NCBI GenBank assembly: GCA_025964675.1
Contig: JAOPYI010000111.1
Location: forward strand, 1 to 61,901
Direction of reading: 5' to 3'
Source of the DNA: Sphaerisporangium sp.
GTDB lineage: Bacteria; Actinomycetota; Actinomycetes; Streptosporangiales; Streptosporangiaceae
Length of the DNA: 61,901 nucleotides
In this document: positions 1 through 61,901 of the stretch, one piece after another
How the letters are laid out: every line of letters starts with the position of its first letter
Numbering within the stretch: position 1 is the stretch's first letter
Notes under the pieces: generated by a model
What the model was told of the DNA's origin: nothing
Seen by the model: the letters and a program-made list of their open reading frames with translations, nothing else
Databases searched by the model: none
Position numbers and translations under genes: made by a program

Positions 1-989
1 AGCTCGGCGCGGACGTCGACGGGTAGCCTCTCGCCGTCGTTCGCGAGCTGCTCCTCGGCGAAGAGACCGGCCTCGATGCGCTTGGCCAGCTCGACCTCCT
101 GCTCGGCGTTGAGGAGGGGGACCTTGCCGATCTGCTTGAGGTAGTCCTTCACCGGGTCGGCGGTGGCTCCGGCGGCGGCGACCTGCGCAACGGGCGCGTC
201 GTCGTCGTCATCGGAGAGGATCAGGACCTCGTCGTCGCTCTGGACCTCGACGCCGGGCTTGGTCTCCTCCTCGACCTCGACCTCCACCTCGGCTTCCGCC
301 TCCACCTCGACCTCCACCTCAGGCCCTACGGCCTCGGCCGGCTCGGTGTCGGCCTCGGCCTCCACCTCCACGTCGATGTCGAGATCAAGGTCCTCCAGCT
401 CGATGTCGCCCTCGATGTCGATCTCCTCGTCGTCCTCGGAGGCGACCTTGGGCTTTGTTTCGATCTTTGACGATGGCGACGCGGGCACGGCGACCTCCGG
501 CTTGGCCTTCTTGGCGAGGGCGGCAGGGGTTGCGACCTTGGCGGGAGCGCCAGGGGCTGATGCGGCCTTCTTCGCCGGCGCGGCCTTCTTGGCCACGGGC
601 TTCTTGGCAGCCGGCTTCTCAGCCGGCGCCGAGGCCTCGCCCCCGGCACCGCTCACCACGGCCGTGACGGTATCGGGCTGCTCCTTGGCCGCCGCGGTGG
701 CGGTCTTTGTCTTCTTCACGGGGGCGGCGGCGGTGCGACGCTTGGCCGGGCCACGAGACCTCTTGGGCGCCGCCGAGTCCGCAGCGGTCACCACGACGGT
801 CACACCCTCTTTGCTGAGGTTCCGCAGGAACCCAGCGGCGTGCGACATCGGGATGTCCGCCTCCTCGAAGGCCTTACGGACATCCTCAGACTCGAGGAAA
901 CCCTGCGAGCGCCCACGCTCGATGAGCCGCTGAATGACGGGCTCGTTCAGCTCAGACGGCTTCGAGCGAGTCGAACTTGCAGGCGACAC
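1..989 (-). CDS. rpoD: Principal RNA polymerase sigma factor (HrdB/SigA type), N-terminal part
   Basis: The visible 329 codons are the N-terminus of a primary sigma-70 factor, which directs core RNA polymerase to housekeeping promoters; the gene runs off the left edge. From the start there is a short helical region, then a Lys/Ala/Pro-rich stretch (about residues 80-165), then a very acidic Glu/Asp-Val repeat stretch (about 170-265). The start of sigma region 1.2 follows: [20 protein letters not shown] then [17 protein letters not shown]. This layout is typical of actinomycete HrdB/SigA proteins. I chose the GTG at 989 because GAGAGG lies just upstream; an ATG further upstream is in another frame. 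Regions 2-4, which recognise -10 and -35 elements, are outside the window. Confidence 0.92.
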
Positions 990-1226
990 GAACACCTCTC
1001 GAACGAACGCATGGTGAGAATGGACCCAGGTGCCCGCTAGGGGCGCTTGCTTCTTTTCGGTGGAGGGCCGTGCGAACCGCGACGTACCTGCCGAGCATTC
1101 TGGCATGACCCCGCTGTCCATACGGCCGCCTCACAGCGGTTGCCCTCCACCCTAGGCCGACCGGAACAGTAGTGCGTACGGAAGCGGGTCACCGATACCC
1201 GAAAGCAACCGTTATGACTGTTTCAT
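990..1226. other. Intergenic gap between sigma factor and phosphatase gene
   Basis: About 240 bp hold the 5' leader and presumably the promoter of the leftward sigma-factor gene, plus the 3' end of the leftward phosphatase gene. I see no convincing promoter hexamers, RNA gene or terminator hairpin. Confidence 0.4.
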
Positions 1227-3326
1227 TCAGTCACTCTTTGTGGCGGCAGGCACGTGGACGGCGAGCACCGTGACGTCATCGTCCTGCTCATACCCCGCCA
1301 GCATCCGATCCACCAGGAAGTCAAGCAACATATGAGGATTTCCTAGGACTTCAGGGGGCGCTTCGCCGACGACAGAACAAAGTTCCGCCAGTCCGGCGTC
1401 GAGTCCCCGCTTGCGGTTCTCCACGAGACCGTCCGAGTAGAGCACCGCCGTGTGACCCGGCGGGACGCAGAATCGGAACTGCTTGCGGATCGTCGGCCAG
1501 CCGAGCGGGGTGCCGGGCTCGCCCTCGGACAGGACCGCCGTGCCCTGCGGCGACACCAGCAGGGGCGGCGGGTGGCCGGCCAGCGCGAGGGTGCCCTCGC
1601 CCGTGCCGGGCTCGACGACCATGTACGCCAGGGTCGTGACCTGCTCTTCGTCCTCGGTGGCGTCGAACACCCGGTCAAGGCCGGTGAGCACTGCGGCGGG
1701 CGGCGGGTTGGTGAGGGCCAGGGCGCGCATGGCGTTGCGGATGCGACCCATGCCCGCGGCGGCCTTGACGCCCTTGCCCATGACGTCGCCGACGACGGCC
1801 GCCACGCGGGCGTCCTGCAGGACGAACGCGTCGTACCAGTCACCGCCGACCTGGACGTGCCTGCTGCCCGAGCGGAAACGCTGCGCCAGGACCAGGCCGG
1901 GGATCACCGGCAGGCGGTCGGGCAGAAGGCTTCGCTGGAGCGTCTCGGCGGTGCGGTGCTCGCGCTCGAACAGCGTCGCTCGCTCCACAGCCAGCGCGCA
2001 CTGCCCGGCCAGGGCCTCCAGGAAGACGCCGTCCTCCTGCGAGATCTTCTGTGGCCGGGTGAAGGCGAACCGGAGTGCGCCTAGCGCCCGCCCCGCGGCC
2101 AGCAGCGGCAGGCCCACCCAGGCCCGCTCGTCGCTGTGGGCCAGGAAGCCCGAGATCACCGCCTCGTCGCCGCCCGCCTCCACGAGCTGGGCCCGGAGGC
2201 TCTCCGGCGACTCGGCGAACACGGGCCTGCGGCTGTTGACAGCCATTGTCATCACGCTGGACTGCGAGAGCGGGATCTCCTCGCCGGGCGCCCCGGGAAC
2301 ATCGGGAAGACCGCCGTTGTTGGTGAGCTTCAGCGCGGCCCGGTCGGGGTCGAGAAGGGCGACGGCCGACCTGTCGGCGGCCAGGGCTGTGCGGCCGACG
2401 TCGATGATGACCTGCACGACCTGCTCCACCGTGAGAGCCTCGGCGAGCACCGCGGTCGCGCCCTGGAGCCTCGCCGTGCGCAGGGCCGCGGCGCCGAGCT
2501 GGTCGGTCAGGCGGCCCCGCATCTCCTCGGCCTCGCGCTGCGGCGTGACGTCGCTGTTGGCGCCCACCCACTCGATGACCCGGGAGTGCCGGATGATCGG
2601 GACTGCGCGCACCTCGAAGTGGCGGTAACCGCTTGCCCGGGTGCGGACGCGATAGCTCCACTCGAACAGCGTGCGGCCGCGCAGGGCCTCCCGCCAGGCC
2701 TCGTCGGCGGCCGGGCGGTCGTCGGGGTGCACGGCCTCCAGCCATCCGTGGGCGAAATATTCTTCCAGGCTCTGGCCGGTGATGGCGCGCCACTGCGGGG
2801 CGTCCTCGATCACGGCGCCGGTGGGCGAGGTGATCCACACCAGCTGCTGCTGGGACTCGACCAGCGAGCGGTAGCGCTCCTCGCTGCGGCGCAGCTCCTC
2901 TTCTGTGACCTGGCGCTCGGTGACGTCCACGCCGAAAAGGGCCACCCCGGCGACCGCGCCCTTGTCACCGTGGATGGGATAGAACGACAAGGTCCAGTGG
3001 CGCAGCTCACCGGTGGTGGACATGCTGCGGTAACGCTGGTCGCCGTTGGCGACCGCGCGGTGCTCCTCCACGACCCTGCGCAGGGCCGCGTCGATCAGGG
3101 CGGAAAGGTCGGCGGAGAGGATCTCGGACGCCGTGTGGCCGACGTGATCTTCGGCGGCCACACCGCTGACGTCGGCGAAGCTCTGGTTCACCCGGCGGAA
3201 CCTGCCGGCCGTGTCGAAGAACGCGAAGGCGAACGGCGCCTCCGCGAGCAGGCCCTGGAACAGGGCGGGGTCTGAGATGTCCACACCCGACTCCCGGGGA
3301 CGGGGCACGGAGGTTTCGGCGCTCAT
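1227..3326 (-). CDS. PAS-PAS-GAF-PP2C (SpoIIE-type) serine phosphatase
   Basis: A 699-aa cytoplasmic signalling phosphatase. Two PAS domains (about residues 15-130 and 140-260) are followed by a GAF domain (about 285-450) and a C-terminal PP2C/SpoIIE catalytic domain (about 475-690). Metal-binding phosphatase motifs are visible: VGGDWYDAF, GDVMGKG, AGHPPPLL, YSDGLVE and DDDVTVLAV. Such proteins dephosphorylate anti-anti-sigma factors in actinomycete stress and development pathways. No HATPase kinase domain is fused at the C-terminus, unlike many Streptomyces relatives. The ATG at 3326 has GGAGG about 8 nt upstream and is preferred over an in-frame start 42 nt earlier. No partner anti-sigma gene is adjacent, so the target is unknown. 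Confidence 0.9.
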   Translation of the reverse strand: MSAETSVPRPRESGVDISDPALFQGLLAEAPFAFAFFDTAGRFRRVNQSFADVSGVAAEDHVGHTASEILSADLSALIDAALRRVVEEHRAVANGDQRYRSMSTTGELRHWTLSFYPIHGDKGAVAGVALFGVDVTERQVTEEELRRSEERYRSLVESQQQLVWITSPTGAVIEDAPQWRAITGQSLEEYFAHGWLEAVHPDDRPAADEAWREALRGRTLFEWSYRVRTRASGYRHFEVRAVPIIRHSRVIEWVGANSDVTPQREAEEMRGRLTDQLGAAALRTARLQGATAVLAEALTVEQVVQVIIDVGRTALAADRSAVALLDPDRAALKLTNNGGLPDVPGAPGEEIPLSQSSVMTMAVNSRRPVFAESPESLRAQLVEAGGDEAVISGFLAHSDERAWVGLPLLAAGRALGALRFAFTRPQKISQEDGVFLEALAGQCALAVERATLFEREHRTAETLQRSLLPDRLPVIPGLVLAQRFRSGSRHVQVGGDWYDAFVLQDARVAAVVGDVMGKGVKAAAGMGRIRNAMRALALTNPPPAAVLTGLDRVFDATEDEEQVTTLAYMVVEPGTGEGTLALAGHPPPLLVSPQGTAVLSEGEPGTPLGWPTIRKQFRFCVPPGHTAVLYSDGLVENRKRGLDAGLAELCSVVGEAPPEVLGNPHMLLDFLVDRMLAGYEQDDDVTVLAVHVPAATKSD

Positions 3327-3368
3327 GGTCGGCACCTCCGTCGCGTGCCAGGGTCTCCCACGAGGCAC

Positions 3369-4221
3369 ATCTCCATAACTGTGATTGGTAGCGCAGAATC
3401 TGCGTTACATCATCGGCGATGGGCACGCGCGGACGGAAGCCCCGGCCGCGATGCGGTCAACGCATCCTGTCAAAAACGCGCCGCGGTGTGCAGCAAGATC
3501 AGCCGGCTTGCTCGGCGCCGGCTTCGTGGTCTCCTCGGTCTCCGTCACCTCGGCCAAGCCTTCACCTTCCGCCGTCTCGGACCCGAACGGTACCGCTTCG
3601 TGCCTTGCGGCACAGCACGTCCGGGACCCGGACCCGCTTGGAACCAGCTTCCCACAGGAGCGGCCGTGTGGTGCCGGATGTGCGCAACCCCTACAGGACA
3701 AGGGGTTGACACCTCAGCGATACAAGATGGAATGGGTACGCACGCTCCCTCAGAGCCTGGTCCGGGGGATGGATCTCCCCCGGCTCACCGGAGGATGCGA
3801 ACCGCCCATGCCTGTTCTTGCAACCCGTTTCATCGGGGGAACCGCCGAACCTCGAGCGACCCGACTGTGCACGGACCACTCGCGACCGGCCGGACCCCGA
3901 GAGCTCAGCGCACGCCTTTCCGAGGAGTTCCTCACCGTGCCCGTCAACAGCGTGGACCGGTGCGTGGAGGATGTGTGGGCGTGCGTCGCCCACCTCGGCG
4001 TCGACGTCACCACCGACGTCGTCGAGCGCATCGCCCGCGAACACCTGCTCGCATTGGCCTGCTCGGCACCCCTCTTCGACCCTCCCGGATGACTCCTCAC
4101 CACTCCTGACGCCCGCGCGTCCCGGCTCGACCGGGATGGTCTCCCACAGATCATCCCGGCGAAGCCTGACGGGGTCCTTAGGCCAGGCTGTTCAAGGCTT
4201 CTCGCCTTGTGGGCCCTTACG
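3369..4221. other. Gene-poor stretch upstream of the repeat array
   Basis: Roughly 850 bp with no recognisable gene apart from the small candidate at 3937-4092. Longer open frames exist on both strands (for example plus-strand 3385-4092), but their third-position GC looks too mixed for this genome and their translations resemble nothing I know. A TTGACA occurs at 3704-3709 but no good -10 follows at normal spacing. The stretch presumably carries the promoter of the leftward phosphatase gene. Confidence 0.4.
3937..4092 (+). CDS. Small hypothetical protein (51 aa)
   Basis: A possible 51-residue protein starting at GTG 3937, with GAGGAG about 9 nt upstream. The translation is a plausible compact helical protein (VNSVDRCVEDVWACVAHLGV, then VVERIAREHLLALAC) with GC-rich third positions, unlike the sequence further upstream in the same frame. 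It contains three cysteines and no known motif. It sits alone between the leftward phosphatase and the rightward gene at 4402, upstream of the repeat array. No function can be proposed; it could be a chance frame. Confidence 0.4.
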   Translation: MPVNSVDRCVEDVWACVAHLGVDVTTDVVERIAREHLLALACSAPLFDPPG

Positions 4222-4345
4222 GGTAACACAGATCGGTCCCGGCGGTGACACTCCCGGTGCCCGCGGGGTAACGGTCACATGGCCTCGCGGGTGACAGTCA
4301 CATGGTCACGCGGGTAACAGTCGGGCTTCACCGGTAACAGCGGGG
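4222..4345. repeat. Array of six degenerate ~23-bp direct repeats
   Basis: The hexamer GGTAAC or GGTGAC recurs at 4222, 4244, 4267, 4290, 4313 and 4333, giving spacings of 22, 23, 23, 23 and 20 bp. The central copies share more: roughly CGCGGGTRACRGTCACATGG. The array ends about 60 bp before the GTG start at 4402, so it could be a multi-site operator for that gene. An iteron-like or decaying repeat is the alternative. Confidence 0.6.
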
Positions 4346-4401
4346 TCACCAGGCGGCGTTCCGTGCACCGTTTGGGCCCGGAATGCGAGAAGGTAAGGGG
4401 C

Positions 4402-6300
4402 GTGAGCCGCCGACGACGACGAGACCCCCGGGGCACCCAGCCACCGGACGACGTGTTCGCGGAGATGCTCCAGGCGGCCCGCGAGCTGCTCGCCGTGCGC
4501 ACTCCGCTGGACGCGGAACTGATGGTCTCCGACATGCTCGGCGGGTGGTGGGGCCGCCGGTTGCGCCGTGGGGACGTAGAGGAGTTCCTCGGCGAGGGCC
4601 TGGTCGACTACGCCGCCAAGGCCGGCACGCCCGCCGCGCTCACCCTGCTGGTCGCCGTGGCCTACCTCGGCACCGCCCGGCAGGCCGCGAAAGCAGAGGG
4701 CGCCGCGCTGGCGCTGATGGAGTCCGACGTGGCGAGGCCGCGATGGGCCGAGCGCGTTGGAGCGGTCAAACCCCAGGGCTGCTACGTCTCCAGGGACGCC
4801 TACGGCGACCAGGACACCGTGGTGTGCACCTTCGGCTACCGGAGAAGCCCCGTGCGCCCGGCCACCCAGAGCAGGCCCGCTCCGGCGTCCACCGACCCGG
4901 CATCCCCGGCTTCTGGACGGGACGCGGCCGGACACCGTTCGGGCACCAACGGGCACGACGGGGCTGACGATCCCTCAGCCCACGGGCACGCCGCGGCCAG
5001 TGATGCCGAAGCGCATACCGCGGCCGGTGGAGCCCCGGCGAGTCGGCGCGACCGGGCCGGTGGTTGCGCGGCCCACAGGCACGGCGTGGCCGGTGGTCCG
5101 GCCGCGAGAGGGCCTGAGGCTCCTGAAGGCCCCGGCGGGGTGGGCGGTGACGTGGAGGCCACGCGCCCCCCGGAGCATCCCGAGGACGCGCACGCCCTGG
5201 TGGTGATCGTCGATTACAACATGCGGGGCATGGCCCGGGACGCGTGGGTCTCCTCCCAGGTCGACGAGCTGCTCGAGAAGGCCAGCGTGGAGGCGGCGGG
5301 CAATCCCATGCTGCGCTTCGAGGAGCTCGAGCCGCAGCAGGCCAGGGCGCTCCTGGAGTTCGCCATGAAGGCCACGACGGAGTCCCTCGGCCGCAAGTCG
5401 CCCAAGCTCGTCAGCGACAGCTACAGCGCCTACCACGCCTTCGCCAGGTCGCGGATCAAGGCGCTGCCTCCGGGCCGCAAGCGCCCCGCCCCGCTTTTCA
5501 GCGAGGCCCCGTACAGCCGCGACCGCCGCGCGATGCTCGCGGCGGAGTTCCTGGCCTCCGACGCGGCCGAGCATCTCTCCGACCCTTCGGCGGCGTCCAG
5601 GTGCGCCGATCACATCATCGACTACGGCTGCGATCAGGACTTCAACCGGCCGCTACGGGTGAGCCCGACCAAGTGCGAGACGTTCCTGCTCGACTGGCTG
5701 CCGCGCAAGGTCCTGCTCGGCCCCGCCGAGCAGGAGGCCATGCCTCACGTGCTGCTGTCGTGGGTGCGCTTCGCGGCTCCGAAGACCGGCCTGCCCGAAC
5801 AGGGCATCCGGGCGACGATCGACGCCGTCTGGGAGGCCGCTGGGCGCTTCACCGAGGCCTACCGCGACCCGACGACGTTCGGGCTGGACCGGTCGCTGGT
5901 CGAGCGACTGCTACCTGACGGCGACCTGTCGGCGCTGGCCCGGCGAGCCTTCGCCTTCCCGTTCCTGGAGGGAAGGCACGGCACCAACGACCTGTCGGCC
6001 CTCAACCCGGCCATGGACGCCGACCGCCGCATCCTGCTCGAGATCGACCACGCGGCCGAGCGTGATCGCGCCGACTACTCCGAGCACCTCGCCTGGCACG
6101 AAGAGATCGCCAAGCGGCTGTGGGACGGCGATCCCGAGCAGTTGTGGGAGGCCGCACAGCGCCTGCTCGACCTCGGCCACGACCGCCACGACGTGCTGCA
6201 CGTGCTCATGGAGATCGCGGAACGCATCGGCGACCACCCCGACGAACTGGCCGCCGCCCTTGACGACATCGCCGACATCCCCGACGAACCCCCGGTCTGA
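4402..6300 (+). CDS. Hypothetical protein with a low-complexity insert (632 aa)
   Basis: I do not recognise this family. The N-terminal part (about residues 10-147) is helical and resembles a conserved domain (AELMVSDMLGGWWGRRL, then CYVSRDAYGDQDTVVCTF). It is interrupted by about 115 residues of Ala/Gly/His/Arg/Pro low complexity (about 148-263). The conserved-looking sequence resumes at HALVVIVDYNMRGMARDAW and continues as a long helical protein ending in an acidic segment. No signal peptide, membrane segment or catalytic motif is evident. The GTG at 4402 follows a purine-rich AAGGTAAGGGG, and the first in-frame ATG 39 nt upstream has no better site. The gene stands alone between the repeat array and the converging importer operon. 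Confidence 0.8.
   Translation: MSRRRRRDPRGTQPPDDVFAEMLQAARELLAVRTPLDAELMVSDMLGGWWGRRLRRGDVEEFLGEGLVDYAAKAGTPAALTLLVAVAYLGTARQAAKAEGAALALMESDVARPRWAERVGAVKPQGCYVSRDAYGDQDTVVCTFGYRRSPVRPATQSRPAPASTDPASPASGRDAAGHRSGTNGHDGADDPSAHGHAAASDAEAHTAAGGAPASRRDRAGGCAAHRHGVAGGPAARGPEAPEGPGGVGGDVEATRPPEHPEDAHALVVIVDYNMRGMARDAWVSSQVDELLEKASVEAAGNPMLRFEELEPQQARALLEFAMKATTESLGRKSPKLVSDSYSAYHAFARSRIKALPPGRKRPAPLFSEAPYSRDRRAMLAAEFLASDAAEHLSDPSAASRCADHIIDYGCDQDFNRPLRVSPTKCETFLLDWLPRKVLLGPAEQEAMPHVLLSWVRFAAPKTGLPEQGIRATIDAVWEAAGRFTEAYRDPTTFGLDRSLVERLLPDGDLSALARRAFAFPFLEGRHGTNDLSALNPAMDADRRILLEIDHAAERDRADYSEHLAWHEEIAKRLWDGDPEQLWEAAQRLLDLGHDRHDVLHVLMEIAERIGDHPDELAAALDDIADIPDEPPV
4843..5190 (+). repeat. Coding minisatellite-like insert
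   Basis: Within the hypothetical gene at 4402, degenerate units of about 30-36 bp recur. The clearest pair begins CCCACGGGCACGCCGCGGCC at 4979 and CCCACAGGCACGGCGTGGCC at 5072, with weaker copies near 4945, 5013 and 5046. Read one frame off the gene they give a neat PTGTxxPVxP-like peptide repeat, whereas the gene's own frame gives shapeless low complexity. Confidence 0.5.
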
Positions 6301-6355
6301 TGGCGGACTTCCCGGACGAACGATCTCCGGATGACAGCTCACTGCGAAAGCGGGT

Positions 6356-8125
6356 TCAGCGGTAGAAGCCGATGTCGGCGTATTTCAGGGTGTAGAAGCC
6401 GGGGGCGCCGATGTTGGCGAGGGTTGCGTTGACTCCCCAGTTCTGGGGGCGCTGGTAGAGCGGGAGAACGTTGACCTCCTGCCAGATCAGCTTGTCCGCC
6501 TCGTTGGCGTCGCCCCGGGCCCGCACGAGGTTGAGGTCGGATGACGCCTTCTTCATCGCCGTGTCGATCGCGGGGCTGCCCGACCTGCCGAAGTTGGCGT
6601 TCCACTGGATCTTGCCGTCGGATCCCTTCATGCCGCCGGCGTACGTGCCGTAGCTGCTCGAGACGGGGAACGGCGTGCCGATGTAGGAGAAGGGCGCGAT
6701 GTCGAAGTTGCCAGGAATGACGTACTTGGAGAAGAAGTCGTCGCTGGGGACGGACTGGATCGTGACCTTGACGCCGATCCGCTGCAGCATGGCCTGCGTG
6801 AGCTCGCCCTCCGCCTTGCTGAGCTGGAGGCCCGAAGGGATCACGAAGCGGAGGCTGAGCTCCTTGCCGGACTTGTAGCGGCTGGGGCTCGCCCTGTGCC
6901 AGCCCGCGGCGTCGAGCAACCGCTCCGCCCTGACCGGGTCGTACTTCCGCAGCTCGCCCGCGTTGTCCTGGTAACCGGCCTGGGTGTTCATGAAGAAGTG
7001 GTTGTCCAGGAGCGCGCTGTTCCAGTTGAGGCCCTGAAGGTCCGAGCGTGTGATCGCCTCGCGGTTGAGGCCGAGGACGATCGCCTGGCGGACCTTGACG
7101 TCGGAGAGCGCCGGACTGTCGCCGTTGAACGTGAAATGCCGGAAGTCGGGGCCCGCCGCCTGCCGGATCACGGCGCCCCGGGCGTTCCTGGCCCTGGCGT
7201 AGTCGGGCGCGGAGGGCCCGATGTCGAAGACGTCCAGCTCACCGTTGGTGAACGCGCCGACCAGAGCGTCCGTGCCCAGCGACCGATAAATGATCTTGTC
7301 GAGCTTGGCCCTGCCACCCCACCAGTTGTCGTCGCGGACGATCGTCGTCGTCTTCGCCGTCTGGTCGAACGAGCCGAACTTGAACGGGCCGGCGGTCACA
7401 GGGATCCTGTTCAGCCAGCTCATGTTGAACGTGTCGGGTGTCGCGTTCGTCGACTTCGGATAGAGCGGCCAGAAGAGCGACTGCCACTCGGAGAACGGGC
7501 TCTCGAAGGTGATGAGCACCTCGTAGTCGTCCCTGCCCCTGGCGACGCTCGCGATGTCCTGGTAGCCGGTCGTCGCCGCGACGTGGAAGTCGGGGTTCCT
7601 GCCGTTCAGCGCCTTCCACTGGGCTTCGTAGTCCTGCCAGGTGATCGGCTTGCCGTCCGACCACCGGGCCCGGCGGTTAAGCGTGTACGTGACGACCTGC
7701 CGGGGGCTGGTCTCCGTCACCCGGGCGTCGGTGACGTAGTCGGTGTTCGGCGTAGGCGTGGCCTTCTCGTCGGCGCGGAACGCGGCCGGCATGAGCGCGT
7801 CGACGACCTTCTTCACCTCAGCGAGGTTGCCGTCGACGTGGTTGAGGTTCCACTGGGTGGGGAACTCGGTGAGCCCCCAGCGGAGCGTGCCGCCCTCCTT
7901 GACCCTTTCGCGGGGCATCGGGTTGATGTCGAAGGCCTTGACGGCCGGTGGGGCGTGCCCTGCCGTACCACCCGGGCCGCCGCTCCCGCCGCCCCCGCAG
8001 GCCGTAAGGGCAAAGCACACGACGACGGCGGCCAGCAGACGCCCGCGGACTCTCACCGGCGAGGGCGCCCCGGCGCCGGCCCGAGTCTCCCCTAGGCCCG
8101 GCCTGCCCCTCCGGAGAACTGTCAC
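6356..8125 (-). CDS. Peptide-type ABC transporter substrate-binding lipoprotein (SBP family 5)
   Basis: A 589-aa extracytoplasmic solute-binding protein of the DppA/OppA family that would deliver oligopeptides or related ligands to the permease encoded upstream. A basic N-terminus and hydrophobic stretch end in the lipobox LTAC (about residues 41-44), followed by a Gly-rich linker. The rest has family-5 features such as the repeated ligand-lobe segments around WRTLNRRARWSDGKPITW-like sequence (here YTLNRRARWSDGKPI) and KVRQAIVLGLNREAI. The GTG at 8125 has GGGAGG a few nt upstream. It is the last gene of the operon, 30 bp after the fused ATPase. Substrate specificity cannot be read from sequence. 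Confidence 0.9.
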   Translation of the reverse strand: MTVLRRGRPGLGETRAGAGAPSPVRVRGRLLAAVVVCFALTACGGGGSGGPGGTAGHAPPAVKAFDINPMPRERVKEGGTLRWGLTEFPTQWNLNHVDGNLAEVKKVVDALMPAAFRADEKATPTPNTDYVTDARVTETSPRQVVTYTLNRRARWSDGKPITWQDYEAQWKALNGRNPDFHVAATTGYQDIASVARGRDDYEVLITFESPFSEWQSLFWPLYPKSTNATPDTFNMSWLNRIPVTAGPFKFGSFDQTAKTTTIVRDDNWWGGRAKLDKIIYRSLGTDALVGAFTNGELDVFDIGPSAPDYARARNARGAVIRQAAGPDFRHFTFNGDSPALSDVKVRQAIVLGLNREAITRSDLQGLNWNSALLDNHFFMNTQAGYQDNAGELRKYDPVRAERLLDAAGWHRASPSRYKSGKELSLRFVIPSGLQLSKAEGELTQAMLQRIGVKVTIQSVPSDDFFSKYVIPGNFDIAPFSYIGTPFPVSSSYGTYAGGMKGSDGKIQWNANFGRSGSPAIDTAMKKASSDLNLVRARGDANEADKLIWQEVNVLPLYQRPQNWGVNATLANIGAPGFYTLKYADIGFYR

Positions 8126-8155
8126 GTTTTCCTCCCTATTAATAGGTGTCGCCGG

Positions 8156-10279
8156 CTAGACGACGTCGAGCTTCTCCGCGTAGTGACAGGCGGCCCCGTG
8201 GTCGCCCTCCAGCATGCGGACCTCGGGCTCCTCCTCGACGCAACGCACCCGCCGCGCGTCGCCGAGGACCTTGAACTTCGGGCACCGGGTGCGGAACCTG
8301 CATCCCGAAGGAGGGTTCGCGGGGCTCGGGAGGTCGCCCTCCAGCAGGATGCGGCGGCGCTCCCGCTCCTTGTCGGGGTCGGGGATCGGGATGGCCGACA
8401 GCAGTGCCTGGGTGTACGGGTGCATCGGGGCCTCGTACACCTGGTCGACCTGGCCGATCTCGGCGATCCTGCCGAGGTACATCACCGCCACGCGGTCGGC
8501 GATGTGCCGGACGACGGCGAGGTCATGGGCCACGAAAAGATAGGACAGCCCGAGGCGGCGCCCGAGATCCTCGAGGAGGTTGATCACCCCCGCCTGGATG
8601 GACACGTCCAGCGCGGACACCGGCTCGTCCAGCACGATCAGCCGGGGCTCGAGTGCCAGCGCCCGCGCGATCGCGATGCGCTGACGCTGGCCGCCGGAGA
8701 AGTCCTGGGGGTAGCGGGCGGCGTCGGCCGGGTCCAGCCCGACGAGTCTGAGCAGCCGGCGCACCCTGGGGCCGGTGTCCTTGTATCCGTGGGCGGCGAG
8801 CGGCTCTCCCACGAGGTCGTGGACGGTCATCCGGGGGTCGAGCGAGGCCAGCGGATCCTGGAAGACCACCTGCATGTGCCGCCGGACGGCCATGCGCTCG
8901 CGCGGGGTCAGCGTGGCGGTGTCGCGTCCGAACACGACGACGCGGCCACGCTCGGGCCTGACGAGCTCGAGGATCTCCATGAGCGCCGTCGTCTTGCCGC
9001 AGCCGGACTCTCCCACCAGGCCGAGCGTCTCGCCCTCACGGATCTCGAAGCTGACTCCGTCGACGGCGTGGACCGTGCCGACCCGTCGTCTGAAGATCGC
9101 GCCCTTCATCAGGGGGTGGTGTTTCGCCAGGCCCTCGACCTCGAGCACGACGTCGCGCCGCTCGCGCGGCAGCCGTACGGGGAAGGGCGGGACGGCGACC
9201 GGCATGGGAACGGCCCCGCCCTCCGCGTCCGCGGAAGCGGTCGTATCCGTGAAGCCGGGGCCGGTGGTCCCGGACCCGCCGCCGACGTCGAAGAGCTCGG
9301 CCGGGGTCGGCCCCGAATCGCCGATCTCGTCCGCGCGCACGCAGGCCGCCCGGTGACCGGGCGCGACCTCGGTCAGAGGAGGCTCGGCCAGGCCGCACTC
9401 GTCGATCGCCATCGGGCACCGGGGCTCGAACGGGCAGCCGGGTGGCAGGCAGGACGGAGACGGAGGATTGCCCTCGATCGGCACGAGCGGGAGCCGCTTG
9501 CCCGCGTCCAGGCGCGGCACCGAGCCGAGCAGGCCGATGGTGTACGGCATGCGGGAGCGGTAGTACACGTCGCGCACGGTGCCGGCCTCGACCTGCCGCC
9601 CCGCGTACATGACGAGCACGCGGTCGGCGAAGCCCGCCACCACCCCGAGGTCGTGGGTGATCAGCACGATCGCCGCGCCGGTCTCGCGCTGGGCCTTCTT
9701 GAGCACCTCCAGGATCTGGGCCTGGATGGTGACGTCAAGGGCGGTGGTCGGCTCGTCGCAGATGATGACGTCGGGGTCGTTGGCGACCGCCATGGCGATC
9801 ATCGCGCGCTGCCGCATACCCCCGGAGAACTCGTGGGGGAACGCCTTGGCGCGCTGGCGGGGGTTCGGGATGCCGACGAGGTCGAGCAGCTCCACCGCCC
9901 GCTCCGCGGCCCGCTCCCTGCCCACCTTCTGGTGGATGCGCACAGCCTCGGCGATCTGGTCTCCCACGCGGTAGACCGGGGTCATCGCCGAGAGCGGGTC
10001 CTGGAAGACCATCGAGATCGTCTTGCCCCGGAAGGCGGCGAGGTCCTTCTCGGGAGCGCCTAGCAGCTCGGTGCCGTGCAGGAGCACCGAGCCCGCCACC
10101 TTGGCGTGCCGCGGCAGCAGGCCCATCACCGCGAGGGAGGTGACCGACTTGCCGGCCCCGGACTCTCCCACGATGCCGAGCACCTCTCCCGCCTCGACGG
10201 AGTAGCTCACCCCGCGGACCGCCCGGACGTCGCCGAAGCACACCTCGAGGTCGCGCACCTCCAGGACCGCGCCGCTCAT
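8156..10279 (-). CDS. Fused double ATPase of a peptide ABC importer (DppD-DppF fusion)
   Basis: A 707-aa protein with two complete ABC ATPase units that power the importer. The first unit has Walker A GESGAGKS, signature FSGGMRQR and Walker B VIICDEP. The second has [16 protein letters not shown] and LIVLDEP. Each is followed by an oligopeptide-type C-terminal Cys cluster ([11 protein letters not shown] and [10 protein letters not shown]). In most operons these are two proteins; here they are joined by an acidic/Gly linker of roughly 50-60 residues. The ATG at 10279 overlaps the upstream permease stop by 4 nt (ATGA), indicating translational coupling. A longer frame continues past 12 kb, but that part is out of frame with the permease genes. 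Confidence 0.93.
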
Positions 10280-11187
10280 GCACGCCCCTTCGCTCCGGGA
10301 TCGAACGCGTCGCGCAGCGAGTCGCCGATCAGGTTGACGGAGAGGATCGTGATGATGAGGCCTCCGGCCGCGAACCAGAACGTCCATGGGGCGTAGAGCG
10401 CGGTCCTGGAGCCGTCGGCGATCAGGCCGCCGAGCGAGACGTCGGGCGGCTGGATGCCGAATCCGAAGTACGACAGGCTCGTCTCGGTGAGGATGGCGGC
10501 GCTGACGTTGAGCGTCGCGTCCACGATCAGCAAGGACGCGAGGTTCGGCATGACGTGCCGGAAGATGATGGCCGAGGGCGGCACCCCCATGAACCGCGCC
10601 GCCTTGATGTACTCCCGTTCCTTGATCGCCTTGGTCATGCCCCGGACGATCTTGGAGGTGACCATCCACAGGAACAGCGCCAGCATGATCACGAAGAGTG
10701 GCCAGCGCCCGCCCGTGAACAGTGGGGACATGATCGCCAGGATCAGGAACGCCGGAAGCACGAGAAGCAGGTCGGCCACCCACATCAGCGTGCGGTCGGT
10801 CCAGCCGAGGAAGTAGCCCGCGAACGAGCCCACCACCGCCGCGAGGCCGGTGGACAGCACCGCGACGAGCAGCCCGACGATCAGCGACTTCTGCGCGCCG
10901 CGCAGCGTCACGGCGTACACGTCGGAACCGGTCTGGAGCGTTCCGAACCAGTGGTCGAGCGAGGGCGGCTGCATGAACGCCGAGAAGTCCATGTCGGTGT
11001 AGGACCAGGGGTAGAGCACCGGGCCGAGGAAGGCGAGCAGGAACATGAACACCAGCAGCCCGAAGCCCAGCCGCCCCTGCCTCGTGCGGAAGAACCGGCC
11101 GGCCACCACGCGGGTCCTGGACGGCACGCGGAGGCGCTCGGCGTCCGCCTGGACCTCCGCGAACTCCTCCTCCGGCAGCGTCATCAT
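10276..11187 (-). CDS. Peptide-type ABC transporter permease (DppC-like)
   Basis: A 303-aa inner-membrane permease of the binding-protein-dependent type. It has an N-terminal membrane segment (about residues 40-62) preceded by the N-terminal domain typical of OppC/DppC, and about five further helices. The EAA-loop that docks the ATPase is visible near residues 190-215 ([20 protein letters not shown]). It abuts the upstream permease stop (the start at 11187 directly follows) and overlaps the ATPase start by 4 nt. This pairing defines a classic B-C-D/F operon. Confidence 0.92.
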
Positions 11188-12171
11188 CTAGCCCACCCGC
11201 ACCCTGGGGTCGAGGACGGCGTGCAGCACGTCGGAGGCCAGCGAGGCGAGCAGCACGGCGAGGGCCGCGAAGCAGCTGATCGCCGCGACCGTGTTGACGT
11301 CGTTCGTGCGGATGGAGGCGACGAGCTCCTCCCCCATGCCGTGCCAGCCGAAGACCGACTCGGTGATCGTGGCGCCGACCAGCAGCGAGCCGAACGTGAA
11401 GGCGAAGTACGTGACGGCCGGGATGAGCGCGGTGCGCAGGGCGTGCTTCACCAGGGCCGTGCGCCTGCGCAGACCCTTGGCCATGGCCGTGCGGATGAAG
11501 TCGGCGTCGAGAACGTCGAGCATCATGTTGCGCTGGTAGCGGCTGTAGACGGCGATCTGCCCGACCGCCAGCGAGACCGTCGGCAGGACGAGGTGCTTGA
11601 CCCGGTCGAGCAGCCCTCCCGCGACGCCGCCCTCGAAGCCCGGAGTGGCCTCTCCGCTGACCAGGAAGATCTGCGCGCCGAGATGGTCGTTGAGCCAGAC
11701 CGCCCCGATGATCAGCGTGTTGGCCAGGACCACCGTCGGGATCGCGAGCACGACGAACGCGACCGCCGTGGACAGCCGGTCGAACCAGCCGTACTGCCTC
11801 ACCGCCGCGTAGGCCCCGACGAGGACGCCCGCCACGCTGCCGAGCACCACCCCGAGAAGGATCAGCCGCAGCGTGACGCCGATGCGCCGCCCGATCTCGG
11901 CGTCGACCCGGTCGCCGTTCCAGGTGCTGCCGAGGTCGCCGCGCAGGACTCCACCCGCCCACCTGAGGTAGCGCTCGAAGAGCGGGGTGTGGTCGTTCAG
12001 GTTGTATCGGGAGAGCTGGGCGTCGATCACCGCGGCGGGCGGCCGGGGATTTCGCCCCTCGTAGTTGGACCGGGGACTCAGCGCGGTGGCGGCCAGCATG
12101 TAGGCCAGGCTCGTGGCCACGGCGATCAGCACCATGTAGTTCACCAACCGGCGGAGCAGGAATGCTGCCAT
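11188..12171 (-). CDS. Peptide-type ABC transporter permease (DppB-like), first gene of operon
   Basis: A 327-aa inner-membrane permease partnering the DppC-like protein. It has an N-terminal membrane helix (about residues 8-30), the extended extracytoplasmic loop of DppB proteins, and further helices. The EAA-loop is visible around [20 protein letters not shown]. The ATG at 12171 follows AGGGGGGCG. As the first gene it would carry the operon promoter. Upstream on this strand a TTGTCA (near 12275) and TAGCAG (near 12251) lie about 18 nt apart, a weak candidate. The operon contains no dedicated regulator. Confidence 0.92.
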
Positions 12172-12397
12172 CGCCCCCCTTCCGCCGATTGCCGTGTCTT
12201 GCCGGATCGCGCACCGCGAGGGTCGGCCTGCGTCCCTCTGTGCCCATCCTGCTACATGCTGTAACCATCCGGTGACAAGAAAGTCGTCAATCGGCGCAGG
12301 TGTCGGCCATGATGGTCCCGATAGCCGGGTTTCTGAGGCTTATCCAGCTCGTTCCACGGAGATCCGGCGCCCGATGAACCAGCCCTGAGGCCCGCTG

Positions 12398-14746
12398 CTA
12401 GCGGTCGGCGAGCTCGTCGACCGCCGTGCGGACGTCGTCGCTGGTGATCGTGGTGAGCTCCTCGGCGCTCGCGTTGCCGCCGCGCCCCGCCAGCCGGACG
12501 TCGCGCCCCAGCGCCGCGCGCTCGAACAGCGACCGGGCGAAGCGGCCGTTGCCCAGGTCGTCGATCAGGCCTTCCGCGCAGACCCACGAGAACACGTCGG
12601 CGAGGTCGCGCTTGGCGGACTCGTCGAAGCGGTCGCCGGAGTGCTCCGCCAGCAGGCCCGCGATCTCGGTCAGCTCGGCGGGGCTGTAGGAAGGGAAGGA
12701 AACGCGCTGGTTGAACCTGCTGCCCAGGCCGGGATTGGTGGCCAGCAGGCGCTCCATCTCGGAGGCGTACCCGGCGAGGATGATGACGAGACGGTCGCGG
12801 TCGTCCTCGGCGCGCTTCAGCAGGGTCTGCACGGCCTCGGCGCCGAAGGCGTCCCCGCCCTGGTAGCCGCTGTTGATCAGGCTGTACGCCTCGTCGATGA
12901 ACAGCACCCCGCCGAGCGCCCGGTCGACCAGCTCGTTGGTCTTGATGGCGGTGGCGCCGAGGTGCTGGCCGACGAGGTCGGCGCGGGACGCCTCAACCAC
13001 GTCGGGGCGTGAGAGCAGCCCCAGCGCGGCGAAGATGCGGCCGAGCACGCGGGCCACCGTCGTCTTGCCGGTGCCTGGCGGGCCCACGAAGACGAAGTGC
13101 CGCATCTGGGGTGGAGCGGGAAGCCCCTGCTCCTGGCGCATCCGCGCGATGCGCAGCTGCGCCGCGATGGCCCTGACCTGCCGTTTGACCGGCTCCAGCC
13201 CGGCCATGCGGTCGAGGTCGGCGAGGGCCTCCTCAAGGCTCGGCGTGGCCTGGTAGCCGCGGAACCTCGCGGTGATCTCATAGAAGGCCTTGGTGAGGTC
13301 GGCGGTCGTGGTGGTGACGAGATCCTCACGGCTGGGGGAGCCGCCGGCGCCGACCACGCGTACGTCGCGGGCCTGCGCCGCCGCCTCGACGAGGCTGCGG
13401 GCGAACCGGGCGTTGCCCAGCTCGTCGATCAGCCCGCGCCGGTGGACGTCCTCGAACAGGCGGAGCAGCACCGGAGAGGCGTCCGCCGAGAGCCGCTCGC
13501 CCCGCCGGGCGCCCAGGAGCTCGATGATGCGTAGCAGCTCGGGCGCCGAGTAGGTGGGGAACTTGATCCGGGTGGAGAAGCGGGACGCCAGGCCCGGGTT
13601 GGAGCCGAGGAAGGTGGCCATCTCCTTCTCGTAGCCGGCCAGGATGATGACCAGCCGCTCGCGGTCGTCCTCGGCGCGCTTCAGCAGGGTCTGCACGGCT
13701 TCGGCGCCGAACCTGTCCGGCTGGCCCTCACCGGAGTTGATCAGGCTGTACGCCTCGTCGACGAACAGCACGCCGCCCAGGGCCTGGTCGATCAGCTCGT
13801 TGGTCTTGATCGCCGTGGCCCCGAGGTATTCGCCCACCAGGTCGGCCCGCTGCGCCTCGACGACGTACGGGGTCTCGAGCAGGCCGAACGCGTAGAAGAT
13901 CTTGGCCACCGTGCGCGCCACGGAGGTCTTGCCGGTGCCGGGCGGCCCCACGAAGACGAAGTGGCGCATCGGCTGCTCGGTGGAGTAACCCGCCTCCGCG
14001 CGCAGCCGCGACGCCTCGATCGAGGCCGCGATCGAGCGCACCTGCTCCTTGACCGGCTCCAGGCCGATCATGCTCTCGAGCTCGCCGAGTGCGTCCTCGA
14101 CGGAGATCGGCGGCGGGACGTCGCGCTCGCGCAGGCCGTCGCGCTCGCCCGCGCCGTCCCTGACGCGCTGCCTCGCCTGCGCGGGCGCCTCCGCCTGCGC
14201 CGCGGCGAGGCGGCGCACCTGACCGGCCTGGACAAGCCGGTAGATCAGCACGGCGGCGGCCACGCCGTACGCCGCCCAGGCGGCGACGTTCGTCGAGAAC
14301 GTGGCCACGGCGAAGGTCACCATCGCCGCCGCGCCGAGGGCGGCAAGCGTCGACACCCACGGCGTGACCCACCTGATCAGGTGGGCCGCGATCCCGACCA
14401 GCACGCCGAGCAGGATGAACAGGGTGGGCAGCGAGGAGTGCGGCTGAACGTATCCGCCCATGACGACCATCACGCATGACCACGCCACCACGACGAGCAC
14501 GGTCGCGGCGGCGCGGGGAAAGCGCAGGGTCAGCTCGGCGAAGCCCAGGAGTAAGAGGGTCGTGACGAACGTCGAGAACGGCGACCAGCCGAGCACGACG
14601 GCGAGGATGACGGCGCCGATGAGAACCGCGGCGAACATGACCCGTCTCGTCGCACGGGAAAGTTGGAAATAACGTAGTCGCACGTGCTCGAACGCATCAC
14701 GGGCCGCGGCGCGCCCCGCCGGCCGGGCCCTGTCGGAGTCCCGCAT
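12398..14746 (-). CDS. Membrane-anchored tandem CbbX/CfxQ-type AAA+ ATPase
   Basis: A 782-aa protein. The first 175 residues contain about five hydrophobic helices, followed by a charged linker and two AAA+ modules of the CbbX/SpoVK group. Walker A GPPGTGKT occurs at residues 267-274 and 555-562. Walker B-like GGVLFVDEAYSL and GGVLFIDEAYSL lie near 325 and 613. Both modules keep the family segment GAEAVQTLLKRAEDDR and a conserved LGNxRFARSL arginine region. The modules are very alike, indicating internal duplication. CbbX-family proteins act as remodelling motors, and EccA of type VII secretion is related, but no ESX genes are near. The ATG at 14746 has GGGAGG. It lies 204 bp downstream of the TPR gene, on the same strand. 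Confidence 0.88.
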   Translation of the reverse strand: MRDSDRARPAGRAAARDAFEHVRLRYFQLSRATRRVMFAAVLIGAVILAVVLGWSPFSTFVTTLLLLGFAELTLRFPRAAATVLVVVAWSCVMVVMGGYVQPHSSLPTLFILLGVLVGIAAHLIRWVTPWVSTLAALGAAAMVTFAVATFSTNVAAWAAYGVAAAVLIYRLVQAGQVRRLAAAQAEAPAQARQRVRDGAGERDGLRERDVPPPISVEDALGELESMIGLEPVKEQVRSIAASIEASRLRAEAGYSTEQPMRHFVFVGPPGTGKTSVARTVAKIFYAFGLLETPYVVEAQRADLVGEYLGATAIKTNELIDQALGGVLFVDEAYSLINSGEGQPDRFGAEAVQTLLKRAEDDRERLVIILAGYEKEMATFLGSNPGLASRFSTRIKFPTYSAPELLRIIELLGARRGERLSADASPVLLRLFEDVHRRGLIDELGNARFARSLVEAAAQARDVRVVGAGGSPSREDLVTTTTADLTKAFYEITARFRGYQATPSLEEALADLDRMAGLEPVKRQVRAIAAQLRIARMRQEQGLPAPPQMRHFVFVGPPGTGKTTVARVLGRIFAALGLLSRPDVVEASRADLVGQHLGATAIKTNELVDRALGGVLFIDEAYSLINSGYQGGDAFGAEAVQTLLKRAEDDRDRLVIILAGYASEMERLLATNPGLGSRFNQRVSFPSYSPAELTEIAGLLAEHSGDRFDESAKRDLADVFSWVCAEGLIDDLGNGRFARSLFERAALGRDVRLAGRGGNASAEELTTITSDDVRTAVDELADR

Positions 14747-14950
14747 TTTGCCTCCCCGGTCGCCTCCCGGTTATACCGCACCAGGGCCTCCAGCGCGCGT
14801 CCCCGGCTCCATGCCCTTCACAGCGCGCCGCGAGACCTCTGCCTAACCATGTCCTCCCATGGCATCACCAGGGAGAACGACCCTTGCCGGATCAGGGTCC
14901 GCGACGCTCCAGAGGCGGTGGGTCAGTGCCCGCGAGGCTCCGGGAGCGCG

Positions 14951-16846
14951 TCAGGGTCTGCGGGGGGAGGTGCGGGCCTCGTGGCGGCCCGGGTACTCGC
15001 CCACGAAGACGTGCTTGGGCGTCACCCGCAGCATGTCCTCCCCCGGGTCGGCGAGGGCGATCCCCCGTACCTCGGCCCAGAAGCGCCGCTCGATCGGGTC
15101 GGCGACGAAGACCGCCACCCGAGGATCGCGCTCCGCCGCCGCCCATGCCTCCTCGGCGGCGATCAGGCGCAGCTCCCCGGACCGGCTGACCGAGGTGACG
15201 GCCCCGACGGCGAGCGTGCGGGGGCCGCCCGCGTCGGTGTAGGACAGCACGACGCTGCGCGAGTACGTGAAGGCCCGCCGCACCTCGGGGCTGAGCGCCA
15301 CCGAGGGGCTGACCTCGCCCGGCAGGCGGGGGCCGCAGCCCTCGCACATGATCAGGGATGCACGCCACGGCCCGGCCGACCCCCGCCACCAGGCTCGCGC
15401 GGCCCTCGCCACGAACGCGAGGACAACGACGACGAGCGCGGCCCCGACCGACCACCACGCCCGCTCGCCGATCCAGGGGGCGAGGTCCAGGGCGGGTACG
15501 GCTCCCGCCACCACCAGGGCGGCGGAGGACAGGAACAGGAACGCCAGCGCCACCGTCAGCCACCAGTCGGCCCGCAGGATCTCGCGTACCCGCGACCGCA
15601 GGCGGCCCCTGTGCCGCACGTACAGCATCGCGACGGGAACGCAGACCCCGGCCAGAGCGGCGCGCCGCTCGGCGGCCACCATCGGGAGCACGGCCAGTAC
15701 GGTCAGCAGGAACCACAGGCGCGCGGCGACGATCCACAGGGTCACGCCGGTGTCCCGCCGCCCGACGCGCTCGGGGGCGATGGCGGTGAACTCGGCGAGC
15801 GCCCGTACGGGCCTGCCCTGCCACGCCTCGGCGAAGACACGCAGGACCAGCACGGCCACGCCGTTGAACAGGACAAGACCGAGCAGCCCGGCCCAGAACC
15901 CGCCGAGGATGTCGTCCCACCGGACGAGCGTGGGCGCGGCGACGGTGGAGACAAGGGGGACGACCTCGCCCACGAGGGACCAGGTGGGCACGGTGACCAG
16001 CGCCACCACATACGCCGCGACCACCAGGAGCGTCACGGACACGCCGACGCTGAGCCACAGGTCCCGGGCGAGCATCCCTGGCACGCACCTCCACACCGTG
16101 ATCTTGCGCCCGTGCCGGACGGTCGCGGCCAGCGCCAGGAGGAGCACGGCCGCGCCGCCGACGCGTGCCTCCGCGCGCAGGTCGTACCAGAAGGCCAGGA
16201 CGGCGACCACCGCGAGGGACAGCGCCAGCAGCACCCGCACCTGCCTGGCCCACACCTCGAGCGCGCGGCGGGCGCGGCCGGTCTCGCGGGGGTCCACCGT
16301 CCACGTCGGGTCGTGGTGCTCGCGGGGCCGTTCCCACCGCAGGAACGTCAGGCCGAGGTTGATCCGCGCGGCCGGGTGGTCATCGTCCCTCCGCAGCGCG
16401 GCCCGGTAGGCCAAGGCGGCCTGCTCGTGGTCGCCGCGCAGCAGGGCGAGGTCGCCGATGAGGACGTGCGGGTCGGGCTGCTCGGGGGCGAAGCGCACCG
16501 CCTGCTGTGCCTCGCCCCAGGCGTCCCGCCACCGGCCGGGGAGCCTGCGGAGCATGGAGCCCAGCCTGAGCCGCGCGGCCCAGGAGCCGGGTGCGAGCCG
16601 GACGGCGTCCTGGGCCGCGACGACCGCCTCGGAGTCGCGGCCGAGGCGTTCTAAGGCGAGACTCGCCAGCCGATGCCCCCATTCGCCTTCGGGGTCGCGC
16701 TCTGTCGCCTCACCGGCGGCCTCGAGCGCTCCCTCCGGCTGATCGCGCGCCAGCCTCGCGACGGCGACCACACACCAGGCCCTGGGATCGGAGCGGTCTC
16801 GCGGGGATGGCACCGGAGAGGGATCTGACTCGCTGGTGTTCCCCAC
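14951..16846 (-). CDS. TPR protein with multi-pass membrane region and C-terminal split-barrel-like domain
   Basis: A 631-aa protein with three parts. Residues 20-170 are TPR-like helical repeats (EGALEAAGEATERDPEGEWG, then SEAVVAAQDAVRLAPGSW and EQAALAYRAALRRDDDHPAA). Residues 200-490 hold about eight to ten hydrophobic helices. Residues 505-620 resemble an FMN/F420-binding split barrel of the pyridoxamine-phosphate-oxidase type (SYTDAGGPRTLAVGAVTSV, then AAERDPRVAVFVADPIERRF and WAEVRGIALADP). The last assignment is by pattern only, and the domain is short. It precedes the tandem AAA+ gene on the same strand, suggesting a shared membrane-associated role. No function is known to me. Confidence 0.8.
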   Translation of the reverse strand: MGNTSESDPSPVPSPRDRSDPRAWCVVAVARLARDQPEGALEAAGEATERDPEGEWGHRLASLALERLGRDSEAVVAAQDAVRLAPGSWAARLRLGSMLRRLPGRWRDAWGEAQQAVRFAPEQPDPHVLIGDLALLRGDHEQAALAYRAALRRDDDHPAARINLGLTFLRWERPREHHDPTWTVDPRETGRARRALEVWARQVRVLLALSLAVVAVLAFWYDLRAEARVGGAAVLLLALAATVRHGRKITVWRCVPGMLARDLWLSVGVSVTLLVVAAYVVALVTVPTWSLVGEVVPLVSTVAAPTLVRWDDILGGFWAGLLGLVLFNGVAVLVLRVFAEAWQGRPVRALAEFTAIAPERVGRRDTGVTLWIVAARLWFLLTVLAVLPMVAAERRAALAGVCVPVAMLYVRHRGRLRSRVREILRADWWLTVALAFLFLSSAALVVAGAVPALDLAPWIGERAWWSVGAALVVVVLAFVARAARAWWRGSAGPWRASLIMCEGCGPRLPGEVSPSVALSPEVRRAFTYSRSVVLSYTDAGGPRTLAVGAVTSVSRSGELRLIAAEEAWAAAERDPRVAVFVADPIERRFWAEVRGIALADPGEDMLRVTPKHVFVGEYPGRHEARTSPRRP

Positions 16847-17126
16847 GCCGTCATGGTCCGTTGCGGATCACCGCTTGCCTAGATGCCGGACATATACCTA
16901 TAGCTCTCTAGAGAGGCCGGGATCGCCCCAGCTTGATCAGCCATCCCAGCAGCCCCTGGAGATCGTAGATCTTGAAGTGTTCGCGGTGATCGTGGCCATC
17001 TCTCTCACCGTCGGGGATGCTTCGCCCGGGCAGTCCGTAGCCGTTGTACCAAGCCGCTGAACAAACACCCGAGATTGGCCTAAGCTGCCACGCATGTTCA
17101 GCAGGCCGAGTCCATTTGAGTAGCCA
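16847..17126. other. Divergent intergenic region, TPR gene / MFS gene
   Basis: About 280 bp between two divergent genes, so promoters for both should lie here. The left part is AT-richer than its surroundings (near 16880-16915, with a CTCTCTAGAGAG palindrome at 16905-16916). A minus-strand open frame ends at 16908, but it has no start codon in this gap and I do not treat it as a gene. Confidence 0.35.
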
Positions 17127-18710
17127 ATGACCGTTTTGGGCACCCGGCAGGGCGTCCGTGCCGAGGGCACGACCTTGGACCACCAGACAAGCCGGTGGTC
17201 GGTGCTCGCGCTCCTCTGTTTCAGCCTCCTGCTGATCGCCGTGGACGCCACGGTGCTGCACATCGCCGTTCCGGCGCTGACCGCCGCCCTGGAGCCGTCG
17301 GGGGTCGAGCTGCTGTGGATCATCGACGTCTACTCGCTGGTCGTCGCGCCGCTCCTGGTCACCTTCGGCACCCTCGGCGACAGGTACGGCAAGCGGAGGT
17401 TCGTCCTCGCGGGATACGTCGTCTTCGGGATCGCCTCGCTGTCCGCCGCCTTCGCGGGCACGCCGCTCGCCCTGATCGTCTCGCGGGCGCTGCTCGGCGT
17501 CGGCGGTGCGATGATCATGCCTGCCACGCTGTCGATCATCCGGCAGGTCTTCACCGACCGCAGGGAGCGCGCCATCGCCCTCGGCGTCTGGAGCGCGGTC
17601 GCGGCCGGCGGCGCCGCCGTCGGCCCGCTGGTCGGCGGTGTGCTGGTCGAGCACTTCTGGTGGGGCGCGGTCTTCCTGATCAACGTTCCACTGCTGGTCG
17701 TGGCGTTGCCGCTGGCGGTACGCCTGCTGCCGCGGACCCCAGGGGACCGGAGCCACCGGTGGGACGCGCCGAGCGCCGCGCTGTCCACCCTCGGCATCCT
17801 CTTCCTCGCCTTCGGCCTGAAGGAGGCCGGCCACGGCGGGACGGTAGGCGTCCGCCCCGCGATCATGATCCTTCTGGCGGGCGCGGGGCTGCTCGTGTGG
17901 TTCACCGCGCGACAGCGCCGGCTAGCCCATCCCCTGCTCGACATCGGCCTCTTCGCCCAGCGGGGCTTCGCCGTCGGCGTGCTTTGCGTGCTGCTATCGG
18001 TGTTCGCGCTGGTCGGCCTGGAGCTGATGCTCGCGCAGTACCTCCAGCTCGTCCTCGGCGACAGCCCACTGCGGGCCGGGGTGCGCATGCTGCCCCTCAT
18101 GATCGCGGCCATCGCGGGCGGTCTCTGCGCGGCGCATCTGCTCCAGCGCCTCGGCCTGCGCGCCACCATGGCCGGCGGTCTCGGCCTCGCCGCGCTGTCC
18201 CTCGCGCCGACCATCGTTTGGGGCACCGAGCAACATCCACTGTTGCTCTGCCTGTGCTTCGCCGGCATCGGCTTCGGCGTGGAGGTCGCGCTGCTGGCGG
18301 CCTCCGACACCATCATGGCGTCCGCGCCCGAGTCCCGCGCGGGCGGCGCGGCCGCGATCGAGGAGACGGCGTACGAGCTGGGCGCCGGCCTCGGAGTCGC
18401 CGTGCTCGGCACGATAACCACGATCGTGTACGCCCCGTCCGTGGGCGCCGTGGCCGGAGTCGAGCCCCGCGCGATGGGGCAGGCGAGAGAGTCGCTCGCC
18501 TCGGCCGCGCACGTCGCCGGCGAGGTGGGCGGTCCGGCCGGCACCGCGCTGATGGAGGCGGCGCGCGCCGCGTTTGTCACGGCCCTTCACTCGACTGTGC
18601 TGGTCAGCGTCGCGCTCCTGGGCCTCACCGCGCTCGCCGCCGTCATCCTGCTGCCCCGCCGTCCGCCCGCCAAGGTTCCAGGTCCCGAGCGTGAGCACAT
18701 CCCCCTCTGA
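17127..18710 (+). CDS. MFS drug exporter, DHA2 (14-TM) type
   Basis: A 527-aa inner-membrane proton-driven exporter of the SmvA/QacA/LfrA type. About 14 membrane helices are visible. Family motifs include the TM1 region VDATVLHIAVPALTAAL, motif A as GDRYGKRRFVL after TM2, and motif C-like GGAAVGPLVGGVLVEHFWW in TM5. Such pumps export cationic dyes, quaternary ammonium compounds or antibiotics. The ATG at 17127 has no clear ribosome site; a TTG at 17175 preceded by GAGGG is an alternative and would remove 16 residues. No TetR/MarR regulator gene is adjacent. Confidence 0.88.
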   Translation: MTVLGTRQGVRAEGTTLDHQTSRWSVLALLCFSLLLIAVDATVLHIAVPALTAALEPSGVELLWIIDVYSLVVAPLLVTFGTLGDRYGKRRFVLAGYVVFGIASLSAAFAGTPLALIVSRALLGVGGAMIMPATLSIIRQVFTDRRERAIALGVWSAVAAGGAAVGPLVGGVLVEHFWWGAVFLINVPLLVVALPLAVRLLPRTPGDRSHRWDAPSAALSTLGILFLAFGLKEAGHGGTVGVRPAIMILLAGAGLLVWFTARQRRLAHPLLDIGLFAQRGFAVGVLCVLLSVFALVGLELMLAQYLQLVLGDSPLRAGVRMLPLMIAAIAGGLCAAHLLQRLGLRATMAGGLGLAALSLAPTIVWGTEQHPLLLCLCFAGIGFGVEVALLAASDTIMASAPESRAGGAAAIEETAYELGAGLGVAVLGTITTIVYAPSVGAVAGVEPRAMGQARESLASAAHVAGEVGGPAGTALMEAARAAFVTALHSTVLVSVALLGLTALAAVILLPRRPPAKVPGPEREHIPL

Positions 18711-18812
18711 GCCCGTAAGGCGGACCGCCCGGCCGGTGACGTGGACGCGGCTTGGGCATGACCTCGGCGATACGGGGCAATTGTCTGTGCAACACGGACC
18801 GACCCCGAGAGA

Positions 18813-19601
18813 ATGGCTACCGTGAGACGAACCTTCCAGGACCTCGCCGCGCTGGCCGCCCGGCTGGGCGTCGGCGGCATCTTCTTCGCCAACGGCTGGC
18901 ACAAGCTCGAGTTCGGGCTGACCGCGACGAGCGAGCAGTTCGCGAAGATGGGCGCCCCCGGCCCTGGCATCTGGGCCGCCACCACCATGCTCATCGAGCT
19001 CATCGGAGGGGCGCTCCTGGTCGCGGGCCTGGCCGTCCCCGTCTGCGGGCTCATCCTCTTCGCCGAGGCTCTCGCCGTGTTCGTGCTGGTGAGCGGTGAT
19101 ACGGGCCTGCCGCTCACCGGCGGCGACATCAACCTCATCGTCGCCCTCGGGGCCGCGTCGGTGCTGCTCGCGGTGGTCGGGGCCGGACGGCTGTCCATCG
19201 ATCACCTCGTGGTGATCCGGCGCCGCGAGGCCGAGGCCGCCGACGAGATGGCGGCCGACGCGGAGGCGGACGACGTGATCTCGTCCTGGCGCGAAACGGC
19301 GGCCTCCACACCGCCGAAGGAGGCCGTCCCGCAGGACACCGTCGGCCAGAACACCTCTGCGAAGGGCCCCGTCACGTTCCCCGAGGAGAAGGCGGACACC
19401 GGCGGCACGGCGGAGGACACCGGCGGCACGGCGGAGGTCACCGCGCCGCGCAAGGCCCGTCCGCGCCGTCCGGCCAAGCCCGGGGGCGGCGACCCGGACA
19501 CCACCACCGACGGCCCGAGCGACGTCCCGTCGACTCCCGCCGGCAAGCGCGACCGTCTCGTCGCCGGCGGCCGGAAGGCCACCACGCCGGACCCCGATTA
19601 G
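18813..19601 (+). CDS. DoxX-family membrane protein with a charged low-complexity tail
   Basis: A 262-aa protein. Residues 10-130 are a four-helix DoxX domain (VGGIFFANGWHKLEFG in TM1, then IELIGGALLVAGLAVPVCG). The remaining half is a hydrophilic, Ala/Glu/Thr-rich cytoplasmic tail containing a perfect tandem DTGGTAE repeat. DoxX proteins are small quinone- or redox-linked membrane proteins whose biochemical role is mostly undefined. The GTG at 18822 with GAGAG upstream is an alternative start. The gene is followed by a strong hairpin at 19695-19725. Confidence 0.85.
   Translation: MATVRRTFQDLAALAARLGVGGIFFANGWHKLEFGLTATSEQFAKMGAPGPGIWAATTMLIELIGGALLVAGLAVPVCGLILFAEALAVFVLVSGDTGLPLTGGDINLIVALGAASVLLAVVGAGRLSIDHLVVIRRREAEAADEMAADAEADDVISSWRETAASTPPKEAVPQDTVGQNTSAKGPVTFPEEKADTGGTAEDTGGTAEVTAPRKARPRRPAKPGGGDPDTTTDGPSDVPSTPAGKRDRLVAGGRKATTPDPD
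19395..19436 (+). repeat. Perfect 21-bp tandem duplication in the DoxX-protein tail
   Basis: Two exact adjacent copies of a 21-bp unit (19395-19415 and 19416-19436) encode DTGGTAE twice. This looks like a recent slippage duplication in the unstructured tail. Confidence 0.9.
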
Positions 19602-19694
19602 AAACCTCGATGGCCATCAACGGCTCCTGGTGCTCTGCCGGATGGTGAGGCGTGGTTCGAACCCGGAGGCCCGCGTGCTCAACGCGGGGACCGG

Positions 19695-19725
19695 CCCGGC
19701 GGGTGACCTGACCTCACCCGCCGGG
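19695..19725. terminator. Hairpin between convergent DoxX and Cys-rich protein genes
   Basis: A perfect 12-bp stem (CCCGGCGGGTGA paired with TCACCCGCCGGG) with a 7-nt loop lies between genes that converge on it, so it probably ends transcription from both sides. There is no T-tract, as is common in high-GC actinomycetes. Confidence 0.65.
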
Positions 19726-19874
19726 ACCGGCACCCCTAACAATGTCCGCAATGGCACGCCTAAGGCAAGCCGGACCACCGGAAACACGGCCGGGACCGGC
19801 GCGAACCCGTTCATCAGCCGCTTCAGACACGACTGGCCGCTCCTGCTGATGACGCTGCCCGCGGTGCGCGGCGA

Positions 19875-20123
19875 TCAGCGCGTGGCGGCTCCGACGCGGT
19901 CGACGATCTCGGAGACGCCCTTCTCCCTCGCGCAGTGGGCGCAGCAGTACCAGTGGCCGCTCGCCTCGACACCGTGGCCGATGATCCGGCACCCGCAGTG
20001 CTCGCAGGCCGGCGCCATGCCCTGGATCGCGCATTCGAAGCTGTCGTAGGTGTGCACGCCGCCCTTGACATGGATTTCGAAGCTCATGTAATAGTCATTT
20101 CCGCACACTTCGCATTTCGCCAT
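19875..20123 (-). CDS. Small Cys/His-rich metal-binding protein (82 aa)
   Basis: An 82-aa protein with nine cysteines arranged as KCEVC near the N-terminus, FECAI mid-protein, CEHCGC, and YCCAHCA near the C-terminus, plus several histidines. This looks like one or two small zinc-binding modules. The YCCxxCA element recalls bacterial metallothioneins, though the rest does not match them closely. A DNA-, RNA- or metal-handling role is possible but unproven. The ATG at 20123 has a good AAGGGAAG ribosome site. It stands alone, converging with the DoxX gene. Confidence 0.8.
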   Translation of the reverse strand: MAKCEVCGNDYYMSFEIHVKGGVHTYDSFECAIQGMAPACEHCGCRIIGHGVEASGHWYCCAHCAREKGVSEIVDRVGAATR

Positions 20124-20300
20124 GATCTTCCCTTCAGTGCTCTTTTTACCGGGCTACCCAGCAAAGGCTGCGAGGGACTCCCTACCGGTGAATTCCGTAC
20201 GCATAAATGGTGATCCAGTAGTGCGTTTTCACGGATATTTACGGTATACGGGTGCCTACGGGAGCCTGGGGGACCGTGGGATCAGACCACCCTCGCCGGC

Positions 20301-20468
20301 TCAGCGAAACAGCTCCAGCGTCTTGAGCACCATCACCCGGTCCTTCTGCTGGTCTTCCGGGGACAGCTGCCGGAACGGCAGCCTCTGCTCGGCGGGTAAC
20401 CGGCCAGCGCGATGACCTTGGCCTCGGTCTCCGTGACGGCCCGGCGGCGTCGGCGCGCCTCATCGTGG
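20301..20468 (-). pseudogene. Frameshifted remnant of a small gene downstream of the DUF397 gene
   Basis: On the minus strand, one frame reads AVTETEAKVIALAGYP and a neighbouring frame continues sensibly as AEQRLPFRQLSPEDQQKDR then VMVLKTLELFR and a stop at 20301-20303. Joining them needs about one extra base near 20392-20396, so this looks like a single-nucleotide deletion (or a sequencing error) in a small protein gene. I see no in-frame start codon for the upstream part. It directly follows the DUF397 gene and may be a third member of that operon. The protein family is unknown to me. Confidence 0.4.
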
Positions 20469-20669
20469 TCAGCGGCCGTACTCGCCGCGCTTCACACCAC
20501 CGAGGAACGCCTTCCACTCACCGCGCGTGAAGACGAGGGCGGGGCCGTGGAGGCTCTTGGAGTCGCGCACGGCCACGACACCGGACAGGTTCGTGGCTAT
20601 CTCCACGCATTCTCCACCGTCTCCGCCCGACCATGCCGACTTGCGCCACCGCGCACCGCTCAGGTCCAT
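20469..20669 (-). CDS. DUF397 domain protein
   Basis: A 66-aa protein that is entirely a DUF397 domain: WRKSAWSGGDGGECVEIA at the start, VAVRDSKSLHGPALVFTRGE in the middle and WKAFLGGVKRGEYGR at the end. In actinomycetes, DUF397 proteins are encoded beside XRE-family DNA-binding proteins (WhiJ/AbaA-like pairs) and modulate them, often in development or antibiotic control. Its ATG at 20669 lies inside the last codons of the upstream XRE gene (10-nt overlap), so the two are translationally coupled. Confidence 0.92.
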   Translation of the reverse strand: MDLSGARWRKSAWSGGDGGECVEIATNLSGVVAVRDSKSLHGPALVFTRGEWKAFLGGVKRGEYGR

Positions 20670-21490
20670 TTCTGCTTCACCACTTCCTCAATGATCTTGC
20701 AGGACAGGTGTTGCGGGTGGGCGTCCGCCCGGACGGCGTCGTAGCGGTTGATTATCTCGGTGATCGCGCCTCTGTCGGTCATCGTCCGCCCGCGGGGCTG
20801 GGACTCCACTCGCACCGTATAGGCATTACCCCGCATCTCGGCAATGGCGTACGCGCCGATCAGCCCCGAAAGCGCCTCCGCGCTGTAAGGCACGATCTGG
20901 ATGGTGACCCTGGGGTGCCGGGCCATCTCCAGGAGGTACTCCAGTTGCCCACGCATGACCTCGGGACCGCCCACCGGGCGGTGGAGCACCCCCTCGTCGA
21001 TCAGGCACATGATCATCGGGGGGTCGGTCCGCGACAGCACCGACCTTCGCTGCATGCGGCCCGCGACCCGCTCCTCGACCTGCTCGGCGGTGAGCCCGGG
21101 CTCGCGTTCGAAGATCCGCCGCGCGAAGGCCTCGGTCTGGAGCAGACCCGGCATCAGAAGGGGTGACCAGAGCCGCAGAGCGGTGGCCCGCTGCTCCTCG
21201 ATCGCCCAGTCACGGAAGTGGGCCGGGACGGCGGGCGGCGGCGGCCAGACCTCGGCGTACAGGCGTGTCATCACGCCTTCGAGGCCGAACACCTCGTCGC
21301 AAAGCTCGGCGAATCGCTCGGACGGCCGGAACTTGGACGTCTCGACCATGGCCACGGCGCTGGTCGAGAAGCCGATGCTCCGGCCCAGTTCCCTCTGGGT
21401 GAGCTTCGCCGCCAAACGGTGCCGGCGAAGCTGGTAAGCGAACCGAGCCCGCGGCGAATCCTCGGGATCGATCTCGATCATCTTGGTCAT
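20660..21490 (-). CDS. XRE-family transcription regulator with DUF5753 domain
   Basis: A 276-aa DNA-binding protein. Residues 10-70 form a helix-turn-helix (LRRHRLAAKLTQRELGRSIG then FSTSAVAMVETSKFRPS). The remainder is the DUF5753 sensor-like domain (LRLWSPLLMPGLLQTEAFAR and VTIQIVPYSAEAL). Proteins of this architecture pair with DUF397 partners, as here. The ATG at 21490 has GAGGGGAC about 7 nt upstream and is preferred over a GTG 18 nt earlier. Its targets are unknown. Confidence 0.9.
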   Translation of the reverse strand: MTKMIEIDPEDSPRARFAYQLRRHRLAAKLTQRELGRSIGFSTSAVAMVETSKFRPSERFAELCDEVFGLEGVMTRLYAEVWPPPPAVPAHFRDWAIEEQRATALRLWSPLLMPGLLQTEAFARRIFEREPGLTAEQVEERVAGRMQRRSVLSRTDPPMIMCLIDEGVLHRPVGGPEVMRGQLEYLLEMARHPRVTIQIVPYSAEALSGLIGAYAIAEMRGNAYTVRVESQPRGRTMTDRGAITEIINRYDAVRADAHPQHLSCKIIEEVVKQKWT

Positions 21491-21850
21491 GAGGTCCCCT
21501 CGCGACACCTGGCCAGACCTGACTCACCGACCTCAGCGCAAAGCCGAAGTCAGCACGTAGTCAATCGACCACCAAGCGTAATGCCCTCACTGCAGCCTTG
21601 AGGCAAGAAATCACGACTCCGTAGACGCTTCCGGCAAGAACGGATACGGCGTCCCCCTCGACGAGCCGGGAGGCGAGGCGCCGTCGTAGCGGTGCCGGCG
21701 CCAGCAGGCACATACAGCCGGCCGAATCCACCACGGGAACGGGCGAACCGCCCGACACGCGAGGATGTGCAACTGCTTAACAAGAGGACGTCAAGCGCCG
21801 GGAGCAATAGTCTGCTCAGGCACTCGGTCCCTTGACCCGAGGAGAGAGCG

Positions 21851-21952
21851 ATGAGACGCATCAGGATCGCCAGGCCCAGCGCGGGTCGCCGTACGAGCAG
21901 GGCATTTTCTCTGGACCTGCGCTCGCCTTCCGGGCGCCCCCTACCGTACTGA
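21851..21952 (+). CDS. Possible tiny Arg-rich peptide (33 aa)
   Basis: A 33-codon frame starts at ATG 21851 directly after a strong CGAGGAGAG ribosome site and encodes a basic peptide beginning MRRIRIARPSAGRRTSR. It precedes an AT-rich promoter-like patch. It could be a leader peptide or chance. No family is recognised. Confidence 0.3.
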   Translation: MRRIRIARPSAGRRTSRAFSLDLRSPSGRPLPY

Positions 21953-22025
21953 AGATCTTTACAATAGTCTTACACCGACATCTGTAGACATCTCTTGTAA
22001 CGAAATCATCACGCCGGGGGGCTCG

Positions 22026-22199
22026 ATGAAAAGGCTGGCTGCAGTGCCCGCATACGTTCCACGGCACAAAGTGCGGGACATTGGATCGGCGCGCCGCTCG
22101 ACGCCTTCCCATGAGGCCAAGGTGGTCCACCTCCAGGCGTACACCGGGCGCAACGTGATCACGTTCCCCCGCAACGGCGGCACCACCCCCGCCGCCTGA
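22026..22199 (+). CDS. Possible small protein (57 aa)
   Basis: A 57-codon frame starts at ATG 22026 with CCGGGGGG 4-10 nt upstream. It encodes a basic peptide (MKRLAAVPAYVPRHKVRD at the start, VVHLQAYTGRNVITFPRN near the end). No known domain, signal peptide or membrane segment is present. It could be the relic of a larger gene, because the flanking minus strand also shows protein-like fragments. Confidence 0.3.
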   Translation: MKRLAAVPAYVPRHKVRDIGSARRSTPSHEAKVVHLQAYTGRNVITFPRNGGTTPAA

Positions 22200-22373
22200 C
22201 GGATCAGGCGGCCGCCGAGGTCGATCACAGCGGTGCCCTTGACCAGCCGGCCGGGCAGCACGAGCCACCGACCACGGCAGCCCTGTGAGCTCGCGCACGG
22301 CCGCCGCGAACTCGGAAGACGTTCCCCCACCCGGTCTCGCGCATTGGACGGCAGACTCAGGGCCGGTGCCCGC

Positions 22374-22427
22374 CGGGTGGTACTGCGGTACCACCCGCTC
22401 TTCGGAGTTCCCTCCGCGGTACCACGG
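22374..22427. promoter_or_regulatory. Perfect palindrome plus second GGTACC-centred site upstream of the ABC operon
   Basis: The arms CGGGTGGTAC and GTACCACCCG (10 bp, perfect) flank TGCG at 22374-22397. A related site, CCGCGGTACCACGG, follows at 22414-22427. Sitting about 80-130 bp before the rightward ABC exporter operon, they look like operators for a dimeric repressor. Read on the minus strand, GGGTGGTACCGC also resembles the T-box core, but no matching gene lies downstream. Confidence 0.5.
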
Positions 22428-22505
22428 ATGGCGCTGATCTCGATCCTAGCGTTGCGGGTGAGGCGGACCGGGAAGGTCTGGCCCACGCGGACGTAGGGAT
22501 GACCG

Positions 22506-23441
22506 ATGATCGAGGCACACCAGCTGACGAAGCGGTACGGGGATAAGACGGCGGTCGACCGGCTGGACTTCACCGTCCGGCCAGGCACCGTCACCGGCTT
22601 CCTGGGGCCGAACGGCGCGGGCAAGTCCACAACGATGCGGATGATCGTCGGGCTGGACGCCCCCACCAGTGGCTCGGTCAGTGTCAACGGCCGCCGCTAC
22701 GCCCAGCACAGCGCTCCCCTGCAGGAGGTCGGTGCACTGCTGGAGGCCAAGTCGGTCCACCCCGGCAGGTCGGCCTTCGACCACCTGATGGCGCAGGCCT
22801 ACACCCACGGCATCCCGCGACGCCGGGTGGATGAGGTGATCGAGCTGACCGGGCTGCAGTCTGTGGCGAAGAGGCGCGCCGGGGCGTTCTCGTTGGGAAT
22901 GGGCCAGCGCCTGGGCATCGCCGCGGCACTGCTCGGCGATCCGCAGACCGTCATGCTCGACGAGCCGGTCAACGGACTGGACCCCGAGGGCGTGCTGTGG
23001 ATCCGCAACCTGCTGACGGAGCTGGCCGCCGACGGCCGCACGGTGTTCGTGTCCTCGCACCTGATGACTGAGATGGCGCTGGTCGCGGACCATCTCATCG
23101 TGGTCGGCCGTGGCCGTCTGCTGGCCGATACCACGGTGCAGGACCTGGTTCGCCAGGCCAGCGGTGACACCGTGAAGGTGGCCACCAGCGATCCGGCCCG
23201 CCTGCGGGAGATCCTGGCGAAGCCCGGCATCGAGATCACCGGCCGGGCCGGCTCGGAGGAGCTGCTGGTGACCGGCGTCTCGCCGCGCTCCATCGGGATC
23301 ACCGCCGCGGAGCATGGCATCACGTTGTTCGAGCTCACCGCCATGACCGTCTCGCTGGAGGAGGCGTTCATGGAGCTGACCCGGGACGCCGTCGAGTACC
23401 ACGGCACCACCGGCATCCAGACCCCCGGGAGGGCCGCCTGA
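22506..23441 (+). CDS. ABC exporter ATP-binding protein
   Basis: A 311-aa ATPase of the drug/bacteriocin exporter type (DrrA/BcrA/CcmA-like). Visible motifs are Walker A GPNGAGKS (residues 38-45), Q-loop region LLEAKSVHPGRS, signature SLGMGQR, Walker B VMLDEPVNGLDP and the switch SSHLMTEM. The 90-residue C-terminal tail is typical of this group. With the following permease it would expel a hydrophobic or peptide compound. The permease ATG overlaps its stop (TGATG). It opens a four-gene unit ending in a two-component system. Confidence 0.92.
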   Translation: MIEAHQLTKRYGDKTAVDRLDFTVRPGTVTGFLGPNGAGKSTTMRMIVGLDAPTSGSVSVNGRRYAQHSAPLQEVGALLEAKSVHPGRSAFDHLMAQAYTHGIPRRRVDEVIELTGLQSVAKRRAGAFSLGMGQRLGIAAALLGDPQTVMLDEPVNGLDPEGVLWIRNLLTELAADGRTVFVSSHLMTEMALVADHLIVVGRGRLLADTTVQDLVRQASGDTVKVATSDPARLREILAKPGIEITGRAGSEELLVTGVSPRSIGITAAEHGITLFELTAMTVSLEEAFMELTRDAVEYHGTTGIQTPGRAA

Positions 23442-24289
23442 TGACAACCATGACCCCGACCCACGCCTCCACACCCGCCCCCCCGCGGTCCACACGCCCG
23501 TCCTACAGGGTGACCGGAGTGCGGGTTCTGCGCTCGGAGTGGGCCAAGCTGTGGTCCCTGCGCTCCACGTGGATCACCCTCGGCCTGGGCCTGCTGTTCC
23601 TGGTCGGCATCGGCCTCATCGCCGCGGCGCGGTACAAGTCCATGGTCAGCTCCGGCCAGCCCATGGACCCGGACTTGGCCGACGCCACCGCCCTCAGCCT
23701 CTCCCTGTTCGGCACGCCCCTCGCGCAGCTGGCGCTGGGCGTCCTGGGTGTGCTGGTCACCGCGGGCGAGTACTCCACCGGCATGATCCGCTCCACGCTG
23801 ACTGCGGTCCCGCGCCGCCTGCCGGTGCTGTGGTCCAAGTCCGTGGTGTTCGGCCTGGTGGCTCTCGTGGCCGGCACCGCGGGTGTATTCGCCACCTTCC
23901 TGTTCGCCAGCGGCATCGTCTCCGGCACCAACGCGGCGATGACGCTCTCGGACGCGGGGGTGGTGCGCAGCCTGCTGGGTGCGGGACTCTACCTCGCCCT
24001 GGTCGCAGTGATCGGTACCGCTCTGGGTGCCGTGCTGCGCTCAGTGGCAGGCGGCATCTCGGTGCTGGTCGGCATCCTGATGCTGATCCCCGGCCTGATC
24101 TCTCTGCTGCCCAGCGCCTGGCAGGCCAACATCAGCCCGTACCTGCCCAGCAACGCCGGCGAGTCGATGTTCGCCCTGCACCACGACGCCACCCATCTGT
24201 CGCCCACGGCCGGACTGCTGGTCTTCCTCGGCTGGACCGTGCTGACGCTGGCCGGTGCCGCCTGGCGCCTGGCGCGCACCGACGCCTGA
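23441..24289 (+). CDS. ABC exporter permease (ABC-2 type)
   Basis: A 282-aa inner-membrane protein with about six hydrophobic helices: one near residues 46-66, then LALGVLGVLVTAGEYSTGMI and later segments. It carries the family pattern SEWAKLWSLRSTWITL at the start and GEYSTGMIRSTLTAVPRR after the second helix. This marks it as the membrane partner of the preceding ATPase. The coding regions overlap by one base. An 88-bp gap separates it from the sensor kinase. Confidence 0.9.
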   Translation: MTTMTPTHASTPAPPRSTRPSYRVTGVRVLRSEWAKLWSLRSTWITLGLGLLFLVGIGLIAAARYKSMVSSGQPMDPDLADATALSLSLFGTPLAQLALGVLGVLVTAGEYSTGMIRSTLTAVPRRLPVLWSKSVVFGLVALVAGTAGVFATFLFASGIVSGTNAAMTLSDAGVVRSLLGAGLYLALVAVIGTALGAVLRSVAGGISVLVGILMLIPGLISLLPSAWQANISPYLPSNAGESMFALHHDATHLSPTAGLLVFLGWTVLTLAGAAWRLARTDA

Positions 24290-24377
24290 CACAGTCCTTC
24301 GTACCGCCCGCGTGGTGCCCGGCCTCGGCCTGGTGCCGCGCCGGCAGCTCCTCCCCCACTATGGAGAGGTGACACCT

Positions 24378-25700
24378 GTGAGCAGCGACGACACCGCCGG
24401 AGCGGAGGTGCTTTCCCGCCTTCGGCAACAAGGGCCCGACCCCCTGCCGGGGCACCCGCTGGTCGCGCGGCTGGCCCAGGGCGGCCAGCGCATGCGGCAG
24501 GCGGACCGGGACCACCCATGGGCGCTGGACACGGCCGTGGTGGCCGGCGTCTTCTTGATGTTCTGCGTGCCGGATCTCGTGCACGACGGCGGTCCGGGTG
24601 ATCTGCCGACCGCGTTCACCCGCTTGCCCGTGGCCGGAACGCTGGCATTGCAGGCCGGTTTGCTGCTGCCCCTGCTGTGGCGGCGCAGGACACCGTCCGT
24701 GGCGTTCGCCGTGATCACGGCGATATTCCTGCTGCAGTGGTCCCTGGGGGCCTTTCTGCGCGCCGATGCCGCTCTGCTGGTCGCCCTGTACAGCCTGGTG
24801 CTGCACGGACGCCTGCGGCATCTGCCCTGGGCCTGCGCGGCCATGGCGGGAGCGCTGGTCTTGGTCGCTGTGCGCGTCTCCACTGCGGTGTCCGTCTGGG
24901 ACGCCCTGTTCTTTCTGCTCAGCACCGCGACCGCAGCCGTCGCCCTGGGACTCGCGGTGCGGATCCGACGGGCTCAGCTCGCCGCGCTGCGCGAGCGCGC
25001 GGCCAGCCTGGAGATCGAACGCGACCAGCGCAGCAGGCTGGCCACCGCCACCGAACGCACCCGCGTGGCCCGCGAGATGCACGACATCATCGGACACAAC
25101 CTGTCCGTCATCATCACCCTCGCCGACGCCGGGGCGTACGCGGCCGACGTCACCCCCGAACGGGGCAACGAGGCTCTCCGGCTCATCGGGGACACCGGTC
25201 GCCAGGCTCTCGGCGAGCTGCGGCGCATGCTCGGCGTCCTGCGCGAGCAGACCGGGGCCCCCGAGCTCAACCCCCAGCCCGGAGTCGCCGACCTCGACGC
25301 GCTGTGCGCCCGTATCCGGGCGGCCGGACCGCAGGTCGTCTACCGCTCCGGCGGCCGGCTCGATGCCCTGGACCGCGGAGTTCAGCTGATGGTCTACCGC
25401 ATCGTCCAGGAGGCGCTCACCAACGCCCTCAAGCACGCCGGCCCAGGCACCCGGGCCCACGTGATGCTCACCGTCGAAGGCTCACAGCTGCGCGTGCGCG
25501 TGCAGGACACCGGCCCGCCCGGCGGCACAGGGCAGTCCGGGCCGTCGCACGAGGAAGGGCACGGGCTTGCCGGCATGAAGGAGCGCGCAGCCCTGTACGG
25601 CGGCACCGTCACCGCGGGTCCCGCGCCCGGTGGAGGATGGACCGTGGAGGCCGGCCTAGACCTCACCCCGATCCCCGACCCATCAGGCGGCCCGACGTGA
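24378..25700 (+). CDS. Sensor histidine kinase (DesK/NarX-like, HisKA_3)
   Basis: A 440-aa membrane sensor kinase. Four to five hydrophobic segments (about residues 50-195) are followed by a coiled-coil linker. A HisKA_3 dimerisation domain holds the phospho-accepting His in AREMHDIIGHNLSVII. A HATPase domain follows, with VQEALTNALKHA (N-box) and GHGLAGMKERAALYGG (G-box). It would autophosphorylate and pass phosphate to the next gene's product. The GTG at 24378 has GGAGAGG 8 nt upstream; an in-frame upstream start is less likely. Its stop overlaps the regulator start (GTGA). Confidence 0.91.
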   Translation: MSSDDTAGAEVLSRLRQQGPDPLPGHPLVARLAQGGQRMRQADRDHPWALDTAVVAGVFLMFCVPDLVHDGGPGDLPTAFTRLPVAGTLALQAGLLLPLLWRRRTPSVAFAVITAIFLLQWSLGAFLRADAALLVALYSLVLHGRLRHLPWACAAMAGALVLVAVRVSTAVSVWDALFFLLSTATAAVALGLAVRIRRAQLAALRERAASLEIERDQRSRLATATERTRVAREMHDIIGHNLSVIITLADAGAYAADVTPERGNEALRLIGDTGRQALGELRRMLGVLREQTGAPELNPQPGVADLDALCARIRAAGPQVVYRSGGRLDALDRGVQLMVYRIVQEALTNALKHAGPGTRAHVMLTVEGSQLRVRVQDTGPPGGTGQSGPSHEEGHGLAGMKERAALYGGTVTAGPAPGGGWTVEAGLDLTPIPDPSGGPT

Positions 25701-26374
25701 CCACCGTTCTCATCGTGGACGATCAGTCCCTACAGCGCTTCGGCTTCCGCATGCTGCTGGAGACGGCGCCTGAGACCGAGGTGATCGGCGAGGCCGCGCA
25801 TGGAGCCGAGGCCGTGCGCAGGGCAGCCGAACTACGGCCCGATGTCGTCCTCATGGACATCCGCATGCCCGGCATGGACGGCATCGAGGCCACCCGCCGC
25901 ATCGTCGCCAACGGGGGACGCTCCCGCATCCTCGTCATGACCACCTTCGACCTGGACGAATACGCCCACGCAGCGCTGCGTGCCGGAGCCAGCGGCTTCC
26001 TCCTCAAGGACGCCCGCCCAGAGGAACTACTGGCCGGTATCCGCGCCGTCGCCGAGGGCGACGCCGTCATCGCCCCCGCCCTCACCCGGCGGCTTCTCGA
26101 CGCCTACGCCCACCACCTTCCCGGAAGCCCACAGGCCCAGGAGGGCAGCATGGATCCCCGCTGGCGAGCCCTGACCGAGCGCGAACGGGAAATCCTGGTC
26201 GCCATCGGGCAGGGCTGGACCAACGGCGAGATCGCCGAGCGCTTGGTGCTGTCGGAGTCCACCGTCAAGACGCACGTCGGCCGGGTGCTGGCGAAGATCG
26301 CAGCCCGCGACCGCATCCAGGCTGTGATCTTCGCCTACGATCTGGGTCTGACCCACCCGAACACACCCGGCTGA
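25697..26374 (+). CDS. LuxR/NarL-type response regulator
   Basis: A 225-aa DNA-binding regulator. The receiver domain has the acidic pair VDDQ near residue 8, the phospho-Asp in VLMDIRMPGMDG and Lys in FLLKDARPEE. The C-terminal LuxR helix-turn-helix reads LTEREREILVAIGQGWTNGE then IAERLVLSESTVKTHVGR. The GTG start at 25697 overlaps the kinase stop by 3 nt, so the two are co-translated. Being in the same unit as the ABC exporter, it probably controls that exporter, as in antibiotic-sensing modules. Confidence 0.93.
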   Translation: MTTVLIVDDQSLQRFGFRMLLETAPETEVIGEAAHGAEAVRRAAELRPDVVLMDIRMPGMDGIEATRRIVANGGRSRILVMTTFDLDEYAHAALRAGASGFLLKDARPEELLAGIRAVAEGDAVIAPALTRRLLDAYAHHLPGSPQAQEGSMDPRWRALTEREREILVAIGQGWTNGEIAERLVLSESTVKTHVGRVLAKIAARDRIQAVIFAYDLGLTHPNTPG

Positions 26375-26422
26375 CCACGATGGTTCCGCCACAGGTGCCG
26401 GCGATCAGCGACTTGTGTCGCC

Positions 26423-29400
26423 TCAGCTGCAGCCGCTGGTGCTGCCGCAGCCCTCGCAGACGTAGCAACTGCCGGCCGGGCGCATCTTCGTGCCGCAGGT
26501 CAGGCAGAGCGGCGCGTCGGCCGTACGGCCCTGGTGGCTTTCGAGCGCCGGGGCCGAGCCGTTCCTCCTGGACGGGGGCTCGGCCGGGGTGGCCGTCGCC
26601 GCGGGCCTGTCGCCGGGGGTCCTCTCCTCTGGCTTCTCCTCTATGGGCGCGGACTGCGCGAGCGCCGCGGTGTCGATGATGACCTCCTGGGGCGCGCCGG
26701 GGTCCTCACCGCGCTGCTGCGCCGCCCTCTCGGCCGCCGAGAAGACCCCGAGGGCCGCCCGCTCGTCGTACGGCAGGTGGTCGAGCGCCAGCCGGCGGAA
26801 GATGTAGTCGACCACCGAGGCCGCCATGCGCACGTCCGGGTCGTCGGTCATGCCCGCCGGCTCGAAGCGCATGTTGATGAACTTGCTGACGAAGGTGTCG
26901 AGCGGAACGCCGTGCTGCAGGCCGACCGAGATCGCCACCGAGAAGGCGTCCATGACACCGGCCAGCGTGGAGCCCTGCTTGGACATCTTCAGGAAGACCT
27001 CGCCGAGGCCGTCCTCGGGGTAGGACGAGGCCGTCATGTAGCCCTTGGCGCCACCGACGGTGAAACGCGTGGTCGTGCTCGGCCGCTGGTTCGGCAGGCG
27101 GCGGCGCTTCAGCCTCGGCACCTCGATGACCTGCACGACCGGCTCCACCGCCTTCGCCTCGGCCTTCTTGGCGATGGAGAGCGGCTGGCCGACCTTGCAG
27201 TTGTCGCGGTACACGGCGAGGGCCTTCAGTCCCAGCTTCCAGCCCTCGAGGTACACCTGCTCGATGTCCTCGACGGTGGCCGACTCGGGCAGGTTCACCG
27301 TATTGTGGTTCATGATCCCGTTTGCCACGAATGCATGCGTCTCCGGGACGGAAAGGTCGTAAACCTCGACCTCCCCAGCGTCCACCACCTCAGTCACCGG
27401 CGAGAAGTGCAGGTCGACGTCAAGAACCTGCCGCAACCAGCTGGGCAGTTCCACACCCGGCAGAGTGGAGATCCGCTCGAGGGTCTCCCTGGTGACCTGC
27501 TTGGTGCGCGGGTCCAGGAGGAAGCCGAACTCGCTGCGCCAGCTTCGCACGCCGTCCCTGCCCGGCGTGCCTGGAGGGATCATCTCGTACAGTTCCCGGC
27601 CGGTGATACCGGGGATGACATCCGCAGTCCCCTGCCTGAAGTGCATCCGGAGGTAGTCCGCAGCCCGCGCCGCCTTGTCCGGCTCCAGGAAATGGACGAG
27701 GCTGACCAGCAGCTGTCCCTGCCGACCAGCGGCGTAAACCTCGTCGTAGTCCTTCCCATTGATGCTGTTGTGCTTCGTGATCCGCCCGTGCAGGACACCC
27801 AAGTTGGTAAGGACGGCCTGGAGATCGTCCAGAAGTTGAGGGCTGTCGAGGCAGATCCCCCACTTGGGCGCAGTTGCAGTGGTGACGTAGGCATCCAACC
27901 AGAGCCCCTGCAGGAAGGCGTGGACCATCGGCCACGGCGAGCGCAGAATCGGGTCAGGAATGCGCTTGTCGGAGGCGTTGCTTCCACAGCCCAGCGCCTG
28001 CATGAATTCGACGATTGTCTTTGAGGCGACCACGACCCCAGGGCACTTGCCGGGATCACGTGTGATGCGGGCCTCCAGTCCGAAGACGCTCTTCCATGCG
28101 TCTTTGATGCGGTGCAGCACCTTATCGACGGAGTTGGTGAGAACAATCGTCCAGTTGCTCCTGGAGGTATGCCCCTCAGCGGCGTAGACACCGAGGAGGA
28201 AGGCGAGATCCTCGGTCATCTCCTCGGGGAGTGTGACGGCCTTCTGGTCGCCGTGCCGAGCGGAAACGCTGATGTGACGCAGACTCGCGGGCACAGCCGA
28301 CCACATCATCGCGCCGTACTGTACGGCCACCTGGTCGCCCTCGGCGATCTCACCGAGGGTCTTCCAGACAAGGCCACCCTTCTGTGCGGTCAACAGACGG
28401 TGGGGGAACGTGCCCGTGACCGCGTGACCCGAGCGCAGACGGACACGACGCACCGGACGGACGCCGCCGTAGTAGAAGGCGTCAGTCTTCCGGTAACCGT
28501 CCAGCGAGGCGATCTCCAGCCGCTCCTCACGGAATGTGTCCTCGGACTCCCCCTTGTACAGGCTGCCGATTCGGACCAGACCTTCGGAAGAGGAGACAAG
28601 CGTCTCACCAGTGACGCACTTCGAGATGGCGCCCGACAGGAACGGCTGGGTGGCCGCCATCATGCGGACGTGCCCCATGGGAGCGATCGCCCGCTCGCCC
28701 ATGGCGCAGTCGAACACCTCGTAGTGCTCGGGCTTGAGGCCGGGGGCGTCCATGACGTGGCCGTGCTCGGCGATGTACTCGACGATGGCCTCGAGCTGCT
28801 CGGGCTGGTAGCCGAGCTGCCTGAGCGCCCTCGGGATCGTCTGGTTGACGATCTGCATCGACCCGCCACCGACAAGCTTCTTGAACTTCACCAGCGCCAA
28901 ATCGGGCTCAATGCCCGTAGTGTCGCAATCCATCATCAAACCGATGGTGCCGGTGGGTGCGAGCAATGAGGCTTGTGCGTTCCTATATCCGTTTTTGTCC
29001 CCAAGGCGGAGGCATTCCTGCCACTGCTTGGTCGCCTCGGTCAGGATCGGCCGGTCGAGGGCGTTCCCGGCGCGCAGGTCGTCGTTGGCGGCGGCGTGCT
29101 TGCGCATGACCCTCTTGTGAGGCTCGGCGTTGCGCTTGTAGCCGTCGTAGGGTCCGACGATCGCGGCAAGCTCGGCGCTGCGGCGGTAGGAGGCGCCGGT
29201 CATCAGGCTGGTGATCGCCGCGGCGACCGACCGGCCCCCGTCGGAGTCGTACGCGTGGCCGGTGGCCATCAGCAGCGCGCCGAGGTTGGCGTAGCCGATG
29301 CCGAGCTGGCGGTACGCCCGCGTGGTCTCGGCGATCTTCTGGGTCGGGAAGTCGGCGAAGGTGATCGAGATGTCCATCGCCGTGATGATCAGCTCGGTGA

Positions 29401-31666
29401 GCTTGACGAAGCTCTCGACGTCGAAGGTGTCGTCCTCGCGCAGGAACTTCAGCAGGTTGATGCTGGCGAGGTTGCAGGATGAATTGTCCAGATGTACGTA
29501 TTCCGAGCATGGGTTAGATGCGGTGATGCGGCCGGTTTCCGGGCAGGTGTGCCAGTCGTTGATGGTGTCGTCGTACTGCACGCCGGGGTCGGCGCACGCC
29601 CAGGCGGCCTGGGACATCTTTCGGAACAGCGACTTGGCCTCGATCTCCTCGATGACCTCGCCGCTCAGGCGGGCGCGCAGCCCGAACTTGTCGCCCGCCT
29701 CGACGGCGTGCATGAAGTCGTCGGAGACGCGGACCGAGTTGTTGGCGTTCTGGTACTGCACGGAGACGATGTCCTTGCCGCCGAGGTCCATGTCGAACCC
29801 GGCGTCTCGCAGCGCGCGGATCTTGTCCTCCTCGCGGGCCTTCGTCTCGATGAACTCCTCGATGTCGGGGTGGTCGACGTCGAGGACGACCATCTTGGCC
29901 GCCCGGCGGGTCGCGCCGCCCGACTTGATGGTGCCCGCGGACGCGTCGGCGCCGCGCATGAACGACACCGGTCCGCTGGCCGTGCCGCCGCTCGACAGCA
30001 ACTCCTTGCTGGAGCGGATGCGGGAGAGGTTGACCCCGGAACCGGACCCGCCCTTGAAGATCACACCCTCTTCCTTGTACCACTCGAGGATGGACTCCAT
30101 CTCGTCGTCCACCGCGAGGATGAAGCAGTTGTGCACGCGGAGGTTGCCGGAGAGGTACTCCCCGCTTTCGGTCTGGATGTCATACACCTCCATGGGACCG
30201 AGGTGCTCAATGCGGTCGATCTCCAGCCGCTTGGTGGCACGCGCGGGCAGTCCGGCCTTGTCGAAGCTTCGCTCCAGCTTCTCCGCCTTGACCGGATCGA
30301 CGAACCCGATCTCATCGGCGAACGCACGCCGGTCACCGGCGGACTGAATCCGCAGCGTCCAGCAACCCTTGCGATCTTCCCTGGCATCCTTCTTGAACCC
30401 CACTCGGGCATAGATGCCGAAGCGGAGCAGAAGCTGCTGCATACCGCGGATCAGGTTCTCAGACATCATGTCCACCTCGACGACGGTGGACTTCTCCCGA
30501 GAGCTTACGAAGCCCTCGGCCTGGAAGACGCTGCGCAGGTAGGCGACCACCACAGGTAGCGGCGCTGTGAAGAGGTGTGACGGAATCCGCATGTCGGTTC
30601 CTCGCGCCCGCAGCCTCCATTTGGCCACGAAACCCTCAAGAGCCCGTCCGTACAGTCGCGTGCGCCGGGAGTCGAGGGAGGTGTCCGAGGTCTCGACCGC
30701 GGACTCCTTGCGGTGCACCGTGGGGAACACCTTGTCGAGCGCGCCCGTCACCCACTCGAGCTCGGCCTCGGTAACCGTCATCGCCTCTATCGTGAGCGAC
30801 TTGTTGGTTCCTTCGTACTGGCCGACAAAGCCATCCGACTGCAGCCAACCGGCGAGTGCCGCCTCGTAGACCTCCTGGAAGTCGATCTCACCTTCGCCGA
30901 AAGCCTCTCGGCGATGCCATTCGAGTTCGTCCCCGGGCTTCAGGGTGCCCGCCTCGACGAAGTAGCCGGTTTCCTCCCCCGTCGCCTTCCAGACGAGGTG
31001 ATCACCGGTGACATCCAGGGTGTAGCCCGCCTTGGTGTGAACGCGCAGCACGTCCTTGACACCATTGGACTTGGTGGCGACGATCCGAGTCAGGCCGTGA
31101 GCGTCGAAGATCTTCTCCCCGACCGCGTCATCCTCCACCAGCTTCCCGATGGGCACCAGGCCCGCGGACGTGCTGACGAGAGAGTCATACGGCTGGCAGG
31201 CACTGACCTGCTGGGGTGAGGCGGTGCCGACGTTGAACCAGACCGGCGAGTTGAAGCTGAAGATCTGGTGGATCAGTGCGTGCTTCAGCTCGTGGTCGAA
31301 GATCTCGGCGTCCTCCTCGGAGGCGAAGTAGCCGTGGTCGCGGCCCGTGCGGGTGTAGACACCGACGACACGGTCGACGAGCTGCCTGAGGCTCACCTCG
31401 CGCTGCGGCGTGCCGACGGCGCCGCGGAAGTACTTGGTGGTGACGATGTTGGCCGCGTTGACCGACCAGAAGTCGGGGAACTCGACGCCGCGCTGCTCGA
31501 AGTTGATCGAGCCGTCCCGCCAGTTGGTCATGACGACGTCACGGTGCTCCCAGCGCACCTGGTCGTACGGGTGCACACCGGGCGTGGTGTGGATGCGCTT
31601 GATCTTCAAGCCCTTGTGGGGCCGCTTGCCCCCGCGTCCCACTGAGCCACTCACCGTCTCCGTCAT
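26423..31666 (-). CDS. nrdJ: B12-dependent class II ribonucleotide reductase precursor with two inteins
   Basis: A 1747-aa precursor that, after removal of two inteins, gives a 951-aa NrdJ, close to the usual actinomycete length. NrdJ reduces ribonucleotides to deoxyribonucleotides using adenosylcobalamin. Visible family features are NSPVWFNVGTASPQQVSA, the active-site NPCSEY, LAPTGTIGLMMDCDTTGIEP, and a C-terminal Cys-rich tail (CLTCGTKMRPAGSCYVC). Inteins occupy precursor residues 157-513 and 1017-1455. The ATG at 31666 has GGGGGAG upstream and is preferred over an ATG 51 nt earlier. It lies 132 bp downstream of nrdR, and tandem NrdR boxes lie upstream of nrdR, implying NrdR repression of both genes. 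Confidence 0.95.
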   Translation of the reverse strand: MTETVSGSVGRGGKRPHKGLKIKRIHTTPGVHPYDQVRWEHRDVVMTNWRDGSINFEQRGVEFPDFWSVNAANIVTTKYFRGAVGTPQREVSLRQLVDRVVGVYTRTGRDHGYFASEEDAEIFDHELKHALIHQIFSFNSPVWFNVGTASPQQVSACQPYDSLVSTSAGLVPIGKLVEDDAVGEKIFDAHGLTRIVATKSNGVKDVLRVHTKAGYTLDVTGDHLVWKATGEETGYFVEAGTLKPGDELEWHRREAFGEGEIDFQEVYEAALAGWLQSDGFVGQYEGTNKSLTIEAMTVTEAELEWVTGALDKVFPTVHRKESAVETSDTSLDSRRTRLYGRALEGFVAKWRLRARGTDMRIPSHLFTAPLPVVVAYLRSVFQAEGFVSSREKSTVVEVDMMSENLIRGMQQLLLRFGIYARVGFKKDAREDRKGCWTLRIQSAGDRRAFADEIGFVDPVKAEKLERSFDKAGLPARATKRLEIDRIEHLGPMEVYDIQTESGEYLSGNLRVHNCFILAVDDEMESILEWYKEEGVIFKGGSGSGVNLSRIRSSKELLSSGGTASGPVSFMRGADASAGTIKSGGATRRAAKMVVLDVDHPDIEEFIETKAREEDKIRALRDAGFDMDLGGKDIVSVQYQNANNSVRVSDDFMHAVEAGDKFGLRARLSGEVIEEIEAKSLFRKMSQAAWACADPGVQYDDTINDWHTCPETGRITASNPCSEYVHLDNSSCNLASINLLKFLREDDTFDVESFVKLTELIITAMDISITFADFPTQKIAETTRAYRQLGIGYANLGALLMATGHAYDSDGGRSVAAAITSLMTGASYRRSAELAAIVGPYDGYKRNAEPHKRVMRKHAAANDDLRAGNALDRPILTEATKQWQECLRLGDKNGYRNAQASLLAPTGTIGLMMDCDTTGIEPDLALVKFKKLVGGGSMQIVNQTIPRALRQLGYQPEQLEAIVEYIAEHGHVMDAPGLKPEHYEVFDCAMGERAIAPMGHVRMMAATQPFLSGAISKCVTGETLVSSSEGLVRIGSLYKGESEDTFREERLEIASLDGYRKTDAFYYGGVRPVRRVRLRSGHAVTGTFPHRLLTAQKGGLVWKTLGEIAEGDQVAVQYGAMMWSAVPASLRHISVSARHGDQKAVTLPEEMTEDLAFLLGVYAAEGHTSRSNWTIVLTNSVDKVLHRIKDAWKSVFGLEARITRDPGKCPGVVVASKTIVEFMQALGCGSNASDKRIPDPILRSPWPMVHAFLQGLWLDAYVTTATAPKWGICLDSPQLLDDLQAVLTNLGVLHGRITKHNSINGKDYDEVYAAGRQGQLLVSLVHFLEPDKAARAADYLRMHFRQGTADVIPGITGRELYEMIPPGTPGRDGVRSWRSEFGFLLDPRTKQVTRETLERISTLPGVELPSWLRQVLDVDLHFSPVTEVVDAGEVEVYDLSVPETHAFVANGIMNHNTVNLPESATVEDIEQVYLEGWKLGLKALAVYRDNCKVGQPLSIAKKAEAKAVEPVVQVIEVPRLKRRRLPNQRPSTTTRFTVGGAKGYMTASSYPEDGLGEVFLKMSKQGSTLAGVMDAFSVAISVGLQHGVPLDTFVSKFINMRFEPAGMTDDPDVRMAASVVDYIFRRLALDHLPYDERAALGVFSAAERAAQQRGEDPGAPQEVIIDTAALAQSAPIEEKPEERTPGDRPAATATPAEPPSRRNGSAPALESHQGRTADAPLCLTCGTKMRPAGSCYVCEGCGSTSGCS
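27302..28618 (-). other. Intein 2 in NrdJ (439 aa, LAGLIDADG endonuclease, one motif degenerate)
   Basis: Begins with Cys1 (CVTGETLVSSSEGLV), has block B GTFPHRLLT, and ends VYDLSVPETHAF then MNHN, followed by extein Thr. Removal joins LSGAISK to TVNLPESATVEDI, the normal NrdJ sequence. The first LAGLIDADG motif is LLGVYAAEG (acid kept). The second reads LQGLWLDAY, where the catalytic acid position is Ala, so the endonuclease may be impaired. Splicing residues look intact. Confidence 0.93.
30128..31198 (-). other. Intein 1 in NrdJ (357 aa, LAGLIDADG endonuclease)
   Basis: Begins with Cys1 (CQPYDSLVSTSAGL), has a splicing block B at VTGDHLVW, and ends with block F/G VYDIQTESGEY then VHN, followed by extein Cys. 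Between these lie two LAGLIDADG motifs with their acidic residues intact: LAGWLQSDG and LRSVFQAEG. Removing it joins SPQQVSA to CFILAVDDEM, restoring the normal NrdJ sequence. The +1 cysteine is the conserved N-terminal redox-active Cys of the reductase. Base composition appears less GC-rich than the flanking extein. Confidence 0.93.
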
Positions 31667-31798
31667 GATCTCCCCCTTCCGGGGCCCCGTGGAGCCCTCG
31701 TGTCGGAAACACTTCACAACGCCGTTCGCATCCCCCGGCGCGGGGTTCTACCAGGTCTCTTGTGTTCATCTCAGCGTCGCAGGACCGGCCCGGCGCGC

Positions 31799-32260
31799 TC
31801 AGCTTTCCTTCGCGGCTCGCGCCGCCCTCAGTTGCTCGATCTCTTCCTCGAAGTCGGCGAGCGTCTCGAAGCTCCGGTAGACCGAGGCGAACCGAAGGTA
31901 GGCCACCTCGTCCAGCTCGCGCAGCGGACCGAGGATCGCCAACCCCACCTGGTGGGCCGGGATCTCGGCCGACCCGGTCGCCCGGATACTCTCCTCGACG
32001 CGCTGGCCCAGCTGGGCCAGTGAATCTTCGCTGACGGGACGGCCCTGGCAGGCGCGGCGCACTCCGGCGATCACCTTTTCACGCGAGAACGCCTCGGTCA
32101 CCCCGCTTCGCTTGCTCACCATCAGCAGCACCGTCTCCTGGGTGGTGAACCGGCGCCCGCACTCCGGGCAGGTGCGCCGCCGTCGGATCGCCGCGCCGTC
32201 CTCTGTGGAACGGCTGTCGATGACCCTCGTATCAGGATGGCGACAGAACGGACAGTGCAC
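31799..32260 (-). CDS. nrdR: Transcriptional repressor NrdR
   Basis: A 153-aa zinc-ribbon/ATP-cone repressor of ribonucleotide reductase genes. The N-terminal zinc ribbon has cysteine pairs in [15 protein letters not shown] and [12 protein letters not shown]. The ATP-cone follows ([20 protein letters not shown]), ending in the usual acidic tail. It binds 16-bp NrdR boxes according to nucleotide state. The GTG at 32260 follows GGGAGG at 6 nt spacing and gives the canonical VHCPFC N-terminus. It is co-directional with and upstream of nrdJ. Confidence 0.95.
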
Positions 32261-32453
32261 GTGTCGCCTCCCTTTTCTCGGGGCTCCCACGAGTTACGCC
32301 GGCACGACCTCGAATGACGAGGCTCCCGAGGCCTCAACCTCAGGGAAAAGCCGCCCTATGTTTCCGCATTCGCGACATGCTTCCGGGCTCTTCCCGCTTG
32401 CACGGAAATAGGCTCGCGCCGCACTGGGGCTGACCCGAGTGCGTTGATGGGAA

Positions 32454-32469
32454 ACACTACCTATGGTGA
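32454..32469. promoter_or_regulatory. NrdR box 1
   Basis: ACACTACCTATGGTGA matches the published 16-bp NrdR-box pattern (acaCwAtATaTwGwgt) at 12 of 16 positions, including the outer C-w-A and G-w-g. It lies about 194 bp upstream of the nrdR start and 31 bp from the second box. Confidence 0.65.
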
Positions 32470-32484
32470 ACCACATCGGTGTAA

Positions 32485-32500
32485 CTACTAGATGTTGTGG
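32485..32500. promoter_or_regulatory. NrdR box 2
   Basis: CTACTAGATGTTGTGG matches the NrdR-box pattern at 11 of 16 positions. Its centre is 31 bp, about three helical turns, from box 1, the spacing characteristic of tandem NrdR boxes. Confidence 0.6.
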
Positions 32501-32712
32501 TCTTACCGTAGGAGTGCCGCTCCATGAACGCAAGTCAGCGGCGCCCTCGTACGGAAATCGGCCGCTCATCAGGGCGAACGGCGGCGACACGGCGTGTCGT
32601 GGGCCCGCCATGTGCCGCGGCGGCAGGAGGGCGAGGCCACCTCCGGCACCCTACGAGGTCCGCTCGCTCGCGTGATCGACTTTCCGCGTTCCTCAGGCAT
32701 AAGATCGCAAAG

Positions 32713-32728
32713 TCGAACACGATATCGA
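32713..32728. promoter_or_regulatory. Weak second LexA-like site
   Basis: TCGAACACGATATCGA matches the actinobacterial SOS box (TCGAAC-N4-GTTCGA) with two mismatches in the right half. It lies about 190 bp before lexA and could assist autoregulation. Confidence 0.35.
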
Positions 32729-32780
32729 TCGAACTCCCGTACGATGTCGTCCATCGGACGGCCGACTAATTCGGAGACTC

Positions 32781-32796
32781 TCGAACATCTGTTTGA
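32781..32796. promoter_or_regulatory. LexA (SOS) box upstream of lexA
   Basis: TCGAACATCTGTTTGA matches TCGAAC-N4-GTTCGA with a single mismatch. About 120 bp upstream of the lexA start, it is the expected autoregulatory operator. Confidence 0.75.
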
Positions 32797-32914
32797 AGAC
32801 GATCTTGAACAGGGTTATTGTCGCTGTGTGCGACATCAGGAATACGGACCGGAAGCCGGCCTGGCGGGCATGGCGTGACCGAGCGTCCCACAGGCGCCCG
32901 GCGAGGAGGAGCTT

Positions 32915-33628
32915 ATGAGCGAGCAGGAAGAGATCGGCACGGTCGTCAGCGATCTGGCGGTGCGCAGGCGTGACTCCCTCGGTCTGACCCCACGGCAACG
33001 CAAGATTCTCGAGGTGATCCGCGATTCGGTGCAGCAGCGCGGCTACCCGCCGTCCATGCGCGAGATCGGCGAGGCGGTCCAGCTCACCAGCACCTCCAGC
33101 GTGTCCCACCAGTTGACCGCTTTGCAGCGCAAGGGCTACCTGCGCCGTGACCCGCACCGCCCGCGCGCGCTGGAGGTCCGCCTGCCCGGCGAGCCGGCGC
33201 TCTGGGTCGACCCCGTCGGCCCCGGCGGGGAGGAGCCCCTGGTCACCCGGCCGACGGCCACGTTCGTCCCCCTGGTCGGGCGCATCGCCGCCGGTGGTCC
33301 CATCCTGGCCGAGGAGCGGGTGGAGGACGTCTTCGCCCTCCCCAAGCAGCTCGTGGGCGAGGGCACGCTGTTCCTGCTCCAGGTCGCCGGGGACTCGATG
33401 ATCGACGCGGCCATCGCCGACCGCGACTGGGTGGTCGTGCGTCAGCAGCCGGTTGCCGACAACGGCGACATCGTCGCGGCCATGATCGACGGCGAGGCCA
33501 CGGTGAAGACCTTCAAGCGCAAGGACGGCCACGTCTGGCTGGTGCCCCACAACGCCAACTACGACCCGATCCCGGGTGACGAGGCCAGCGTCCTCGGCAA
33601 GGTCGTGGCGGTCCTCCGCAAGCTCTGA
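32915..33628 (+). CDS. lexA: SOS repressor LexA
   Basis: A 237-aa repressor of DNA-damage genes that self-cleaves when RecA is activated. The N-terminal winged helix covers residues 24-90 ([20 protein letters not shown] then [20 protein letters not shown]). The Ala-Gly cleavage region is [14 protein letters not shown]. The catalytic Ser lies in GDSMID and the catalytic Lys in ATVKTFKR. The ATG at 32915 follows AGGAGGAG. An SOS box lies upstream. It is divergent from nrdR-nrdJ and converges with leuS. Confidence 0.96.
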
Positions 33629-33703
33629 CACCGCCCCGCCTGCCCGCCCCGCCTGGGCGCCCACCAATCGGTGAGCGGCCAGGCGGTCCTGCTTTCAGGG
33701 GCT

Positions 33704-33717
33704 GAGCGGTCCCGCTC
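33704..33717. terminator. Short hairpin between convergent lexA and leuS
   Basis: GAGCGG and CCGCTC form a 6-bp perfect stem with a 2-nt loop in the 129-bp gap between converging genes. It is weak and has no T-tract, so termination here is only a suggestion. Confidence 0.3.
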
Positions 33718-33757
33718 TCACGGCGCAGTCATGCTCTCAAAGGGCACCAAGGCCGCC

Positions 33758-36223
<2,466 letters not shown>

Positions 36224-36260
36224 GTCCCTCGGATCGACTCAGCGCGGATGGCTTGACCAA

Positions 36261-36288
36261 TAAAGAAACCCCCCGTGTCCACGAGGGG
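36261..36288 (-). terminator. Intrinsic terminator-like hairpin in the leuS leader
   Basis: On the minus strand CCCC-T-CGT pairs with ACG-G-GGGG (one T-G wobble) around a 4-nt loop, followed directly by TTTCTTTATT. It lies about 40 nt upstream of the leuS ATG and can only act on leftward transcription into leuS, as expected for an attenuator. Confidence 0.6.
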
Positions 36289-36290
36289 CA

Positions 36291-36327
36291 GCCGCATCGA
36301 CCGGTGTCTCAGCTCAGTCGATGCGGC
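36291..36327 (-). promoter_or_regulatory. Leader hairpin overlapping the leuS leader peptide
   Basis: A perfect 11-bp inverted repeat (GCCGCATCGAC with GTCGATGCGGC, 15-nt loop) spans the 3' end of the leader peptide and its stop codon. It lies 2 nt before the terminator hairpin, so translation of the leader would decide whether it forms. Confidence 0.6.
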
Positions 36328-36356
36328 CCGCTAAGAAGCAGGGTCCTGCCACGCAT
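36309..36356 (-). CDS. Candidate leucine leader peptide of leuS (15 aa)
   Basis: A 15-codon frame, MRGRTLLLSGPHRLS, begins at ATG 36356. It contains three consecutive leucine codons (CTG CTT CTT, 36341-36333) and a fourth near the end. Its last codons overlap the left arm of a perfect 11-bp hairpin, and a terminator-like hairpin follows before leuS. This is the classical layout for ribosome-mediated attenuation by Leu-tRNA supply. The ribosome site before the ATG is weak. Confidence 0.6.
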   Translation of the reverse strand: MRGRTLLLSGPHRLS

Positions 36357-36461
36357 AGCTCAAGGGTAGCGCAGCGGGCAATCGGTGTTCGTATCGTTCG
36401 CGCGGTACCCCGGGTAGTCCCGGCAGAACAGCCGCAGAGATACCCGATGGTGATAGATCCG

Positions 36462-36488
36462 TTGTGACCTCTTACGTCCCTTTAGTTT
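36462..36488 (+). promoter_or_regulatory. Weak promoter candidate for the Pro-rich membrane protein
   Basis: TTGTGA (36462-36467) and TAGTTT (36483-36488) are separated by 15 bp, short of the optimum. If used, transcription would start close to the GTG pair at 36501, leaving almost no leader. Confidence 0.25.
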
Positions 36489-36557
36489 AACCTTTTCGCC
36501 GTGGTGAACTCCTATGAACCGGCACGCGCCCCTGATCGCACGGAGGATGACCTGCCC

Positions 36558-38228
36558 ATGCAGGACCCGCCCACCGATCCGACGGGGCTGCAGTTCCGGG
36601 GGGCTTTCTCAGATTCTCCTGCGGACGCCCCTGCTTCGCATGAGATCATGCCGAGCACCCCCAATCCGGGCATGATGTCGGGAGGTTCGCCAGCGATGGC
36701 TTCTGAGCACGCCAGCCGGCCCACGCGGCCCCCGGCATGGCCGGAGAACCCCCCGGCGTGGCCGGAAGTGCCCCCGCCCCCGCCTCCGCCCTCCGCCTCG
36801 GTGTTCGACCCGCTCCCGTACGGCAGCCGGGCCACCTCCGAGCCGCAGTCGTCACGCGAGGCCTCCCAGGCCCCGCGTGACGCTTTTCCGTACGCTCCGC
36901 AGGCCCCCGCGCAGACGGCCTTCCCTCCGCCCCCGGCGCCCTCCGCCTCGCCGTTCGCCCCTCCTCCCACCGGGGCCCAGCCCCCGGGACCGCAGTCCAC
37001 GGGTCCGCAGTTCCCGGGGCCACAGGTCCCAGGTCCGCAGTTCACGGGATCGGGGCCCACCGGGCCGCAGCAGTACGCACCGCAGCCGTACGCGCCGGCG
37101 GGCACCGGGCCGCAGCCGTTCCCGCAGCCTGGCGCGGCCCCGCAGCAGGCGGCGGCGCAGCAGTACGGCCTGGAGACGCCGCCTCAGCCGTTCCGGCTCC
37201 CCGGCGAGGCCCCGCCGCCCTACATCCCGCCCGGCACCGAGACGACCATCCGCGTGTCCGGGCCTGTGGCTCTCGAGCAGCAGGCCCAGCGCCCCATGGC
37301 ACCTCCCCGGGAGCCTGACGACCCCTACAAGCCGTTCGTCACCGCCGGGCAGATCAGCGGACCGAGGACGCCGCCTCCCGCGCGCCAGCAGGAGCTGTGG
37401 AACACCGTCTTCGGCGACAACTACGAGTCGATCGGCGAGGAGGACGACTCCGGGAACGGCAGGCGGGTGTGGCTGCTCGCGCTCGTCGCCTCCGTGCTGG
37501 TCGCCCTGGTCGCGGCCCTGCTGTGGGCCTTTCTCGCGGGCCCGCTGCGCTCGGCGCCCGACCAGACCCAGACCGGCGCGGGCGACAGCGCGGGGAAGAG
37601 CACGTCCAAGGCGTCGTCCTCGGGAAAGCCGGCCACCAGCACCACCAAGCCGCAGTCCATGGGCAAGCTGCCGAAGTACTCCGGTGTACGCTCGCCGCGT
37701 GCCGGCATCCTGACCGACGACGCGTCGGCCATCAGCCTGGCCCGGCTCGGCGGCCCATGGCGGCTGGACATGCGCTCGCAGCACGTGCAGTCGACCTACG
37801 GCTTCACGACCCGCCAGTACGTCGCGGCGGGCAGCGACGACGCCGGCACCCCGCAGTTCGCGCAGGTGATGACCGGCCCGCTGGCCCAGAACCTCGCCGG
37901 CAAGTACTCCGCGTCCACGCCGGACAAGCTCGCGCCGGTGATCAGCTCCGTGGCGTTCGCGGCTCGCAACAAGTTCTTTCCCGCCGGAAACAAGGTCGTG
38001 AAGACCGCGGAGCAGCGCCTGGCCGCCGGAGGCCACCCCGCGCGCCTGGTGGCGTACCAGATCATCGCGGGCGGCGCGAGGACCACTCTGGTGGTCGCCG
38101 CGGTCAGCACGGGCGCCGACCTGCCGGTGATCGTCTACATGTCGGTGCCGGACAGCAAGAAGGAACTGCTGCCCGACATCAACACGGTGTTCTCGTCGAT
38201 CAGGCCCACGAGCGCCCCGGCGTCGTGA
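36558..38228 (+). CDS. Pro-rich single-pass membrane protein with extracytoplasmic domain
   Basis: A 556-aa protein of unknown function. The N-terminal 300 residues are cytoplasmic and very rich in Pro, Gln, Gly and Ala, with short PGPQ/TGPQ repeats. One membrane helix follows (VWLLALVASVLVALVAALLW, about residues 305-328), then a Ser/Thr/Lys-rich linker and a folded external domain ending VPDSKKELLPDINTVFSSIR. That ending closely resembles the protein at 59157-60176. I chose ATG 36558, which has GGAGG 11 nt upstream; tandem GTG codons at 36501 are an alternative adding 19 residues. Position next to leuS tells nothing about its role; signalling or envelope functions are possible. Confidence 0.82.
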   Translation: MQDPPTDPTGLQFRGAFSDSPADAPASHEIMPSTPNPGMMSGGSPAMASEHASRPTRPPAWPENPPAWPEVPPPPPPPSASVFDPLPYGSRATSEPQSSREASQAPRDAFPYAPQAPAQTAFPPPPAPSASPFAPPPTGAQPPGPQSTGPQFPGPQVPGPQFTGSGPTGPQQYAPQPYAPAGTGPQPFPQPGAAPQQAAAQQYGLETPPQPFRLPGEAPPPYIPPGTETTIRVSGPVALEQQAQRPMAPPREPDDPYKPFVTAGQISGPRTPPPARQQELWNTVFGDNYESIGEEDDSGNGRRVWLLALVASVLVALVAALLWAFLAGPLRSAPDQTQTGAGDSAGKSTSKASSSGKPATSTTKPQSMGKLPKYSGVRSPRAGILTDDASAISLARLGGPWRLDMRSQHVQSTYGFTTRQYVAAGSDDAGTPQFAQVMTGPLAQNLAGKYSASTPDKLAPVISSVAFAARNKFFPAGNKVVKTAEQRLAAGGHPARLVAYQIIAGGARTTLVVAAVSTGADLPVIVYMSVPDSKKELLPDINTVFSSIRPTSAPAS

Positions 38229-38241
38229 CGGGCGCGGGCGC

Positions 38242-39522
38242 CTAGAAGTCGCAGGGCAGGTGCTTGACGCCGTTGATGAAGCTGGAGAACAGCCTCTTCG
38301 GGTGGCCCGCCTCGATGCCCGGCACCCGCTGGAGCAGCTCGCGGAACATCACCGTGATCTCCCGCCTGGCCAGGTGGGCGCCCAGGCAGAAGTGGGGGCC
38401 GGGGCCGCCGAACCCGACGTGCGGGTTCGGGTCGCGGGTGATGTCGAAGCGGTACGGGTCCGCGAACACCGCCCGGTCGCGGTTGGCCGACCAGTAATAC
38501 AGAACCGCCTTCTCCCCCTTCCTGTAGAGGGTGCCGTTCATCTCGAAGTCGCGGGTGACCTTGCGGCGCATGTAGTTGACCGGTGAGGCCAGCCGTACGA
38601 TCTCCTCGACCGCCTTCGGGGCGTGGCCGTCGACGTCGGCCAGCCAGCGCGCCTTCTCGCCGGGGTTGCGCGTGAGCAGGAGCAGGCCCTGGGAGATGGC
38701 GTTCCTGGTGGTCTCGTTGCCTGCCACGACAAGCAGGATGAAGAAGGACCCGAGCTCCTGCGGGGTGAGCCGCTCGCCGTCGATGTTGGCGCTGACCAGC
38801 GCGGAGGTCAGGTCGCCAGTGGGGTGCTCGGCGCGGTGGCCGGCGAGGTCGTGGACGAGCTGCTGGAGCTCCAGGCCGGCGTTCAGCATGGCGGCCACGA
38901 CGGTGTCCATGTCACCCGAGGGAACGTATTCGGGGTCGGAGGCGCCGAGGATGATGTTCGAGCGGTCGAAGACGAAGCGGTAGTCCTTCTCCGGGATGCC
39001 CATCATGTCGCAAATGATCTTCAAAGGAAGACGGGCCGCGACCTCGGTGACGAAGTCGCAGCCGGGCCCGGTCTCCAGGAGGTCGTCGACGATCCGGACT
39101 GCCGCGCTCTGGACGTCCTCCTCGAACTTCTGGATCATCTTCGGCGTGAAGGCCCGCGACACGATCCTTCGCAGGCGCGCGTGCCGGGGGTCGTCCATAT
39201 TGATCATCGAGCCGAAGTACTCGGCGAACTCCGGCGGCATGTCCGCGATGTTGGTGGCGCCGCCGTCCCCCGAGCAGAAGACGTCGGGGTTGCGGCTGAT
39301 CTCCACGATGTCCGCGTGCCTGACGATCGCGTGGTACCCCTCGCCTTTGGGCGCGAACGACAACTCGGGCTCGGCGAAGAAGACGGGCGTGTCCCGTTCG
39401 CGCAGCAGCTCGAAGGCGTGCTCGCGCTCCGCCATGGGCCGTGCCCAGAACTCCCAGTCGGACAGGTCGATCTGCGTGTACGAGGTGATCGGCCTCCGCT
39501 CGCGAGGCGTCTCCACAGTCAT
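38242..39522 (-). CDS. Cytochrome P450 (CYP124/CYP125-like), second of a tandem pair
   Basis: A 426-aa heme monooxygenase. The I-helix oxygen-binding motif is [13 protein letters not shown], the ExxR is EEIVR, and the heme-ligand loop [18 protein letters not shown] carries the axial Cys. The C-terminal [15 protein letters not shown] and N-terminal [20 protein letters not shown] resemble mycobacterial CYP124/125 enzymes, which oxidise terminal methyl groups of branched lipids and sterol side chains. It lies 32 bp downstream of a similar P450, and the close likeness suggests tandem duplication. The ribosome site before ATG 39522 is weak. Substrate is inferred only. Confidence 0.92.
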
Positions 39523-39554
39523 GATTCCATGATTGGGAAAAGTGGTGACTTACG

Positions 39555-40814
39555 TCAAACGGTGCGGTAGCTCATGTGCTTGATGCCGTTGATGAAGTTG
39601 GACAGCAGGTAGTCGGGCTCGCCGGTCGAGCGGATGGCGGGCAGGCGGGTGAACAGCTCCCGGAACATCACCGTGACCTCGCGCCTGGCCAGGTGGGCGC
39701 CCAGGCAGTAGTGCGGGCCGGGTCCGCCGAACCCGACGTGCGGGTTCGGGCTGCGGGTGATGTCGAAGGTGTCGGCGTCGGTGAACACCGCCTCGTCGCG
39801 ATTGGCCGAGTTGTAGAACAGCAGGACCTTGTCGCCCTTCCCGTACTCCTGACCGTTCATCTCGTGGTCCCGGGTGAGCGTCCGCCGGAACTGGATCACC
39901 GGGGTGGAGTACCTGATGATCTCCTCGACCGCTCCGGGAATGTGCCTCTCGAAGTCGCCCAGCAGCAGCTCGCGCTGCTCGGGGTTGTCGGTGAAGAGCT
40001 TCAGGCCGTGCGAGATGGCGTTCCGCGTGGTCTCGCTCCCGGCGACGACCAGCAGGATGAAGAACGACCCGAGCTCCTGGGGGGTCAGGTGCTCGTCGCC
40101 GTTGACCAGCATGCTGGTGAGATCGCCGGTGGGATTGCCGCGCCGCTCGCGGCCGAGTCGCCGGGCCAGGGAGCTGAGCTCGTGCCCCGCGCCGAGGAGC
40201 TTCACCAGGCCCTTGGCGACGTTCCACCGGGTGATGTCGGGCCGGATGCCGGTGTACTCGGCATCGGCGTTGCCCAGGATGATGTTCGTACTGCGGAGCA
40301 CCAGATCGTGATGGGCCGGCGGCACTCCCATCATGTCGCAGATGACCTGCACGGGCAGCCGGGCGGCGATCTGCGGGACGAAGTCTCCCGGACCCTCGGC
40401 GATCGCCCTGTCGACGATCTCGGCCGCCGCCCTGGCGACGTCCTCCTCCATCTTCTTGAGGATCTTGGGGGTGAAGGCGCGAGAGACGATCCTTCTGAGC
40501 CTCGCGTGCCGGGGATCGTCCATGTTGATCATCGAGCCGAAGTAGACCGCCAGCCACCTCGGCATGTCCGGGATGCTGTTGGACGTGGGCTCGCTGCTGA
40601 AGACGCCGGCGTTGCGGCTGGCCTCGCTCACGTCCGCGTGCCGCACCAGCGCGTAGAACCCGGGCCCGTGCCCGATGAACGGGGTGTGGTTCTCCTTGGT
40701 GAAGAGCGGCCGGTCGAGCTCCCTGAGCCGCCTGAAGGCGTCGTTGCGCCGTTCCTGCGACAGCCCCCAGAAGGGGATGTCGGAAAGATCGATGTCACTC
40801 ACGCCTGTCGTCAT
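39555..40814 (-). CDS. Cytochrome P450 (CYP124/CYP125-like), first of a tandem pair
   Basis: A 419-aa heme monooxygenase with I-helix [13 protein letters not shown], ExxR EEIIR and heme loop [18 protein letters not shown]. It shares long near-identical stretches with its downstream neighbour, including [20 protein letters not shown] and [16 protein letters not shown] 40814 has GGAGG about 10 nt upstream. A GTG at 40865 overlapping the GMC oxidoreductase stop (GTGA) is an alternative that would add 17 residues and imply translational coupling. It is the middle gene of the GMC-P450-P450 operon. Confidence 0.92.
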   Translation of the reverse strand: MTTGVSDIDLSDIPFWGLSQERRNDAFRRLRELDRPLFTKENHTPFIGHGPGFYALVRHADVSEASRNAGVFSSEPTSNSIPDMPRWLAVYFGSMINMDDPRHARLRRIVSRAFTPKILKKMEEDVARAAAEIVDRAIAEGPGDFVPQIAARLPVQVICDMMGVPPAHHDLVLRSTNIILGNADAEYTGIRPDITRWNVAKGLVKLLGAGHELSSLARRLGRERRGNPTGDLTSMLVNGDEHLTPQELGSFFILLVVAGSETTRNAISHGLKLFTDNPEQRELLLGDFERHIPGAVEEIIRYSTPVIQFRRTLTRDHEMNGQEYGKGDKVLLFYNSANRDEAVFTDADTFDITRSPNPHVGFGGPGPHYCLGAHLARREVTVMFRELFTRLPAIRSTGEPDYLLSNFINGIKHMSYRTV

Positions 40815-40861
40815 CCCTGACGCACCTCCGGCTCCATCGTTCGAAGAAGTGACCACGTGCG

Positions 40862-42406
40862 TCACGAGGCCCTGATGAGATCGGAGGCCCTTTCAGCGAT
40901 CATGATCGTAGGGGCATGGGTGTGCCCCCGGTTGAGCATCGGCATGACGGAGGTGTCGACCACGCGCAGGCCCGGCACGCCGATGACGCGGAGCGAGGGG
41001 TCCACCACCGCGTCGTCGTCGATGCCCATCTTGCAGGTGCCCGCCGGGTGGTAGAGCGTCTCGCTGTGCCGTCGCACCAGCTCGGCGATCTCCTCGTCGG
41101 TCTCCGCCTCCTCGTACGGCCTCATGGGCTTGCCCGTGTACGGCTTGAGCGCCGTGGTGGCGGCGACCTCCCTGGCCTTCTTCAGGCCGGCCACCATCCG
41201 CCGCATGTCGGCCTCGGCGGTCAGATAGCAGGGGTCGATCACCACCTGGCCGTCGCCCAGCGTGATGCGGCCCCGGCTCTCGGGCTGCAGCAGGATCACG
41301 CCGATGGTGATGCCGTGCCCGGGCGGCGGGGTCATTCCGTGGTCGGCGAACGGCACCGGCGCGAAGAGCAGCTCGATGTCAGGGGCGGGCTCGCTCGGCG
41401 TGGTCCTCAGGAAGGCGACGGCCTCGCCGACGTTGGACGTGAGCATGCCACTGCGGCCGAGCAGGTAGCGCGTGAGGTTGCCGATCGACTCGGCGGCGGC
41501 GAGGGTGACGGGTTCCGGGCACTCCAGGATGACCGCCGAGGCCAGGTGGTCCATGAGGTTGCGCCCCACGCCGGGCAGCTCGTGGCGCGGCTCCACCCCG
41601 GCGGCGCGCAGCTCGTCCGGGTCGCCGATCCCCGAGAGCATCAGCAGGTACGGCGACCCGATCGCCCCCGCCGACAGGATCACCTCCCTGGCCGCCGTCA
41701 CGCGCCGGCCCTCGTCGTACTCGACGCCGGTGGCCCGGCCGTCCTCGTCGAGCACGACCCTGCGCACCTGCGCGGCGGTGAGCACGGTCAGGTTGGGGCG
41801 GCCCATGGCGGGCCTCAGATACGCGTCGGCCGCGCTCCACCGCCGGCCCCGGTCCTGGGTGACGGGCGTCGGGGAGCATCCATCGTTGGAGGCGCCGTTG
41901 AGCTCGTCCAGCCTGGCGAGCCCGATCTCCTCGCAGGCGCGCAGGAACGCCTGGGTCGTCACGTTCGGGCTGCGCAGCTCGGAGACGTAGATCGGGCCAT
42001 CCGTGCCGTACACCTCGCCTCTGTTCGAGCCGACCCGCCGCTCGGAGCGCCTGAAGTACGGCAGGACCTCGTCGTAGGACCAGCCGGGCAGGTTCCAGCC
42101 GTCGTAGTCGGCACGTGTGCCGCGTATCCACATCTGGGCGTTGATGGAGGACGAGCCGCCGAGGGTCCTGCCACGCGGCCAGTACAGCTCGCGCCCGAAC
42201 ATCTCCGTCTGCTTGGCGGTGCTGTAGTTCCAGTCGTACCGCGTCTTGAACAGCTTGGAGAAGCCGGCGGGCATGCGGATCTCGAGCTTGCGGTCCGCGC
42301 CGCCGGCCTCCAGCAGGGCCACCCGCACCGAGGGGTCCGCGGACAGCCGGTTGGCGAGGACGCAGCCGGCCGAGCCCGCTCCCACGATGACGTAGTCGTA
42401 TTCCAT
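40862..42406 (-). CDS. GMC-family FAD-dependent alcohol oxidoreductase (choline dehydrogenase-like)
   Basis: A 514-aa flavoenzyme. The N-terminal FAD-binding fold has YDYVIVGAGSAGCVLANRLS and the GMC signature region GRTLGGSSSINAQMWIRG. The second signature is visible as SAGAIGSPYLLMLSGIGD. The catalytic C-terminal His region is ETLYHPAGTCKMG with DTSVMPMLNRGHTHAPT. GMC enzymes oxidise alcohols to aldehydes, and as first gene before two P450s it could oxidise the alcohol those P450s make. The ATG at 42406 has GGAGG 6 nt upstream. It is divergent from the acyl-CoA ligase. Confidence 0.92.
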   Translation of the reverse strand: MEYDYVIVGAGSAGCVLANRLSADPSVRVALLEAGGADRKLEIRMPAGFSKLFKTRYDWNYSTAKQTEMFGRELYWPRGRTLGGSSSINAQMWIRGTRADYDGWNLPGWSYDEVLPYFRRSERRVGSNRGEVYGTDGPIYVSELRSPNVTTQAFLRACEEIGLARLDELNGASNDGCSPTPVTQDRGRRWSAADAYLRPAMGRPNLTVLTAAQVRRVVLDEDGRATGVEYDEGRRVTAAREVILSAGAIGSPYLLMLSGIGDPDELRAAGVEPRHELPGVGRNLMDHLASAVILECPEPVTLAAAESIGNLTRYLLGRSGMLTSNVGEAVAFLRTTPSEPAPDIELLFAPVPFADHGMTPPPGHGITIGVILLQPESRGRITLGDGQVVIDPCYLTAEADMRRMVAGLKKAREVAATTALKPYTGKPMRPYEEAETDEEIAELVRRHSETLYHPAGTCKMGIDDDAVVDPSLRVIGVPGLRVVDTSVMPMLNRGHTHAPTIMIAERASDLIRAS

Positions 42407-42423
42407 TGATGCCTCCGGGGGAT

Positions 42424-42449
42424 CGTAAGCAACCTTTCACGTGCTTACG
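42424..42449. promoter_or_regulatory. Perfect 8-bp inverted repeat between divergent lipid operons
   Basis: CGTAAGCA and TGCTTACG flank a 10-bp spacer, 18 bp upstream of the GMC start and about 120 bp before the ligase start. This 26-bp dyad in a shared divergent promoter region has the look of a TetR-type operator. No TetR gene is adjacent. Confidence 0.6.
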
Positions 42450-42572
42450 CCGGTTCCGGCCTCGCGTCCACGCTCGTTACCGATTAGTAGCCCTTGACTG
42501 CCAAGATGTCGCCAACTGCGGTTCGCCCTCCCCCCGAAGGAGGTGACCCGCCGCCACGAGGAGGTAGCCCCC

Positions 42573-44123
42573 ATGCTCAACCTGTCGGTCGTCCTGGAGG
42601 ACAGCGCCCGGGAGTGCCCGGACCGTACGGCCGTGGTCCTAGGTGACCTGCGGATGCCGTACTCCCTGGTCGACACCCTGGCGAACCAGGTGGCGAACCT
42701 CCTTTCCTCCAGAGGGATCGGCAAGGGCGACAAGGTGGCGCTGGCTTGCCCGAACCTTCCCTACTTCCCGGTCGTCTACTTCGGCATCCTGAAGGCCGGC
42801 GCCACGGTCGTCCCGCTCAACGTGCTGCTGCAGTCGCGGGAGATCGCCTACCACCTGCGCGACTCCGAGGCCAAGGCGCTGTTCTGCTTCGAGGGCACGC
42901 CTGAGCTGCCGCTCGGCGAGCGCGGCCACGCGGCTTTCCGTGAGGCCGTCCCGACAGGCGAGCACGCGAGCGACTTCTTCCTGCTGCCCGCCACCCCGTT
43001 CGCCACCGAATCAGGCATCGAGGGCGTCCAGACCCTGTGGAACGCGCTCGACGGCCGGCCGGGCGAGTTCGAGACCGTGGCGACCGCCCCCGACGACACG
43101 GCGGTGATCCTCTACACCAGCGGCACCACCGGGCAGCCCAAGGGCGCCGAGCTCAGCCACCAGAACATGCTGATGAACGCCATCGTCTCCGACGAGATGT
43201 TCCAGCTCGCGGGCGACGACGTCTTCCTCGCGACCCTGCCGCTGTTCCACTCGTTCGGCCAGACCGTCATCATGAACGCCGGCTTCCGCCGCAGGGCGGC
43301 CCTGGTGCTGGTGCCGCGCTTCGAGCCGGCCGCCGCGCTCACGCTGATGCGCGACGAGGGCGTCACGCTGTTCGCGGGCGTCCCGACGATGTACTGGGCC
43401 ATGCTCACCTCGATCCACGCCGACGGAACCGAGGTGCCCACCACCTTGCAGACGGCGGTCGCGGGTGGGGCGTCGCTGCCCGTCGAGGTGCTGAAGGACT
43501 TCGAGAAGACCTTCAGCGTGCCGGTCCTCGAGGGGTACGGCCTGTCGGAGACCTCGCCGGTGGCCAGCTTCAACCAGCCGGGCAGGCCGACCAAGGCCGG
43601 AACGATCGGCACCCCGGTCTGGGGCGTGGAGATGAAGCTCGTCGGCCCCGCCTGGAACACCGTCGAGGGCGAGGGCCCGGGCGAGATCGCGATCCGCGGC
43701 CACAACGTCATGAAGGGATACCACAACCGGCCCGAGGCAACCGAGGAGGTCATGAAGGACGGCTGGTTCCGCACGGGCGACATCGCGACCCGCGACGCCG
43801 ACGGCTACTACTCGATCGTCGACCGCGCCAAGGACATGATCATCCGTGGCGGCTTCAACGTCTACCCCCGCGAGCTGGAGGAGGTGCTGATGACCCACGA
43901 GGCGGTCTCGCTGGCCGCCGTCGTAGGAGTCGCGCACCCGGCGCACGGCGAGGAGATCAAGGCGTACGTCATCCTCAAGGGCGGCGCGGTCGTCACCGAG
44001 GAGTCCCTGATCGACTGGTGCAGGCACAACATGGCGGCGTACAAGTACCCCCGGGCGGTGGAGTTCCGGGAGTCCTTCCCGATGACCGCGAGCGGCAAGA
44101 TCCTCAAGCGCGAGCTGCGCTGA
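42573..44123 (+). CDS. Fatty-acyl-CoA ligase (AMP-forming, FadD-like)
   Basis: A 516-aa adenylating enzyme that activates carboxylic acids to CoA thioesters. Motifs are the P-loop-like LYTSGTTGQPKGAELSH, the aromatic/acid motif YGLSETSP, the hinge region GWFRTGDIATRDADGYYSI with VDRAKDMIIRGGFNVYPREL, and the C-terminal catalytic Lys in SGKILKREL. The ATG at 42573 has GAGGAGG 8 nt upstream; an earlier in-frame start is less likely. Divergent from the GMC/P450 operon, it could activate the acid produced by terminal oxidation. An M14 peptidase gene follows 159 bp later. Confidence 0.93.
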   Translation: MLNLSVVLEDSARECPDRTAVVLGDLRMPYSLVDTLANQVANLLSSRGIGKGDKVALACPNLPYFPVVYFGILKAGATVVPLNVLLQSREIAYHLRDSEAKALFCFEGTPELPLGERGHAAFREAVPTGEHASDFFLLPATPFATESGIEGVQTLWNALDGRPGEFETVATAPDDTAVILYTSGTTGQPKGAELSHQNMLMNAIVSDEMFQLAGDDVFLATLPLFHSFGQTVIMNAGFRRRAALVLVPRFEPAAALTLMRDEGVTLFAGVPTMYWAMLTSIHADGTEVPTTLQTAVAGGASLPVEVLKDFEKTFSVPVLEGYGLSETSPVASFNQPGRPTKAGTIGTPVWGVEMKLVGPAWNTVEGEGPGEIAIRGHNVMKGYHNRPEATEEVMKDGWFRTGDIATRDADGYYSIVDRAKDMIIRGGFNVYPRELEEVLMTHEAVSLAAVVGVAHPAHGEEIKAYVILKGGAVVTEESLIDWCRHNMAAYKYPRAVEFRESFPMTASGKILKRELR

Positions 44124-44282
44124 CGCCGGGAAATCGTGGCGGCCCGCCGTGGACGGGCGGGTTGCCACGGCGCACGACGGGCAGGTTCCTCCCCTGCGCG
44201 CCATCAACCCGATCCAAATAGGGGCAAAACTACGAGAAGGCGGCATCAAGGATCTCGGGGCTACCAAACTGGAGGCGCTGCC

Positions 44283-45590
44283 ATGGATCTTCGCGAGCAG
44301 ATGCGGCGGGTCCCGGACTTCGACAGGTTCCCCAGCGTGGACGAGATGCACGCCGACCTCGACGAGCTCGCCGCGCTCTACCCCGACCTCGTACGGCTGC
44401 GCCGGATCGGCACCTCCCGGCTCGGGGAGCCGCTACGGGTGCTCACCCTCGGGGCCGGCCCGCGAGACGCGGTCATCATCGGCGGGCCGCACCCGAACGA
44501 GCCCATCGGCTCCCTCACCGTCAGCCAGCTCGTACGGCGGCTGTGCGAGGACGACGGGCTGCGGGAGGAGCTGGGCTACCGCTGGCACCTGATCCCCTGC
44601 GTGGACCCCGACGGCGCGCGGCTGAACGAGGGCTGGTACGCCGACCCGGGCGACCGCCGCCACTACGCCCGGCACTTCTACCGCCCCGCCTGGAGCGACC
44701 AGGTGGAGTGGACGTTCCCGCTGACCGGCGACGACTACTTCTTCGACCGCAGCCTGCCGGAGACCGAGGCCCTCATGCGGCTCATGGACGAGGTGCGGCC
44801 CGCCTTCGTCTACTCCTTGCACAACGGGGAGTACAGCGGCGCCTTTTTCTACGTCAACCGCCGAGACCCGGTCCTCGCGGCACGGCTCGCCGAGCTGCCC
44901 GGCTGGGAGGGCATCCCGCTTCACCACGGCGAACCCGAGCTGCCCGGCTCCATGATGATCGCCCCCGCCGTCTACCTCACACCGGGCGGGACGCACCAGG
45001 CCAAGACCTTCGGCTTCGGCGGCGGCAGCGCGGACTACGCGGCCAGGTTCGGCGCGCTGCACCTGATCACCGAGCTGCCCTACTGGGCCGACCAGCGGGT
45101 GTCCGACGCCACCCCGACCGCGACGCCCTACGCCGAGGTGCTCAAGGCCGGGCTCGCCGCACAGCGGGAACTGATCGACGTCCTGCGGACGGCCGTCGCG
45201 GCGGTGCGGCGCGACCTCACCGTACAGTCGCCGTTCCACCGCTCCACCGAGGACATGCTCGACACCTACCGGAGGTTCGCCGACGGCTGGGAGGACCTGT
45301 CCGACGTCGACCGGCCCGCGACCGTGGCCGAGCGGTTCGGCAACCGGCAGACGCTCCACATGCGCCGGCTGCGCCTGGCCGGCACCTTCTGCCGCATGCT
45401 GGACGCCGAGGCCGCCGCGGGGAACCTCACCCCGGCCATCCGGGAGCAACGCGTCCTGCTGCGCCAGGTGTTCGACGGATGGTGCGACGAGGCCGACGCC
45501 GACTCCGGCGGACATCCGATCGCCCTCCGCGGGCTGGTGGCCGTCCAGCTCGCCGCCGCCCTGGTCGCCGCGGAGCACGCACGCTCCTGA
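44283..45590 (+). CDS. M14-family zinc carboxypeptidase-like protein
   Basis: A 435-aa protein with the M14 zinc-binding HxxE as GGPHPNEPIGSLTVSQ (His, Glu) and a downstream His in YSLHNGEYSGAFFYVN. A C-terminal acidic motif, HLITELPYW, could supply the catalytic Glu. M14 enzymes trim C-terminal residues or hydrolyse cell-wall peptides and amides. No signal peptide is visible, so it is probably cytoplasmic. ATG 44283 has GGAGG about 7 nt upstream. Its tie to the lipid genes is unclear. A strong hairpin follows at 45597-45630. Confidence 0.85.
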   Translation: MDLREQMRRVPDFDRFPSVDEMHADLDELAALYPDLVRLRRIGTSRLGEPLRVLTLGAGPRDAVIIGGPHPNEPIGSLTVSQLVRRLCEDDGLREELGYRWHLIPCVDPDGARLNEGWYADPGDRRHYARHFYRPAWSDQVEWTFPLTGDDYFFDRSLPETEALMRLMDEVRPAFVYSLHNGEYSGAFFYVNRRDPVLAARLAELPGWEGIPLHHGEPELPGSMMIAPAVYLTPGGTHQAKTFGFGGGSADYAARFGALHLITELPYWADQRVSDATPTATPYAEVLKAGLAAQRELIDVLRTAVAAVRRDLTVQSPFHRSTEDMLDTYRRFADGWEDLSDVDRPATVAERFGNRQTLHMRRLRLAGTFCRMLDAEAAAGNLTPAIREQRVLLRQVFDGWCDEADADSGGHPIALRGLVAVQLAAALVAAEHARS

Positions 45591-45596
45591 ACGGGA

Positions 45597-45630
45597 CCGG
45601 CGCCCCTCCCGCGGACAGGAGGGGCGCCGG
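45597..45630. terminator. Strong hairpin between convergent M14 peptidase and tmsB
   Basis: A perfect 13-bp stem (CCGGCGCCCCTCC with GGAGGGGCGCCGG) and an 8-nt loop lie just after the M14 stop and before the end of the converging methyltransferase gene. This is a probable bidirectional terminator. Confidence 0.75.
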
Positions 45631-45658
45631 GTCGTACGGCCTTGGCGAGGCCGACCGG

Positions 45659-46918
45659 TCAGGGCCAGTCGGTCGAGGGACGCAGGGGAACGCCTGACGC
45701 GCCGTGCTCGCCGAGCTTGACGCCGAGCACCTGGTGGAGCTGGACCTTGTTGCGCTGGAAGCCGACGATGCAGCCGGCCATGTAGAGCCGCCAGACCCTC
45801 GCCGTGCCCTGCCCGACCTCCGCGACCGCCTCGTCCCAGTGGGCGTCGAGGTTGGCGCACCACTTCTCGAGAGTCCTGGCGTAGTGCTCGCGGAGGTTCT
45901 CCTCGTGCCGGATCTCGAAGCCGATGTCCTCCATCCGGCGGACGAGGTGGCCCACGGACTCCAGCTCGCCGTCGGGGAAGACGTACCGGTTGATGAAGCC
46001 GGCCTTGTTGATGGTCTTCTCGGTGCCGGTGGGCCGGGTGATGCAGTGGTTGAGCAGCCGGCCGCCCGGCTTCAGCTTCCCGTACAGGAACCCGAAGTAG
46101 CCGGGGAGCTGGTCCTTGCCGATGTGCTCGGTGAGACCGATCGAGCTGACCGCGTCGAAGTCGCCCTCGACGACGTCGCGGTAGTCGAGATGGCGGACCT
46201 CCGCCAGCTCCGACAGCCCCGCCTCGGCGATGGCCTTCTGCGACCACTCGGCCTGCTGGCGTGACAGCGTGACCCCGAGGGACTTCACGCCGTAGTGCTC
46301 GGCCGCGTGCATCACCATGCCGCCCCAGCCGCAGCCGACGTCGAGCAGGCGCATGCCCGGCTTGAGGTCGAGCTTCTTCGCGACGAGGTCGAACTTGGCG
46401 TACTGCGCGGCCTCCAGCGACGAGCCGTCCTCGGGGAACACGGCGCAGGTGTAGGCCATGGAAGGGCCGAGCACCCACTCGTAGAACCGGTTGGACACGT
46501 CGTAGTGGTGGTGGATCGCCTCGGCGTCACGCTGCTTGGCGTGGCGGCTGCCGAGCTTGGCCAGCGTGCTCTGGCGCACCTCCTGGGGTGGTGGGGGAAC
46601 GCGCATCAGCAACGGTTTCAGACCGAGCGACCGCGCGACGGAGATCTTCTCCTTCACCGGCATGTCGTCCAGGGTGATGCGAGCCATCTCCGACAGCAAG
46701 GCGTACATGTCACCTTGCACGTCGATGTGGCCCGCGATGTAGGCCCTCGCGAGCCCCATCTCCCCTGGCGACTGAGCCAGATAGGCGACCGCTACCGGGG
46801 ACTTCACCTCGATACGGACGGTGGCGTCCGACGGCCCGGCCTTACTGCCGTCGTAGGCGGCGAACTCGACGTTCGCCTCCGGCCCAACGATCTTCTCGAA
46901 GATCTGGGCGAGTGTCAT
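45659..46918 (-). CDS. tmsB: SAM-dependent methyltransferase of 10-methyl fatty acid synthesis (CFA-synthase family)
   Basis: A 419-aa cyclopropane-fatty-acid-synthase-type enzyme. The SAM-binding motif is LLDVGCGWGGMVMHAAEHYG, preceded by HYDVSNRFYEWVLGPSMAYTC. The active-site segment SIGLTEHIGKDQLPGYF is present. Family knowledge: with a neighbouring FAD oxidoreductase (UfaA1/Rv0449c-, BfaB/BfaA- or TmsB/TmsA-type pairs), such enzymes add a methylene to oleoyl chains of phospholipids. The ATG at 46918 has GAGGAGG 8 nt upstream and lies 13 bp after tmsA. The assignment rests on this gene pairing; plain cyclopropanation is the alternative. Confidence 0.87.
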   Translation of the reverse strand: MTLAQIFEKIVGPEANVEFAAYDGSKAGPSDATVRIEVKSPVAVAYLAQSPGEMGLARAYIAGHIDVQGDMYALLSEMARITLDDMPVKEKISVARSLGLKPLLMRVPPPPQEVRQSTLAKLGSRHAKQRDAEAIHHHYDVSNRFYEWVLGPSMAYTCAVFPEDGSSLEAAQYAKFDLVAKKLDLKPGMRLLDVGCGWGGMVMHAAEHYGVKSLGVTLSRQQAEWSQKAIAEAGLSELAEVRHLDYRDVVEGDFDAVSSIGLTEHIGKDQLPGYFGFLYGKLKPGGRLLNHCITRPTGTEKTINKAGFINRYVFPDGELESVGHLVRRMEDIGFEIRHEENLREHYARTLEKWCANLDAHWDEAVAEVGQGTARVWRLYMAGCIVGFQRNKVQLHQVLGVKLGEHGASGVPLRPSTDWP

Positions 46919-46931
46919 CGAACCAACCTCC

Positions 46932-48314
46932 TCAACGCCCCCGTACGCATTTGTCATAGAGGTCGAGCAGCCGTCCACCCGGGTCGTAGGCCCGTTTGAC
47001 CGGCCAGTAGGCGTCGCCGTTGTATAGACGCCAGAACTCCTCACGGGGGTAGAACGATGTCGAATACAGGGACTTGTGGCCGCCCAGCTCGTGCACGGAG
47101 CGCTCGATCAGACGGTTGTGGTAACCGTCGAACTGTCCGCGCGGCAGCGCCACCATGCCCCAGAATCCGAAGTTTATGTAGAGCTTGCCCGGCTCCAGCG
47201 GGTAGACCGGCCACTCACCGGTGGCCTTCAGCGGGCACATCCAGACGGGCGCCATGCCCACCTTGTCGTGGAAGAAGTCGAGGAAGTCGGCGCCTCGCTG
47301 GACCGGCACCTCAACGTCCTGGATGACCGACTCCTGGACCGGGTTGTCACGCCACCGGTCGATCCTCGCGGTGACACCGTACTTCTGGTCGAACCCGACG
47401 AGCCTGCGGTAGACGTCCGAGCGCAGCCAGCGGCGCGGCATCAACGAGCGCACCAGCGGTTGCTGCACTCCGAAGGCCCGCGAGCACCAGAACCAGTCGG
47501 TGTCCCAGCGCCAGAGGTAGTCGCGGACGGTCAACCAGTCGCGGGTGCGGGTGCGGATCGACTGGTAATAGATCCGCATGCCGGTGTAGTCGGAGGCGTA
47601 CGGCGCCCGCTCGGAGAACTGGCCCACGGTGATGTACATCTCGCCGGGGTCGAAGAACGTGCCGTCGATGAAGTCGATCTTCTCGCCGTCGTACTCACCG
47701 CTGTCGCAGATCTCCTGCATGGCCAGCATGCACTTGTCGGCGTCGGAGAAGGGAATGTGCGTCAGCCGCACGAACGGCTGGACCGGAAGGAGCTTGATGC
47801 GCAGCCGAAGAGCGTAACCGAGCGTGCCGTAGGAGTTGGGGAACGCCCTGAACAGGTCGGCGTGCTCGTTGTCGGCCCTCGCTACCACGACGCGGCCGTC
47901 GCCGGTGAGGATCTCCATCTCCTCGACGGACTCATGCGGCAACCCGTGGCGGAAGCTCGACGACTCGATGCCGAGCCCAGTCACGGCCCCGCCCAGAGTG
48001 ATCGTCTTCAGCTGCGGCACGACGTACGGCATCAGCCCTGCCGGCAGCGTGGCATCGACGAGGCGCTCGTAGGTCGTCATACCCTGGACCTCGGCGGTCC
48101 TCGTCTCGGGGTCGACCTGGATGACCTTGTCGAGATCGCGGGCGGACAGCTTGGCCACCTTGCCCGGCTCACGGAAGCGGAACAGGTTCGTGGTCGGCTT
48201 GGACAGCCGCGGAGAGGCACCCTCGGGGAGGGCGGTATAGGACTCCCTGATCTGCTCGACTGCTCGTCGATGGGCTGTCATCTGGGCGGTCGTCCTTACC
48301 GTGCGATCTGGCAT
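46932..48314 (-). CDS. tmsA: FAD-dependent oxidoreductase of 10-methyl fatty acid synthesis (DWARF1/DHCR24-like)
   Basis: A 460-aa enzyme with an FAD_binding_4 domain: LDKVIQVDPETRTAEVQGMT then TITLGGAVTGLGIESSSFRH, the PP-loop-like region that binds FAD. The rest matches the DIMINUTO/DHCR24-like group by its aromatic-rich C-terminal half. In tuberculostearate synthesis this partner reduces the 10-methylene intermediate to 10-methylstearoyl lipid. It is directly upstream of the methyltransferase (13-bp gap). ATG 48314 follows a GGGGGTGG site. It is divergent from the racemase gene. Confidence 0.86.
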   Translation of the reverse strand: MPDRTVRTTAQMTAHRRAVEQIRESYTALPEGASPRLSKPTTNLFRFREPGKVAKLSARDLDKVIQVDPETRTAEVQGMTTYERLVDATLPAGLMPYVVPQLKTITLGGAVTGLGIESSSFRHGLPHESVEEMEILTGDGRVVVARADNEHADLFRAFPNSYGTLGYALRLRIKLLPVQPFVRLTHIPFSDADKCMLAMQEICDSGEYDGEKIDFIDGTFFDPGEMYITVGQFSERAPYASDYTGMRIYYQSIRTRTRDWLTVRDYLWRWDTDWFWCSRAFGVQQPLVRSLMPRRWLRSDVYRRLVGFDQKYGVTARIDRWRDNPVQESVIQDVEVPVQRGADFLDFFHDKVGMAPVWMCPLKATGEWPVYPLEPGKLYINFGFWGMVALPRGQFDGYHNRLIERSVHELGGHKSLYSTSFYPREEFWRLYNGDAYWPVKRAYDPGGRLLDLYDKCVRGR

Positions 48315-48325
48315 GCCACCACCCC

Positions 48326-48359
48326 CTAGAACTAAGTGTGTGGAGATCGTCGCTAGAAC
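48326..48359. repeat. Two CTAGAAC direct repeats in the tmsA/racemase divergent region
   Basis: CTAGAAC occurs at 48326-48332 and 48353-48359, 27 bp apart, in a comparatively AT-rich 244-bp divergent promoter region. These may be regulatory half-sites, and they resemble a half of the KstR-type TAGAAC-N2-GTTCTA site. Confidence 0.35.
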
Positions 48360-48558
48360 GCTATCTCCTGGGTTGACCATCGACCAGAGTAGACACGTTA
48401 AACCCGCGCAAACTCGCGACCCCCCTTCAAAGTGCTGTCGCGCAGGGGTTAGCGTCATGTTCCCAGGTAGGCGGAGCCCGGAATGAACTCCTTGTATCAA
48501 GCGTTTGCTCGCCCACGCGATGCCGTCCACGGCCGGCACCTCACCTGAGGGGATACCC

Positions 48559-49725
48559 ATGAGTCGGAACGGTGACCCAGACCCGAAAGAGCACGTCAGA
48601 GGGCACGCGGGCGGCCCGCTCGCCGGGGTGCGCGTGCTAGAGCTGGCGGGCCTCGCACCGGGGCCCTTCGCGGGCATGATGCTCGCCGACCACGGCGCGG
48701 AGGTCCTCCGGGTCGACCGGGTCGCCACCGTGGCGAAAAACGGTGACCGGCCCCGCACGGATGTCATGGACCGAGGCAAGCGGACGATCGGGCTGGACCT
48801 GAAGTCTCCCGAGGGCGTCGCGGCGTTCAAGGAACTGGCCGCCAAGGCCGACGTGGTCATCGAGGTGTTCCGCCCCGGAGTGGCCGAGCGGCTCGGCATC
48901 GGGCCCGACGACCTGCGTGCCGTCAACGAACGCCTGGTCTACGGCCGGATGACGGGCTGGGGCCAGGACGGCCCGCTGGCCCAGACCGCGGGGCACGACA
49001 TCGACTACATCGCCATCGCCGGCGTCCTGTCGACGCTCGGCAGGGAAGGCGAGAAACCCACTCCCCCGATCAACATTCTCGGCGACTTCGCGGGCGGGGG
49101 CCTCATGCTGGCGTACGGCGTGCTGCTCGCCCTGTTCGAGCGCGAGCGCACCGGCGTCGGCCAGGTCGTCGACGCCGCGATGGTGGACGGCGCGGCCATC
49201 CTGTTCGCGATGTTCTACCAGGGCGCCCAGACGGGCTTCTGGGGCCCGCGCGGCACCAACCTGCTCGACACGGGGGCGCCCATGTACGACACGTACGAGA
49301 CCTCGGACGGGCGCCACCTCGCGGTCGGGTCGCTGGAGCCGGCTTTCTGGGCCGAGCTGGTGAGCAGGACCGGCCTGACGGACCTGCCGAGCCGGGACGA
49401 CCGCGCCAACTGGCCGGAGATCCGCGAGCGGCTCGCGACGGCGTTCCTGTCGAAGACCCGCGCGGAGTGGGAGGAGATCTTCGAGGGCTCCGACGCGTGC
49501 GTCTCGCCCGTGCTCGACATGGACGAGGCCGCCCGCCACCCGCACAACACCGCGAGGGGCACGTTCGTCGAGGTCGGCGGCGTCACCCAGCCCGTGCCCG
49601 CGCCACGCCTGATGGGCAGCGGCCGGAGCGACCTGGCCCAGGCGACGCGGCTGCACGACCTGACGTCGTGGGGCCTGCCCGACGACCGGGCCAAGACCCT
49701 TCGCGAAGCGGGAGTGCTGGCCTGA
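48559..49725 (+). CDS. Alpha-methylacyl-CoA racemase (CaiB/BaiF family III CoA enzyme)
   Basis: A 388-aa enzyme that interconverts (R)- and (S)-2-methylacyl-CoA so that branched chains can enter beta-oxidation. Family features are VRVLELAGLAPGPFAGMMLA at the start, the catalytic His region QTAGHDIDYIAIAGVLS, and the catalytic Asp in NILGDFAGGGLML. Length agrees with MCR/AMACR at about 360-390 aa. ATG 48559 follows GAGGGG; an upstream in-frame ATG lacks a site. The His-Asp pair argues for racemase over CoA transferase. Confidence 0.91.
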   Translation: MSRNGDPDPKEHVRGHAGGPLAGVRVLELAGLAPGPFAGMMLADHGAEVLRVDRVATVAKNGDRPRTDVMDRGKRTIGLDLKSPEGVAAFKELAAKADVVIEVFRPGVAERLGIGPDDLRAVNERLVYGRMTGWGQDGPLAQTAGHDIDYIAIAGVLSTLGREGEKPTPPINILGDFAGGGLMLAYGVLLALFERERTGVGQVVDAAMVDGAAILFAMFYQGAQTGFWGPRGTNLLDTGAPMYDTYETSDGRHLAVGSLEPAFWAELVSRTGLTDLPSRDDRANWPEIRERLATAFLSKTRAEWEEIFEGSDACVSPVLDMDEAARHPHNTARGTFVEVGGVTQPVPAPRLMGSGRSDLAQATRLHDLTSWGLPDDRAKTLREAGVLA

Positions 49726-49747
49726 TCACCGGCGTCGCGGCTTCGCC

Positions 49748-50254
49748 CTACGCCGGGGCGCGGTCCCTGCCGTGGCCGGCGGGGACGGGGTTGTGGCCGG
49801 GGAGGACGGCGAGGTAGAGGTCGACGCCCGCCCGGTGGTGGACCTCAAGGTCGGTCGTGAAGGCCCGCGCGGGGATCCCGCCGCTCTCGGTGTGCCGCCA
49901 CACCTGCTGCCAGGCCTCGATCAGCGCCTCAGGCATCGGGCCGTGGGCCTCGACCTTCAGCGACTGCACGCCCGGCACGCGGACCGCCACCATGCCCTCG
50001 GGCAGCCCCGCCGCCGTGCGGACCGCCACCCCCAGGATCTGGGTGTAGGCGCCCTTCTGGCCGCTCTCATAGTCGATCAGCACCGCATAGAGATTCTCGT
50101 CGACGCGCCCCGGCACGTGGGCGAAGGCTCCCGGAGCCCCGGCACGCGCCCAAAGGCCCGGCAACAACGCCCGCGACGGATCGGCCTCCGCGGCGTTGCT
50201 GGTGCGCACGGCATGACCGACGACGAGCACCTCCGGTCGTTCAACGATGAACAT
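49748..50254 (-). CDS. GyrI-like / AraC-effector-binding-domain protein
   Basis: A 168-aa single-domain protein of the GyrI-like small-molecule-binding (SOUL/effector-binding) superfamily. Visible segments are VERPEVLVVGHAVRTSN at the start, YAVLIDYESGQKGAYTQILG in the middle and FTTDLEVHHRAGVDLYLAV at the end. Such proteins bind lipophilic or toxic molecules or act as stand-alone sensors. The ATG at 50254 has GGAGG about 5 nt upstream. It is divergent from guaB1 and has no DNA-binding domain. Confidence 0.85.
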   Translation of the reverse strand: MFIVERPEVLVVGHAVRTSNAAEADPSRALLPGLWARAGAPGAFAHVPGRVDENLYAVLIDYESGQKGAYTQILGVAVRTAAGLPEGMVAVRVPGVQSLKVEAHGPMPEALIEAWQQVWRHTESGGIPARAFTTDLEVHHRAGVDLYLAVLPGHNPVPAGHGRDRAPA

Positions 50255-50449
50255 AGCGCCTCCAACTCCAGGGCCAGGGCCACCCGTCCGCCTGACTCGA
50301 CCGCGCCGTCAATGTATCCGGACGGGCCGATCGCCGTCCCGATCATCGCGCACAGAGGAACCAGGAGGGGTCACCGATGATGCGTTCGGGGATATTTCAC
50401 CCAACTGAGCTGGGAAATCCTATTGTTTACCATGAATCGCCTAGGCTGA

Positions 50450-51895
<1,446 letters not shown>

Positions 51896-51965
51896 TAACT
51901 CGCCTCCGCCGGGTAGTTCGGAGCCGCAAGCGCACCTTTCCTAGCCGCGGAGGCGTAATCCCCCC

Positions 51966-52883
51966 ATGATCGCTTCGTCACCCGGGCTGACCCCCTCACC
52001 CATCGCCGTCGACCGGCGGCTCCTGGTCAGCTATGACAACTACCCGGCCGCGCAGCGTGCCGTGGACTCCCTTTCCGACGCGGGCCATCCCGTGCACAAC
52101 GTCGCCATCGTCGGCAGCGACCTGCGCCTCGAGGAGACGGTCACAGGACGTCTGACCAACGCGCGCGCGGCGATCTCCGGCGCGATCAGCGGCGCGGTGT
52201 TCGGGCTGGTCGTGGGCCTGTTCCTTGGGTTGTTCACCACGACCACCGCCTCGTTCTTCGCCCTGGTGGTGTGGGCGGTGCTCTGGGGAGCCGTGATGGG
52301 CGCGGCCTTCGGGTTCGCCAGCCACGCGTTCAAGGGCGGCACGCGGGACTTCACCTCGCGCAGCGTGATCGTGGCCGGCCGGTACGACGTCCTGGTGCCC
52401 GTCGAGGGACTGGAAGCGGCCCTTGCCGTGCTGGAGGGCGGCACCCGGCCGGCCGACACGATCGTGGTCGAGCGGCCTCCGTCGAGCGGCCCGCTCCACA
52501 CCCTTCCGGGCCACCCTTTCCCCGCGACCGCCGAAACCGCGCCCTCCCCCGCCGCCACCGAGACCGTCAACCCCCCGCCCCGCACCGCCGAACCCGCCGG
52601 TAGCGCGCCTTCTGTCACGGAACGCGCCCACACCACGTCTTCCCCGGCCGACCCGATCGGCACGACCGCCTTCCCCGCGGAGCCCATCGGCACGACGCCA
52701 GCCGCCGTTGCCGGCGTCGACACGCCGCCTGAGCCAGCGGCGCCGGCCAAGCCCGCGCGGGCGAGGCGTACCACGACGCGGTCCTCGAAGGCCGCCGCCG
52801 CCACGCCCGAACCGTCCTCCGCTTTTGGCCCCGCCGATCCCGCACCTGCCACCGGCGGCGAGGACCCACCCCGCGAATCCTGA
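51966..52883 (+). CDS. General-stress-protein-17M-like membrane protein with Pro/Ala-rich tail
   Basis: A 305-aa protein. Residues 17-60 match the general stress protein 17M/YflT-like start (LVSYDNYPAAQRAVDSLSDA then VHNVAIVGSDLRLEETVTGR). Two hydrophobic segments follow (about residues 70-92 and 96-118), and a conserved tail to about residue 165 ends in VPVEGLEAALAVL. The remaining 140 residues are Pro/Ala/Thr-rich low complexity. Its role is unknown; relatives are stress-induced. The ATG is followed closely by an acceptable start context, and the gene stands alone after guaB1. Confidence 0.78.
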   Translation: MIASSPGLTPSPIAVDRRLLVSYDNYPAAQRAVDSLSDAGHPVHNVAIVGSDLRLEETVTGRLTNARAAISGAISGAVFGLVVGLFLGLFTTTTASFFALVVWAVLWGAVMGAAFGFASHAFKGGTRDFTSRSVIVAGRYDVLVPVEGLEAALAVLEGGTRPADTIVVERPPSSGPLHTLPGHPFPATAETAPSPAATETVNPPPRTAEPAGSAPSVTERAHTTSSPADPIGTTAFPAEPIGTTPAAVAGVDTPPEPAAPAKPARARRTTTRSSKAAAATPEPSSAFGPADPAPATGGEDPPRES

Positions 52884-53024
52884 CCGGCCGCAGACACCGC
52901 ACTCTGGCAGCCCGCTCGCCGTCCGGACCCCGTAGAGTCGTCCGGTCGGCCGGAAGGCGGTCGGCACACGGTCCAGGGCGCCCCGCTCGACTTCGGGGGC
53001 GCGCAGTCTAACCAAGGAGAACAC

Positions 53025-53399
53025 GTGGCACTCGAGAAGCCCGAGATCGACTTTCCGGAGGGCGACGCGCCGGCGGATCTCGAGATCATAGACATCACCG
53101 TTGGAGACGGTGAGGAGGCCAAGCCGGGCCACATGGTGAACGTGCACTACGTCGGCGTGGCCTTCTCCACCGGCGAGGAGTTCGACGCGTCGTGGAACCG
53201 CGGCGACTCCTTCCAGTTCCCGCTCGGCGCCGGACGCGTCATCGCCGGCTGGGACCAGGGTGTCGCCGGGATGCGGGTCGGTGGCCGCCGCCGGCTCACG
53301 ATCCCGCCGCACCTCGGCTACGGCAACCGCGGCGCCGGCAACGCCATCAAGCCGGGCGAGACGTTGATCTTCGTAGTTGACCTGCTCGGCCTGAGCTGA
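53025..53399 (+). CDS. FKBP-type peptidyl-prolyl cis-trans isomerase
   Basis: A 124-aa single-domain FKBP that speeds proline isomerisation during folding. Core motifs are VNVHYVGVAFSTGEEFDASW, FQFPLGAGRVIAGWDQGVAG and IPPHLGYGNRGAGNAIKPGE, with IFVVDLLGL at the end. There is no signal peptide, so it is cytoplasmic. GTG 53025 follows AAGGAG. A pair of complementary arms (GGCCGGCG at 53419 and CGCCGGCC at 53462) downstream might end transcription, but the loop is long. Confidence 0.94.
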   Translation: MALEKPEIDFPEGDAPADLEIIDITVGDGEEAKPGHMVNVHYVGVAFSTGEEFDASWNRGDSFQFPLGAGRVIAGWDQGVAGMRVGGRRRLTIPPHLGYGNRGAGNAIKPGETLIFVVDLLGLS

Positions 53400-53650
53400 C
53401 CGCTCGCTCCCCGTCCCCGGCCGGCGGCCCTCACGGCCCGGTCTTCCCGCCGCGGGCGACTCGCCGGCCAGGGGAGCGTTGGCGCGCTTATCGACGCTTC
53501 GGCGGTGAATGCATCGCGAAAGTCCGGTCACGACTGGATCATCCTGTGCAGGAGATCACCCCTTCTGCCGTAAAAGGGATCAGCAGGCATTCACCGTTTA
53601 TTCGCCTATATCGCCACCTGCGGGAGCATGCCCTTCGCTGAACTGGCACG

Positions 53651-55189
53651 ATGAGAGCTGTGTTGCTCATCGACCTCGCGCGCACCTCGGTTGCCGTCGC
53701 AGCGGACTCGGCCCGCCTCGCCAAGATCGGTCATCTCGCCGAGCTGCTGAGCAGGGTCGAGCCCGACGAAGCCGAGATCGCTGTCGCGTACCTCTCCGGT
53801 GAGCTTCCCCAGCGGCAGATCGGCGTCGGGTGGCGCACCCTTCAGGACCTCCCCGAGCCGCGCCAGATCGCCAGCGCCTCCCTCGGCCAGGTCGACGACC
53901 TGCTCAGCCGTATCAAGGCGCAGGCCGGACCGGGTTCACAGGCGTCCAGGAAGGACCTGGTAGACGAGCTGTTCCGTTCGGTGACCCGCCAGGAGCAGTC
54001 CTTCCTGCTCCGCCTGCTCGGAGGCGAGCTGCGGCAGGGCGCGCTGAACGGAGTCATGATCGAAGCTGTCGCCAAGGCGGCGGGCACTCCGGCGGCCGAG
54101 GTGCGGCGTGCCCTCACGCTCCGGGGCTGGCTCCCCGCGGTGGGCGCCGCCGCGCTGACCGGCGGCGTGGAGGCCCTGCGCTCCTTCCACCTGGAGGTGG
54201 GCAGGCCCGTCTCACCCATGTTGGCCCAGAGCGCTCCCAACATGAAGGCGGCCCTGGACAAGCTGGGCGGCGGCGCCGCTGCCCTGGAGTGGAAGCTCGA
54301 CGGGATACGCGTGCAGGCACACCGCTCGGGCTCGGAGGTCAAGGTGTTCACCAGGACCCTCGACGAGATCACGGCCCAGGTGCCGGAGCTGGTCGAGGCC
54401 GTGCTCGCGCTTCCCGTGGACGACGTCGTGCTAGACGGAGAGGTGATCGCCCTGCGGCCCGACAACCGGCCTGAACCGTTCCAGGTGACCGCCGGCCGGG
54501 TGTCCAGCAAGCTCGACACCGCCCGTCTGCGGGAGACGACACCGCTGAGGGTGTTCTTCTTCGACGCGCTCCGTGTCGGCGGTGAGGACTTGCTCGACCT
54601 TCCCGACAGCGAGCGGCACGCGGCGCTCGCGGGGGCCGTGCCCCCGGAGTTGCTGACCCCGCGCCTGGTCACCGCCGACCCCGAGGAGGGCATGGCCTTC
54701 TTCGCCGACGTCCTGCGGCAGGGCCACGAGGGCGTGGTGGTGAAGTCACCCTCCACGCCGTACGCCGCGGGACGGCGTGGCGCCGGCTGGATCAAGGTCA
54801 AGCCCCGCCACACCCTCGATCTGGTCGTGCTCGCCGCCGAGTGGGGGCACGGGCGGCGCCAGGGCAAGCTGTCGAACCTTCACCTCGGCGCCAGGGACCC
54901 TGAGTCGGGCGACTTCGTGATGCTCGGCAAGACGTTCAAGGGCCTGACCGACGAGATCCTGGCCTGGCAGACCGAGCGTTTCCTCGCGCTCGCCGACGGC
55001 CCGAGCGACGAGTGGGTGGTCAAGGTGCGGCCCGAGCTGGTGGTGGAGGTCGCCTTCGACGGGGTCCAGCGTTCACCGCGCTACCCGGGCGGCATGGCAC
55101 TGAGATTCGCCCGCGTACTCCGCTACCGCCCCGACAAGCACGCAGGGGACGCCGACACCGTAGAAACCGTCCGGGAACTCCTCTTCTAA
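53651..55189 (+). CDS. ligB: ATP-dependent DNA ligase (LigB-like)
   Basis: A 512-aa ligase with an N-terminal DNA-binding domain (residues 1-190; [20 protein letters not shown]). The nucleotidyltransferase core follows with motif [14 protein letters not shown] (the adenylated Lys), motif [11 protein letters not shown], motif [10 protein letters not shown] and motif [11 protein letters not shown]. The C-terminal OB-fold ends the protein. Length fits mycobacterial LigB (about 507 aa), which joins nicks as a non-essential repair ligase. The ATG at 53651 has no good ribosome site; a GTG 9 nt later is possible. Confidence 0.94.
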
Positions 55190-55222
55190 CCCCACTTCCA
55201 ACGCCACGGCTTATGGCCTCAT

Positions 55223-55250
55223 CGGCCGGTCAGGGGTCGCGGGCCGGCCG
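55223..55250. terminator. Hairpin between convergent ligase and DUF1707 genes
   Basis: CGGCCGG and CCGGCCG form a 7-bp stem with a 14-nt loop in the 97-bp gap between converging genes. No T-tract is present. Confidence 0.4.
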
Positions 55251-55286
55251 TCTGAGTTCGGTGAGTGGTACGACAGGCTGGTGGAG

Positions 55287-55886
55287 TCACTTGATCAGGC
55301 GGACCGTCAGGGGGTAGCGGAAGCGCCCGTCGCCGACCGCGGCGGCGGCGCCGACGATGCCGAGCACCAGGGCAGTGATCCAGATGAACGGGATCAGGAC
55401 GATCCCGATGACAGTGAACGGCAGCAAGATGGTCGCGCCGAGCACGGTCAGGTGGAAGTTGAGCGACTCCATCGCATGCTGCCTGATGTATGGGGAGCGC
55501 CTTCCCCCGGTCAGCAGCATGATCAGGGGGCCCACGAAGGACAGCCCGCAGAACGGGAGCAGGTGCGCGGCGGCGGCACCGACCCGATCGCCACCCGTCA
55601 GCGGCAGCGCGTAGTGCGCCCCCACCGGAGGCGGCGACACGGGCACCGGCCGCTCGAGGTGGAGGTCGCGCACGATGGGCACGAGGTCGGCGTGAGTGCG
55701 CGCCGTCATCGCGAGGTGAAGCCGCTCGTCGAACTCGTCCTTGTCGAGCCGTCCTTCGGCGTAGGCGGCGGTGACGTGCTCGACCACCTGATCGCGGTCA
55801 TGGTCGGTCACTCGAAGCTGAGGGTGAGGCGCTGGCCCCCACCCTCCGGTGGATGGTGCCGCCGAAGGTTTCACTACCCCTGCCAT
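55287..55886 (-). CDS. DUF1707-DUF4870 membrane protein
   Basis: A 199-aa protein. Residues 25-80 form a DUF1707 domain (LRVTDHDRDQVVEHVTAAYA then EGRLDKDEFDERLHLAMTAR). Residues 100-190 are a DUF4870-type membrane region with about three helices and the conserved RQHAMESLNFHLTVL. Its function is unknown. ATG 55886 has AAAGGTG about 10 nt upstream; GTG 55898 would add four residues but leaves almost no spacing to the purine-rich site. Confidence 0.87.
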   Translation of the reverse strand: MAGVVKPSAAPSTGGWGPAPHPQLRVTDHDRDQVVEHVTAAYAEGRLDKDEFDERLHLAMTARTHADLVPIVRDLHLERPVPVSPPPVGAHYALPLTGGDRVGAAAAHLLPFCGLSFVGPLIMLLTGGRRSPYIRQHAMESLNFHLTVLGATILLPFTVIGIVLIPFIWITALVLGIVGAAAAVGDGRFRYPLTVRLIK

Positions 55887-56029
55887 TAGTGGTCGCACCT
55901 TTCCTAGAACCGGGTCGTCCTCTCATTCTTTGAGATCCAACGAGCGGGGTCCATCCGGAACAACCCCGAAAGGACCCGGATGTGGCCCCGAGGCGCCCAT
56001 TTGCCGGCCGCTCCGGGTATACAAGTCAT

Positions 56030-56371
56030 ATGGGATGGCGTGATCGCTATGGAATTCGTCGGCTACGTGGCCCGAAGATCGTAAGGTTCGACCGTGAGGC
56101 CAACGACGGCGACATCGACGCGTTGATCGCCTTCGCGAAGTCTCGGCGGGGCGTGGAGTTCTACGTCGAGCCGGAGACCTTCGCCACCGACACCACCGCG
56201 GTCGCCGTCGCCCATGACGGCGAATGGACCCGCCGGAGGGTCGGCTCCCCCGCCGTCATCATCAAGGTGGCCAGAAACCTGGCTCTGCCGGTCTATGACG
56301 TGCAGCTCACCGGCTACCCCGGCAGGATGCGCGCCTACAACGAGCGGCGTCGTGACACGGCGCCAGAGTAG
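56030..56371 (+). CDS. Conserved actinobacterial hypothetical protein (113 aa), possibly leaderless
   Basis: A 113-aa soluble protein starting MGWRDRYGIRRLRGPKIVR and containing DIDALIAFAKSRRGVEFYVE, AVAHDGEWTRRRVGS and YDVQLTGYPGRMRAYNERRR. I have an impression of similar proteins across actinobacteria, but no function is known to me. No ribosome site precedes ATG 56030; instead a TATACA (56018-56023) lies about 7 nt upstream, a -10 position that would start the transcript at or next to the ATG. Confidence 0.8.
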   Translation: MGWRDRYGIRRLRGPKIVRFDREANDGDIDALIAFAKSRRGVEFYVEPETFATDTTAVAVAHDGEWTRRRVGSPAVIIKVARNLALPVYDVQLTGYPGRMRAYNERRRDTAPE

Positions 56372-56464
56372 GCGTTCTTTCCCCTGACCCGCCATTCTCA
56401 TCGGTCTCGGAAGAACCCCTTTCAGCGCCAGGAACGGCATCGATCGGCCCGGAGCCTCCCCTGG

Positions 56465-57541
56465 CTACGAGGTGAGCAGGGTGTGGTCGTCGAGGAGGCC
56501 GAGCATGGGGTGGAGCCATTCCATCCGCGGTGGGCCCATGCTCGCGTCGAGCTCCTCCGGGGTGGGCATGCGGCGACGCAGGATCTCGGGGCTGACCAGC
56601 TGCTGGAGACCCTGGGCCAGAAGGTTGGCCATCGAGTAGGACGGGTCGGCGGCCAGCGCGCGCTCGACCGCGATGCCGGCGAGCGCGCAGTCGCCCCGCC
56701 GCCAGGCCGCCGCGCCGAGCAGTGACGCGGCGGGAGGCACGAACGGCGGCTCCAGCCTTCGGGTGAGGTCGGCCCACAGGGCGACATGGGTGTCCTGCGT
56801 GTCGTCGCTCATGAGGGTCCAGGCCTCGTCGCGGACGCGGATCACCGCGAGGTCGAACCCGAGCCGCGCCGCCTCGTCGTCGGGCAACCGCCCGCCGGGG
56901 CCCTCCAGCGACCGGCGCACCCGGGCCAGCGCCTCGGCGACGAACTCGCGAGGGACCTCCTGCGGGTCGGGCGTGCCGGCGAGGCGCGACCGCACGTGCG
57001 CGGCGACCAGCCGGGTCACCTCCCGCATCCCGGCCCGCGCCGCTCCCCGGACCGGGGCCACCGACCGCTCCAGGCTCTCGCGGCCGGGCAGGGCGACCAG
57101 CCCTCCGATGGTGGCCTGTGCCGCGACCTGCCCGGCCACCGCGTCGTACGGCCGGCCTTCGGGGGGGCAGCACTCGACCTGGGTGCAGACATATGACCAG
57201 TAGCGCGAGCCCTCCGCGCGGAGCGCCTCGATGACCCCGATGCCGGCGCCGGAGAGCAGCCGCAGGGCGTCGTCGACCGCAGGGGTCACGAGCGCTCCGT
57301 CGCCGAACCCGGCCAGGATGGTGTGCGTGACCTGCTCGCGCCGGAGCAGGGGCACGAGCCGGTCGAGCGCTCCGGCCGGGACCGGCAGGTCCCACCGCGT
57401 GGTGACCCGCAACCTGCCGCGCGCGCCCCTGCCGGAGAAGGCGATGACGACGAGGCTCTCGGCGGGATGGAAGCCCAGCAGATAGGGCACGGCCCCGAGG
57501 ATGTCATCGGGGGAGGTGAGGAGGATCGGTGATGGCGTCAT
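56465..57541 (-). CDS. DUF4192 domain protein
   Basis: A 358-aa actinobacterial protein. The N-terminal DUF4192 segment is LTSPDDILGAVPYLLGFHPA then ESLVVIAFSGRG. A variable middle is followed by an alpha-helical C-terminus with WRRGDCALAGIAVERALAAD, reminiscent of a TPR. Its function is unknown. ATG 57541 has GGGGAGG about 10 nt upstream and is preferred over an in-frame start 24 nt earlier. Confidence 0.87.
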   Translation of the reverse strand: MTPSPILLTSPDDILGAVPYLLGFHPAESLVVIAFSGRGARGRLRVTTRWDLPVPAGALDRLVPLLRREQVTHTILAGFGDGALVTPAVDDALRLLSGAGIGVIEALRAEGSRYWSYVCTQVECCPPEGRPYDAVAGQVAAQATIGGLVALPGRESLERSVAPVRGAARAGMREVTRLVAAHVRSRLAGTPDPQEVPREFVAEALARVRRSLEGPGGRLPDDEAARLGFDLAVIRVRDEAWTLMSDDTQDTHVALWADLTRRLEPPFVPPAASLLGAAAWRRGDCALAGIAVERALAADPSYSMANLLAQGLQQLVSPEILRRRMPTPEELDASMGPPRMEWLHPMLGLLDDHTLLTS

Positions 57542-57675
57542 GGACGCCGAGCCTCCCCGGTTCACGATCAGCCGATCAGGCCGAGCAGCATTCTGTGGAA
57601 ATCAAACAGAACGGTGTTCCGGGAACGAGGGTGCCGCAGCCTGGTGAACGCCGTCGAACCCGTGGAAGAAGGGGG

Positions 57676-58476
57676 TTACAAGCGCGCCGGGCCGTCCACA
57701 GGCTGCTGGGGTGCGAGCCGTACGCGGACCATGATGGTCGCGCCCGCGACGGCGGCGGGCATGGCGACGACCGCGCCGAAGGGGATCAGGAAGATGAGGA
57801 ACACCAGCACGCCGAACCCGAGGGCGGGCGACTTGTCGGCGCGGAGTATCGCGAAGCGCTCCTTGCGCGCGAGACCCCGGCGCTCCATGGCCAGCGTGGT
57901 CAGCTCCACGGTGAGGAAGAATCCGGACACGGCGGCCCCCAGCACCGGCACCACGGTCTGCCCGACCACCGGCACGAATCCGAGGACGAACAGCGGGACG
58001 GTGAAAATGAGCACGTACACGAGGGTGATCAGGCTGTCCCGTAGGGAGCGGATGATGGACCGCCAGATCGGCATGTCGGCGCCCTTGCGGACCCCGCCCA
58101 TGCCCTCCTCGACGCGCTCCGACAGCTTCTCGTAGAACGGGTCGCCGATCACCAGCGTTGCGGCCGTGAAGGTGATGACGGCCAGCACGAGCCCGAGCGC
58201 GAAGACGACCAGGCCCAGCAGGATGCGAAGGGTGTCGCGGACGCCCGCGCTCCAGCCGTCGGCGAAGGGCGTGGCCCAGGCCGCGAGCTCGCCGGCGTAG
58301 GTTCCGAGCAGCACCAGCGCGACGATGTACAGGGCCAGCGCGATGAGCGCCGGGATGAGCCCGAAGAGCCACTGGCCCGGGTTCCTGGCGACCCAGCCGA
58401 GACCCTGGAAGAAGTATTTGACGCCGTCCGCGAAGCCACCGACCCCACGGCGGATGGGCTGGCCCATGCTGTTCAT
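57676..58476 (-). CDS. EI24/CysZ-like membrane protein
   Basis: A 266-aa inner-membrane protein with about five hydrophobic segments: a helix near residues 36-58, a second near 88-112, two in 150-195 and one near 220-245. The start RRGVGGFADGVKYFFQGLGW and GDPFYEKLSERVEE match the EI24/CysZ family. CysZ is a sulfate permease in proteobacteria; in actinobacteria the role is undefined and no sulfur genes are near. ATG 58476 or an ATG 9 nt later could be the start; neither has a strong ribosome site. It follows maf by 40 bp, so the two may be co-transcribed. Confidence 0.83.
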   Translation of the reverse strand: MNSMGQPIRRGVGGFADGVKYFFQGLGWVARNPGQWLFGLIPALIALALYIVALVLLGTYAGELAAWATPFADGWSAGVRDTLRILLGLVVFALGLVLAVITFTAATLVIGDPFYEKLSERVEEGMGGVRKGADMPIWRSIIRSLRDSLITLVYVLIFTVPLFVLGFVPVVGQTVVPVLGAAVSGFFLTVELTTLAMERRGLARKERFAILRADKSPALGFGVLVFLIFLIPFGAVVAMPAAVAGATIMVRVRLAPQQPVDGPARL

Positions 58477-58516
58477 GCCCGGCAGGCTAACGCCTGCCGT
58501 CCGGGTCGTCGCAAGA

Positions 58517-59119
58517 TCAGTGGAAAGATCCCTGTTTCCAGAGGGATGTGATGGTGAAGCCCAGATCGGCGAAGAGGCGGCGGAGCAGGGGCAACGAGAT
58601 GCCGAGGACGTTCCCGTGGTCGCCCTCGATGCCCTCGACGAACCAGCCGCCGCGACCGTCCAGGGTGAAGGCGCCCGCGACGCGCAGAGGCTCGCCACTG
58701 CCGACGTAGGCCGCGATCTCCTCGTCGCTCGGCGTGCCGAAGCGCACGACCGTCGCCGCGACCTCGGCCGCCTCGGCCCCTGTCGCCGTGTCGATCACGC
58801 AGTGCCCGGTGAGGAGCCTGCCCGTACGGCCGCGCATCGACCGCCAGCGCGCCACGGCCTCCTCGGGCGAGCCCGGCTTCCCGTACGCCTGGCCGTCGAG
58901 CTCGAGAACCGAGTCGCAGCCGATGACCAGGCCCTTCGCCCGGCCCTCGGCCACGACGGAGGCCTTGGCCCGGGCCAGGACGAGGCAGAGCTCGGCGGGC
59001 GATCCAGCGGTCACGGCCTCCTCGTCGACGCCGCTGACGACGACCTCGGGGTCGAGGCCGGCGCTGCGCAGCAACGCGAGCCGGGCGGGCGAGGACGAGG
59101 CAAGAACGATCTCGGTCAT
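58517..59119 (-). CDS. maf: Maf-family nucleotide pyrophosphatase
   Basis: A 200-aa enzyme that hydrolyses non-canonical or damaged nucleoside triphosphates and is linked to septum control. The signature [16 protein letters not shown] opens the protein, followed by [18 protein letters not shown] and [20 protein letters not shown], which carry the metal- and substrate-binding acidic residues. Length is normal. It lies between EI24 and a membrane protein, all leftward. Confidence 0.93.
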
Positions 59120-59156
59120 ATCTTCCGAGCGTAGGGCAGCCCGGCCGCGCCGGAGC

Positions 59157-60176
59157 CTAGAGGGCCCGCAGGCTGGACATCACGGTGTTGATGTCCGTCC
59201 AGCGCTTCTTCTGTGCGTCGGGGATCGTGATGAACACCAGGGCCGGCTTGGCGGAGGGCACATCGACGAGCGCCACGGCGGCGTTCGACAGGTGCTTCTT
59301 GCCGCCGACCTCATAGTTCACGCGGTAGCCGAGCAGCCAGCCCTCCCGCTTGCCCGCCTTGATCGGCTGCGAGGCGGTCCACGTGATCTTGGAGCCCTCG
59401 GGGTGGTAGTTGAGCGTCCAGCGCGCGGCGAGGAAGGCGGTGTCCTTGAGTTTCTCCTGCACCGCGATCGGCACCGGGCAGGACGCCAGCATCCCCCGGT
59501 GATCCGCTCCCTTGGCCCCGGGAAGCGTCCGCCGCGTGGCGAACGGCGAGGACCTGGCGAGCTTCCACCCCTTGACGAAGCGTACGAACGTGACGCCGGA
59601 CCGTTTGTCCTTCACCCTGCCCTTCGTCGCGGCGGCGTGCCCGCGAAAGCGGGCGAGCTCGCGGTCGGACGGCAGCTTGGGCACGCGCGAGTCGGCCTGG
59701 GCCGCGACGAGCGCGCTCCGCCCCTGTGTCGGGGCCGGCTCAGCGGCCGGCGACGAGGCCGGGACCGGCGGCGAGGACGGGCCCGACAGGACGGACGGCG
59801 CCGGGGAGTCCGACGGCACCGGCGTGACCGCACCCGCCGGGGCCACCGTGGCGAGGGGCTCCACGCCCCCGGGTCCCGCAGCCGTCGGCGTGCCCTTGCC
59901 CCATCCCGTCACGAAGAACACGACGGCGGCCGTCGCCACGGCGAGGGCCGCGACGACCCCGACGACGCTGCGATAGATGACGCGCATCGGCAGGTCGCCC
60001 AGCCTGGCCGGCAGCGAACGCCTGGCGGGTGGTGGCGGCGGCGGAGGCTCCTCGACCGTGATCTTCGGCAGCGGCGCGGTCTCCGCCTCCGCCATTACGT
60101 ACGTTGGGACGGCCTTGGTCCCGTAGTTCCGACCCACCCCATTTGGCACGATCGGAGCGTACGGCAAATCACCCAT
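59157..60176 (-). CDS. Single-pass membrane protein with extracytoplasmic domain (paralogue of 36558-38228)
   Basis: A 339-aa protein with a short cytoplasmic part containing a Pro run, one membrane helix ([20 protein letters not shown], about residues 66-90), and a Pro/Ser/Ala-rich linker. An external domain ends [20 protein letters not shown] then SLRAL. This ending parallels the protein at 36558-38228 (VPDSKKELLPDINTVFSSIR), so both belong to one uncharacterised family. ATG 60176 follows AGGCGAG. No catalytic motif is apparent. Confidence 0.83.
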
Positions 60177-60278
60177 ACTCGCCTGAGTTCCCGATCACAC
60201 TTCGGGAACGAGTCCCTCCCTCATAGAGGTTTTCGTACGCTCTGACCTTTGCTTTCACGCGTCCTCAACAGCGGCGCG

Positions 60279-61028
60279 CTAACGGGACGGATTGTGGAGG
60301 GGTCCCCAGCCGGCCGGGCGATGGCCACCGGCGCGCAGCCACGGAGCGTCGGCGACGACCGTGCGGGAGCCAGGCTCGATCTCGGTGAACCCCGCGTCGC
60401 GTACGACGGGAAGCCCGCTGTCCACCAGCGCCGCCCACCGGTGCGGCCCCGCCGTGCGCACGGCGACCGGCAGCCCGTCCGCCCGCCACGCCGCGCGGGC
60501 CGGCTCGTCGGTGCCCCACCAGGCGAGCTGGGCCGCGTGGCCCGCCTGGGCCATGGCCTTGCCCGCCGACATCTCCAGCTCCGGATTGAGCCAGAGCACC
60601 ACATCCCCGGGTGGTCCCGGCTCGGTGGAGTCGATCAGCTCGGTGCCGGAGACCTGAAGCCTGGACAGGTCCTTAGGCCAGTCGTCGAGCGGCACCGGCG
60701 GGTGAACGCGAACCTCGGCTGTGCCCGAGACGACGGTGATACCCGGCAGGTCGAGCACCCGGCGCCACTCGGCCCCGCGCGCCCGCCGGACGACCTTCCT
60801 GATCCCGATGCTCTCCCAGGCCCGCATCTGCCCGGCCCACTCGCCGTCGTCGAGGGCCCGGGGATCGTTCAGCAGCGTCAGCACGGCCAGTGCCGCCGCC
60901 TCCAGGGCGTCGGACCGCTCGGGCGGCGTCGCCCGCTCGATCCGCACCACCAGGGGGAGCACCTTCTTGTCCGTCGTCTCGGGAGCCCCGCCCGTCGCGC
61001 CCGCCAGGTCGCCCGTCACGTCGGTCAC
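60279..61028 (-). CDS. Peptidyl-tRNA hydrolase PTH2-like protein
   Basis: A 249-aa protein. The C-terminal half carries PTH2-type features: VVLWLNPELEMSAGKAMAQA then GHAAQLAWWGTDEP, containing the Lys and other residues of PTH2 active sites, and the later VVRDAGFTEIEPGSRTVVA. PTH2 releases peptidyl-tRNA drop-off products. The N-terminal 110 residues are an extension absent from minimal PTH2 enzymes. GTG 61028 follows GGGGGAG at 6 nt and is chosen over an in-frame ATG 69 nt earlier. Confidence 0.85.
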   Translation of the reverse strand: MTDVTGDLAGATGGAPETTDKKVLPLVVRIERATPPERSDALEAAALAVLTLLNDPRALDDGEWAGQMRAWESIGIRKVVRRARGAEWRRVLDLPGITVVSGTAEVRVHPPVPLDDWPKDLSRLQVSGTELIDSTEPGPPGDVVLWLNPELEMSAGKAMAQAGHAAQLAWWGTDEPARAAWRADGLPVAVRTAGPHRWAALVDSGLPVVRDAGFTEIEPGSRTVVADAPWLRAGGHRPAGWGPLHNPSR

Positions 61029-61093
61029 GCGATCTCCCCCGCTTCTCCCGCCGCCGGTACAACGTGCCCGGCGGCTCGCCCTTCTGCGTTCGT

Positions 61094-61901
61094 TCACGCC
61101 TTCAAGGATGCCTTCTTCGCGATGGCGACCGACATGAGGGCGGCAAGGAGGCAGAGGGATCCGGCGACGTACCAGGCGAGGTCGTAGGCGCCGAAGTGGT
61201 CACGGGTGAGCCCGGCGCCGACGGCGGCGATCGCGGCGCCGACCTGGTGGGAGGCGAAGACCCAGCCGAAGACCACGGCGCCGTCGGGACCGTAGATCTG
61301 GCGGCACAGGGCCACCGTGGGCGGAACCGTGGCCACCCAGTCGAGACCGTAGAAGATGATGAAGACGAGCATGCTGGGTTCGGTGGAGGCGGCGAACAGG
61401 CTGGGCAGGATCATCAGCGACACGCCGCGCAGCGCATAGTAGACGCCGAGCAGGATCCGCGAGTCGACCTTGTCGCTCAGCCAGCCGGACGCGATGGTCC
61501 CGACGACGTCGAAGATCCCGACCAGCGCGAGCAGTCCCGCGGCGGCCGGCTCGGCCATGCCGTGGTCGTGGGCGGCCGGGATGAAGTGTGTGCCGACCAG
61601 GCCGTTGGTGCTCGCCCCGCAGATCGCGAATCCGGCGACGAGCAGCCAGAAGGGCCGGGTCCGCGCGGCGCTCCGCAACACGGTGAGGGCGCGTACGGCG
61701 CTGCCGGTCCGGGGCGGCGCGATGACCGGGGGCGCGTCGGGGTCGGCGCCCAGGGCGGTGGTGCCGACCTCTTCCGGGCGGTCGCGCAGCAGGAACCAGA
61801 CCAGGGGAACCACGGCCAGCGCGGCGACGGTGACCGTGACGGCGGCCGATCGCCAGCCCTGGTCGGCCGCCAGGTGGGCGAGGACGGGGAGGAAGATGAG
61901 C
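61094..61901 (-). CDS. MFS transporter, C-terminal part (runs off the window)
   Basis: Only the last 269 or so codons are present; the start lies beyond the right edge. About seven hydrophobic helices are visible, including FWLLVAGFAICGASTNGLVG and LLALVGIFDVVGTIASGWLS, followed by the loop motif SDKVDSRILLGVYYALRG. The pattern suits monocarboxylate- or oxalate/formate-type MFS carriers. Substrate is unknown. It is 65 bp upstream of, and co-directional with, the PTH2-like gene. Confidence 0.85.
   Translation of the reverse strand, partial: LIFLPVLAHLAADQGWRSAAVTVTVAALAVVPLVWFLLRDRPEEVGTTALGADPDAPPVIAPPRTGSAVRALTVLRSAARTRPFWLLVAGFAICGASTNGLVGTHFIPAAHDHGMAEPAAAGLLALVGIFDVVGTIASGWLSDKVDSRILLGVYYALRGVSLMILPSLFAASTEPSMLVFIIFYGLDWVATVPPTVALCRQIYGPDGAVVFGWVFASHQVGAAIAAVGAGLTRDHFGAYDLAWYVAGSLCLLAALMSVAIAKKASLKA

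Follow-up and report, generated by a model that had tools for sequence, protein, structure and literature searches.

How can a ribonucleotide reductase gene keep two long inserts in its reading frame, one of them directly in front of an active-site cysteine, and what are these inserts? The question is raised by nrdJ of Sphaerisporangium sp., which encodes the precursor of an adenosylcobalamin-dependent (class II) ribonucleotide reductase and lies on the minus strand (26423..31666) of the window, i.e., the whole 61,901-nt stretch of DNA that was analysed. We are highly confident that this NrdJ carries two independent full-length class 1 inteins with homing-endonuclease domains, which are predicted to excise themselves and persist as selfish elements. 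The single open frame extends from 26423 to 31717 and would yield 1764 aa from the GTG at 31717; the ATG at 31666, which is preceded by GGGGGAG and yields 1747 aa, is the likely start, with the GTG being possible. Without the inteins, NrdJ has 951 aa from the ATG and 968 aa from the GTG. The protein matches NCBIfam NF005122 with 1555.7 bits (cut-off 859) and contains the Ribonuc_red barrel (PF02867), the class II N-terminal domain (PF08471), and the TSCPD domain (PF12637), and by these three domains and its three active-site cysteines it is classed as a class II reductase. The regulator gene nrdR (31799..32290, minus strand; TIGR00244, E 1.1e-47) is found directly upstream on the same strand, with lexA (32915-33628) in divergent orientation.

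All parts of the precursor are encoded on the minus strand. The N-extein (31199..31666) comprises residues 1-156 of mature NrdJ and ends with SPQQVSA. It is followed by the 357-aa intein 1 (30128..31198), which starts with CQPYD and ends with RVHN (His356-Asn357), the +1 residue being Cys157, so that the junction pattern reads A/C...HN/C, the slash marking the junction. The middle extein (28619..30127; mature residues 157-659) contains Cys157, Cys363, and Cys374, and leads to the 439-aa intein 2 (27302..28618), which starts with CVTGE and ends with MNHN (His438-Asn439), with Thr660 as +1 residue and the pattern K/C...HN/T. The C-extein (26426..27301; mature residues 660-951) has a Cys-rich tail at its end. 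The original prediction had given this 1747-aa precursor with its coordinates, its lengths before and after excision, and the junctions at both inteins, and the open frame and our alignment returned the same values; translation also confirmed its statement that both inserts begin with Cys and end in HN, with Cys as the next extein residue after intein 1 and Thr after intein 2.

The junctions were mapped by aligning the proteins with a fixed penalty for a single insert, irrespective of its length, and this placed them at 156/157 and 659/660 of mature NrdJ. Excision had been expected to restore a 951-aa NrdJ with exact junctions, and both this alignment and the same-genus genes agree with that. 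As had been suggested, we inspected close relatives for empty sites: NrdJ was read directly in six of the ten further genus genomes, and all six genes are uninterrupted at both sites and codon-exact, without gain or loss of a codon. Over residues 20-699, the exteins of these genes share 93-95% identity with the Sphaerisporangium sp. NrdJ. At thresholds of E 1e-20 for intein 1 and E 1e-10 for intein 2, the ten other genus genomes contain no match to either intein; when the threshold is relaxed to E 1e-5, G001 and G009 match intein 1 weakly (about 31% over 100-120 residues), outside their NrdJ. The inserts might be regarded as ordinary lineage-specific NrdJ domains that are retained in the protein, a view for which the open frame speaks, and nothing beyond it. 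With codon-exact empty sites in the relatives, with the matches to intein-specific models and folds described below, and with an insert 1 that would part residue 156 from the active-site Cys157, we regard this as scarcely conceivable.

The suggested search of both inserts against intein models gave matches to intein and LAGLIDADG models in each. Pfam PF14890 is matched by intein 2 above the curated cut-off (E 8.7e-15, 55.3 bits) and by intein 1, when searched alone, below it (E 4.5e-05, 23.7 bits, cut-off 35.8). LAGLIDADG_3 is found above its cut-off in both (E 3e-17 for intein 1, 1.5e-09 for intein 2), as is the N-terminal splicing region (NCBIfam TIGR01445), and the C-terminal region (TIGR01443) is matched by intein 2, with no match in intein 1. 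Block B reads TGDH in intein 1 and TFPH in intein 2, and Cys1, the block-B His, and the His-Asn end are invariant in 31 aligned rows of the intein 1 family and in 8 rows of intein 2. The best AlphaFold model of intein 1 has a pLDDT of 94.2 and that of intein 2 one of 80.2; the five intein 2 models differ widely, with the other four ranging from 70.1 to 39.5, and the last six residues are below 50. The PDB structures closest to both models are full inteins with homing endonuclease, including TliVMA, PhoVMA, PI-PfuI, and PI-SceI. The top Foldseek matches are solved inteins (E 1.0e-21 and 3.5e-25), and the whole-model TM-scores by query length are 0.65 and 0.68 for the two inteins. As modelled, both inserts thus have the HINT fold. 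With exact empty sites, splicing residues, and this fold, both are class 1 inteins by these criteria, and splicing is predicted. Each intein would be translated inside the reductase and would then excise itself, with Cys1 as the first nucleophile, Cys157 or Thr660 at +1 as the second, and cyclisation of the terminal Asn, leaving an unaltered 951-aa NrdJ. From the sequence, we infer that both inteins splice in the cell.

The endonuclease regions, whose limits were set by eye, cover approximately residues 103-315 of intein 1 (30254..30892, minus strand) and approximately residues 130-320 of intein 2 (27659..28231, minus strand). Intein 1 has both LAGLIDADG motifs with their catalytic acids, Asp122 and Glu228, and its endonuclease likely cuts the empty site; among its relatives, L204 has Gly at position 122, and L167 is without both acids. 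Glu148 and Asp242 are kept in intein 2, and its second motif, LQGLWLDAYV, is non-canonical, being one residue short and having Ala for Gly when compared with TliVMA. The acid position of this second motif is occupied by Asp in 14, by Glu in 2, and by Gly in 2 of 18 rows (17 distinct, as L092 repeats L164). Judged from these residues, it is uncertain whether the intein 2 endonuclease cuts the empty site.

The position of intein 1 is of particular functional interest. Cys157, Cys363, and Cys374 align with residues 134, 322, and 333 of the Thermotoga maritima NrdJ (1xje), which we take to be the active-site Cys triad. The alignment of Cys157 with the T. maritima Cys134 bears out the earlier claim that intein 1 directly precedes the N-terminal active-site cysteine, and Cys157 would thus double as the second nucleophile of intein 1. 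Because intein 1 directly precedes this residue, the unspliced NrdJ precursor should be inactive. Intein 2 is located directly before Thr660. Across the NrdJ relatives, intein sites immediately precede all three active-site cysteines (157, 363, and 374). The chance of this is 0.002-0.009 in a random draw from 20 to 41 conserved Cys/Ser/Thr positions, and 0.003-0.03 if the seventh site (363/S364, see below) is added, estimates that are rough because three sites rest on one or two loci. The insertions at 373/374 (L070 and L078) lie directly before the third active-site cysteine, and the one at 363/364 (L076) directly after the second.

Intein 1 relatives (E <= 1e-20) are found in 40 of 341 family genomes, that of the window included, and in 19 of 68 genera, and in all 40 carriers NrdJ is interrupted at site 156; for 28 of them this rests on exact mapping and for 12 on BLAST pieces whose ends join within residues 153-157 or overlap in this place. 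The group of family genomes includes NrdJ equal to those of Acrocarpospora corrugata, a member of Streptosporangiaceae by its genus, of Actinomadura atramentaria, and of two Nonomuraea. Among named genomes, intein 1 relatives occur at 56 loci with labels of several phyla. Two MAGs labelled Micrarchaeota and Klebsiella pneumoniae (L067 and L070) have intein 1 relatives in NrdJ, for which mis-binning or transfer is possible. Intein 2 is rarer: relatives at >=68% identity are present in 7 of the 341 family genomes, again including that of the window, and a phylum-wide draw at E <= 1e-60 gave 12 of 396 genomes, the window's among them; the nine loci fetched from these phylum-wide matches all read ISK/C...NHN/T. 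A further 45 family genomes pass E <= 1e-10 against intein 2 at only about 25-32% identity, and those that were mapped represent other NrdJ sites.

Site mapping took in 108 ORFs. Among 97 distinct NrdJ, filled sites are 156 (66), 549 (36), 362 (21), 659 (8), 373 (2), and 224 (1), numbers that describe an intein-rich sample and are not equivalent to prevalence. Left out of the mapping were 30 intein-free family NrdJ (L011-L040), which aligned in one piece from residue 1 or 4 to 951, the short loci L097-L130 and L132-L154 (most of which recur in full-length form), L001-L005 and L009, and ORFs with fewer than about 300 aligned residues (e.g., L046, L075, L081); two ORF fragments scoring below 1200 were left out of the count of 97. 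In the divergent NrdJ L078, L083, L084, L087, and L088, the alignment did not put the first insert's left junction at SA/C; L083 and L088 were counted under site 156 and are absent from the tree and from the intein/extein identity comparison described below. Both 373 sites were moved by one residue by hand, so that the inserts are Cys-first and His-Asn-last. The intein-free NrdJ among the 97 are six, the same-genus ones. The pair 156 and 659 alone is seen in three of the 97, including that of the window, and a fourth NrdJ combines it with a third intein; the NrdJ of L086 contains four inteins. Rare sites are 373/374 in L070 and L078, 224/225 in L086, and 363/364 in L076. The latter, 363/S364, is a seventh site known from this one locus with a 161-aa insert, and it stands outside the six-site counts and identity comparisons. 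NrdJ of actinobacteria and some other bacteria is a hot spot for inteins: the loci that we read have seven or more points of insertion.

At site 156, the copies include full inteins, forms with mutated endonuclease (L204, L167), part-deleted forms (L194, L162), and mini-inteins of 136-149 aa, in which the endonuclease is lost and the splicing ends are kept. Mini-inteins were seen in L089, L091-L095, L164, L166, L169, L175, and L195-L202, some of which represent the same genome in two collections. Read as sequences, this series from full to mini is as expected of a decaying homing intein, and NrdJ copies could be a convenient natural series for intein invasion, decay, and host effect.

In a tree of the splicing domains, the inteins group by site, with five changes of site, the least possible, against a mean of 30.9 after shuffling. 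The tree contains 54 of 132 distinct inteins, drawn at random with at most 14 per site plus those of the window. Sites 156 and 659 each form one side of a branch with a support of 99. A single long row makes two changes necessary for site 362, and several long branches meet in the tree, as the program warns. As the inteins group by site, it is very unlikely that one of the two inteins of nrdJ is a copy of the other. At site 156, inteins are more alike than the corresponding exteins in 288 of 2016 pairs, and at site 659 in 7 of 28; for site 549 the number is 8 of 630, and for site 362 it is 3 of 210. The pairs at sites 156 and 659 would fit with transfer between distant hosts. For example, a Nitrospirae MAG shares 61% identity with the window in intein 2 and 49% in the extein, and an Acidimicrobiia MAG shares 69% in intein 1 and 62% in the extein. 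The nearest intein 1 is 84% identical (its extein 89%) and the nearest intein 2 76% (its extein 85%). In both pairs, the inteins are less similar than their exteins, which speaks against a recent arrival from a known donor.

Sliding identity to the six same-genus genes gave no clear dip at either insertion point that would indicate a co-converted tract (0.894 around site 156 and 0.928 around 659, with 0.794-0.967 elsewhere). A scan of viral contigs, which finds close relatives only, gave no confirmed relative of either intein. Three phage records match intein 1 at 23-36% identity and 88 match intein 2, all below 60% and at 25.6-26.7% among the 20 matches listed; eight plasmids match intein 2 (21.5-22.6%) and one matches intein 1 (25.2%). 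None of these records is a close relative, and we regard none as the vehicle. A comparison of dN/dS between endonuclease and splicing domain in 13 pairs gave both values only for L193/L203 and partial values for L204/L205, and none for the rest, probably due to saturation. The tree and the identities point to two separate, site-specific, horizontally spread elements, whose families occur in several classes and phyla, and as such both inteins would have persisted in this nrdJ.

What does this mean for the supply of DNA precursors? It had been proposed that dNTP supply depends on splicing, and this was not borne out, as a class Ia reductase preceded by a cobalamin riboswitch is encoded in the same genome. 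NrdA and NrdB are encoded on contig 21, and a second NrdA begins on contig 275, where the contig end truncates it after its first part. A cobalamin riboswitch lies upstream of each nrdA (L001 3872-4111 on contig 21; L003 1286-1485 on contig 275). The window itself contains no riboswitch or other Rfam family at threshold within its 61,901 nt. At least five cobalamin riboswitches occur in the genome, and one of them is closely followed by a downstream gene for a full-length CobN-like protein; the riboswitches and this one gene suggest that the strain makes B12. For Streptomyces coelicolor, NrdJ has been named the primary reductase of vegetative growth, and it has been suggested that the riboswitch-controlled NrdAB serves when adenosylcobalamin is lacking (PMC4991794). 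By analogy, this strain would presumably use its two systems similarly. While NrdJ would need splicing, any dependence of dNTP supply on it is conditional on B12, because the genome has the riboswitch-controlled class Ia NrdAB, and splicing would at most limit dNTP supply when B12 keeps NrdAB off. The DnaB replicative helicase of the same genome also contains an intein (L008 184-2913, contig 11).

The presence of NrdAB could also mean that a loss of NrdJ is tolerated, and one or both inserts might then be decayed inteins that no longer splice, leaving NrdJ as a dead gene. The GC3 of the inteins (0.82 and 0.80), which is lower than that of the exteins (0.93-0.96), could be taken in the same sense. 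However, the splicing residues are kept, the frame is open, the extein is as similar to the six intein-free relatives as described above, and the riboswitches and the CobN-like protein suggest that B12 is made. We consider decay very unlikely.

Another idea is that intein 1 serves as a redox gate, in which oxidation of Cys157 blocks both splicing and catalysis and the cell switches to NrdAB. Cys157 is indeed both the +1 residue and the residue aligned with the active-site cysteine, both nrdA copies have their riboswitch, and there is a precedent in one of the two inteins of mycobacterial DnaB (PMC6195587). However, of the 11 genus genomes, a single one has intein 1 at full-length identity, and close relatives therefore manage without such a gate; furthermore, full, mutated, and deleted endonucleases at site 156 are what a selfish element leads one to expect. 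A redox gate is thus improbable, and we are slightly more doubtful still about its extension to a redox- and B12-linked switch, in which oxidised cells would keep an inactive precursor and NrdAB would supply the dNTPs. If it were true, inteins before all three active-site cysteines could let the same chemistry gate the whole NrdJ family.

In conclusion, the two NrdJ inteins are real and ordinary: they represent a new host genome for a known kind of element and no new mechanism, in a genome that also carries an insert-free second reductase beside the intein-bearing NrdJ. A literature search for intein together with Streptosporangiaceae found no paper. Related elements have been described in other groups. 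A survey by Soucy et al. (2014) lists Actinomadura atramentaria under the allele rir1-b (PMC4071816), and the NrdJ of this species (L047) contains one intein, at site 156, which is 76.5% identical to intein 1. From the organism and its single site, we infer that rir1-b is probably site 156; intein 1 would then belong to this allele, and only the host genome would be new here. The survey likewise describes full and mini inteins side by side and spread across phyla, and lists the further RIR1 alleles rir1-g, -k, -l, and -m (PMC4071816), which resemble our case in that several inteins occur in one ribonucleotide reductase. The same likeness, several inteins per reductase, is seen in Pyrococcus abyssi, for which a work cited in PMC5050341 reports three ribonucleotide reductase inteins. 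More generally, inteins in the catalytic centres of reductases, and of other proteins that act in replication, are well documented (PMC8772380, PMC5050341, PMC5874633). In Mycobacterium smegmatis, DnaB, like NrdJ a replication enzyme, contains two inteins of different properties, one of which is redox-sensitive; DnaBi1 is a class 3 intein, whereas both NrdJ inteins are Cys-first and look like class 1 (PMC6195587). Comparable in its location is the NrdB intein of Aquifex aeolicus, which lies between di-iron ligands and thus, as in NrdJ, in the catalytic centre of a reductase; it belongs to a class I small subunit rather than to NrdJ, and it is spliced out to give an active enzyme (PMC8772380).
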